Shown here: positions 1 through 42,394 of the stretch, in pieces
Position numbering within the stretch: the first letter of the stretch is position 1
Layout: each line of letters starts with the position of its first letter
Source of the DNA: Aureococcus anophagefferens
Lineage: Eukaryota > Sar > Pelagophyceae > Pelagomonadales > Pelagomonadaceae
NCBI RefSeq assembly: GCF_000186865.1
Contig: NW_008705562.1
Coordinates: forward strand, 117,460 to 159,853
Reading direction: 5' to 3'
Length of the DNA stretch: 42,394 nucleotides
Notes under the pieces: generated by a model
Told to the model about the DNA's origin: nothing
The model's database searches: none
What the model saw: only the letters and a program-made list of their open reading frames with translations
Made by a program: the position numbers and the translations under genes

Positions 1-726
1 CCCCGGGCCCTCGGGGCCGCGCTGCGGCCGTCGGCCGCGGCCTGGGCCTGGCTCGCGCGGTCCGCGGAGCCCTGGCAGCTCCGGGGCGCGCTCGACCTCG
101 ACGCGCGCGAGCTCGGGGCGACGTGCGGCGCGCTCCTCGGGCGGCGCGACGGCCTCGAGGTCCTGGGGAGCGTGCTGCCGGGCGCGGCGACGTCGCTCTG
201 GGCCGGGTCCGCGGGCACGCGGACGCCGCTCCACGCGGACGCGGCGACGTCCGTCGTCGTCCAGCTCGCGGGCGCCAAGGTGTTCCGGTTCTGCTCCCGG
301 GACGACGTCGCCAACTGCGCGGACCTCCCGCCGGCGGTGCTGCGCGACGGCGACGCGGCGGCGGCGCTCGGCCTCGCCGTCGCGGACGTCGAGCGCATTC
401 CGAACGTCGCGACCGTCGTCCTCGAGCCCGGCGACGCGCTCGTCCTGCCGCGCGGCGTCTACCACGACGTCGAGGCGCGCGACGGCCTCGCCGCGTCGCT
501 CGTGCTCCGCGTCGACTGCTGCGCGGACCCCGCGGCGGCCGCGGCGGCCGCGGCGGCGCGGTGCGGCGCTGAGGCCGCGGCGGCGGCCGCGGCCGACGCG
601 GCGCGCCACCTCGAGGCGGGCGACGCGGCCGCGGCCCACTTCGCGCTCCTCCAGGCCCTCGCCGCCGAGGACGCGGGCCTCGAGGCGGCGGGCGGGGACC
701 CCGTCGACCTCGGCATCGACGACTAG
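1..726 (+). CDS. Cupin/JmjC-like domain protein, C-terminal part (gene runs off the window start)
   Basis: The frame is open from base 1 to a TAG at 724-726, so the N-terminus lies outside the window. The visible part resembles the JmjC/cupin fold of 2-oxoglutarate oxygenases (FIH/JMJD families): a TPLHAD segment at about 228-240 gives the His-x-Asp pair of an Fe(II) site, and LEPGDALVLPRGVYHDV at about 421-471 matches the second cupin strand with the distal His. An Ala-rich helical tail follows (about 530-660). Substrate cannot be read from sequence; protein or small-molecule hydroxylation is the family expectation. The gene ends about 100 bp before the methyltransferase gene on the same strand. 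A non-enzymatic cupin is possible, but the HxD...H residues look intact. Confidence 0.7.
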   Translation, partial: PRALGAALRPSAAAWAWLARSAEPWQLRGALDLDARELGATCGALLGRRDGLEVLGSVLPGAATSLWAGSAGTRTPLHADAATSVVVQLAGAKVFRFCSRDDVANCADLPPAVLRDGDAAAALGLAVADVERIPNVATVVLEPGDALVLPRGVYHDVEARDGLAASLVLRVDCCADPAAAAAAAAARCGAEAAAAAAADAARHLEAGDAAAAHFALLQALAAEDAGLEAAGGDPVDLGIDD

Positions 727-824
727 CGGGTAAAGGTGAGAAGTTCAACGTTCACTTTCGAACTCGGCGACCTCCGACGACAGTGAAGTCAACTGCAGTT
801 TCAACTTGGCGAGCGCCCGTGGCA

Positions 825-1997
825 ATGGCCGCGCTCGACGCCATCCTCCCTCAGGACGAGGAGGAGTTCGCGACCGTCGCCTACTGGGACAAGTTCTACG
901 CGCTGCGGGACGACAAGCCCTTCGAGTGGTACGTCGACGCGGCGCGCGGCGCGGCCATCGTCGCCGCGGCGCTCGGCGACGCGGCGGCGGGCGGCGGCGA
1001 GCGGCTCGTCGTGAACCTCGGCTGCGGGACCTGCGAGGTCCCGCGGGCGCTGGCCGAGGCGCGGGCCGCGCGGCCGGCGCTCGGCGCGCTGCGCGTGCTC
1101 TCCGTCGACAACAGCGCGGGCTGCGTCGCGACCGCGCGCGCGCGCCAGGCGCCCGCGGCCGTCGCCGGCTGCGCGCTCGACTTCGCCGCCATGGACGCGC
1201 TGGACCTGGACGTGCCCGACGGGTCCGCGGCCGTGCTCTTCGACAAGGGCCTCGTCGACGCGCTGCACCCGCGCGACGACGCCGCGCGGCGCGCGACGAT
1301 GGCGAAGCTAATTCGGTGCGCGCGCGCCAAGCTCGCGCCCGGCGGGACCCTCGTCGTCGTGTCCATGCTCCAGGGCCACGTGCGGGCGCTCCTCGAGGCC
1401 GCGGCCGCCGCGGACTTTTACGCGACGGCGTGCCCGGCGCCCGCGGGCGCGCCGAAGCTCCTGCCGTTCGCGCTTTTCCTCCGCCCGGGCGCGCCGGGCG
1501 CGGCCTACGGCGGCGACGCGCTCCGGCACCGCGACGCCGACGCCCTCGCCGGCGGCTGGGCCGAGCTCTGGGCCCGCGTCGACGCCGCCGTCGCCGCCGC
1601 GGCGCCCGCGACGCGCGAGGCCGCGCGCGTCGCCGTCGTCGGCCTCGACTTCCGGCTCCGGGGCAAATGGAACGGCCGCGACGCCGCGGAGGCGCTCGTC
1701 GCCCGGCTCGGCGGCCTGCCGGCGGCGCTCGACTTCCGCTGGGCCGAGGCGCCGCGCGTCGAGCCCGTCGCGTTCGGCGTCTGCCGCGTCGCCGCGGCCG
1801 CGGCCGCGCGCGGCGACCGCGACCCGGACGCGCTCCGCGACGCGCTCGGCGCGGCCCTCGGCGCCGTCGACGCGGACGACGCCGCGACGTCGTCCGACGA
1901 CGACGACGGCGACGACGACGGCGCCGCCGCGCCGCGGGCGCTCGAGTGCGCGTGGCCCGAGGTCACGAGCCTGACGTTCGGCGAGGGGACGCTCTAA
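825..1997 (+). CDS. METTL13-like class I SAM-dependent methyltransferase
   Basis: A single-exon gene of 390 residues. I chose the ATG at 825 because the conserved region begins just after it; an in-frame upstream start at 783 is only GTG. The N-terminus (YWDKFYALRDDKPFEWYV) is the signature of the METTL13/EEF1A-lysine-methyltransferase-like family, and VVNLGCGTCEVP near residues 61-72 is SAM-binding motif I. Motifs around VLSVDN, VLFDKGLVDAL and APGGTLVVVSM follow in the expected order. The C-terminus has an acidic Asp/Gly-rich stretch followed by a short conserved-looking end. The family methylates lysines or N-termini of proteins such as eEF1A; the substrate here is unproven. TTCAAC-type motifs lie shortly upstream. 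The gene is tail-to-tail with the formin gene, 58 bp apart. Confidence 0.8.
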   Translation: MAALDAILPQDEEEFATVAYWDKFYALRDDKPFEWYVDAARGAAIVAAALGDAAAGGGERLVVNLGCGTCEVPRALAEARAARPALGALRVLSVDNSAGCVATARARQAPAAVAGCALDFAAMDALDLDVPDGSAAVLFDKGLVDALHPRDDAARRATMAKLIRCARAKLAPGGTLVVVSMLQGHVRALLEAAAAADFYATACPAPAGAPKLLPFALFLRPGAPGAAYGGDALRHRDADALAGGWAELWARVDAAVAAAAPATREAARVAVVGLDFRLRGKWNGRDAAEALVARLGGLPAALDFRWAEAPRVEPVAFGVCRVAAAAAARGDRDPDALRDALGAALGAVDADDAATSSDDDDGDDDGAAAPRALECAWPEVTSLTFGEGTL

Positions 1998-2055
1998 GCC
2001 GCTCTTGAGGTCGATGGTCGAGTGTTTTATCCCTAGCCTGCCACCTCGTGCTGTG

Positions 2056-5000
2056 TTAGGACGTATCCTTGGGCGTGAGCTGCCCCCCCGGGCCGCGGCC
2101 CTCGTCGTCGTCGTCGCTCCAGCCGTCGTCGGAGAGGTCCTCGCGGTCCTCGGCCTCGAGCACCGCGCCCGCGCGGACGTTGCGGAGGAACGACGTAAAG
2201 TCCGCGCCGCTCTGCGAGTCGCGCTGCTGCGACGGCCGCCGCGACGGCCGGCGCGCGGCGCCGCCGGGCTCGGCGGCGCCCAGCGCCGCGGCGCGCGCGC
2301 GCTTCTTCGACTCGAGCTCGCCTGCGGCGGTTCGCGCGCGTCGGCCCCGCGGCGGCGGCGGAGGGCGGGGGATACGCGGCGCGACGCGCGGCGCCTCCGC
2401 TCGCGGAGCTTCGCCTCCTCGCGGTCCTCGAACTCCTTGCCGTAGGCGTCGACGAAGCCGAGGATGTCGTCGATCCAGGCCTGGAAGTCCGTCGTCTTCG
2501 GGTCCTCGCCGTAGGACCGGAGGCAGCCGTCGACCTGTGTGAAAATCAAATCTTCAACCCGACTTCAATGTGCGCGTATGCGAATATTTTGACACGAGCA
2601 CTTCCGCCGTGCTTCGAGAACTCGCTAAGAGCAATCGATTCGTCCAAAAATCAGCCGAATCGACTTCGATTTGACCGAGCTAGAGAATTCTCAAGTTTGG
2701 CCCCGACGTCCCAGCTCACTGGTTGATTTGCACACAGCCGTCGACGTCCGCGTTGACGTCGAGGAGCGCCGCCTCGAGGCCTAGAAGAAGCGGGGGCTTC
2801 GAGCGCGGGCGCCGCGCGCGGGGAAGAAGAAAAAAAACGGCGCGGGGCGACGCGCGCTCGAGGTCGACGTCGACGTCCGCGACGACGCGCGCGACGCGCG
2901 CCGCGGCGAGGTCCGAGACCGCGGAGCCCTCGGCCGCGAGGCGCTCGCGCTCCGCGTCCGCGCCGTGGCGCTCGGCCGTGAGCGCGCGGAGCTCCTCGGC
3001 GAGCGCGTCGCGCGACGTCGCCTGCGCCGCGTCGGCGAGGCCGCCGAGCTCCCGGCGGAGCACCTGGGGCTTGACCCGCGCGTGGCGCGCGACGTACTGG
3101 AGCAGGTTCGCCGACTCCGCGCCGCCGCCGCGCGCGCGCGCGCCTCCCGGAGCTTGCCGAGCGCCGACGTGCGCACGCCCGGCCGCTGGGCCCGGGCCGT
3201 GCCGTGGTTCGCGAAGTTGGCGACGCCGAGCGCCGTCCGGAGCACGTCCCGGAGGCCGTAGGAGCCCGCCAATTGGTTCGCCGCGGTCTTGAGCGGCGCG
3301 ACGCCGCCGTCCACGAGCTCCGCGCAGCGGTCCGCGTAGGTCGCCTCGAGCCAGAGGTAGCCGACCTTGGCCGCGCAGCGGGGCACGCCGCAGGCGACGA
3401 CGGCGAAGAGCGCCGACGGCGCGTCGAGCGACGGCGCGAGGAGCCGCGCCGCGTCCGCGTCGCGGAAGCCGTCGCGGCGCACGGCCGCCTGGACCGCGCG
3501 GATCTCCGATTCGCCGGCGAAGAAGGCCTTGAGGGGCTCGAGGCAGCGCGCGACGCCGTCGGCGAGCGCGCGGGCCCCGAGGCGGCCGCCGTCGAGCGTG
3601 AGCAGCGTTTCAACGACGGCGTCGTCCCGCGCGCGGACGTTGCCGTGGAGCACGTTGAGCTCCAAGGCGCGGCGGTCGCCGAAGAGCTCCGTGACGAGGG
3701 ACCGCTTCTTCGACGCGGGCTGGGCCTTTTTCGGCGCCGCCGCGCCGGCGGCGGCCGCGCCGCGGTCCACGAGGCCGAAGACGTCTTCGAGGTCCGCGGA
3801 CGCCTCGGACCGGAGCGGCGCGTCGAAGCCGCGCCACCAGTCGCCCGACGCGAGCGCGTCGTCGTCGGAGGCGTAGTCGAGGTAGACGCGGCGCGTCTTG
3901 ACGCGCGGCTTCCGCTCGCAGCCCGGCGGCGGGCCCCGGCGGACGACGGCCGGGGCCGCGACGTCGACGGCCGCGTCGGCCGCTTGGGCCGATGATGAAC
4001 CCGCGCCGCCGTCGAGGAGCGCCGGGTCCAGGCCGTCGGCGCGCATCTTGTTCTCGACGGCGCCGCGGGGCACGTGCATCTGGAGCATCTTCAGGTACTT
4101 GGCGAGGACCGCGCCGCCCGCGCGCGGCGCGGCGCCGGGCTCCGCGGCGGGCTCCGGCGCGTCGAGGAGCGCGACGTCGAGGCCTTCCGCCGCCATCTTC
4201 GCGCGCACGGCGCCGTAGGGCACGTGCATCTTCAGCATGCGCGCGTAGCGCTCGAGCCGCGGGTCGTCGCGCGCCGCGGCGGCGGGCGCGGTTCGCGCGG
4301 CCTCGGCGGCGGCCGCCGCGCGGCCGTCGCGGCGCGCCGCGGCGTCGCGCGCGCGCGCGCGGTGGAGCTGCGCGAGGCGGCTCCGCTCCGCGCGCGCCGC
4401 GCGGCGGTCCGCGACCGTGCGCGTCATCCGCGCGTCGAGATCCGCGAGGCCGTCGCCGAAGACGAGGTCGCCGTCCATGGCCCGGAGCGCGTCCGCGAGC
4501 CGCGGCGGGTCGCCGGCCGCGGGCGCCGCGGGCCGCCGCCGGGCCCCGAGGCTCGCCCGGTCGGCCTCGAGGTCCTCGCCGAGCGCGCGGAGCACGCCGT
4601 CCGCGCGCGCATCGCCTGCGAGCCACGCGGCCCGCATCGCGCGGTCCGCGAGGGAGCGGCCGCGCCTGGGCAGCACAAGAGTGATTCAACGTTCGCTTCA
4701 ACGTGAGTGTTCCGCGCGCGCGCGTTACGGAAAACACATCCACGCTTCGAGACCGTTCCGAGAGATGATCGCTCGTCCAAAAATCAGCCGAAACGAGTGA
4801 AAAACGGCCGAGATAGGAGCCTTTGAAGCTGGGAATGTCGCACTCTTTTGCTGCCCTTGCCCGCGCCGCTCGCCGCCGGGCGCCGCGGCGTCGCAGTCCG
4901 CGGCCTCGTCGCGCTCGCGCGCGTCGCAGGCGCCCAGGAACGCGTCCGCGGCGGCGCCGAGCGCGCGCGCGGCCGGGTCCCCGGCGGCCGCGGCCGCGCG

Positions 5001-6604
5001 CGAGATCGCGAGGAGCGGCGGGCACCGGTGCTCCTCGCCGCGCGCGCCGCCCGCGCCCGCGGCCGCGCGCGCGAGCACGTCCGGCGGCGCGCGCCGCCGC
5101 CGCGCCGCCGGCGCGCGGTCCCGCGACGCACTCTTCGCGAGCGTCGCCTTGGGCGCCGCGGCCGCGGGCGCGACGCGCACGACGGCGTTCGCCGCGCGGC
5201 AGTACAGCGCGCCGCGCGCGAGCGCCGCGGACCGCGTCTTCTCCGCGTCGCAGGTCGCGGCGAAGAGCCGCGCGGCCGCCGCGGCGAGCGGCGCGTCGGC
5301 GCCGCGCGCGTTGAGCAGGTCCGCGAGCGCGGCGTAGCGCGGCGGCCGCGCGTCCGCGGCGCCGCGCGGCGCCGCGGGCGCGAGCGGCGCGCGGGCGAGC
5401 GCGGCGTCGCCGAAGCGCGCGGCGCCGTCGACGCGATCCAAAACGGCGTCGACGACCCGCAGGCCCTCCTTCTCCTTGCAGAGCGCGGCGAGGAGGTCGC
5501 AGACGACGGCCGAGAGCAGCGGCAGCCGGAGCTGGAGCGCGCCGAAGGCGAAGCGCTTGAGGTTCGCGCGCTCGCGCTTGAGGCGCGCGAGCTCGCCGAG
5601 CGCGTGGGGCACGAGGCCCACGAGGCGCACGCACTTGACGGCGACGAGCGCGAGCGCCGCGTCGCCGACGGACGCGACGCCGCCGCCGCGCGCGAGGTAC
5701 GCGACGGACCGGCCGAGCGACGCGAGCGTGAAGTCGCGCGTCACGACGGCCGCGAGGTCCTCGGCGAAGGCGTCGTCGGCGCCGCGGCGCCGGCCGCCCG
5801 CGCGCGCGCCCGACGCGCGGAGCAGCGCGAGCCGCGCGGGGAGCGCCGCGAGCTCCCGCCTGGGCAGGACAAGAGTGATTCAACGTCGCTTCAACGTGAG
5901 TGTTCCGCGCGCGCGCGTTTCGGAAACAGCACCCACGCTTCGAGAGCGCTCCGAGAGATGATCGCTCGTCCAAAAATCAGCCGAAACGAGCGGAAAACGA
6001 CCGAGATAGGAGCCTTTGAAGTTGGGAATTTCGCACCCTTTTGCTGCCCTGGCTCCCGCGGCGAGAAGCCGCGCTCGCGGCGCCGCCGCCGCCGGAGCTC
6101 GCGGACGACGGCGCCGATGGCCCGCGCCCAGCGGGCCCGGGCCGCCGACGCGTCGACGCGGACGACGAAGGCCTCGCGCGGGTCCTCGACGTCGCTCGGC
6201 CGCGGCGCGGCGGCGTCGTCCGCCGCCGCGGCGCCGCGCGCGCGCGCGCGCCGCGCCGCGGGCGCGCGCTGCGCGTCCTCGATGGCGCTCTCCCAGAAGG
6301 CGACGCCCGCGCCCGTGCGGCAGTCGAGCTCGCGGACCTTGGGCTTGCGGCCGCCGGGCGGCGGCGGCGCGACGACGCGGAGCGAGTGCGGCCGCCCGGG
6401 CCGGCCCGCGCGCGCCGTCGACGTGCCCCGGGGCACGGCCATGGTCTTGTCGTAGGCCGGCCGGCCGCCGCGCCGCGACGCGTGGGACACGACGCGCAGC
6501 TCGCCGTCGCGGAGCGTCGCCACGGCGGGGAGGTAGGAGATGCGGCCCGTCACCCATCCCCGGCTCCGGACGACGACCTCCGCGTGGGCCGACGCCTCAC
6601 CCAT
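2056..6604 (-). CDS. Diaphanous-type formin (PH-like, FH3, CCDC53-like motifs, FH2), interrupted by introners
   Basis: Formins nucleate and elongate actin filaments. I assemble exons 6604-6060, 5859-4867, 4665-2856, 2780-2746, 2534-2405 and 2321-2056 (about 1259 aa). Exon 1 has a PH-like segment starting GWVTGRISYLP and ending in a Trp-containing helix (ARWARAIGAVV). Exon 2 is Ala/Leu-rich helical sequence resembling the armadillo FH3/DID region (CDLLAALCKEKEGLRVVDAV). Exon 3 has two motifs like the WASH-complex CCDC53 region (KYLKMLQMHVPRGAVENKM), then an FH2 domain with ALELNVLHGNV and the lasso-like LGVANFANHGT. The C-terminus DFTSFLRNVRAG plus acidic tail resembles an autoregulatory DAD. 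Three introns are introners (A2, A1, B1). A 1-nt frame break sits in the GC run at 3119-3142; one missing base restores the frame. The 75-bp intron 2855-2781 is my inference; the 83-bp intron 2404-2322 rests on frame and splice sites. Confidence 0.8.
2322..2404 (-). other. 83-bp intron of the formin gene with diverged flanking repeat
   Basis: Reading the minus strand, removal of this stretch joins EEAKLRE to LESKKRAR and keeps the frame to the stop at 2056. The intron begins GCGAGCGG (a GC donor) and ends GCCGCAG; the next exon begins GCGAGCTC, so the first six bases are repeated at both boundaries. This matches the target-duplication layout of the introners (6 of 8 bases), but the ends are not clear inverted repeats. 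It may be an old, shrunken introner, or the match may be chance. Confidence 0.6.
2535..2737 (+). mobile_element. Introner family B copy 1 (B1), 203 bp, in the formin gene
   Basis: The termini are inverted repeats: CTGTGTGAAAATCAA at the left and the complement of CTGTGTGCAAATCAA at the right. The element is flanked by an exact 8-bp duplication CCGTCGAC (2527-2534 and 2738-2745). On the coding minus strand the intron runs 2745-2535, starts GTCGACGG (donor supplied by the duplication) and ends CACACAG (acceptor supplied by the element); splicing rebuilds LLDVNADVDGCLRSY. It carries the core TCGTCCAAAAATCAGCCGAA at 2640-2659. Orientation '+' is defined by that core; the element is antisense to the gene. 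No open reading frame suggests a transposase, so it is non-autonomous. Confidence 0.9.
3119..3142 (-). other. 1-nt frame break in the formin FH2 domain
   Basis: FH2 homology runs in one frame up to TSALGKLREARA and resumes in another at ESANLLQYVARHAR, with the change falling inside an alternating GC run. There is no room for an intron. Adding one base restores a continuous FH2 domain and a gene length divisible by three. A consensus error in a GC-only tract is the simplest explanation; a real lesion is not excluded. Confidence 0.65.
4666..4858 (+). mobile_element. Introner family A copy 1 (A1), 193 bp, in the formin gene
   Basis: The left end CTGGGCAGCACAAGAGTG pairs as an inverted repeat with the right end CACTCTTTTGCTGCCCTT. 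The flanks GGCCGCGC (4658-4665) and GCCCGCGC (4859-4866) are an 8-bp target duplication with one mismatch. The minus-strand intron runs 4866-4666, starting GCGCGGGC (GC donor) and ending TGCCCAG. Its removal joins GGERRG to RSLADRAMRAAW in frame. It is the most diverged A copy at its right terminus. The core lies at 4773-4792. Antisense to the gene. Confidence 0.88.
5860..6051 (+). mobile_element. Introner family A copy 2 (A2), 192 bp, in the formin gene
   Basis: The ends CTGGGCAGGACAAGAGTG and (complement) CAGGGCAGCAAAAGGGTG are inverted repeats. An exact 8-bp duplication GCTCCCGC lies at 5852-5859 and 6052-6059. The minus-strand intron 6059-5860 starts GCGGGAGC (GC donor from the duplication) and ends TGCCCAG. 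Splicing rebuilds RGFSPRELAALPARL, linking the PH-like exon to the FH3-like exon. Antisense to the gene and close in sequence to A1, A4 and A5. Confidence 0.92.
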
Positions 6605-6798
6605 GAGAGGCGTGCGCCGAGAGGCGTGCGCCGACGAGGAGTTATCAACGACCCGTCGCGCCGCGCGCCGGCGCCCGTTTCTCGACCATCTCCCGCAAAC
6701 GTTTACGATCGCGTACGATCGACTTCCGCACAACCCAGCGCTGTTAGGCCCTCCAGACACCCCAAGGACACGCCCCCCCTCCTAGGAGACGATCGGCG
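6605..6798 (-). promoter_or_regulatory. Formin upstream region with a 14-bp tandem repeat
   Basis: This gap separates the formin start from the stop of the next minus-strand gene. It begins with two perfect copies of GAGAGGCGTGCGCC (6605-6632) and then holds a less GC-rich stretch around 6690-6780 with CGATCGCGTACGATCG-like palindromic sequence. No TATA box is clear. It should contain the formin promoter and 5' leader, by position only. Confidence 0.3.
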
Positions 6799-9642
6799 CT
6801 ACCCCGACGTGAGCAGGGGCACGGCGGTCACGTTGCCGAACTCGTCGATGTGGACCCGCTCCTCGACGAGGTCCTCGACGCGCGGCCGCTCCCACGCGGC
6901 CTCGCCCGTGGCCGTGTTCCAGTAGTAGATGTCGCCGTCGTCGGTCGCGACCTCCTCCCACTCGTCGGGCGGCGCGCCCTCGAGGTACGCGCCGCCGCCG
7001 TCGCCGCCGTCGTCGTCGCGCGGCGCGATCTCTTCCGCCGGCACGCCCGCGCGGAAGTCGCCGTCGCTGAAGACGACGTCGTAGGTCCCGTCGCCGACGT
7101 CCTCCGCGACGCGGCCCGGGTACCAGAGGCCGTCCTCCCACGCGGCGAGGCAGAAGTCGCCCCGGCGCCACCCGTAGAGAGCGAGCGCGCCGGCGTCGCC
7201 CTCGGGCGCCGCGGCCGCGCCGCCGCCCGCGGGCGCGGCGGGGGCGGGCGCGCCGGCGCTCGCGCCGGCGTCGTCCGGCGCGGGCGCGGGCGCCGCGTGG
7301 ACGCTCTCCGACGCGCCGGACGCGAAGGACACGAGGTCCGGCCCGCGTAGTTCGTCTGGAAGCCCTCGCGGTTCGCCGCGCCGACGTTGGGCCGCATCGT
7401 CGGCCGGGCATTGCGGGGCCGCGGCGGCGCCTCCGTCGACGCGGACCCCCACGTCGCCTCCGTCGCGAACGTCCGCGCGTCGGACCGCGCGTCCGCGTCG
7501 CCCGGCCCGCGCGCGCCCGCGTCGTGGGCCGTGCGGATGCGCCAGCCCACGAGGTGCTGGACGGACCGCCGCCGCTGGAGCGCCTGGAGCTTGAGCGCGA
7601 CGCGGCCGCGGTCGCGGCGCCGCCCGAGCCGCCGCCGCGCGCGGCCGAGGAGCCGCTGCGCGAACGCGAGGCTCCCGGACCGGCCGCGCGCCGCGCGCTC
7701 CGCCGCGCGGCACTCCGCGAAGGCCGCCCGCGCGAGGCGCAGGTCGCCGCGCGCGGCCTCGACGCGGACGTCGTGCGTCTTGAGCGTCGACCGGAGCCGC
7801 TCCCGGAGCGCGTCCTCGACGTTGACCGCGCCCAGGAGCCGCGCGTCCGCCGGCGACCTCGCGCGCGGCGCCCGCACCACGGCCTCCTGCGCGTCGGCGA
7901 CGACGGCCATGGCCCGGGCGATGAGCGCCTCGATGGGCCGGCGCGCGGCCTCCCGCAGCTCCTCGAGCGCCTCGATGCGGAGCTCGCGGCCTTTGACGTC
8001 ATCCGCGGCCGCGCGCGAGTGCCACTTCGCCGCCTCCTTGGCGAGCACGGCCGCGGGGAACTCGCGCCGCGCGGCGCGCACGTAGACGAGGAGCACGGCC
8101 GCAGCCCGCCGCGCGGCGACGACGCGCGCCTCGCAGGCCTTGGCCCCGGTCGCGGCCGCCGTGTCGACGCGCGCGGCCTCGATCACCCGCGCGTCCTCGA
8201 GGTCCGCCTCGTCGAGGAGCCGCCGCGGCGATGTGAGCCATCTCGGGGGGCCGCCGCGCGGCGACCGCGGCGGCGTCGCCGGCGGCGGCTCGAAGCCCCA
8301 GAAGAGGTCCCCGGGCGGCGCCTCGTCCGCGGCCGGCGCCGCGACGCCGCCCGCCTCGCTCGGCGGCACCTCGTCGTCCCTCGCGACGTCGTCGCCCCAC
8401 CAGAGCACGGGCACGAGCTTGCCCCGCGACGCCCCGCGCTCGAGCTTGCCCCGCGACGCGCCGCGCTCGAGCTTGCCCCGCGACGCCCCGCGCTCGAGCT
8501 TGCCCCGCGACGCCCCGCGCTCGAGCTTGGCCCGCGACGCCCCGCGCTCGAGCTTGGCCCGCGACGCCCGGCCCTCGGGCGCGCCCGCGCCGCGCTCGGC
8601 CGCGGCCGGCTCCTCGGCGTCGCCGTCGCCGTCGCCGTCGGCGACGAACGTGTCGACGCGGACGTCGTCGGGCCCCGCGGCGAGCGCCGGCTCGGGCCGC
8701 GGCCGCCGGCGCCGGGGCACGGCGCCGCGGAAGGCGGTGGACCGCGTCGGGTCCGTCGTGTAGCGCGCGCAGCCCGCGAGCGACGCCGACTCGCCGAAGA
8801 GGGACCCGACCTGTGTGCAAATCAACCAGTGAGCTGGGACGTCGGGGCCAAACTTCAGAATTCTCTAGCTCGGTCAAATCGAAGTCGATTCGGCTGATTT
8901 TTGGACGAATCGATTGCTCTCAGCGAGTTCTCGAAGCACGGCGGAAGTGCTCGTGTCAAAACATTCGAATACGCTCACATTAAAGTCGGGTTGAAGATTT
9001 GATTTCCACACAGGACCCGACCGAAGGCGCGGCCGCGAGCGCGGACAGCGCGCCTCGGACGTCGGCCCCGGCGCTCGCCGACCGCGCGGGCGCCAGGTAG
9101 GGCGGCCGCGGCGTCGAGTCCTCGGGCCGCGCCCGCCGCCGGCGCCCGGCGGCCGCGCCGCCGCGCCCGGGCCGCAGCGCGGCCGCGGCCGCGGCCGCGT
9201 CGCGCCGCGCGGCCGCGTACGCCTCGGACGCGGCCCGGCGGCCGTCCGCCGCGTGGACGGACGCGCCCGCGAGCTGGTCGAGGGCCTCGTCGACGCGCCC
9301 GACGGAGACGGCCCCGAGGAACGCCGCGACGTCGAGCGGCGCCGCGGGCCGCTCGCGGCGGAGCGTCGCGTAGTCGTCGACCTCGCCGGCGCCGGCGCCG
9401 CTCGCCGGCGGCCGCGGGGCGCCGTAGGCCTCGACGCGCGTCCGCCGGCGCTCCGCTTCGCCCGCGCCGAAGGCCGCGAGGGACCGCTCGAGCGCCTCGG
9501 CGGCGGTGTCCGCGTTCGGCCGCAGGGGCGCGATGGGGTAGCGCGCCGGGTCGACGACGGCGGCGCCCGCGGCGGCGGCGGCGCCCGCGGCCACGGCGTG
9601 CGACGTGTGCGGCTGGCTCACGAGGATCGACGGCCGACCCAT
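6799..9642 (-). CDS. WW-domain and Tudor-like protein with a 9-residue tandem repeat; function unknown
   Basis: Exons are 9642-9022 and 8810-6799 (about 877 aa) around introner B2. The N-terminal exon (MGRPSILVSQPHTSHA) is Ala-rich without a recognised domain. The second exon opens GSLFGESASLAGCARYTTDP, followed by six copies of a 9-residue repeat of the type KLERGASRG, a long helical basic region, a Tudor-like stretch (GDFCLAAWEDGLWYPGRV) and a C-terminal WW domain (DEWEEVATDDGDIYYWNT, second Trp in EAAWERP). WW domains bind proline-rich ligands, and Tudor-like folds often bind methylated residues; a scaffold role is inference. A 1-nt frame break at about 7336-7345 separates TNYAG from PDLVSFASG; one extra base restores the frame. 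The ATG at 9642 is preceded by a 16-codon ORF ending 4 nt upstream. Confidence 0.7.
7336..7345 (-). other. 1-nt frame break in the WW/Tudor-like gene
   Basis: The helical region reads in one frame to NREGFQTNYAG and the Tudor/WW part continues in another as PDLVSFASGASES. The switch falls in a short GGCC-type run and would be repaired by one extra base. The total exon length is one short of a multiple of three, which agrees. Probably a consensus error. Confidence 0.55.
8417..8575 (-). repeat. 27-bp coding minisatellite, about six units
   Basis: Roughly six head-to-tail copies of a 27-bp unit encode KLERGASRG or KLERGASRA on the minus strand. The unit is three codon triplets long, so copy number can change without breaking the frame. 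Copies are nearly identical, indicating recent expansion. The encoded segment is strongly basic and likely unstructured. Confidence 0.85.
8811..9013 (-). mobile_element. Introner family B copy 2 (B2), 203 bp, in the WW/Tudor-like gene
   Basis: The ends are CTGTGTGCAAATCAA and the complement of CTGTGTGGAAATCAA. The exact 8-bp duplication GACCCGAC lies at 8803-8810 and 9014-9021. The minus-strand intron 9021-8811 starts GTCGGGTC and ends CACACAG; splicing gives AAAPSVGSLFGES. The length matches B1 exactly, but the core is on the opposite strand, so this copy lies sense to its gene while B1 is antisense. Confidence 0.92.
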
Positions 9643-9647
9643 TTGCC

Positions 9648-9731
9648 TAGGGGGCTGTCATCTCCCTCGGACCATCGTCGGCGCTGAATGATTTCATCAC
9701 GGTGAATTTTGCAGTCAGATTTGAATTCCCA
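9648..9731 (-). repeat. Dispersed repeat, copy 1, with a 16-codon ORF just upstream of a gene start
   Basis: Bases 9648-9715 are almost identical to 12784-12851, and weaker similarity continues to about 9731. On the minus strand both copies contain an ATG ORF of 16 codons (MKSFSADDGPREMTAP) followed by a stop. Here that stop lies 4 nt before the ATG of the WW/Tudor-like gene, so it would act as an upstream ORF if transcribed. The repeat's nature is unknown. Confidence 0.7.
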
Positions 9732-10183
9732 CCTAAAAATTCTTGTGACCGGGCTCCGCACGCTGCGTGCGCCACGCGCGCTGCGCTCGACGCGCGCGAA
9801 ACGCCGCCGTTCGCGCCGCAATTCAAACGCACCCAACGACCCGAACTCCACTCGGTCGGACGCCCGCGCGCGCCGCCGCCGCGCACCCGCGTGCCGCCAC
9901 GTGGCCTCGCGCTCCACGACGCGGTCAAACGCACGCGCGTCACCGAGCGACGCCTCCCTCGTGGGTGCGGTAGTCGTCGTCGACTAGGGTTCTTCCGTAC
10001 GAAAAATCAATTTGCCCTTGCTTAGGTTTGCATTGAAGTGAAATATCTAGACTCACCCTTGGTGCCGATGGGTTGCAGCATTGATCCGGATCAAGAATGG
10101 TTTGGCATGCAGCCCGCTGGCATCGCCGCTGCGTAGCCGTAGCGAACGGATCGGGCGCGCGTCCGCGGGAGCGGCGCGCTCCC
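9732..10183. promoter_or_regulatory. Divergent intergenic region between the WW/Tudor-like gene and the FG-GAP gene
   Basis: This stretch lies between a minus-strand start and a plus-strand start and presumably holds both promoters. It contains a palindrome-rich AT-poor part and, near 10020-10060, a less GC-rich patch with TTGAAGTGAAAT. I see no convincing gene: the short plus-strand frames begin with non-ATG codons or lack any recognisable feature. Confidence 0.35.
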
Positions 10184-12680
10184 ATGAATTCCCTCGCTGC
10201 CATCGCTGTCCTCCTCGCCCTGCCGCGAGTGACGGCCCAGTGCGCGCCCGGCACCGTCGCGTTCTCCGAGCACGTGATCACGACGCTGGCCGACGACGGC
10301 CAGTCCGTCTTCGCCGTCGACGTCGACGGCGACGGCGACGCGGACATCCTCACGGCGTCGAACTACGACGACACGGTCGCGTGGTACGAGAACGACGGGT
10401 CCCAGTCCTTCGCGGAGAACGTCCTGACCAACTCGGCGAACGGCGCCAACTTTGTCTTCGCCGCGGACGTCGACGGCGACGCGGACGTGGACGTGCTCGC
10501 CTCCGCGGGCCAGGACAACTCCGTGACGTGGTTCGAGAACGACGGCTCCGGCGGGTTCACCGGGAACGAGATCACGGCCAGCGATACCTTCGTGACCTAC
10601 GTCTTCGCGGCGGACGTCGACGGGGACGGGGACGTGGACGTCCTGTCGGCGGCCTACTCGGGCGAGACGGTCAAGTGGTTCGAGAACGACGGGTCCGAGG
10701 GCTTCACGGAGCACACGATCGCGTCGTCGAAGGCCGGGTCCAAGTGCGCGTTCGCGATCGACGTCGACGGCGACGGCGACGTGGACGTCATCGGAGCGAC
10801 GCGGGTCCCGAGCGGGACGGGCGCGGCGACGTGGTACGAGAACGACGGGTCCGAGGGCTTCACGGAGCACGACATCGACTCGGGGTACAACCTGAACCCG
10901 ACGCCCGTCTTCGCGACGGACGTCGACGGCGACGGCGACGTGGACGTGCTCGGGGGCTCCGAGGGCAGCGACCAGGTCAAGTGGTACGAGAACGACGGGG
11001 CCGAGTCCTTCACGGCCCACGTCATCACCGACTCCGCGGACGCGGTCCACACGGTGCGCGCGGAGGACATCGACGGCGACGGAGACGTGGACGCGGTCTC
11101 CGGCAGCTACAGCGCCAAGGAAGTCGCCTGGTACGAGAACGACGGGTCCCAGTCCTTCACCAAGGCGACCATCGTCTCCGGCGACTCCTTCGACGGGGCG
11201 CGGCCCGTGTTCACGATCGACGTCGACGGGGACGGGGACGTGGACGTCGTCGCCATGGCCGCGCTCGTCGACACCGCGTCCTGGTTCGAGAACGGGTGCG
11301 CCGGACCCACGGCCGCGCCGACCGCGACTCCGACGCCCAAGGCCACGACCTTCTGCACGAGCGTCGCGTTCTCCGAGCGGATCATCACGACGCTCGCAGA
11401 CGGCACTCGCTCGCTCTACGCGGTCGACGTCGACGGCGACGGCGACGTCGACGTGCTGTCGGCGTCCGAGAATGACGACACGGTCGCGTGGTACGAGAGC
11501 GACGGCTCCCAGTCCTTCACGGAGCGCATCATCACGAATTCCGCGGATGGCTCCCGCTCCGTCTTCGCGATCGACGTCGACGGCGACGGCAGTATCGACG
11601 CGCTGTCCGCGGACTCCGGCGACGACACCGTCGCGTGGTACGAGAACGACGGGTCCCAGTCCTTTACTGAGCGCATCGTCACGACGCTGGCGGACAACGT
11701 CTACTCCGTCTACGCGATCGACCTGGACGGTGACGGCGACGTCGACGCGCTCTCGGCGTCCTACACCGACGACACGGTCGCGTGGTACGAGAACAACGGG
11801 GCCCAGGCCTTCACCGAGCGCGTCATTACGACCCTCGCGGACTCCGGGGGCAGACGTCGTCTTCCCGAGCCGCGGCGTCCCCGGCGCGCGTCGTTCGCCG
11901 GTCGATCAGCTCCTCGAAGAGCTTCGTCAAGCGTTCCCCATGTTCATCTCGCCGATAGTCTCGGCGCTTCCCGAGGGCGGCGCGCGCCGGGGCGGCACCG
12001 GCGAGGCCGTGGGCATGATCCTCGTCGTCCTCTTCTGCGTCGTGGTGTACGGCGCGATCCAGGGCGTCGTCGCCGTCTACGCGAGGGCCGCGCGCTGCTG
12101 CCACGTCCGCATGCCGAAGTCGCGCGATAAGCGCGAGTTTCTCTCCGCGGCTCGCGCCGTCTTCGACATCATCGACGTCGACGGCAACGGCTCCCTCGAC
12201 CGCGCCGAGATCGTCGCCCGCGTCGCGCGCCCGGAGGTCCGCGCGTTCCTCGAGGACAGCGGCGACGAGACCCTCCAGGGCCTCCTCTGGCCCGGGCGGC
12301 TCGAGGCCGCCCTCGGCGCGCTGGACACGAACAGCGACGGCAAGATAGACGCGCGGGAGTGGGGGTCCGCCATCGAAGTCGCGCTCGCGAAGACCTTCGG
12401 CGACGGCGGCGGCGAGCGCGGCGACGGCGACGTCGTCCTCGCGCCCGCCGCGGTCGACCGCGCGCCGCGCGCCGACGCGTGGACCTTCGACGAGAGCGCC
12501 CGCGTCCCGGCCGTCGATATCGACTCGGCGGGGAGCGCCGTGGCCGACTTCAACGCCGCCGAGGACGCGTCGTCGCCGGTCCCCCTCGCGCTCGACGAAG
12601 GCGCGCCGGAGGCGACGCCGCCGGCGTCGCCGGGAATCCTCGTCATCCGAGCCGACGACCCGAGCCCCGAGTCCGAGTGA
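10184..12680 (+). CDS. Type I membrane protein with ten FG-GAP/VCBS repeats and two EF-hands
   Basis: The ATG at 10184 starts a clear signal peptide (MNSLAAIAVLLALPRVTAQC). Ten FG-GAP/VCBS-type repeats of about 50 residues follow, each with a calcium-loop core such as DVDGDGDVDVL and a WYENDGSQSF segment; this fold is a beta-propeller in integrin-alpha-like proteins. A short Thr/Pro/Ala linker interrupts the series near 11300-11350. Past the repeats are a transmembrane helix (GMILVVLFCVVVYGAIQGVV, about 12015-12075) and two canonical EF-hand loops, DVDGNGSLDRAE and DTNSDGKIDARE, then an acidic tail. Expected topology: calcium-binding ectodomain outside, calcium sensor inside. A frame break lies in the G run at 11846-11850; dropping one G fuses the halves into about 831 aa. 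A collapsed repeat or two separate genes are alternatives. Confidence 0.72.
11846..11850 (+). other. 1-nt frame break in a run of five G in the FG-GAP/EF-hand gene
   Basis: The FG-GAP frame reads through ERVITTLADSGG and then loses coherent sequence, while another frame continues ADVVFPSRGVPG into the membrane helix and EF-hands. Removing one G joins the two. The exon length from ATG to TGA is one more than a multiple of three, in agreement. Repetitive DNA just upstream makes a local assembly error plausible. Confidence 0.6.
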
Positions 12681-13062
12681 GGGGACTATCTAGGATAACT
12701 CGATCATCGGTATGCTAATTACAACGCTGCAGGCGGGATACGCCTCGCGCTCTGGCATACGCTGCAGGAAAGGTCCTCGCGTTTAGGGGGCTGTCATCTC
12801 CCTCGGACCATCGTCGGCGCTGAATGATTTCATCAACGTGAATTTTGCAGTAAACGTTGATTTGGAATTGCCACAGGAGCCCCAAGAAGCAGTCATGATT
12901 GATGTGGAATTGCCACAGGCTCCTGAGCCAAAGCAGTTTGCTCGAGCTGCGCGAAGTGGCAGCGTGTTCGCGGGCCTCCGTCGCCGCATCGACGGGTCGT
13001 TCTCGCGCGACTCCGCCGCATCTCTCGCGCGCGACTCCGCCGCATCACGGAAAACCCGCGCG
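12681..13062 (+). promoter_or_regulatory. Intergenic region upstream of the WD40 gene
   Basis: This 382-bp gap between two plus-strand genes holds the 3' end of the FG-GAP gene, the dispersed repeat copy 2, and the presumed WD40 promoter. An in-frame extension runs upstream of the chosen WD40 start but opens only with GTG. Three close copies of a CGCGACTCCGCCGCATC-like sequence occur at about 13005-13048. Confidence 0.35.
12784..12873 (-). repeat. Dispersed repeat, copy 2, with the same 16-codon ORF
   Basis: Near-identical to 9648-9715 over 12784-12851, with the minus-strand ORF MKSFSADDGPREMTAP conserved, ending TAA here versus TAG in copy 1. No minus-strand gene lies directly downstream of this ORF. 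Next to it, GGAATTGCCACAGG occurs twice at about 50-bp spacing (around 12860-12922). Confidence 0.7.
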
Positions 13063-14804
13063 ATGGCGTCGCCCGAGGGATGGCACAAGGGCCTCGACGG
13101 CATGCTCGTGAAGAAGTGGGACCCGCACGCGAAGACGCGCGCGGCGGCCTACGAGCAGAGCCTCAAGGAGCACCAGGTCCGGCGCCTCAACGGCGAGGGC
13201 GCGTCGACCTACGCGTCGAACCAGGCGTCGAGCGTCGCCGAGCGGGGCGCGGCCGCGCGGCGCAAGGCCGCGCTCGCCAAGGAGGAAAAAGTCAACCGCG
13301 CGAGGAAGTTCAACGACCGCCACGGCGAGGCCATCGCGCGGCGCCACGCGGCGGCGGCGAAGCCGGGCCGCCACGCCGCCGCGGCGGGCCACGAGGAGAA
13401 CGAGCGCTACATGGACGACTTCCGGAGCGCGTACGGCCTCGCCGCGCCCGCGCCCGTCGCCGCGGCCGCGCGGTCCCCGGGCGCGCTCGGCGCGCTCGGC
13501 CGGCACCGGGTGGCGAGCTGGGCCGGCCCGCTCGACCGCGGGCAGCTCCGGAGCTACCGCCGGGGCCCCGCGGACCCGCGCGGCGCGCTCGTCGACTGCA
13601 GCGACCGGCCCCTCCTGTGCATGAGCGTCTCCGACGACGGCCGCGACGTCGTCGTCGGCTCCGCGGACCACGCGGCCTACGGCGTCGACGCGGCCGACCC
13701 CCGGCCCAGGCCCGCGCGGACCTACCACGGCAAGGACGACGGCCACGCGGAGTGGGTCGCGGCCGTCGCGCACTGCGGGCCCCACGGCGTCGCGACCGGC
13801 GGCGTCGACGGCAAGCTCTGCCTCTGGCGCCGGGGCGCGCGGGCCGAGGACGTCGCCCCCGCGGGCGGGCCGTCGCTGTCCGTGCTCCTCGCCGACGGCG
13901 CCGCGCCCCANNNNNNNNNNNNNNNNNNNNNNNNNNNNNNNNNNNNNNNNNNNNNNNNNNAGGTCGCGGTCCTCGCGCCGAAGCGGGGCAAGGCGCCCGC
14001 GCTCTGCGCGGCCTGGACGCCGAGCACGGCCGTCGTCGGCGACCGCGGCGGCGCCGCGACGTGCTACGACGTCGAGCGCTGCGCCGCCGTCGCGTCGCTC
14101 GAGCCCGCGGGCGCGGCCGCGGGCCACTGCGTCGCGCTCGAGGCGCTCGAGGAGATGCACGGCGACCTCGTGGTCACGGGCCACCAGGACGGCGTCATCC
14201 GCAGGGCAGGACAAGAGAGCGAAATTCCCAACTTCAAAGGCTCCTTTCTTGGCCGTTTTCCACTCGTTTCGGCTGATTTTTGGACGAGCGATCATCTCTC
14301 GGAACGGTCTCGAAGCGTGAATGCTTTTCCCGGAACGCGCGCGCGCGGAACACTCACGTTGAAGCGACGTTGAATCTCTCTTGTGCTGCCCAGGTCATCC
14401 GGGGCTGGGACCCGCGCGACGGCGCGCGGCCGTCCTTCGAGATCCCCGCGCACGCGTCGCCCCGGGGCGCGGGCGCCGCGTCCTGCCTCGCGCGCCTCGG
14501 CGACGGCGCGCGCCTCGCGTCCTGCGGCGCGGACGGGCGCGTCGCGCTCAGCGACGTCCGCTACGGGAAGCCGCTCCTCTCGTTCGACGACCACGCGGAC
14601 TTCCCCTACTGCCTCGCGGTGCTCGGGGACCTCCTCTTCACGGGCGCGGGCGACGGCGCGCTCCTCTGCCACGACGTCTCCGGCGCCGGCTCCTGCGAGT
14701 GGGGGCTCGGCGCGGGCCTCGGCGCCGTGCGTTGCGTCGACGCGCGGCCGGACCAGCTCGTCGCCGCGGGCGACGACGGCAACGTCCTGCTCTGGCGGCT
14801 CTGA
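13063..14804 (+). CDS. WD40-repeat protein, with a sequence gap and an introner-derived intron
   Basis: Exons are 13063-14193 and 14394-14804; the intron is introner A3 plus its left duplication. The ATG at 13063 opens MASPEGWHKGLDGMLVKKWD, a basic helical N-terminus, and WD40 blades follow from about residue 180 (LLCMSVSDDGRDVVVGSADH, GVATGGVDGKLCLW, LVVTGHQDGVIRGWDPRDG, LLFTGAGDGALLCHDV, LVAAGDDGNVLLWRL). Five to seven blades fit a propeller. Fifty N at 13911-13960 lie inside a blade; the frame is the same on both sides as given. The partner is unknown; WD40 propellers act as protein scaffolds. Neighbouring NDK-like and IFT54-like genes also have flagellar relatives in other protists, but this is weak context. 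Confidence 0.78.
13911..13960. other. 50-base assembly gap (N)
   Basis: Fifty consecutive N inside the WD40 coding region. The round number suggests a placeholder whose true length is unknown, so the frame continuity across it may be accidental. Confidence 0.99.
14202..14393 (-). mobile_element. Introner family A copy 3 (A3), 192 bp, in the WD40 gene
   Basis: The termini CAGGGCAGGACAAGAGAG and CTCTCTTGTGCTGCCCAG are inverted repeats. The exact 8-bp duplication GTCATCCG lies at 14194-14201 and 14394-14401. The plus-strand intron 14194-14393 starts GTCATC and ends TGCCCAG; removal rebuilds HQDGVIRGWDPRDG, an unmistakable WD40 strand. This is the clearest case in the window that the pre-insertion site is restored by splicing. 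Antisense to its gene by the core. Confidence 0.95.
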
Positions 14805-14947
14805 CGTAAGCGCCGGGATTCCACACCTCGGGCGCGTTCGCCCATCCGGCGCGGCGCGGCGCCGCGCTCCGGCCCCGGGGGGTCGCGCGAGTCTGTCTGG
14901 CTCGGCGGCCCGCGGGAAGGCCGCGGCCGGCGACGCGGCGGGGCGGC

Positions 14948-14970
14948 GACGCCGCGCTGAACGCGGCGTC
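14948..14970. repeat. Perfect 9-bp hairpin in a convergent gap
   Basis: GACGCCGCG and CGCGGCGTC form a perfect stem around a 5-nt loop in the gap between the WD40 and NDK-like genes, which converge here. It could influence 3' ends of the transcripts, but no T-run follows and GC-rich palindromes are common in this DNA. Confidence 0.35.
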
Positions 14971-15063
14971 GGGAGCCCCCCGGGGGCGACCAATCTCTTA
15001 TTGCGCGCGATACACCGTGGTGCTACCCGTGTCTGGGGTAAATACATCGGGGTCGTCGAGGCC

Positions 15064-16660
15064 CTAGGACGAGAGCGCGGGCGCGCTCGCCGAGGCCTTG
15101 AGCCCCGCCTTCTCGCGCGCGCGGCGCCGGCCCTGGAGGCCGCGGAAGTGGACCTGGACGCCGAGCGCGGCCTTCTGGCACGGGTCCGCGTGCGAGCCGC
15201 CGCCCTCGGAGAGCCAGGCGAGCGCGCGCATGAGGGAGATGGCGGCGACGACCTTGGACTCGGCGTTCTGGCACGCGCCGATGTCGCCGAGCTTGGCCGC
15301 GCACGCCGCGCGGTCGCTGTCCTCGAGCTGGTCGAAGACGGACCCGCGCTTGCCGCCGCCGTCCGGGAGGATGACCTGGGGGTCGACCTTCCACTCGCCG
15401 AGCGTCTGGGCGCCGACGAGGCCGAGCACCTCGGCCCCGAAGGAGTCCGCCTTCGGGTCGAGCTGGAGCCAGTTCATCTTCTCCGCGAGCGCCTCGAAGG
15501 GCGACGCGGACGCGTGGACGCCGTTGTCGCCGACGTTCGGCGCCTCGGCGAGGCCGAGCTCCTGCCAGCCGCTGTTGATGAGGCCGCGGAGCGAGTCCGC
15601 CGGCGCCGTCGCCGGGTCCGTGGGGCCCAGCACGTCGCCGCGGAACGACGCCCAGGAGAGCTCCGCGGGGTCGAAGTCGACGACGTAGTAGTGGATGGAC
15701 ACGTCGGGCTTGCAGAACTTGGACCGCATGGACATGAAGAAGCCGTTGAGCGTGTAGGTCGACTTGTCGCCGACGGTGACGAAGCCGCAGTAGAAGCCGC
15801 CGCCGAACTTGACGAGCCGCTTCGCCTGCGCGGGACGCGACCGGTGGAGGCGCGTCCGGCGAAGCTCCGGACCCCGCGCGCTCGGCCGCGTCGACGTCGA
15901 CGCGGCCCCGGATCGCGACCTCTCGGCGCGCGCGTTCCGGAGCGCCGCACCCCCCGCGTCGGACCGCGTCGACGGAAGTCGCGCGGACCGCGGTCGCGTC
16001 CCGCGCGGCGCGGCGCCTTCTTGCACGCGGCCCACGCGCCTGGGCAGGACAAGAGAGATTCAACGTCGCTTCAACGTGAGTGTTCCGCGCGCGCGCGTTC
16101 CGGAAAAAGCATCCATGCTTCGAGACCGTTCCAAGAGATGATCGCTCGTCCAAAAATCAGCCGAAACGAGTGGAAAACGGCCGAGATATGAGGCTTTGAA
16201 GTTTGGAATTTCGCTCTCTTGTCCTGCCCTGCCACGCGCCGTCGAGCGCGTCCGCGTCGCAGCCGAGCTTCTTGCAGGCGTCGAGGGCGTTGACGACGCG
16301 GCCCTCGTCCAGCACCTTTTGCCAGGTCTCGCCGAACTGGGCCTCGAACTTTTCCACGGGCACGTTGAGCTCCCGCGGCTGCATGATCGTCGCCTTGGAC
16401 GCGATCGCGTAGTAGTGCTGGTCGATGTACTGCTTGGCGTCGATGGTCGGGCCGTCGATGCTGCCCTCGGCCGTGATGCGCACGCCGACCTTGGAGAACT
16501 TGTCCTTGACGAGGGCCCGGACGGCCTCCGTGTTCGCGTGGGGCTTCACGAAGACGAAGGCGCTCTGGCGCGTCTTCAGGAACGCGTCGATCTCCTCCTG
16601 GCTGTGGCCCGCGGCGAGCGCGTCGGCCGCCGTCGCGGGGACGCTGCCGCCGGCGCCCAT
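15064..16660 (-). CDS. Nucleoside-diphosphate-kinase-like domain protein, split by two introners of different families
   Basis: Exons are 16660-16240, 16039-16017 (a 23-nt micro-exon) and 15825-15064, giving 401 aa in frame. The N-terminal half has an NDK-like beta strand and helix (SAFVFVKPHANTEAVRALVK). After the splice junctions, FGGGFYCGFVT and FRGDVLGPTDPATAPADSLR match the NDK phosphate-binding region, and NVGDNGVHASASPFEALAEK resembles the catalytic loop with a candidate active His near residue 252. The protein is much longer than a canonical NDK of about 150 aa because of insertions and a C-terminal extension. NDKs transfer gamma-phosphates between NTPs and NDPs; activity here is likely but not assured. 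The gene is divergent from a small membrane-protein gene, 146 bp apart. Confidence 0.78.
15826..16008 (-). mobile_element. Introner family C (C1), 183 bp, in the NDK-like gene
   Basis: On the minus strand the element begins CCGCGCGGGACGCGACC and ends with the complement of CTGCGCGGGACGCGACC, a near-perfect 17-bp inverted repeat. The flanking 8-mers GCGCCGCG and GCGAAGCG match at 6 of 8 positions, reading as an old duplication. The intron 16016-15826 has a GC donor and ends CGCGCAG. The interior is GC-rich and lacks the A/B core, so this is a separate family with the same splicing layout. No second copy is visible in this window; strand given is that of the gene. Confidence 0.72.
16040..16231 (+). 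mobile_element. Introner family A copy 4 (A4), 192 bp, in the NDK-like gene
   Basis: The ends CTGGGCAGGACAAGAGAG and (complement) CAGGGCAGGACAAGAGAG are inverted repeats. The exact 8-bp duplication CCACGCGC lies at 16032-16039 and 16232-16239. The minus-strand intron 16239-16040 starts GCGCGTGG (GC donor) and ends TGCCCAG, joining DALDGAW to AACKK. Antisense to the gene; sits 23 bp from family C element C1. Confidence 0.94.
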
Positions 16661-16806
16661 GGTCGATGAGCGGAGATCCGCGGCGACCGCAGCGACGCGC
16701 GCAGGCTCTCACAAGCTCGCGAGAGCGCGTTGTATTAACGCGCACCACGGTCATACTTGACGTTTCAAAATAAGGGGCAGCTCCTTCTTCGGCTCCAAGT
16801 GGCCCG
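16661..16806. promoter_or_regulatory. Divergent promoter region, NDK-like gene and small membrane-protein gene
   Basis: These 146 bp separate two divergent starts and must hold both promoters. The centre (about 16730-16785) is less GC-rich and includes CATACTTGACGTTTCAAAAT. No TATA box is obvious. Confidence 0.4.
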
Positions 16807-17286
16807 ATGTCGTCGGTGCTCATCGAGCCGTCGCCCCTGGGCTCCAGCGCGGAGCACTTCTTCCAGCGGATGGTCGACGATGTTAGCCCGACGTCGAAGA
16901 GCCGCTTCGTCGCGACGCTGTCGTCGTCCTGGGACCTCATGGACGACGCCCCGGACGCCGCCGCGCCGCCCGAAGCGCGGACGCGCGGGCCGCGGGCCGC
17001 GGCCGCCGTCGTCGTCGTCGTGGCCCTGGTCCTCGCCCTCGGCGGCGCCGCCGCGCGGGCGACGGCGCCGCGGTTCGAGGAGGCGGTGGTCACGCTCGAG
17101 GTGCGGCTCGACCGGCGGACGGAGGCGCGCGTCGCGGCGGCCGCGGGCCTGGGCGGGCTCGCGTTCCTGTTCGGCGTGCCCTTCGTGCCCGGCCTCGTCG
17201 ACAACGCGATCCTCGGCGTCCTCGCGACGCTGGCGCCGATCCTGTCCCTCGGGGAGACCGACGCGCCCGCCGCCATCGCGAGCTAA
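16807..17286 (+). CDS. Small membrane protein, unknown function
   Basis: A 159-aa single-exon frame with an ATG just inside the divergent promoter. The N-terminal 60 residues are soluble (MSSVLIEPSPLGSSAEHFFQ). A hydrophobic Val/Ala/Leu segment lies near residues 65-86, followed by FEEAVVTLEVRLDRRTEARV and a second, longer hydrophobic hairpin (GGLAFLFGVPFVPGLVDNAI and beyond). I recognise no family. Codon use matches the neighbours. Confidence 0.6.
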   Translation: MSSVLIEPSPLGSSAEHFFQRMVDDVSPTSKSRFVATLSSSWDLMDDAPDAAAPPEARTRGPRAAAAVVVVVALVLALGGAAARATAPRFEEAVVTLEVRLDRRTEARVAAAAGLGGLAFLFGVPFVPGLVDNAILGVLATLAPILSLGETDAPAAIAS

Positions 17287-17482
17287 GGCGGATTCGCCGC
17301 GCGGCGGCGCGCGGGCCGGCGCGCCTCCCGACGCGCTCCGACGGCGAGGCCTACGTACGGCGTCGCGCGGCGGCCCGGCCCGGCTGGCGGCGGTCGGCCG
17401 AGCTCCGCGGTGTGCCGCAGAGGCCGTCGTCCGTGTCGTCGGCCGCAGCTCCCGCAGCTCCCGCGGTCGTCGTCGCCTCCCG

Positions 17483-18811
17483 ATGCGCCGGCGCTTCCTG
17501 GTGGCCATGGTCCTCGCGCGCTGCGCGTCGTCGCTGCGCCTCGTCTGGCGCGCGACGCCGCTGAGCTCGCTGAGCGTCTCCGGCGGCGACGCGGCGTCGT
17601 TCCTGCACGCGATCCTGAGCGGCGACGTCGCGTCGCTGGGCGAGCGCGCGCACGCGGAGAGCTGCCTGCTCACGGGCAGGAGCGCCGTCGTCGACCTCGT
17701 CACGGTCGCGCGCGACGGCGACGGCTTCGTGCTCCTGTGCGAGGACGAGCGGCGCGTGCTCGCGGAGCTCGAGAAGCGCGTCGTCGCCGAGGACGTGCGC
17801 GTCGCCGACCACGGGGGCGTCGTCTTCGACGTCACGGAGGAGCCGGGCCCGGTCGAGGAGGGGTCGAGGTCGCCCGGCGAGAGCCTCGAGCTCCTCGCGC
17901 GGCGCGCGCTCGCGGGCGGCCCCGGGTCCGCGCGGCGGATGGAGAACGTCTGGATGCTCGGCGGCACGTCGCTGGGCGGCGCCGGCGCGCGCGTCGCCGT
18001 GCTCGGCGGGTCCCACGACGGCGACCGCGGCGCCTGGGAGGCGCGGCGCGTCCGCGCCGGGCGGCCGCGCGTCGGCTTCGAGTTCGGCGAAAACCTGCCC
18101 GACCGGAATCCGCTCGAGCTCGGCCTCGGCTTCGCCTGCGACGCGTCGAAGGGCTGCTACCTCGGCGCGGAGCTCGTGAACAAGATGCGCAAGGCCGGGA
18201 GCCTGCGGTCGCGGCTCCGCTCCGTCGCGCTCGACCCCGCTCCGCGGCGCGGCGACTGGCCGGCCGTCGACGCGACGAGTTTGGACGCCGCGGGCGGCTT
18301 CGCGCTGGCGGCGGTGCCCCGCGCGCGCAAGCTGCGCGTCGGCGACGCCGTCGCCGTCGGCGACGCGACGGGCACGCTGCTCCGCGCGCCGTTCGGCGAC
18401 GACGGCGACGACGACCGCGGCGGCCGCGCGGCCGCGCCGGACGACGCGCGCGGCTGGGGCGCCGTCGCGGCGGACCTCGCCGCCCTCGAGGCGGCGGCGG
18501 CGACGCCCTACGCGCGGGAGCTCCTCGGCCGCGAGGCCGCGCGCGCGGCCGCGAAGCGCGACGCGCTCGGCGCCGACGACGGCGACGCGAGGGACCGCGA
18601 GCGGCGGCGCAAGGCGGACAAGCTCGCGGCCATGGCCGCGAAGATGGCCGCCTTCCAGGGGGGGGCGGGCGCCGCGGAGGCCGCGGAGGAGGACGCCGCG
18701 GAGGACGCCGCGGGCGCCGCGGGCGCCGCGGCGGAGGCCGCGGAGGCGGAGCGGAAGGCGGCGAAGCTCGCGGCCATGCGGGCGAAGCTCGCCGCGTTCC
18801 AGGAGGACTAA
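17483..18811 (+). CDS. YgfZ/GcvT-like folate-binding protein with a lysine/alanine-rich tail
   Basis: A 442-aa single-exon protein. The body follows the YgfZ/COG0354 branch of the GcvT fold: an N-terminal domain that separates cofactor-binding strands, then LGFACDASKGCYLGAELVNK near residues 216-235. The YgfZ signature is K-G-C-Y-x-G-Q-E; here the Gln is Ala and the rest is kept, including the Cys at residue 225. YgfZ/IBA57 proteins aid Fe-S cluster assembly or repair using tetrahydrofolate. The N-terminus (MRRRFLVAMVLARCASSLRL) could be an organelle presequence. The C-terminus has two related helical units (KLAAMAAKMAAFQ and KLAAMRAKLAAFQ) not typical of the family. The gene converges with the IFT54-like gene 90 bp downstream. 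Confidence 0.75.
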   Translation: MRRRFLVAMVLARCASSLRLVWRATPLSSLSVSGGDAASFLHAILSGDVASLGERAHAESCLLTGRSAVVDLVTVARDGDGFVLLCEDERRVLAELEKRVVAEDVRVADHGGVVFDVTEEPGPVEEGSRSPGESLELLARRALAGGPGSARRMENVWMLGGTSLGGAGARVAVLGGSHDGDRGAWEARRVRAGRPRVGFEFGENLPDRNPLELGLGFACDASKGCYLGAELVNKMRKAGSLRSRLRSVALDPAPRRGDWPAVDATSLDAAGGFALAAVPRARKLRVGDAVAVGDATGTLLRAPFGDDGDDDRGGRAAAPDDARGWGAVAADLAALEAAAATPYARELLGREAARAAAKRDALGADDGDARDRERRRKADKLAAMAAKMAAFQGGAGAAEAAEEDAAEDAAGAAGAAAEAAEAERKAAKLAAMRAKLAAFQED

Positions 18812-18901
18812 CCCCGAGGGACATTCTACGTGAGGGGTGGTGGCCCCCCTGGTCTGGACATCGCTCCCTTACTCGCAAATTCTCCCGGGGGCGCCCCGCC
18901 G

Positions 18902-21900
18902 CTAGCGCAGCTGCTGGCTCTTCGCCATGGCGCGGTCGAAGTCCGCGTCGAACTTGTTGAGGTAGCCCGCGTTCGCGACGCTCCGGTCGTCGTGGCGCGG
19001 CCGCCGGGGCTTGGGCGCCTTCGGCTTGGGCGGCTCCGCGGCGACGGCGCCGAACCAGTCCGCGTCGACGTCGTCGCGGACGCCCGGCGGGCTGCTGAGC
19101 GCGCCGCGCGCGGAGTCGCCGAAGCCGAAGGCGGCGGCGGCGCCGTCGCCGTCGCCGTCGTCGCGCTCGAAGCCGCCGCCGTCGGAGTCGGAGTCGTCGC
19201 GCCAGGGCCGGCCCGCGGAGCCGAAGCGCGCGGAGCTCTGCTGGCCGAGCTTCGCGAGCGTCGCGCGCCGCGCGGCGGCGACCTTGGACGCCTGGCGGTG
19301 GCGCACGGAGGCCTGGAGCGACGTCGCGGCGCCGTGGTGCTTGTGGCTGTAGCCCATGGCCTCGGCCATGCGCGCGCCGAGCGTCGGCCGGGGCACGCCG
19401 CTCTCCGTCTCCTCGCGCGCGACGTCGCCGTCGCCGTGCTGGTAGAGGTCGCCGGGCTCGCGCGCCGCCTCGGCGTTGGCCTTGGTGTTCTCGCGCGTCG
19501 CGAGGTCGCCGGCCTCGGGGTCCTCGCCGCCGTACTTGTCGAGCGCCCAGGGGAGCAGCGGGTTCTTCTTGCCGCGCGTCGCCTTGGTCTTGGCGAGGAA
19601 GAACTTGGCCTCGTCGTTGGCGCCCTCGATGAAGGAGCCCATGGAGTGGTCGATGGGCGGCTTGGACCCGTGGTCGACGCCGAAGCGGCGCCCCGCGTCG
19701 AACGCGCCGGCACCCGCGCTCTCCTCCTCGAAGTCGTCGAAGTCGTCGTCGCCGTAGTCGTCGTCGCCCGTCGACGACGCGGCGAGGGACCGCGTCGACG
19801 CCGCGCCGGGCGACTTGCACTCCTCGGCGGCGGCGGCCGCCGCCGCCGGCTCCGGCGGCGGCGTCGCCGGCGCGGGCGTCGCGCGCGCCTCGGGCACGTG
19901 CGACGGCGCCGCGGGCGCCCGGGGCGGCGCGGGCGTCTCCGCGTCGCCGCCGGACTCCTCGCGGCCGCCGCCGAGCATGTCCGCGAGCATGTTCCGCGCG
20001 TACGTGTCGGGCTTGCGCCGGCCCTTGGGCGGCGGATCGGGGCTCGGCGCGCGCCGCGCGCGGTCGCCGGACCGGCGCGCCACGGGCTTGGGCTCGGGCG
20101 GCTCGTCGGCCGGCTCCGGCGGCTCGTCGACGGGCTCCGGCGGCGCGTCGGCCGGCTCCGGGTCGGCCGCCGGGCACTCGTCGACGACGCGCGCGGACCG
20201 CGGCGGCGTCGCGTCGGCCGCGGGCGACTCGTCGACGACGCGCGGCGTCGGGGCCGACGGCGCGTCGGCCTCCCCGGCCACGTCCTCCTCGACCTCGGCC
20301 TGCTGCGTCTTGTCGAGGATGAGCCGGAGCATGTCCGGCGTCGCGAGGCCTCGCCGGCCGCCGGGCGAACCGGCGCCGTCGACGACGCGCATCGCGTTGG
20401 CCGGGGGCGGCTCGTGCGCCGAGTGCGGCCCGCGGCGCAGGCGCCGCCTCGCGCGGTCCCGGCGGAGGTCCGCCTGGCGGGGCACGCCGGGCTTGGCGCC
20501 CGGCGGCGACGGCGGCGGCGGCGGCGCGCCGTCGGCCTTGAGCTCCTCGAGCTGCTGGCGGAGGAACTTGCCGAAGATGCCGCCCTGGCCGCCGAGGGCG
20601 TGGTAGGCGCGCTTCATGTCCGCGCCGGGGCTCGGCGGCCTCGCGAGGCCGTCGCGGACGTCCGCGAGCGACCGGTCGCGGACCCTGTCGTTTGCGCCGC
20701 GCTCGAGCTTGGACCGCCGCGCCTTCTCGCGCGCGCGCGCGGCCTTGGCGTAGGAGACGCCGGCGCCGCCGGGCGCGTGCTTGGGCCGCCGCTTCCGGGC
20801 GATGGGCGCCGCGGACACGCGCGCGGGGCTCCGCGACTCGGGCTGCGGCCGCGCCGCGAGGCCCGCGCCGTCCTTCTGCATGACACCCGAGGGCCGGAAG
20901 GCCCGCTTCGGCGCCGGCGGCGCGGCCGGCGCCTCGTCGCCCGAGAGCTCGACGCTCGCCGGCGGCCGCCGCTTCTCGAGATCCTCGCGGAGGGGCCGCA
21001 GCTTCGCGAGCTCGTGCTTGGCTTTGTCGCCGAGCCGGAGCGCGCGCGCCTCGCGGCGGTCCACGGCGAGCGCCTTGGACGCGAGGAGGCCCTCCTGGAC
21101 GCGCACGTGCTCCTGCTGGGCCCGCAGCTCCGCGAGCTTGCGCGCGCACTCGAGCTGCGCGGCCCGGGTCCGGTCGAGCTCCGCGAGGAGCTGCCGCGCC
21201 GCGGATACGGCGACGCGCGCGGCCTCGGCGTCGCGCGCGCGGTCGCGCGCGGCGAGGCAGAGCGCCACGGCCTCGTCGGCCAAATCCTGCTCCCGCGTGT
21301 CCCGCACGAGCACGACGACGGGCGGCGGCGGCGGCGTCTCGGGCCGCTTTTGGGGGATGATGCCGAGCTTCCGGATCACGGACCCCCGCGCGCGCGCCTG
21401 GCACCGCGCGAGCGTCCGGCGCATGGCGATGGCCCGCTGGTAGAGCGCGACCTCGCCCGTCTCCAACGTCAGCGCGACGGCGCGGTCCGACGCGTCCTGG
21501 CCCAGCGCCGTCGCGCGCGCGAGCTTCTGGAGCAACAGGTTGCCCGCGCGCGGGTCCTCGCCGGAGAGGATCTTGTTCGGCGCGCAGCGCGCCTCGATGG
21601 ACCGGTCGCCGAGCGCGTTGGCGACGAGGCCGATGAGATTCACGAGGAAGCGCACGCGCTCCGCGCGCGTCTCCGGCGGCGGCTCGCGCCGTCGGTGCTC
21701 CGCGCGCATCATCGAGCCCCGGCCCGCGGCGCCCGACCCGAAGCCGACGTCGCCGCTGCCCGGCGACGCGCCGCCGGCGTCGTCGTCACCGGCGGCCTCG
21801 CCGAGCAGCCCCGCGCCGAAGCCCGTGGCCGCGCGCACGGACACGAAGACGCCGTGGATGAACTTCACCGGCGGCTTCGCGAGCATGCGGCCGCTGAGGA

Positions 21901-21994
21901 GCGGGGTCACGATGATGGGCCCCAGGAGCCGCTGCGTCTCGGCGATGGCCGCCGCGAGCTCGGCGTCGTCGACGACGACCTCGTCCCGCTCCAT
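18902..21994 (-). CDS. IFT54/TRAF3IP1-like protein (calponin-homology-like N-terminus, coiled coil, long disordered region)
   Basis: A 1030-aa single-exon gene. I chose the ATG at 21994; a longer frame starts only at GTG. The first 150 residues match the TRAF3IP1/IFT54 (MIP-T3) N-terminal calponin-homology-like domain: ETQRLLGPIIVTPLLSGRML, KPPVKFIHGVFVSVRAATGF and PNKILSGEDPRAGNLLLQKL follow the family order. A helical coiled-coil-like region covers roughly residues 200-340. The rest is long, charged and Pro/Ala-rich, with scattered conserved-looking helices near the end. In other eukaryotes IFT54 is an IFT-B subunit contacting tubulin, kinesin-2 and IFT20. The usual C-terminal coiled coil is not obvious, so this may be a CH-domain paralogue rather than true IFT54. 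Confidence 0.65.
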   Translation of the reverse strand: MERDEVVVDDAELAAAIAETQRLLGPIIVTPLLSGRMLAKPPVKFIHGVFVSVRAATGFGAGLLGEAAGDDDAGGASPGSGDVGFGSGAAGRGSMMRAEHRRREPPPETRAERVRFLVNLIGLVANALGDRSIEARCAPNKILSGEDPRAGNLLLQKLARATALGQDASDRAVALTLETGEVALYQRAIAMRRTLARCQARARGSVIRKLGIIPQKRPETPPPPPVVVLVRDTREQDLADEAVALCLAARDRARDAEAARVAVSAARQLLAELDRTRAAQLECARKLAELRAQQEHVRVQEGLLASKALAVDRREARALRLGDKAKHELAKLRPLREDLEKRRPPASVELSGDEAPAAPPAPKRAFRPSGVMQKDGAGLAARPQPESRSPARVSAAPIARKRRPKHAPGGAGVSYAKAARAREKARRSKLERGANDRVRDRSLADVRDGLARPPSPGADMKRAYHALGGQGGIFGKFLRQQLEELKADGAPPPPPSPPGAKPGVPRQADLRRDRARRRLRRGPHSAHEPPPANAMRVVDGAGSPGGRRGLATPDMLRLILDKTQQAEVEEDVAGEADAPSAPTPRVVDESPAADATPPRSARVVDECPAADPEPADAPPEPVDEPPEPADEPPEPKPVARRSGDRARRAPSPDPPPKGRRKPDTYARNMLADMLGGGREESGGDAETPAPPRAPAAPSHVPEARATPAPATPPPEPAAAAAAAEECKSPGAASTRSLAASSTGDDDYGDDDFDDFEEESAGAGAFDAGRRFGVDHGSKPPIDHSMGSFIEGANDEAKFFLAKTKATRGKKNPLLPWALDKYGGEDPEAGDLATRENTKANAEAAREPGDLYQHGDGDVAREETESGVPRPTLGARMAEAMGYSHKHHGAATSLQASVRHRQASKVAAARRATLAKLGQQSSARFGSAGRPWRDDSDSDGGGFERDDGDGDGAAAAFGFGDSARGALSSPPGVRDDVDADWFGAVAAEPPKPKAPKPRRPRHDDRSVANAGYLNKFDADFDRAMAKSQQLR

Positions 21995-22122
21995 GGGGCC
22001 CCGCCGCACCGCACCAGCGCCGCGTTTGTCGGCAGAATGTTACCGGGCGCGGGCAGCCCTTTTGATTGATCTTCTCAACACTCGTGTTGACGTCGGAGCC
22101 GGCGAGACATCGAAGCTCAAGT
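21995..22122. promoter_or_regulatory. Divergent promoter region, IFT54-like gene and P450 gene
   Basis: The 128 bp between two divergent ATGs. The centre near 22055-22095 is the least GC-rich part and includes TTTTGATTGATCTTCTCAAC and an imperfect palindrome CAACACTCGTGTTG. CTCAAG lies immediately before the P450 ATG. Confidence 0.4.
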
Positions 22123-24003
22123 ATGGACGCGACTGGCCGCCGCTTCTGGCGCGTCGCGGCCGTCGCGGCCGCGGCGTCGGCCTTCGTCGCGCCCGGCCCC
22201 GCGGTGTGCCGGCCGTCGACGGTCCGCCGCGTCATCGAGGAGGGCGAGCGCGTCGCCGCCGGGGACCTCTCCGGCGCCGACGAGTCCATGCTCTACAACG
22301 TCAAGGGCCCGAAGAAGTCCGGCGACGACGAGGGCCTGCCCTGGTGGTGGGACGGGTTCTGGGCGCTGCCGTTCACCAAGGCCGGCGCCGCCGGGTCCGA
22401 GCTCGTGCTCGGCGACACAATGCGCATCTTCAAGGGCAACATCGAGCAGATCTACGGCGACGCGCCGTCCTTCGACGGCGCGCCGCTCGCCGAGGGCGAC
22501 ATCAGCGGCCTCGCCGACGGCACGCTCTACCTCGGGCTCCACGAGTACAGCCAGCGCTTCGGCCCCGTCTACAAGCTCTGCTTCGGGCCCAAGTCGTTCA
22601 TCGTCGTCAGCGACCACGCCGTCGCCAAGCACGTGCTCCGGGAGAACAACGGCGGCTACAACAAGGGCGTCCTCGCGGAGATTTTAGAGGACATCATGGG
22701 CAAGGGCCTCATCCCCGCGGACCCGGTCACGTGGAAGGCGCGGCGCCGGGCCATCGTGCCCGCGTTCCACAAGCGGTGGCTCGCGCGCATGCTGACCATG
22801 TTCGCGGACGAGACGGAGCTCCTCAACGCCGAGCTGCCCCTGGGGGAGCCCGTGGACCTCGAGGAGCGCTTCGGCTCCCTGGCCCTCGACATCATCGGCT
22901 CCGCGGTCTTCAACTACGACTTCGACAGCGTCCGCGAGCCGTCGCGCGTCGTCAAGGCGGCCATCGACACGCTCCGCGAGGCGGAGCACCGGTCCATGAC
23001 GCCGGCGCCCTACTGGAAGATCCCCGGGGCCATGCAGGTCGTGCCGCGGCAGCGCGCGTTCACGGAGAACATGGACCTGCTCAACGGGGAGCTCAACAAG
23101 GCCATCGCCGCGGCGCTCGCGGACCGCGTCGAGGAGGCGACGGAGGAGCTGGAGCGGCGCGACTACGCGACCATGGAGAACCCGAGTCTGCTGCGCTTCC
23201 TCGTGGACCAGCGCGGCGAGGAGGCGACGTCGACGCAGCTGAGAGACGACCTGATGACGATGCTCATCGCGGGCCACGAGACGACGGCGTCGGCGCTGAC
23301 CTGGTGCCTCTTCGAGCTCGCGCAGAACCGGCCCCTCCTGGAGGAGCTGCGCGCGGAGCTCGACGCGAAGCTGCCCGGCGGCCGGCCGCCGCGGACCTTG
23401 GACGAGGTCCGCGCCGTCGAGCTCACGCGGCTGACGGTCGCGGAGTCGCTGCGCATGTACCCGCAGCCGCCGCTCCTCATCCGCCGCGCCGTCGACGACG
23501 ACGCCGTGCCGACGGTCCAGCTCCCGGACACGGACGAGCTCGACGCGTCGGGGCTGCGCGCGCGGGCCGTCGACGTCAAGGTGCCGCGCGCGTGCGACAT
23601 GTTCATCGCCATCTACTCGCTGCACCGGAACCCGCGCTACTGGAAAAACCCGGACTCCTTCGACCCGAAGCGCTGGCTCGAGAAGTACGCCAACCCGGAC
23701 GAGCCCACGTGGGCCGGCTACGACCCGGCCAAGTGGAAGGCCGGCGACGGCATGGGCTCGCTCTACCCGACGGAGACGTCGGCGGACTTCGCCTACCTGC
23801 CCTTCGGCGGCGGCGCGCGCAAGTGCGTCGGCGACCAGTTCGCCATGATGGAGGCGACGGTCGCGCTCGCGGGCTTCCTCCAGCGCTTCGACTTCGACTT
23901 CGCCGGGCCGACGGACACGCCGGACAAGGTCGGCACGAACACGGGCGCGACGATCCACACGCGCAACGGCCTCTGGATGACCGTGACCGAGCGGGCCAAG
24001 TAA
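22123..24003 (+). CDS. Plastid-targeted CYP97-type cytochrome P450 (probable carotenoid hydroxylase)
   Basis: A 626-aa single-exon P450. The I-helix AGHETTA lies at residues 383-389, an E-x-x-R appears in ESLRMYPQPP, and the heme loop FGGGARKCVG is at 561-570 with the Cys ligand at 568. Conserved blocks such as LHEYSQRFGPVYKLCFGPKS, GLIPADPVTWKARRRAIVPA and DDLMTMLIAGHETT are the CYP97 pattern, a family that hydroxylates carotene rings in xanthophyll synthesis. The N-terminus has a hydrophobic signal followed by ASAFVAP, matching the cleavage signature of stramenopile plastid presequences. Assignment to a CYP97 subfamily needs a tree. The stop lies inside a duplicated 3' segment (see repeat at 23971-24108). 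Confidence 0.9.
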   Translation: MDATGRRFWRVAAVAAAASAFVAPGPAVCRPSTVRRVIEEGERVAAGDLSGADESMLYNVKGPKKSGDDEGLPWWWDGFWALPFTKAGAAGSELVLGDTMRIFKGNIEQIYGDAPSFDGAPLAEGDISGLADGTLYLGLHEYSQRFGPVYKLCFGPKSFIVVSDHAVAKHVLRENNGGYNKGVLAEILEDIMGKGLIPADPVTWKARRRAIVPAFHKRWLARMLTMFADETELLNAELPLGEPVDLEERFGSLALDIIGSAVFNYDFDSVREPSRVVKAAIDTLREAEHRSMTPAPYWKIPGAMQVVPRQRAFTENMDLLNGELNKAIAAALADRVEEATEELERRDYATMENPSLLRFLVDQRGEEATSTQLRDDLMTMLIAGHETTASALTWCLFELAQNRPLLEELRAELDAKLPGGRPPRTLDEVRAVELTRLTVAESLRMYPQPPLLIRRAVDDDAVPTVQLPDTDELDASGLRARAVDVKVPRACDMFIAIYSLHRNPRYWKNPDSFDPKRWLEKYANPDEPTWAGYDPAKWKAGDGMGSLYPTETSADFAYLPFGGGARKCVGDQFAMMEATVALAGFLQRFDFDFAGPTDTPDKVGTNTGATIHTRNGLWMTVTERAK

Positions 24004-24108
24004 GGCAATCGACGTCGAGTTAGGGCCGAGCGGCGCGCGCTCTGGACGGCCGTGACCGAGCGGGCCGAGTAAGGCACGGCGTCGACGTAGAGTTAGGGCC
24101 TAGTGGCG
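23971..24108 (+). repeat. Tandem duplication of the P450 3' end, period about 69 bp
   Basis: The segment starting CTCTGGATGACCGTGACCGA at 23971 recurs at 24040 as CTCTGGACGGCCGTGACCGA, including the stop codon and the following GAGTTAGGGCC. The second copy has drifted and gives an untranslated duplicate of the last codons. The convergent small gene ends inside it. Confidence 0.8.
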
Positions 24109-24468
24109 CGTGCGCGGGTCCACGTAGCGGTCGAGCCGCGCGGCCTCGTCGCGCCGCCGGCGCCGCTCGGCCCGGATCTCCGCGTCCGCGGCCCGGAAGC
24201 GCGCGTCCTCGCGCGCCTTGATCGCCGCGGCGTCCGCGTCGCCGCGCGCGGCCGCGGCGGCGTCGCGGTCGCGCACGGAGTCCGCGAAGCCCTCCGAGCT
24301 GACGTAGGCGCCGCCGGCGCCGGCGACGAGCGCCGCGGCGGCGAAGGCGCAGGGGATGCACAGCACCGTGCCCGCCTTCGACGCGTGCGCGGCGCACTCG
24401 CGCGCAGTGAAGGCGGCGGCGCCGAGGCCGCCGAGCACCGTCGCCGCCTGCACCGCGCGCGCCGCCAT
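24100..24468 (-). CDS. Small Ala-rich membrane protein, unknown function
   Basis: A 122-aa frame starting MAARAVQAATVLGGLGAAAF. Two hydrophobic segments (about residues 8-22 and 36-56) flank a Cys-containing loop (GTVLCIPCAF), then a charged Ala/Arg helix ends ARLDRYVDPRTRH. A longer in-frame ATG at 24564 would add 32 residues without clear features. Convergent with the P450 gene, 96 bp apart. No family recognised; coding status rests on an intact frame with plausible membrane segments. Confidence 0.5.
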   Translation of the reverse strand: MAARAVQAATVLGGLGAAAFTARECAAHASKAGTVLCIPCAFAAAALVAGAGGAYVSSEGFADSVRDRDAAAAARGDADAAAIKAREDARFRAADAEIRAERRRRRDEAARLDRYVDPRTRH

Positions 24469-25076
24469 CCCGCGGAGTGCGACCTCAAGCACTCGCAGCG
24501 GTGCTCCACCGCGCGCGGAGATCCTGCCCCGAGAGCACTCATCCAGTCTCAAGGCCTGCAACAAGGCTACAACTCAAACTTCAACACCTTCATTAGGCGG
24601 AGTTGTGGCCCGCTCGCGCGCGCGCGCGCGCCGAACGCAGGCATGTCGACGCGCGCCACGAGCGCGGCCCGGTAGGGCCGGGTCGATGGCGCCGTCCTTC
24701 GCCGTCGCGGCGCTCCGCGCGGCCGGCGGCCGCGCGGCGGCGGCGCGGGAGCGCGCGCCGTCTCTTCCGCCCGTGGTTCCGCGGTCGGCGCCGCGACGCG
24801 CGGGCCCCTGCACGCCGCCGGAGAGCGCGCGCGGAAGCTCCGGGCGAAGCTGATCGCCTTCCCCCGCCTCGCCTCCTGGGAGACGCCGCGGCCCTTCGCG
24901 CGGCGCGCCTCCGAGAAGACGCCGCCGGCGGAGTCCCGGGCTGGCGCCGGAACGGTCCCGCGATCCGGGCGAGGGCGCGCCGCGCCCCGATCGCGCGAGA
25001 GGTCGAGGCCCGCGGCCGCGTCGCCGCGAGTCGCGGCCGCGCGGGCCGAATCCGATGCCGCTCGTCGCGCGCGCGC
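24469..25076. other. Unresolved region between two small minus-strand ORFs
   Basis: Around 24530-24600 the DNA is less GC-rich and holds ACAACTCAAACTTCAACACC, probably part of the upstream region of the small gene at 24100. From 24686 an ATG opens MAPSFAVAALRAAGGRAAAA on the plus strand, and another plus frame contains RKLRAKLIAFPRLASWETPR; joining them would need an unproven intron or a frame break. I do not call a gene. Confidence 0.3.
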
Positions 25077-25319
25077 TCAGTTCATCTCCACCCCAGCCTC
25101 GTCGCCCATGGCGCACCGAGGCGCTTGAACTGGTGTTTTGGACCGCATGGACTGCGCGGCGAAAAGGTTCGCGACGCACCAGGCCAAAGCGGCTAGGAAC
25201 TGCAAGTAGTCGGCCGCATTCTTCGGCCCCGCGAGCGCCGCGCCGACCGCCCAACAGACGCTGGCCATGCACTGGAACGCGAGCGAGACCTGCTCGCTGA
25301 GATTCGCCGGCGAAGCCAT
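25077..25319 (-). CDS. Small membrane protein, unknown function
   Basis: An 80-aa frame from an ATG at 25319 (MASPANLSEQVSLAFQCMAS) with two hydrophobic helices around residues 11-30 and 37-55 and a short polar tail. The frame extends upstream without ATG (SFILTLNQQSLACLCNPRER), so the true start may be in an upstream exon. Sequence here is less GC-rich than neighbours. No family recognised. Confidence 0.45.
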   Translation of the reverse strand: MASPANLSEQVSLAFQCMASVCWAVGAALAGPKNAADYLQFLAALAWCVANLFAAQSMRSKTPVQAPRCAMGDEAGVEMN

Positions 25320-25661
25320 CGGGTTGGCGCGCGCGCGTTCTCGCGGGTTGCACAGGCAGGCCAAGCTCTGCTGATTGAGCGTCAAGATGAAGCTCAAGTA
25401 GGCCTTCAAGTTGGCGCTTTCACAGCAAGGGGTATGGGGAAAACGACGGGGAGCCGCCCTTGAAGGCAGCCATGGCCAGGCCTGAGCGCGCGACCGACGG
25501 GAGCAGCGACCCCTGGAGGGCCGTCGCGTCTCGCCGTCGCAGGCCTCGTCGCGGCGACGTCGCGGCGTAGCGCGGGCGCCACCTGCATCGGGCCCCGCGC
25601 GACCTGCCCTGCGCAGCTCGCCGAGGGGAGACGCGCCCGAAGGCCGAGGGCCGTTACGGCG
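25320..25661. other. Intergenic, nothing recognised
   Basis: This gap holds a less GC-rich patch near 25390-25445 (GGCCTTCAAGTTGGCGC and a run ending GGGGAAAACGACGGGGAG) and then GC-rich sequence. I see no gene or repeat. Confidence 0.4.
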
Positions 25662-26810
25662 CTAGTCCCCCTTGACCGTGTAGCGGTCGTCGCGGGCGAC
25701 GGCCGGGTCGTAGGGCTCCCAGCGGCTCGCGGGGAAGATGTGCTTGTTGCGCTCGAACCAGGCGCGCATGACGACCTTGCCCGGGTGCGTCGCGTCGCTC
25801 TCGACGCGGACGTCCGTCGGGCCGAGGCGGACGTCGTCCTTCGCGTCGAAGCGGAAGAGCGGGCCGGACTTGCCGCGGGCGCGGGACACGATGAGGTCGT
25901 GGAAGGTGAAGTGGTGGGGGATCACGAGGTCCTCCTTGACGTACATGAGGTTGTCGACGTGGACGCGGCGCAGGTCCGGGAACTCGTGCTCGAGCTGCGC
26001 CAGAGACGCCGCGAGGAACTTGGCGATCGTGTGGCCCTTGGTGATTTCGAGCGTCCGCCGGTGGCCGCTCCCGTCCCAGTAGCCTGCGCGGCGGCGGCGC
26101 GTCGGCGCGCGGGTCCCAAGGCGGCGCGGCGCGGCGCGGCGCGGGAACTCGCGCGGCGCGGGAGCTCGCGCCGCGGGGCCTCGCGCGCGCGAGCGCCGGA
26201 CGAGCCGCGCCGCGACGGCCCCCGAACGAAACACGCCGCGGTCTCCGCGCCGCGCGGCGCTGTAGACGACCTCGAGCGGCTCCGCCTTGGCCCGCTCCTG
26301 GAGGGCCGTCCACTCCGCCGCGAGCGCGGCGGCCTCGCCGCGCGCCGCGGCGTCGCGGGCCCGGTCCGGGAGGAACGACGTCTCGACGTCCGGGCACTTG
26401 AGCGCCTTGGGCGCGGCGCCCTCGCCGCCGTCGCCGCAGTCGTCGTCGGCGAAGCTCAGGGCCACGGCCTTGGGCCGCTTCGAGGCCTTCTTCCGCCGCT
26501 TCGGCGCCGCGGGCTCCGCGGCCGGCGGCGCGGCGGCCGGCGCGGCCGCGGCGGCCTGCGCGGCGACGTACTGGGCCTTGGTCTGCAGGCCGCCGCCGCT
26601 GAGCACCGTGTTCAGCACCGTCGAGTCGAACTTGTCGTCGATGCGCCCGACGCCCCGGGCGGAGTCCTCCTCGAGCTTGCGCTTCTTGGCCTCGTAGGCC
26701 TCCTGGTCCGCGGCGCGCTGCTGGGTCAGGCCCGCGGCGCGCGACCCGGCCTTGGTGCCCTCGACGGTGTGGACGCCCGTGTCGCCCTCGCGCCCGAAGC
26801 CGCGGTGCAT
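25662..26810 (-). CDS. FAM50/XAP5 family nuclear protein
   Basis: Exons 26810-26261 and 26083-25662 encode 323 aa. The C-terminal half is an excellent FAM50/XAP5 match: YWDGSGHRRTLEITKG, LMYVKEDLVIPHHFTFHDLI, ARGKSGPLFRFDAKDDVRL, KHIFPASRWEPYDP. The N-terminal half has KRKLEEDSARGVGRIDDKFD, a lysine-rich nuclear-localisation-like stretch (PKRRKKASKRPK) and LEVVYS directly before the junction. Excising 26260-26084 gives VVYSYWDGSGHRR, the family consensus, so the intron boundaries are well supported: GC donor, CGCGCAG acceptor, 177 bp. XAP5 proteins are nuclear and linked to splicing, chromatin and circadian timing in other eukaryotes. Start chosen at the first ATG; the usual conserved N-terminus is partly kept. 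Confidence 0.88.
   Translation of the reverse strand: MHRGFGREGDTGVHTVEGTKAGSRAAGLTQQRAADQEAYEAKKRKLEEDSARGVGRIDDKFDSTVLNTVLSGGGLQTKAQYVAAQAAAAAPAAAPPAAEPAAPKRRKKASKRPKAVALSFADDDCGDGGEGAAPKALKCPDVETSFLPDRARDAAARGEAAALAAEWTALQERAKAEPLEVVYSAARRGDRGVFRSGAVAARLVRRSRARGPAARAPAPREFPRRAAPRRLGTRAPTRRRRAGYWDGSGHRRTLEITKGHTIAKFLAASLAQLEHEFPDLRRVHVDNLMYVKEDLVIPHHFTFHDLIVSRARGKSGPLFRFDAKDDVRLGPTDVRVESDATHPGKVVMRAWFERNKHIFPASRWEPYDPAVARDDRYTVKGD
26084..26260 (-). other. 177-bp GC-AG intron of the FAM50/XAP5 gene
   Basis: Begins GCGCCGCGCGG and ends GCCGCGCAG on the minus strand. The ends are only weakly inverted and the 8-mers at the boundaries (GCGCCGCG and GCTACTGG) do not form a convincing duplication. 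It includes an imperfect direct repeat of GCGCGAGCTCCCGCGCC type. Origin as an old introner cannot be shown. Confidence 0.7.
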
Positions 26811-26962
26811 GGCGAGGCAGTGCGATCAGCAGCTCGAGTTTTATCCACTGCAACACATCTGCATCATCACTTCAATGTAGTTTCTTGCTGTCCAACATAT
26901 GCTCCACACGTGGTGTTGACCGGAGATGCGCGCGCGCGGTTGGAACCCCGCCGACGAACCCC

Positions 26963-28924
26963 TTAGGCCTCGAGCTGCGGGAAGACGGCGATGCGGAGGT
27001 TCGTGCTCCCGTAGGGGACGAGCGTGACGTTGACGCGGGGCCCGTCGCCCGCGAGCGGGCTCTTGGGCGGCGGCGCGACGCCGCGCGCGCCGCCCGCGGC
27101 CGTCCACGCGTCGACGAGCCGGGCCTCGGCCGTCACGGCGACGGCCGGCGGCGCGTCGGCGGCGAAGGGCGGCGACGGCACGGGCCCGGCGGCGCCGTCG
27201 AAGGCCAGCGACGCCGCGAGGAGGCCGTAGTTCCACGCCGCGCCCTCCGCCGCCTCGACCTCGCGCCGCTTGAGCCGCCCGTGGATGTCCGTCTCGTTGA
27301 CGGCCGTGTCGAAGCGGAGCGCGAAGGCGAGGGGCCCGCGGTGGACCTCGACGGCGCCGCCGAGGACCGCGGCCTGGCCGTCGCGGCTCGACGGCTCCCA
27401 CGTCTTGGTGGCGATTTCCGCCTCCACGGCGACGACCAAAGCCTCGCCCGCGGCGAGGCGCACGTCGTTGAAGGCGCAGGGGACGAGCGGTTTTCCGCCC
27501 GCCGTCGCGCGCGTCGCCCAGCACGGCACGCGCACGCGGAGGTCGACGGCGACGTCGCTCGACAGCGTCGCGGCGTCGGCGAACGGGTAGGCCCCATCGA
27601 CCCTGAGCTCGCCCCCGCCGGGCAGCGCCGTCGCGGACGGCGCGAGGGAGCTCACGACCGCCTTGCCGTCGCCGTCGACGTGGACGAGCGCGGCGACGAA
27701 CTTGGGCCAGCCCTGGTGCACGTTCGCGGAGCAGCAGTAGAAGAGGTCGTAGGCGTAGGGCCCGTCGCCCGTGGCGACCTGGTTCGACGCGTGGTGGTAG
27801 ACGTTGGCCGTCGCGTCGGGCCAGAGCGCCGCGGGCAGCGCGTTGAACGCGAGCCGCTCGTAGCGGTCGAAGAAGCTCGCGTTGCCCGTGATCTCGTAGG
27901 CGACGCGCATGCTGTACATGGTCTCGACGACGGAGCACGTCTCCGTGCCCCGGCTCGGCGACCGCTCGCCGCCGACCTCCTCGTCGGCCATGAACATGCC
28001 GTCGGGCTCGCCGAGGTACGCGTCGGCCCACGCGAGCGCGACGGCCGCGGAGCCGAGGTCGGCCGGCGAGCCGGACCGGCGCCATTTGAGCGGGCCGAGC
28101 TTCATGGCCTCGCCGATGTCGACGCCGTGGCGGAGGAGGTGCGCCGTGCCCGTGGCCTCCCCGTCGTCGTATTTCGCAAAGGGGTCGCCGCTCTCGAACC
28201 AGGGCTCCCAGGCGGCGCCGTCCGGCGGCGCGACGCCGCCCATGACGCCGTCGGACGCGTTCACGAGCGCGTCGTGGAGCTCGGCGACGCGTGCCCGGTC
28301 GCCGCCGGCGACGTCGTCGCGGTCGAGGAGCCACTGGAGGCCCACGAGGCCGTCCTCGTAGCGCGCGAAGCCCCAGCGGCTCGCGTTGAAGGGCGGCGCG
28401 CCCGCGGCGAGCGCGTCGGCGAAGGCGAGCGCGTGGCGCAGCACCGCGGCGGCGACCGCGGCGGCCCCGTCGGCGTCCCCGCGGAAGGCGAGGCCGTCGG
28501 CGTGCTGCGCCAGGGCCTCGACGGCGGGGTACTTGGTGAAGTAGTCGCGCGCGTTCGTCACCGGCGGCCCGAGCCAGCCCGCCGTGGCGTTCGCCTGCGC
28601 GCCGAGGATCGCGGCGACCATGGCGTCGCGGGTGGCGTCGAGGCCGCCGACCTGGTAGGAGAGCGGCACGAGCCCGTTGAGGTAGTAGGGGACGTACTGC
28701 TCCGGCGGCGCGTTGCCCTTGCCCCCGGGCAGCCAGGCGCTGTCGACGAGGTAGCTCCAGAACTCCGGGAGCGCGCCCGTGAGGCCCCGCGCCTGGAGCT
28801 GGAGCTGGTCGAGGAGCCAGCCCGCGGGCTTGACGGCGCCGGGCGCCAGCGGGCGCAGGGCCGGCGGCCGCAGCTCCGAGGCCGACGCGGCCGCGGCGGC
28901 GGCGAGGAACGCCGGGACCATCAT
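26963..28924 (-). CDS. Secreted GH127/DUF1680 glycosidase (beta-L-arabinofuranosidase-like)
   Basis: A 653-aa single-exon protein with a signal peptide (MMVPAFLAAAAAASASE). The body follows the GH127 family: an (alpha/alpha)6 toroid with WLPGGKGNAPPEQYVPYYLN, GDPFAKYDDGEATGTAHLLR, then the catalytic/zinc motifs TETCSVVETMYSM and LFYCCSANVHQGWPKF. In the characterised enzyme one Glu and three Cys bind zinc and one of those Cys is the nucleophile; the spacing E-x-C and C-C is conserved here. A beta-sandwich C-terminus completes the fold. Likely substrates are beta-L-arabinofuranosides in algal or plant-type glycans; GH146-like specificity is possible. Divergent from the ABCG gene with only 73 bp between the ATGs. 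Confidence 0.87.
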   Translation of the reverse strand: MMVPAFLAAAAAASASELRPPALRPLAPGAVKPAGWLLDQLQLQARGLTGALPEFWSYLVDSAWLPGGKGNAPPEQYVPYYLNGLVPLSYQVGGLDATRDAMVAAILGAQANATAGWLGPPVTNARDYFTKYPAVEALAQHADGLAFRGDADGAAAVAAAVLRHALAFADALAAGAPPFNASRWGFARYEDGLVGLQWLLDRDDVAGGDRARVAELHDALVNASDGVMGGVAPPDGAAWEPWFESGDPFAKYDDGEATGTAHLLRHGVDIGEAMKLGPLKWRRSGSPADLGSAAVALAWADAYLGEPDGMFMADEEVGGERSPSRGTETCSVVETMYSMRVAYEITGNASFFDRYERLAFNALPAALWPDATANVYHHASNQVATGDGPYAYDLFYCCSANVHQGWPKFVAALVHVDGDGKAVVSSLAPSATALPGGGELRVDGAYPFADAATLSSDVAVDLRVRVPCWATRATAGGKPLVPCAFNDVRLAAGEALVVAVEAEIATKTWEPSSRDGQAAVLGGAVEVHRGPLAFALRFDTAVNETDIHGRLKRREVEAAEGAAWNYGLLAASLAFDGAAGPVPSPPFAADAPPAVAVTAEARLVDAWTAAGGARGVAPPPKSPLAGDGPRVNVTLVPYGSTNLRIAVFPQLEA

Positions 28925-28997
28925 CGCGTCGGAAGGAATTGGGGCCGTTCTTGAACTTTCCGGGGCAGTATACGTATGGCAGCCCCCTAAAAGCGAG
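28925..28997. promoter_or_regulatory. 73-bp divergent promoter between the GH127 and ABCG genes
   Basis: Contains TATACGTAT at about 28970-28978, a palindromic TATA-like element close to the ABCG start, and GGAATTGGGGCC and TTCTTGAACTTTCC upstream. Both start codons must be served from this short interval or from within the neighbouring coding sequence. The CAGCCCCCTA next to it is the complement of the start of the dispersed repeat at 9648 and 12784 (about ten bases, possibly chance). Confidence 0.45.
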
Positions 28998-30959
28998 ATG
29001 GACATCTCCATCGAGCTCGGCGCGCCGCCGTCGGACGACGACGCCAGCGACGCGGGCCTCGTGGACGCGCGACGGCCCGGCGCCGCCGCCGCGGCGGCGC
29101 CGCCGGACGCGCGCGCCGCGGCGGCGCGCCTCGCCGAGGCCTACGCGCGCTGCCCCGCGGCGTCGTCGCTCGTCTTCTCGCGCGTGACGGTGCGGATCGC
29201 GCACCGGGCGCTCCTCGCGTCCGTCGGCGGCCGGGCCGCCGCGGGCGCGGTCCTCGGCGTCCTGGGCCCGAGCGGCGCGGGCAAGACGACGCTGCTCAAC
29301 ACGCTGTCGGGCCGCGCGCCGCGCGGCGGCGCGGCGTCGGGCGCCGTGGCCCTGCGCGGCCGGCGGCTCACGGCAGGCGCGTTCCGCGCCGAGGGCTACC
29401 TCGTCGCCCAGGACGACGCCCTCTGGCCGTCGCTCACGGCCCGCGAGACGCTCGACTTCGCCGCGGCGCTCTTCGGCGCGGGCGGCGGCGCCGTCGACGA
29501 CGCGCTGGCGAGCCTGGGCCTGGGGCGCGTCGCGGACGCGCGCGTCGGCGCGCTCAGCGGCGGCGAGCGGCGCCGCGTCGCCGTCGGCCGGGCCCTCGCG
29601 AAGGCGCCCGCGCTCCTGCTCCTCGACGAGCCGACGTCGGGCCTCGACGCCGCGTCCGCGCTGCGGCTCGCGGCGCGGCTTGCGGCCCTGGCCGCGAAGC
29701 GGCGCGCGGTGCTCGTCGCGACGCTGCACCAGCCCTCGAGCCGCGTCTTCGCGACGTGCGCGTCGTGCCTCGTCCTCGCGCGCGGCCGCGTCGCGTTCTG
29801 GGGCCCGACGGGCGGCCTCGAGCCCCACGTCCGTTCGCTGGGCCTCGGCCTCGCGGCGCCGGCGCCCGCGGAGCTCGCGCTCGACGCCCTCGACGCGCAC
29901 GTCGCCGGGGAGGCCGGCGTCGCGACGGTCCTCGACGCGTGGGCCGCCGCGGAGGCGGCCGCGCCGCCGCCGCCGCCGGGCCCGCCGCCGGGTCCGACGG
30001 AACAACGGGCGCCCGTGCCGCGGGCCACCGCGGTCGCCGCGCTGCTCCGGCGCCAGGCGCTTCTCGCCGCCCGCGGCGCCGCGGGCGCGCGCGGCGCCGC
30101 GGCCGCGACGCTCGGCGCCAACGCCGTCGCGGCGCTCGTCTTCTGGCGGTCGCGCGCCGACGGCCGGAACGTCCGCGCCCAATCCGCCGTCGTGACGCGC
30201 GCGTGGTGCGTGGCCTTTCTCGCGTCCCTGCCGGCCGTCGTCCAGCTCCTCGCGTGCCACGCCTACGCGTCGGAGCAGGCCAGGGTCGCGCGCGACGTCC
30301 GCAACGGCGCGCACGGCGCCGCGGACTACGTCTTCGCGACGGCGGCGGTCGCGGCGCCGAACGCCGTCGTCGCCGCGGTCGCGGGGCTCGCGGTGCCCTA
30401 CTACGGCCTCGCGGGCGGCGGGGCGAGCCCCGCCGTCCTGGTGCCCTTCTTCGCGCTCGGCATGCTCGCCTGGGAGGCCGCGGCGGGCGCGTGCGCGGCG
30501 GCCGCGGGCGAGCCGGCCGTCGCCGTCGCGGCCTACGTCGTCTACACGGTCGCGGGCCTCATGTTCGGCGGCGTCGTCGTCGGCGCCGGGGACCTCGTCG
30601 GCCCGCTCGTGCTCGGCCACTACGCGACGCCCTACACGTTCATGATCCCGAGCATGGTGAGGCGCGACGCGCTCGCCGTCTCCGCCTACGAGGCCTGCGC
30701 GGACGCGGGCGGCGGCCGCGTCTGCTTCTGCGACGACTTCGACCGGCCCTGCGGCGGCGCGACGGCGCTCGCGCGGCTGACCAGCGTCATGCCCGTCGTC
30801 GGCCCGCGGAACCGCGAGGGCGCGCACGCGGCGGCGCTCCTCGCGCTCTGGGCTCTCGGCAAGGCCGCGCACGCGGCCCTGCTCCACCGCCGGACGGCGC
30901 CGACGGCCCGCGCGGAGCTCAGGCCGCCGCCCCTCTCGCGCGACGCGGGCCTGTGCTAG
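28998..30959 (+). CDS. ABCG-family half-transporter
   Basis: A 653-aa single-exon protein in NBD-TMD order, the ABCG (white/brown complex) layout. Walker A is GPSGAGKTT near residues 89-97, followed by the Q-loop (VAQDDALWPSLTARETLDFA), the signature LSGGERRRVAVGRALAK near 184-200, Walker B LLLLDEPTSGLD and the H-loop in ATLHQPSSRVF. From about residue 340 a Pro-rich linker (PPPPPGPPPG) leads to six hydrophobic segments, with a Cys-rich extracellular loop (YEACADAGGGRVCFCDDF) before the last. ABCG half-transporters dimerise and export lipids, sterols or pigments; the cargo is unknown. The 3' end is tandemly duplicated. Confidence 0.9.
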   Translation: MDISIELGAPPSDDDASDAGLVDARRPGAAAAAAPPDARAAAARLAEAYARCPAASSLVFSRVTVRIAHRALLASVGGRAAAGAVLGVLGPSGAGKTTLLNTLSGRAPRGGAASGAVALRGRRLTAGAFRAEGYLVAQDDALWPSLTARETLDFAAALFGAGGGAVDDALASLGLGRVADARVGALSGGERRRVAVGRALAKAPALLLLDEPTSGLDAASALRLAARLAALAAKRRAVLVATLHQPSSRVFATCASCLVLARGRVAFWGPTGGLEPHVRSLGLGLAAPAPAELALDALDAHVAGEAGVATVLDAWAAAEAAAPPPPPGPPPGPTEQRAPVPRATAVAALLRRQALLAARGAAGARGAAAATLGANAVAALVFWRSRADGRNVRAQSAVVTRAWCVAFLASLPAVVQLLACHAYASEQARVARDVRNGAHGAADYVFATAAVAAPNAVVAAVAGLAVPYYGLAGGGASPAVLVPFFALGMLAWEAAAGACAAAAGEPAVAVAAYVVYTVAGLMFGGVVVGAGDLVGPLVLGHYATPYTFMIPSMVRRDALAVSAYEACADAGGGRVCFCDDFDRPCGGATALARLTSVMPVVGPRNREGAHAAALLALWALGKAAHAALLHRRTAPTARAELRPPPLSRDAGLC

Positions 30960-31037
30960 CGGAGTCGTCGTTCCCTTTTCGCTTACGTGGAGGTTCCCGC
31001 GACGCGGGCCTCTGCTCGCGGATTCGTCGTTCCTTTA
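30940..31037 (+). repeat. Tandem duplication of the ABCG 3' end, period 59 bp
   Basis: CGACGCGGGCCTGTGCTAGC at 30941 recurs as CGACGCGGGCCTCTGCTCGC at 31000, and the similarity runs on through GTCGTCGTTCC to about 31037. The first copy contains the stop codon; in the second the TAG has changed. The layout parallels the P450 3' duplication. Confidence 0.75.
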
Positions 31038-31110
31038 CATAGAGAGGGTCGTGGTCGTGGGCGGCGCCGCGGGGGGGCGCGGCGCGGGGTCATCTTCGCG
31101 GGGAGGGGGC

Positions 31111-31620
31111 TCAGCGCTTGCGCGCGAGCGGCGACGCGGGCGACGTCGGCGGCGCCGTCAGGCTCAGGGAGCTCGCCCGGCCGCCGCAGGGGTAGTTGGC
31201 CCAGGAGTCGCGCGGACTGCCGCAGACGTCGATCGCGCAGTGGTCCGCGGGCGACCGCGGCGTCGCCGGGCTCCGCGGCGACCGCGGCTCGTCGCCGCAG
31301 CGCTTGCCCTTCATGAGCCGCGACCAGAAGCTCTGCTTCGCCCGGCGCCGCGGCTTCGGGCTGTCCTGGCCCCGCCGCGGCGGCGCCGGCGCGCGCCGCT
31401 CGACGGTGAGCGTGCACGGCGCCTCGGCCTGCAGCGCGAGCTGCCGCTCGAGGCGCGCGGCCAGCGCGGCGGCGTCGACCTTGGCGTAGTCGACGCGCGA
31501 GATGCGGTCGCCGGGCCGCAGCGACCCGACGAGCTCGACGCCGACGGCTTTGATTGTGCAGTCGTCGTCGAAGGTCACGCGCGAGAGCTTGCTCACGACG
31601 ACGTCGAAGGAGTCGGCCAT
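31111..31620 (-). CDS. Small PDZ-like domain protein
   Basis: A 169-aa frame starting MADSFDVVVSKLSRVTFDDD. Residues 18-75 look like a compact PDZ-type fold (GVELVGSLRPGDRISRVDYA then APCTLTVERR). A basic Arg/Pro/Ser-rich tail follows with RSPATPRSPA motifs that could be phosphorylated. PDZ domains bind C-terminal peptides; the ligand is unknown. Convergent with the ABCG gene. Confidence 0.6.
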   Translation of the reverse strand: MADSFDVVVSKLSRVTFDDDCTIKAVGVELVGSLRPGDRISRVDYAKVDAAALAARLERQLALQAEAPCTLTVERRAPAPPRRGQDSPKPRRRAKQSFWSRLMKGKRCGDEPRSPRSPATPRSPADHCAIDVCGSPRDSWANYPCGGRASSLSLTAPPTSPASPLARKR

Positions 31621-31806
31621 GGTCGGCGCCGCGGGACGCGATGCCAGCGGCGGTTGCACGCCGGCGGCTGCCCGGGCAATTGCACGGCGCGCGCGCGGCA
31701 CAAGCAAGCTCCGGGTGTTCCGCGAACACGCAAGACTTCAACTTTGCCTTCAATTAGAGGTTCAATCTCAACCTCCTGCTCCGTCTTTGCTTGTCGACTC
31801 GGAAAG
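31621..31806 (-). promoter_or_regulatory. Upstream region of the PDZ-like gene
   Basis: The stretch 31725-31790 is markedly less GC-rich and contains ACTTCAACTTTGCCTTCAAT and GGTTCAATCTCAACC, with several TTCAA/TTGAA repeats. It also takes in the 3' end of the GH18 gene. Likely promoter sequence by position. Confidence 0.4.
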
Positions 31807-32853
31807 TTACGGCCGCGCGGGAGTCGGCACGACCGCCCACATGTCCCTTGCTGCGCCGGCGCTCTTGGTGCCGTTGGCCCTGTGGAACGAGTCTCCGGTC
31901 CAGAAGGCGACTCCGCGCGCGCTGTGTTCCGCGGCGGCCGCGTACTTGAGCGCCAGCGACCGCGGGTCGTCGTACCAGCACTGGTGGATGCTGCCGTCCG
32001 TCGCGGCATACTCGAACCACGGCGTGCTCGAGGTGTTGTCCCACGATACGCCCGCGCCCGCGACCGACGCGCCGCGCCGCTCCCACGTGTCGAGGACCGT
32101 CCCGTAGCCGGCTTCGAGCTGCAGGAACGGCGGCGGCGGTTGCGCCATCACGCACGCGCCGCCGGAGCCGGCGGGCGTGCCCGCCGCGCAGGGGAAGTCG
32201 TAGCCATACCACGGGAAGCCGAGGATGAGCCGCGACGGCGGGATGCCCAGCTCGGAGTACTCCTCCACGCACGTCCGCACCGCGCCCAGCGGCGAGTTGG
32301 GTCCGGGCGAGAGCTCCGGCCAGCCGCCGACCATGTCGTAGATCATCGGGACGATGTAGTCGAGGCAGACGCCGAGGCCCGCGAAGTCGTAGCGGTCAAT
32401 CTCGGACTTTGGGGCCGCGCCGAGGTCGAACGTGAGCATCGACGCGGGCCCGAGCGCGGCCTTCAGGTCGCAGGTGAGCGCGGTCACGGCGTCCCGGTGC
32501 TCGGGCGCGTTGCCCTCGATGTCGACGTTGAAGCCGTCCAAGCGGAACGCGGAGGTCAGGTTGACGACGGCGCCGACGTACGCGGCGCGCGCGCTGGCGT
32601 TGGAGAAGTGCTCCGCGTTCATCCCGAAGCCGCCCAGGACGACCTTGGCGCCCCGCGCCCGCGCAAAGGGCACGATGTCCGGCTCCTCCAGCAGGCGATC
32701 TTTCCAGACGGCGACGGTGGTCACCTTGGACCAGTCCCACAGCTTGTAGTCTCCGGCGGCCTCATTGTAGTTGTTGGAGTGGAACACGAACACCTCGGCG
32801 ACCTGTGCTCCGCAGACCCCGAGCAGCCCTGCCAGCAGGCCCAGAAGCAACAT
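31807..32853 (-). CDS. Secreted GH18 enzyme, chitobiase-like
   Basis: A 348-aa single-exon protein with a strong signal peptide (MLLLGLLAGLLGVCGAQV). The GH18 barrel is complete: VVLGGFGMN (strand 3 region), the catalytic LDGFNVDIEG with the acid Glu, YIVPMIYDMVG (strand 6) and GVAFWTGDS with the terminal Trp. The DGFNVDIE form has Asn where chitinases usually have Asp, as in mammalian di-N-acetylchitobiase (DGINIDIE), so trimming of chitobiose from glycans is more likely than endochitinase activity. Six Cys suggest disulphides. Its upstream region carries an unusual CCAAT-type repeat array. Confidence 0.87.
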   Translation of the reverse strand: MLLLGLLAGLLGVCGAQVAEVFVFHSNNYNEAAGDYKLWDWSKVTTVAVWKDRLLEEPDIVPFARARGAKVVLGGFGMNAEHFSNASARAAYVGAVVNLTSAFRLDGFNVDIEGNAPEHRDAVTALTCDLKAALGPASMLTFDLGAAPKSEIDRYDFAGLGVCLDYIVPMIYDMVGGWPELSPGPNSPLGAVRTCVEEYSELGIPPSRLILGFPWYGYDFPCAAGTPAGSGGACVMAQPPPPFLQLEAGYGTVLDTWERRGASVAGAGVSWDNTSSTPWFEYAATDGSIHQCWYDDPRSLALKYAAAAEHSARGVAFWTGDSFHRANGTKSAGAARDMWAVVPTPARP

Positions 32854-32938
32854 AGCCGGCCGGAATCGACGCGCTCCGGGTGGTCGCTCGCGAGAAGGCT
32901 GCCCCGACGCCGCTCACGGCCAACAACTTTACTAGTGA

Positions 32939-33100
32939 CGTCCAATGGCCGGGGGTCGCGTCCAATGGCCGCTAGCTTCGTCCAATGGCCTCGTCCCTGT
33001 CCGATCGCGGTTGGCTCATTGTCCGATCGTCCGATCGCGGTTGGCTGCCCATCCGACGGCGTCCGTCCAAGGCGGTCAATCCGGCCAATCACGCACGATG
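32939..33100 (-). promoter_or_regulatory. CCAAT-type repeat array upstream of the GH18 gene
   Basis: CGTCCAATGGCC occurs three times at an exact 20-bp period (starting 32939, 32959 and 32979). It is followed by CCGATCGCGGTTGGCT twice at a 30-bp period (33001 and 33031), then a further CCAATC at about 33085. The array lies 90-240 bp upstream of the GH18 ATG. CCAAT-box factors such as NF-Y are obvious candidate readers. The spacing equals about two helical turns. Confidence 0.6.
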
Positions 33101-33154
33101 ACCCCCCTCACTGACAACCGTTGGTGACCTCGCCGGGATCCGGAGCCCTCACCC

Positions 33155-33962
33155 TTACGCCGCGCCGCGCGCCGCCGGGGGCGCCTTGAGGCCGACGCAG
33201 ACGAGGGGCGGCGCTTCGTCGCCGTCGAGGCCGAGGTCCGCGGGGCACTGGTGGGGCAGCGCCGTGCGCAGGGGCGGGACGAAGTAGGCGAGGTCCTCGG
33301 GCCGGAGCCCGCGGCTCCGCGCGTGGGCGGCGAAGACGCGGCGGAGCGACTCGCGCGCGCCGCAGTCGTAGGCCGCGGCGTCGTCGCCGTCGCGGATCTT
33401 CACCGTCACCGTCGCGGCCTCGAGCTCGAGCGCGCGCCGCGAGACGGCGGAGTAGCAGCGGCCGCGCGCGGCCCGGGCGCCGCTCCGCGCCCTCGGCGGC
33501 GCCCGCGGCCTCGTTTTCGTCGACGGGCGCGCCCGTCAGCGCCGCGAGCCAGCGGCTCAGGTCCCGCGCCTCGCCGCGGCTCAGGTCACCGCCGAGCTCG
33601 CGGAGCCGCGCCTCGAGCGCGGCGATGAGGTCGCCGACCGTCGCGCCCGTATGGATCATCGCGCGGAACCGCTCGGGCACCTCGCCGAGCCGGAGCTCGA
33701 GGGCCCGCAGCCGGTCCCGGACGAGCGAGTCGAGGTAGACGCGCGTCTTGAGCGCCTCGACGCGCTCGGCCTCCTGCTTCCGCGCCGCCTCGACGCCCTG
33801 CGCCCAGCGGTCGACGACCTTGGACGGCCGCTTGCTCGTCGCCTTCTCGGGCGTCGGCTTCGCGGGGATCGGGCGCTTCGCCGCCGCCGCCGTCGCGGGC
33901 GTCGGCGTCGCGGGGATCGGCCGCTTCGCCGCCGCCGCCGCCGCGGGCGGCGGCGTCGCGGG

Positions 33963-34001
<39 letters not shown>

Positions 34002-34229
34002 CGCCGGCGTCGCGGGCGCGGGCGCGGCCGCCGGCGTCGCGGGCGCCGGCCGCCGCTTCTCCTTCTTCGGGCTGCCCCCGCCGAAAATCTTCTCGGCGAA
34101 CCAGCGCGCCGTGCCCCGGGGCGTCGCCGGCTCCGCGTCGTCGTCGTCGTCGTCGTCGTCGCCGCGCGACGTCGGCGTCGTCCGCAGGTTCCGTCGCGAG
34201 TCCGTGATCTGCTCCTCGAGGGACGCCAT
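33155..34229 (-). CDS. Low-complexity protein with helical middle and ubiquitin-like C-terminus
   Basis: Starts MASLEEQITDSRRNLRTTPT, with an Asp run, then a long Ala/Pro-rich stretch with repeated AKRPIPATPT-type units. A helical region follows (DRWAQGVEAARKQEAERVEA, then FRAMIHTGATVGDLIAALEA). The C-terminus (ATVTVKIRDGDDAAAYDCGA, then HARSRGLRPEDLAYFVPPLR and LGLDGDEAPPLVCVGL) resembles a SUMO/Rad60-type ubiquitin-like fold. It reads in a different frame from the rest; the break falls at the GGG/CCC run 33472-33477, and dropping one base gives a continuous protein of about 357 aa. No catalytic function is expected; an adaptor role is inference. Confidence 0.55.
33472..33477 (-). other. 1-nt frame break before the ubiquitin-like domain
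   Basis: One frame runs through DENEAAGAAEGAER and the other continues ARGRCYSAVSRRALELEA into the ubiquitin-like fold. Removing one base in the CCCGGG palindrome joins them, and the total exon length is one over a multiple of three. Consensus error is likely. Confidence 0.5.
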
Positions 34230-34444
34230 CGCTCCGGTCCGTCCCGCGCCGCGATGCCAACGTCCGCGTCCGCCGCAATTGGGACGGGCGTGATGGCACG
34301 ACGAATGATTGTTTGGGGGCTGCCGAGAATCTGGGCGACGCCAACCCAATGCACGGCACGGCACCATCAAACCTTTGTGATCACGAGATCGGCCATGTTG
34401 AGGCGCACACGCCTCGGGAGCCCAGCCTGCGAGGCAGAAGCAAC
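34230..34444. promoter_or_regulatory. Divergent promoter region between the ubiquitin-like-tailed gene and the lipid-kinase gene
   Basis: This 215-bp interval holds two divergent promoters. The stretch 34290-34400 is less GC-rich (GATGGCACGACGAATGATTG and AAACCTTTGTGATCACGAGA). TTGTGATCACGA includes a palindromic TGATCA. No further element is recognised. Confidence 0.35.
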
Positions 34445-35638
34445 ATGTCCATGCGCCTGGCGACGGCCGTCGCGTGCGGCCTCGCGGTCGCGGCGGCCTT
34501 CGCGCCGCCGCGCGGACCGCTCCGCGCGTCGCCCGCGCGCGGCGCGTCGGCGGCGGGCGCGACGACGAGCGCCGGCGACGACGTCTGCGCCATGCTGTCG
34601 CTCAACGCGCGCGGCGTCAACGGCGCCACGGTGCGCGCGGCGCGGGAGGCCCTGGGCGAGGCCCACGTCTTCGCGACGGCGTCGCTCGACGAGGCCGAGG
34701 TCGCCGCGCGCGTCATCGTCGACCGCGGCTACGGCGTCGTTTTGGCGGGCGGCGGCGACGGCACGCTCGCGTCGACCGTCGCGTTCCTGCGCGCGGCCGC
34801 CGGGGACCTGGCGGCCGTGCCGGCCATCGCGGCGCTGCCGCTGGGCACGGGCAACGCCGTGGCGCGCTACGTCGGCGGCCGCGGCTACCGCGCGTGGCGC
34901 GGGCCCCGGGGCGTGCGGCGGTGCGTGGACGCGCTGCGGGAGTCCGCGCCGCGGCGGACGCTCGACGTGCCCATCCTCGAGACGGGGGGCGGCGACCTCT
35001 GCTTCATCGCGGGCATGGGCTACGACGCCTTCATCCTCGACGACTACGAGCGATTGGTCCGGTCCGTCCGGGGAACGCCGCTCGCGAGGCCGCTCGGCAG
35101 CGTCTTCGGCTACTTCGTGGCCACGGCGCTCCGCACGCTGCCGGGCTACGTCGGCGGCCGGCGCGCCATGCGCGTGCGCGTGAGCTCGCCCGACGCGGCC
35201 TGGGTCGACGGCCGCCGCGGCGACGCCGCGGTCAGGGTGCGGCACGCGGACGGCGGCGACGTGCTCTACGAGGGCGCGGCGACGATCGTCGCCGGCGGCA
35301 CGACGCCCTTCTACGGCGGCGGCCTGCGCCTCTTCCCCTTCGCGCGCAGCGACCCGGGCGGCAAGCTCCACCTCCGCGTCGCGACGATGTCGCCGTGGCG
35401 CTTCGTGCCGAACGTGCTCGGCGTCTTCGCGGGCCACTACCGCGCGCCGGCCGAGGCCTTCGACTTCCTCGGGGACGAGTTCACCGTGGCGCTGCTGGAC
35501 GGCAAGCGCTACCCGTTCCAGCAGTCGGGGGACGCCGTCGGCGCGCGAAACGAGTTCACGCTCCGCGTCGCCGGCGCCGTGACCTTCGTCGACTTCCTCG
35601 GCCCGCCGGCGCCCCTGGCCCACCTCGTCGCCCACTAA
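34445..35638 (+). CDS. Diacylglycerol-kinase-type lipid kinase, probably plastid-targeted
   Basis: A 397-aa single-exon protein of the DAGK catalytic family (YegS/sphingosine-kinase superfamily). The nucleotide-binding GGGDGTLASTV lies near residues 102-112 and LPLGTGNAVARYV follows; GMGYDAFILDDYE and FYGGGLRLFPFARSDPGGKL mark the second domain. The enzyme should phosphorylate diacylglycerol, a sphingoid base or a related lipid with ATP. The N-terminus (MSMRLATAVACGLAVAAAFA) has a signal followed by AAAFAP, similar to the stramenopile plastid cleavage signature. The second Met at residue 3 is equally good as a start. Only 12 bp separate its stop from that of the converging GPX-like gene. Confidence 0.83.
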   Translation: MSMRLATAVACGLAVAAAFAPPRGPLRASPARGASAAGATTSAGDDVCAMLSLNARGVNGATVRAAREALGEAHVFATASLDEAEVAARVIVDRGYGVVLAGGGDGTLASTVAFLRAAAGDLAAVPAIAALPLGTGNAVARYVGGRGYRAWRGPRGVRRCVDALRESAPRRTLDVPILETGGGDLCFIAGMGYDAFILDDYERLVRSVRGTPLARPLGSVFGYFVATALRTLPGYVGGRRAMRVRVSSPDAAWVDGRRGDAAVRVRHADGGDVLYEGAATIVAGGTTPFYGGGLRLFPFARSDPGGKLHLRVATMSPWRFVPNVLGVFAGHYRAPAEAFDFLGDEFTVALLDGKRYPFQQSGDAVGARNEFTLRVAGAVTFVDFLGPPAPLAHLVAH

Positions 35639-35650
35639 GACATTAAAACC

Positions 35651-36307
35651 CTAGTTCGCCGCGACGGCGGGGTAGCCCGGGAGGGACTTGCCCGGCGGCG
35701 GCGCCTTCCGCGTGTACTTGTCCGGGACGCCCGTGTCGTTGCGCTCGCGGTCGAGGACGGCGTACATGGCCCGCGCGTGGGCGCCGACGCCCTGCATGTG
35801 GGAGTTGCGGTTGATGTAGTAGTAGGCGCCGAAGTCGCGGCCGATCTTCTCCGTGTTCGACATGAGGCGCAGGTACTTGAAGACCGGGTGCGCGTCGGGC
35901 CCGTCGACGCGGACCTTGGCCATGAGGCGGAAGCTCGCGTCGTTGGGGTGGACGCCGCAGGAGACGAAGAAGTCGACGAACTCCTGGTCCGTGAACTTGG
36001 GCCCGAACTCGTCCGACGGGAACGCGAGGATCTGCACGCCGTCGACGGGCGAGATGTCGTCGGAGATCCGCTTCAGCGCCGCGACCTCTTCGCGCGCGTC
36101 CGGGCCGTGGATGCCGACGTTGACGATGATGCACTTGCGGTGGTGCAGGTCGTCGAAGGGGAAGGGCCAGCCGCGCGCCGTGTGGGCCACGAGCTTGTAG
36201 AAGCGGCTCGTCTTCGTGTGGTAGGCCGCCTCCTTGACCGTGAGCTCCTCGAGGCGGTCCGTGCGGAAGCCGTCGATGGGCGGCAGCTCCTCGAGGAGCG
36301 CCGACAT
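35651..36307 (-). CDS. Glutathione-peroxidase-like protein lacking the catalytic cysteine
   Basis: 218 aa with the thioredoxin-fold outline of glutathione peroxidases: KCIIVNVGIHGPDAREEVAA replaces the NVAS-[CU]-G block, VQILAFPSDEFGPKFTDQEF replaces the FPCNQF block, and FRLMAKVRVDGPDAHPVFKY matches the conserved FxLMAKxxVNG...P-x-[FY]-K-[YF] end. The peroxidatic Cys/Sec position is His67, and FPCNQF has become FPSDEF, so ordinary peroxidase chemistry is unlikely. The fold-defining residues are otherwise kept, arguing for a selected non-peroxidase role rather than decay. A TGA-encoded Sec is not hidden here: the codon is a plain His codon. Convergent with the lipid kinase and divergent from the second cupin-like gene. 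Confidence 0.75.
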   Translation of the reverse strand: MSALLEELPPIDGFRTDRLEELTVKEAAYHTKTSRFYKLVAHTARGWPFPFDDLHHRKCIIVNVGIHGPDAREEVAALKRISDDISPVDGVQILAFPSDEFGPKFTDQEFVDFFVSCGVHPNDASFRLMAKVRVDGPDAHPVFKYLRLMSNTEKIGRDFGAYYYINRNSHMQGVGAHARAMYAVLDRERNDTGVPDKYTRKAPPPGKSLPGYPAVAAN

Positions 36308-36524
36308 GGCGTTTTTGATGGTCCGGAACCTCGACTCGGGCCTCGAGTACGCTCGTCTCGAACCGGAAATGATCGAAAAAGCCCGGCCCACCTCCGCCGA
36401 CGCACACTTCACCGTGGGTGCATCATTGGGAATGCTGCCCTTCATGCTGCCCCCCGCAGAAGCTCGGCGGCGCTCGCGGCCACACGACGAAGTCGTCTTT
36501 GCGGCCCCCGCGGCTCCCGGGACC
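36308..36524. promoter_or_regulatory. Divergent promoter region, GPX-like and second cupin-like genes
   Basis: The 217 bp between two divergent starts. CTCGACTCGGGCCTCGAGTA and GAAATGATCGAAAAAG lie near 36330-36380. In-frame ATGs at about 36432 offer an earlier start for the plus-strand gene (MLPFMLPP). Confidence 0.35.
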
Positions 36525-38302
36525 ATGAGCGGCGCGCTGGACGAGGCCCTCGCGGCCATCCACACGGCGACGAGCCTCCTGTCGGAGCTGCGCTGCGACG
36601 GCGAGGTGTCCGGCGACCACGAGGGCGGCGCGGACGCCGACGCCGCCCCGGCGGCGCCCCCGCGCGGGGCCGACGAGCTCCGGGGCCTCCTGGAGCAGCT
36701 CAGCGGCGTGAGCGTCCAGGTGCTGCTGAGCGCGACGAGCCCCGGCTCCACGGTCCTCGTCGCGAAGGACGACGACGACAGCAGCGACGACGACGGAGAC
36801 GAGCTCGTGATGACGGAGCTCGACCCCGCGGAGGCCGCGGCGACCCTGGGCCTCGCGGCGCCGGCCGTCGACGACGGCGGCGACGACGGCCTCAGCAGCG
36901 ACGACGAGCCGCTGCAGAGCGCGCCCGTCACCCTCGGCTCCGCGGACATTGCGAAACTCAAAGCCGTGAACGCGGGCCGCGCGGCGCCGCGCCGCGCGCC
37001 CGCGGCCATCGCCTGCGAGTACGTCGCCTACGCCGACGAGGTCCTCGACTTCCTGCGGGGCGGCCACGCGGCCTTCGCGCACCTCTTCGACAAGTCGCTC
37101 CGCCGCGCGCACGGCGCGCGGCGCGCGACGGTCGAGGCCCGGGCGGGAAACGAAACGATTCCACGCGACTTCCATGTGCGCGTATTCGCACTGTTTCGAC
37201 GCGAGGCTTTCTGCCGTGCTTCGAGAACTCGACGAGAGCGATCGATTCGTCCAAACATCAGCCGAATCGACTTTGACCGAGCTCGAGAGTTCCGAAGTTC
37301 GTTCGGGATAACCCGGCTCACGGGTTGTTTCCGGCGCAGGTCAAGGCGCGCCGCGCGGCGCTCGACGGCGCGGCGCCGCCCGCCGGCGAGTCGGCGCCCG
37401 CGGCGGCGGCGGCGCGGCCGGCCTACTCGCCCCTCCACCGGCCCGAGGTCCCCGACGCGGTCGCGCGGCTCGATGCGACCGACGCCGCGCGCTTCCGCGC
37501 GGCGCGGCGGAACCGCGCCCCCGCGGCCCTCGCGGGCGCGCTGGGCAGCGGCGACGAGGGGCGCGTGCGCCTCGCGGCCTGCGCGCTCGAGCCCTTCCTC
37601 GAGCTCCTCGGGCCGCGGCGCGTCGTCGGCCTCCGGCTGCCCGGCGGCGGCGGCGCCGCGCCGCCGCGGGCCGACGGCCCGCCCCGGAGCGTCGCCGACG
37701 CGCTGCGCGTCGACGACGTCGCGGCCCCCGCGACGGCGCCCGTGACCGCGGCGTCCTTCGCGGCCTGGCTCGGCTCGCCGCGGAAGGTCGCCGCGGCCGC
37801 CGTCTTCGGCCTCAACGGGTCCGTCGCGGGCGCGCTCCTCGAGGCGCCCCTCGCCCAGCTCGGCCGCGACCTGGGCCTCGAGGCGCGCCCGAACTTCGCG
37901 GGAGAGCTCGAGGCGACGTGGGCGTCGCCGGACCACGCGGAGCCCTGGGCCTGCGGGCCCGCGGACGCCACCCTCCTCGCGCTCCACGGCGCGCTCGACG
38001 CCGTGCTCGTCCCGCCCAAGGCCCTCGCGGACGCCGAACGCGCGCCCGGCGCCGCGGCGGCGGCCGCGCCGGCCGGGCCCTGGCCCGAGCGCGCGCGCGG
38101 CGCCGCGCTCCGCGCGCGCGTGCGCCCGGGCGACGCGCTCTTCGTGCCCGCGGGCTGGGCCCTCGAGCTCGCGGCGGCGCCGGGCCAGGACCTCGCCCAC
38201 GTCCTCTGGGTCGCCAAGACGTGGCTCACGACGAACCGCGACGTCGCCCACTGCGTGCCGCCCGAGGCCCTCTCGGGCGGCGCGGACGACCCCGTCGCCT
38301 GA
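36525..38302 (+). CDS. Cupin/JmjC-like protein with an acidic N-terminal half, split by introner B3
   Basis: Exons 36525-37130 and 37340-38302 give 522 aa in frame. The N-terminal part (MSGALDEALAAIHTATSLLS) has acidic runs (DDDDSSDDDGDE) and a conserved-looking helix CEYVAYADEVLDFLRGG directly before the intron. The C-terminal part ends in a cupin-type strand pair, RARVRPGDALFVPAGWALEL followed by DLAHVLWVAK, like the JmjC-like enzyme gene at the window start. A clear HxD metal pair is not visible, so it may be catalytically inactive or have a divergent site. The JmjC label is tentative. The splice restores GARRATVKARRAALDGAA. Confidence 0.62.
37139..37339 (+). mobile_element. Introner family B copy 3 (B3), 201 bp, in the cupin-like gene
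   Basis: Flanked by GTCGAGGC (37131-37138) and GTCAAGGC (37340-37347), an 8-bp duplication with one mismatch. The plus-strand intron 37131-37339 starts GTCGAG and ends GGCGCAG. The interior matches B1 (CATGTGCGCGTAT, TGCCGTGCTTCGAGAACTCG, CGATTCGTCCAAACATCAGC), but the ends are diverged: CCGGGCGGGAAACGAA and (complement) CTGCGCCGGAAACAA. It is an older or subfamily copy, sense to its gene. Confidence 0.86.
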
Positions 38303-38596
38303 GCGCGCGCGGCGCCCACGCACCGCGGCGCCCCCGCGTAACCATGCCCGACGAATGGCTAGCGACTCACGATTGCGACTTCACGGACCCTTCAACGAGC
38401 CCTCGAATCGCTGCGTTACATCGACTATTTCGACTGCCACCGCCGTTTCCGTCACCTCGGAACGACGGCGCTCGCAAGCTAGCACCAGCTCCCGGACCAC
38501 GCGCGGGCTCTTTTGAGCTCTGAGAAGCAGCGTCAAGACCCGGATCCTCGTAATTGAGGCGTCGGGGAGGTCCGAAGTTCACCTACACACTCAACC
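38303..38596 (+). promoter_or_regulatory. Upstream region of the sodium:solute symporter gene
   Basis: Less GC-rich than the genes, with CGATTGCGACTTCACGGACC, CGACTATTTCGACTGCC and, near the ATG, TCCGAAGTTCACCTACACAC followed by TCAACC. Likely promoter and 5' leader. No gene recognised. Confidence 0.4.
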
Positions 38597-40351
38597 ATGT
38601 CGGGACGTCTGCTCCAGGAAGCTCAGCCCTACACGGTGCCCGAGGGCGGCGCCATGGGCATCCTCTTCGGCGTGCTCTGCCTGACGGGCCTGCTCTGCGT
38701 CGCGGGCATCGTCCTCGACAAGGGGTCGACGTTCAAGGACGTGCTCCGGCCCGGCGACGGCTTCCTGAGCGCGCGCGGCCAGAGCGCCTGGTACTCCATC
38801 GCGCTGAGCTTCTTCGCGTCCGGCATGGGCGCCTGGATCGTCTACGGCACGACGGAGATGGGCGCGACGCGGCCCATCTCGTGGTGGGGCGTCATCGGCT
38901 ACTCGACGGCGTCGGCGTTCCCCGCGGTCCTCCTCTGCTGGCTCGGCCCGCGCATCAAGACCGTCGTCGGCGCCGCCTCCGGCTTCTCGGCGACGGACTT
39001 CGCCCTGAGCCGCTACGGCCGCCTCATGCACCTCCACGTCTGCTGCATCAGCTGCTTCTACATGTACATCTACATGGTCGCGGAATTGACGTCCATCGGC
39101 AACGTCTACGCCACGTTGGTCGGCAAGTCCGTCGCCGGCGACGACTCCGAGCACTTCACGACGAAGATCGCCATCTGCGTGGCGCTCTTCACCTGGGCCT
39201 ACACGGCCCTCGCGGGGCTGCCGGCGTCGATCCTCACGGACAAGTTCCAGGGCGTCGTCATCACGTGCGTCGTCATCATGCTCCTCGTCGCCACCACCAC
39301 CCTGAAGTCCAACGAGGTGTCGAAGCAGGAGTACGACGACGCCACGGGCTGGTTTTCGAAAGGCTTCGAAGCCCTGGTGACCCTGTGGATCGCGATCTGT
39401 TCGGCGGAGCTCTTCAACCAGGGCAACTGGCAGCGCGTCTGGGCCGCGCGGTCCGACAAGGACATGAAGATCGGCTTCCTCGCCGGCGCCGTCCTCGTGA
39501 CGCTCGTCATGTTGTTCTTCGGCGTCATGGGCACCATCGCGTACGCGCGCGACCGCGAGTCGTACGACACGTGGCAGAAACTGGCCTACCTCTCCTTCTT
39601 CGACCTCCTGCGGAACCTGCCGCGCTTCTGGCACTACGTGACCCTGGCGCTCCTGACGACGCTCGCGGCGTCGTCGTTGGACACGCTCCAGAACGGCATC
39701 GCCTCCGTCTTAAGCCGCGACCTGCTCAAGCAGAAGCTCAACACGAACTGGTCGCGCCTCGTCGTCGTCGGCTTCAACATCGCCGCGATCATCCAGGCGT
39801 CGGACCGCTTCGAGGTCGTGCCCCTGTTCCTCGTGGCGGATTTGGTGTGCGCGACGGCCGTCTTCCCGCTCTTCCTGGGTCTGTGGACGGACGATTTGGT
39901 CGTGGGCCCGCTGACGATCCCGGCGCCGACGGAGCTCGGCGCGTTCCTCGGCGCCTTGGCGGGCATCGCCGCGGTGATGGTCAACGGCGAGATCAACGAC
40001 GTCAACAAGGCCGTGAACCCCTACACGGGGAAAGTCTACGACAAGTCCGCGTTCGCGTATTTCTGGGGCATCAATTCCAAGTCCGACGGCAGCCCCTACG
40101 AGTGCGCGCTCTGCGGCACGAAGCTCATGGTCACCTTCATCGTCGTGCCCCTCGTCTCCGCCGCGGCGACGGTCATCTTCTCCTACGTCGACGTCTACGT
40201 CGGCGGCGACAAGGCGAAGCAGCCCTTCATCATCGTGCCGCGCCTCGACGGCGACGACGACGCGCTCCTCCCGGCCAAGGACCTCGAGCTCGACGCCATC
40301 CAGGTCGCCGACGACGACAAGAAGAGCCCCGACGAGGAGCTCACGAATTAG
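38597..40351 (+). CDS. Sodium:solute symporter (SSS) family transporter, DUR3/urea-permease-like
   Basis: A 584-aa single-exon membrane protein with about 13-15 hydrophobic segments. SSS features include FLSARGQSAWYSIALSFFAS and GMGAWIVYGTTEMGATRPIS after TM2, GLPASILTDKFQGVVITCVV in the middle, and SAELFNQGNWQRVWAARSDK, the QR-WAA block typical of the family. The charged cytoplasmic end (DDDKKSPDEELTN) is probably regulatory. The layout is closest to the eukaryotic DUR3 urea-active transporter branch, but proline- or iodide-type members cannot be excluded from motifs alone. Uptake of organic nitrogen would fit a coastal picoalga. The upstream stretch has CAACC immediately before the ATG. Confidence 0.82.
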   Translation: MSGRLLQEAQPYTVPEGGAMGILFGVLCLTGLLCVAGIVLDKGSTFKDVLRPGDGFLSARGQSAWYSIALSFFASGMGAWIVYGTTEMGATRPISWWGVIGYSTASAFPAVLLCWLGPRIKTVVGAASGFSATDFALSRYGRLMHLHVCCISCFYMYIYMVAELTSIGNVYATLVGKSVAGDDSEHFTTKIAICVALFTWAYTALAGLPASILTDKFQGVVITCVVIMLLVATTTLKSNEVSKQEYDDATGWFSKGFEALVTLWIAICSAELFNQGNWQRVWAARSDKDMKIGFLAGAVLVTLVMLFFGVMGTIAYARDRESYDTWQKLAYLSFFDLLRNLPRFWHYVTLALLTTLAASSLDTLQNGIASVLSRDLLKQKLNTNWSRLVVVGFNIAAIIQASDRFEVVPLFLVADLVCATAVFPLFLGLWTDDLVVGPLTIPAPTELGAFLGALAGIAAVMVNGEINDVNKAVNPYTGKVYDKSAFAYFWGINSKSDGSPYECALCGTKLMVTFIVVPLVSAAATVIFSYVDVYVGGDKAKQPFIIVPRLDGDDDALLPAKDLELDAIQVADDDKKSPDEELTN

Positions 40352-40640
40352 ACGGTGCTCGGGCCGCCCCGCGCCGCGCGACCCAAGTCGCCCGGGCCGG
40401 CGGCCGCGCCGAACAAGCGAGCCCTCCCCCCCGCCGTCCCGCCTCACACCGCCTCGACGGCCCCTCTCCCCGACGCCGCCGTCCCGCCTCACACCGCCTC
40501 GACGGCCGCCCCATGCCCCCCCCCCCCCCCCCGCGCCGACCACGCCCGGCGACGATCCCGCCGCCCGAGGACGCGGCCTAAAGGCGACGCGCACCCGCTC
40601 GGATCGAGCCGCGCCCCGAAAGGAGAAGAAAAACGTCGCG
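40352..40640. repeat. Convergent gap with a 32-bp direct repeat and a run of 17 C
   Basis: The 32-bp sequence beginning CCGCCGTCCCGCCTCACACC occurs at 40431-40462 and again, identical, at 40476-40507 (45-bp period). A run of 17 C follows at 40516-40532. The gap lies between the converging symporter and carrier genes. Homopolymers of this length are prone to sequencing error. Confidence 0.8.
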
Positions 40641-41775
40641 TTAGGCCCCCGCGAAGGCGGCCTTGGCGTACTCGTAGGAGCCGATCATGATGCCGCAGGC
40701 CGGCGCGACCTTGAGGAGCCGCGGCGCGGCGCCCGCGAGGAGCGCGCGCGGGCCCTCGGCCCGGGCGATGGTCCGCATGTTTTCCCAGGTCGACGGGTCG
40801 CCGCCGCGGTCGAGGTGCGCGTCGACCATGGCGCGCGTCTTCGCGACGTCGAAGGGCGTCGTCGCGAGCGCCGCGAGCGCGCCCGCGGCGACGCCCGCGG
40901 CGCCCGCGGCCGCGGCGCCGTCGTTTCGCCGGTTGCCGCCCCGGAGCCGCTCGTAGGCGAGCCAGTAGCAGGCCGAGAAGGGCACGTCGCGCCAGAGCGT
41001 CGACCCGAGGCCCCGCCAGAGGCTCGCGGCGCCGCGCGCGGCGACGGTGCGCCGGAGCGCGGCGCCGTAGGCGCCGCGGCCCTCCGGGGGCAGCGCCTGG
41101 AGCTGGGTCCGCGCGAGCTCGAAGGGCGCGACGGCCGCCGTCGCGAGGCACCGCGCGGCGGCGCCGGCGACCGCCGGCGCGGCGGCGACGTCGCCGAGCG
41201 CGCGCCGGAGCTCGTCGTAGGCCGTGAAGTAGAGCACCGTGTTCGGCACGGCCATGGCGAGCGTCGGCCCCAGGCCCGCGTACAAACCCGCGGCGCCCTC
41301 GGCCCGCGCGATGCGGCCCAACAGCAGCGCCGTCTCGACGATCTCGGGCCGCCGCGGCGCCGCGCGCGGCGCCGCCGCGGGCTCGCACCTACCGAGGGCG
41401 ACGGTGACGGTCGCTCGTCGTGCGCCCGCCCCACATCTCTCGAAATTCACGACGCGGGCTCGCGCGCGCCGGGCTCGCCGCAGTCGAAGATGCGCGGCGC
41501 CGCGCGCTTCGGCAGCGTGTGCTCCATGAGGCCGTTGTTCAGCACGAAGACGCCGCAGCTCGAGCACTTGGCGAGCTCGCCGGCGCCGGACGCGACGCCG
41601 GACGACAGCTGGAGCCGCGTCTTGACGACCTAGAGCAGGGGGGGCGCGTGCGCGGCGCGGGTCGACGGGCGGCGGGGCGCGGGCGCCGCGCGTCCATGGG
41701 CGTCACGACGAGCGCCGTGAGCGTCGCGCCGGCGCTCGCCGCGACCATGCGCTGGCCCAGCGTGATCTCACCCAT
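40641..41775 (-). CDS. Mitochondrial carrier of the SLC25A39/SLC25A40 type (MTM1-like)
   Basis: Exons 41775-41692, 41629-41451 and 41388-40641 encode 336 aa. The start MGEITLGQRMVAASAGATLT leads to VTPMD and, across a 62-bp GC-AG intron, VVKTRLQ, so the first carrier signature PxD/ExxK/R is rebuilt. The second and third are PFELARTQLQ and PFDVAKTRAMV. AVPNTVLYFTAYDELRRALG, LWRGLGSTLWRDVPFSACYW and APACGIMIGSYEYAKAAF match SLC25A39/40 specifically. In animals and yeast this carrier imports glutathione into mitochondria and affects manganese/iron handling. The matrix loop CSSCGVFVLNNGLMEH plus FDCGEPG and, after the second intron (41450-41389, GT-AG), SCEP gives four Cys; the human SLC25A39 loop has a four-Cys iron-sulfur site. 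Both introns are short and are not introners. Confidence 0.87.
41389..41450 (-). other. 62-bp GT-AG intron of the SLC25A39/40-like gene
   Basis: Starts GTGAATTTCG and ends CCCTCGGTAG on the minus strand, with no terminal repeats. It separates AREPAS from CEPAAAP in phase 2. A T at the acceptor (TAG rather than CAG) and a canonical donor set it apart from the introners. Confidence 0.7.
41630..41691 (-). other. 62-bp GC-AG intron of the SLC25A39/40-like gene
   Basis: Lies between ATGGAC and GTCGTCAAG. It starts GCGCGGCGCC (GC donor), ends TGCTCTAG, and joins VTPMD to VVKTRLQ, the universal carrier signature, so the junction is well fixed. No terminal repeats. Confidence 0.8.
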
Positions 41776-41890
41776 CGCGGCGCGCGGAGCAATACTCTCG
41801 CCACGAAGCAGAGCGTGCCTCGACTGAAGGCGTCCTTGACCTTGAGCACCTTGATGGGACGTTTGCGTCATGTTGCCTCCAGGCTCCTCC
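41776..41890 (-). promoter_or_regulatory. Gap between the K+ channel end and the carrier start
   Basis: 115 bp downstream of the K+ channel stop and upstream of the carrier ATG, both on the minus strand. It is less GC-rich, with CTTGAGCACCTTGATGGGAC. Presumed carrier promoter. Confidence 0.35.
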
Positions 41891-42394
41891 TTAGACGCGC
41901 TTCTTCGGCCTTCGCGGCGCGTCGTCGCGGACGCCGGCGAGGGCCCGCGCGGCGTCGGCGAGCGTCGCGTGGGCCGCGTCGACGACGGCCGGCCTGGGCA
42001 GGAAAAGGGTGCGACATTCCCAACTTCAAAGGCTCCTATCTCGGTCGTTTTCCGCTCGTTTCGGCTGATTTTTGGACGAGCGATCATCTCTCGGAGCGCT
42101 CTCGAAGCGTGGGCGCTGTTTCCGAAACGCGCGCGCGCGGAACACTCACGTTGAAGCGACGTTGAATCACCCTTGTCCTGCTCCGCGGCCGGCGCGGCGC
42201 CGACGGCGCCGAGCGCGAGGGCCGCCGCGGCGACGCGGCCGCGCGGCGACAGCGGCGCGTGGTCGCCGTAGCCGAGCGTCGTCGCCGTGACGAAGGCGAA
42301 GTAGGGGCCGTCGGCCGGCGGCCAGCCCTCGAGCGCGCCGAGCGCGGCGCCCGCGGCGGCCAAAACCGCGGCGACCGCGGCCGGCCGCGCGCCG
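41891..42394 (-). CDS. Two-pore-type potassium channel fragment, C-terminal part (runs off the window end)
   Basis: Exons 42394-42194 (open at the window edge) and 41993-41891. The P-loop and selectivity filter read YFAFVTATTLGYGDHAPL, the canonical T-x-T-T-x-G-Y-G-D, followed by a hydrophobic helix (RVAAAALALGAVGAAPA). The second exon is short and basic (VVDAAHATLADAARALAGVR, ending RRPKKRV). The Ion_trans_2 fold suggests two TM helices per pore domain; how many pore domains precede it is outside the window. Potassium selectivity follows from the GYGD filter. The intron is introner A5, spliced GC-AG. Confidence 0.8.
41994..42185 (-). mobile_element. Introner family A copy 5 (A5), 192 bp, in the K+ channel gene
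   Basis: The left end CTGGGCAGGAAAAGGGTG pairs with the right end CACCCTTGTCCTGCTCCG. The exact duplication CGGCCGGC lies at 41986-41993 and 42186-42193. The minus-strand intron 42193-41994 starts GCCGGCCG (GC donor) and ends TGCCCAG. The core is reversed relative to A1, A2 and A4, so this is the only A copy here lying sense to its gene. Confidence 0.93.

Follow-up and report, generated by a model that had tools for sequence, protein, structure and literature searches.

Five units of 192-193 bp in the analysed window – the whole stretch of 42,394 nt from Aureococcus anophagefferens – are very probably copies of a high-copy, transposon-like introner, each of which is predicted to be spliced from the first copy of a target repeat to the 3' end of the element. 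These units (family A, A1-A5) lie where the original prediction had placed them and have the lengths given there. They are predicted to act as spliceable introns.

Family A units in the window

4666-4858, minus strand: introner A1, 193 bp; duplication 7/8; predicted intron 4666-4866
5860-6051, minus strand: introner A2, 192 bp; duplication 8/8; GC donor; predicted intron 5860-6059
14194-14201, plus strand: first copy of the A3 duplication, GTCATCCG; predicted 5' end of the intron, with a GT donor
14202-14393, plus strand: introner A3, 192 bp; ends CAGGGCAG...CTGCCCAG; in a WD40 gene; predicted intron 14194-14393
14394-14401, plus strand: second copy of the A3 duplication; opening codons of the next exon (VIRGWD)
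16040-16231, minus strand: introner A4, 192 bp; duplication 8/8; GC donor; predicted intron 16040-16239
41994-42185, minus strand: introner A5, 192 bp; duplication 8/8; GC donor; in an ion-channel-like gene; predicted intron 41994-42193

Identity to A3 among the five units is 90-100%, and the interior of A5 is mirrored relative to the splice direction given by its ends. The units had been described as carrying inverted ends of about 18 bp and 8-bp duplications. For the duplications of A2 to A5 this holds at all eight positions; the duplication of A1 matches at 7/8 and the 18-bp inverted ends are imperfect. Excision of 14194-14393 rebuilds the WD40 frame as had been claimed, giving GHQDG^VIRGWDPRDG. 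The assertion that all units interrupt a conserved coding frame is borne out by homologues for A3 and A4 and by a Pfam match for A5, and reduces to open frames for A1 and A2.

Copy number, ends and duplications

The genome searched comprises 49.05 Mb in 86 contigs. A first scan returned 1,963 candidates, and the 40 that were scored are 97-100% identical. With up to two mismatches allowed, 732 + 726 sites in the genome match the 18-bp end, versus 2 + 0 for a reversed control; hence, these matches are not due to chance. The genome-wide search for the element that the original prediction had suggested yields 1,141 family A copies with intact ends at element spacing (control: 6). Near-identical copies at unrelated sites, inverted repeats and an 8-bp duplication are thus all present, as is characteristic of TSD-type introners. 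The proposed introner with transposon-like structure passes the sequence-level tests, and the same kind has been published in A. anophagefferens.

Duplications were scored in 116 copies (the window and 98 loci) at the best offset, shifting each end by at most 6 bases: 102 are perfect, 11 match at 7/8 and 3 at 6/8. Among 97 copies, 84 of which start with the exact 18-base end used to choose most loci, the number of agreeing positions between the two inverted ends ranges from 7 to 17 out of 18, and no copy has a match at position 2. By subtraction, 1,128 of the 1,141 copies read CAGGG...CCCAG on the sense strand, with the interior in either orientation. The form CTGGG...CCCAG accounts for the other 13 (control: 4), of which, according to the printed sequences, 6 appear genuine and 7 are artefacts of register. 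The form CAGGG...CCCTG, which would offer an acceptor on neither strand, was not found at element spacing anywhere in the genome (0; control: 1). Because these patterns specify A or T at position 2, they miss any copy with a different letter at that site, as found in 5 of the 13 copies without the exact 5' end. Nearly all copies with intact ends retain the acceptor-bearing end on a single strand. Forward and mirrored copies form largely separate clusters: for 126 of 133, the nearest neighbour belongs to the same class.

Reading frame and predicted splice sites

A codon model was derived from 1,742 codons of window genes only, the gene of A1 and A2 among them, and evaluated on 106 copies located elsewhere in the genome, most of which had been picked by their exact 5' end. 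Left out beforehand were the window copies, three copies whose duplicates match at fewer than seven bases, two short-flanked copies, and those in loci L001, L018 and L019. After removal of one duplicate plus the element, 101 of the 104 callable copies keep a continuous frame; 3 shift, and 2 further copies are uncertain. At 3,480 random window positions, the model called 2,515 coding in frame, 272 shifted and 693 uncertain. GC or GT at the start of the duplication, combined with AG at the end of the element on the coding strand, occurs in 99 of the 106 copies; the other 7 have no clear GC/GT + AG pair and yield no direction prediction. In all 99, the splice direction given by ends and duplicate is that of the coding strand.

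A second set of 20 copies was drawn, irrespective of the exact 5' end, from the 24 intact copies that head the list for contig 1, the other four having been retrieved earlier; it was scored with flanks of about 99 bp and no confidence threshold. GC/GT donor, coding strand and continuous frame are each found in 20/20. The duplicates are perfect in 16 copies, with one at 7/8, two at 6/8 and one at 4/8, and half of the interiors (10/20) are mirrored.

The 3' inverted end, which is rich in pyrimidines and finishes in CAG, is the predicted acceptor. Donor, acceptor, frame and homologue comparisons agree with the earlier proposal that the intron is the first duplication copy plus the element. At the level of sequence, the copies thus fit a scheme in which the element would provide one splice site and the duplicated target the other, leaving the length of the message unchanged.

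Family B and putative decayed relatives

A second family with different ends is represented in the window, together with two candidates for decayed copies.

2535-2737, minus strand: family B introner, 203 bp; ends CTGTGTG...CACACAG; duplication CCGTCGAC; predicted intron 2535-2745
8811-9013, minus strand: family B introner, 203 bp; duplication GACCCGAC; predicted intron 8811-9021; interior shared with family A
37139-37339, plus strand: probable decayed family B relative; duplication 7/8, GTCGAGGC/GTCAAGGC; ends now G+C-rich
15826-16016, minus strand: second predicted intron of the A4 gene, 191 bp; GC..AG; 82% G+C

Family B has 550 intact copies in the genome (control: 0), and its ends give AG on both strands. 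Donor and frame fit in 8/8 copies, two of them in the window, that passed filters on ends, duplicate, flanks and core, a set that omits the B-ended copies in loci L039 and L065; the core runs along the coding strand in six of the eight and against it in two. The interior is homologous to positions 26-173 of the 192 positions of the family A profile (E 3e-10 in the search of all loci, 2e-13 when searched alone). The match does not reach the terminal repeats: the two families have the interior in common and differ in their ends.

For the copy at 37139-37339, the predicted intron 37131-37339 was picked by GT..AG, with other 8/8 repeats lying close by. Its G+C-rich ends suggest that older introners drift to the composition of the host. 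The intron at 15826-16016 is possibly a strongly decayed introner. By eye, its inverted ends match at 11/12 positions and its duplicate at 6/8. Global comparison with family A gave scores of 3.5 and 6.5, compared with maxima of 2.0 and 0.5 among 300 shuffles; local alignment exceeded 200 shuffles in one of four comparisons (30 vs 25).

Definition of the donor

Among the 97 copies with a perfect duplicate and a clear GC/GT + AG pair, to which this count is confined, 60 donors are GC and 37 are GT; the adjacent exons contain 3.6 GC per GT, and the two together make up 20% of their dinucleotides. From -4 to +11 around the donor, no position beyond the GC/GT pair exceeds 0.1 bit in these 97 copies, and on average 6 GC/GT dinucleotides lie between -20 and +8. 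It is conceivable, though we consider it rather unlikely, that RNA pairing of the inverted ends sets the donor by juxtaposing the GC/GT 8 nt upstream with the AG, i.e. that the donor is fixed by a ruler, 8 nt upstream of the inverted-end stem, without any motif other than GC/GT. The scarcity of sequence information among so many potential donors favours such a refinement, although small departures from background do occur at donor +3 and exon -2 (uncorrected chi-square of 9.9 and 9.6, respectively, with 3 d.f.). Predicted folds, which were run with no shuffled control, pair at least 10 of the 18 end positions in 91 of 97 copies. The two arms also vary together: in family B, 36 of 50 variants are identical between the arms versus 15.8 expected, and in family A co-variation is found for 20 pooled copies (p 0.0004) and for the 10 mirrored copies (p 0.0008), but is not significant for the 10 forward copies (p 0.45). 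However, a transposase that needs matched ends, or descent within subfamilies, would yield the same co-variation. A literature search covering few subscription papers found no such proposal for A. anophagefferens.

Insertion and spread

According to the mechanism we favour, a transposase would cut and paste the element into exons, and the 8-bp repeats were likely created on insertion. A duplicated target that starts with GC or GT may then serve as donor, while the 3' inverted end would supply the pyrimidine-rich tract and the CAG acceptor; with the donor in the duplication and the acceptor in the inverted end, the mRNA would be unchanged. Copies landing at unspliceable places were probably lost, and old copies likely drift to the G+C content of the host, becoming ordinary-looking introns.

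The sampled copies lie nearly all in coding sequence: only 2/106 are uncertain, versus 693/3,480 random positions, a background taken from one window only. If copies inserted at random and were lost where they lay in genes and could not be spliced, the expected non-coding share of the survivors would be 0.71 for a genome with 20% non-coding DNA, and 0.34 for one with 5%. Loss of bad copies alone therefore fails to explain the coding placement, and exon targeting would have to be added. Introners are enriched in genes in 161 of 175 genomes (PMC9860276).

The same placement – nearly all sampled copies coding and in sense orientation – could also be expected if copies spread via RNA, by reverse splicing or intron transposition, and not as DNA elements; in Micromonas, this pattern led the authors of PMC3879977 to propose intron transposition. 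For family A such a route is very improbable. Reverse splicing predicts neither 8-bp duplications, which are perfect in 102 of 116 copies, nor inverted ends, and the high frequency of internally mirrored copies (10/20) likewise argues against it.

Genome-wide, though by weak searches, no autonomous partner and no longer element with family A ends was found. The ends followed by a base absent from the short element occur at 15 places (control: 1), which were rejected as autonomous partners since they look like point variants, seen over 19 letters each, of the same body. Profiles of the hAT (PF05699) and KDZ (PF18758) transposases had no match in the genome, and control genomes were equally silent with both. 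Family A has the 8-bp duplication of hAT elements. The ends of hAT elements begin with YARNG; the CAGGG end fits this pattern, while the CTGGG end and CTGTG of family B do not. The RAG-like transposon of A. anophagefferens was discarded as a mobiliser, as it makes 5-bp duplications (PMC9435367) and family A has 8 bp. A viral vector was also considered: an 18-base core occurs in two viral contigs as an isolated match of 18-20 bases that does not extend, which we read as chance, and another stretch of the element gave 0 matches in viral contigs.

Host genes and their homologues

The spliced WD40 protein is 92% identical over 64% of its length to A. anophagefferens JL722_3727, and by protein match the host is this species or a closely related strain. 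Compared by eye, the window repeats at 10319-10404 encode the same DVDGDGDADILTASNYDDTVAWYEND stretch that JL722_3727 contains, and because of this common stretch the two loci look the same. At the protein level, the WD40 part of JL722_3727 opens with VIRGWDPR, exactly at the predicted A3 acceptor. The gene model of A. anophagefferens fuses this part with a repeat array at 10255-11803, whose spacing is mostly 147 bp (GACGTCGACGGCGACGG...) and which resembles an FG-GAP/VCBS repeat protein. Within the WD40 gene, 50 bases upstream of A3 (13911-13960) are masked.

Eight of ten WD40 matches were aligned at A3, with P0128 and P0129 left out; their source contigs may be genomic or transcript-derived. 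All five other proteins that cross the junction do so without an insert (P0121, P0123, P0124, P0125 and P0127); P0123 has additional residues some 14 positions past it. The WD40 part of P0122 starts at the junction, and P0130 stops short of it. P0126, an environmental ORF that has 99% identity across 38% of the query, runs on into the element at the A3 site. In the A4 gene (15064-16660, minus strand), the first 149 residues have no Pfam match and 218 database matches; 9 homologues from the 120 listed were aligned, and none of the nine has an insert at the A4 junction.

That the units are ordinary miniature transposons, left unspliced in dead or mispredicted genes, is scarcely credible: of the 15 frames examined across duplicate plus element, 13 do contain between one and three stops, but this reading leaves the GC/GT start, the agreement with the coding strand and the continuity of the frame without explanation, and the aligned homologues lack the insert at A3 and A4.

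The A5 gene has a Pfam ion-channel match at residues 11-71, which barely crosses the junction after residue 66. The gene of A1 and A2 has a CCDC53 match away from both junctions. A 27-bp tandem repeat, seen as seven overlapping 81-nt copies, lies at 8367-8609.

Relation to known introners

The core finding is already known, for its kind and host match those of published A. anophagefferens introners. Introner elements of this species were reportedly described by Huff, Zilberman and Roy (Nature, 2016), and are said there to carry one splice site and to take the other from the duplication. Family A is like the published introners in host, intron length (200-210), direct repeats and inverted ends; the comparison, made by description and not by consensus letters, shows no difference. 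For the introners of A. anophagefferens, PMC7789003 reports direct repeats and inverted ends, both constant in length, and PMC9481584 gives an element length of about 210 bp; PMC9860276 refers to them as well.

Other systems share single traits with family A. The introners of Micromonas resemble it in their sense orientation in transcribed regions and in their GC donors (53% in IE-A1), but IE-A donors have a longer consensus, AG|GYGCGT or AG|GTGAGAC, whereas family A has almost none beyond GC/GT (PMC3879977). Family 4 of Aureococcus sp., from the same genus, also makes an 8-bp duplication; unlike family A, which is predicted to add nothing, it supplies both splice sites itself and lengthens the transcript by 12 bp (PMC9860276). 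Amoebophrya introners likewise have inverted ends able to pair in RNA, and hairpins have been proposed for them; their direct repeats of 3-5 nt and non-canonical splice sites contrast with the 8 bp and GC/GT-AG of family A (PMC7789003). The RAG-like transposon is a DNA transposon of the same host, reported to be active, but differs in its 5-bp duplications and end sequences (PMC9435367).

What the present analysis adds are details: a nearly empty donor, more GC than GT donors, an acceptor end on one strand only, an interior common to families A and B, and the placement in coding sequence. Some of them bear on an old observation, i.e. that 39.6% of the introns of A. anophagefferens are GC-AG, the origin of which was called an enigma (PMC3033335); in Micromonas, GC donors have been tied to introners (PMC3879977). 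Capture of donors by introners from GC-rich exons would, at the level of sequence, explain the GC-AG introns. If the donor were indeed set by a ruler, spliceosomal introns would here be defined by structure and not by sequence, which would also help explain this share of about 40%. Introners show how genomes can gain very many introns fast and with little harm, and the window agrees with the introner mechanism in an alga that is probably the one for which it was described.
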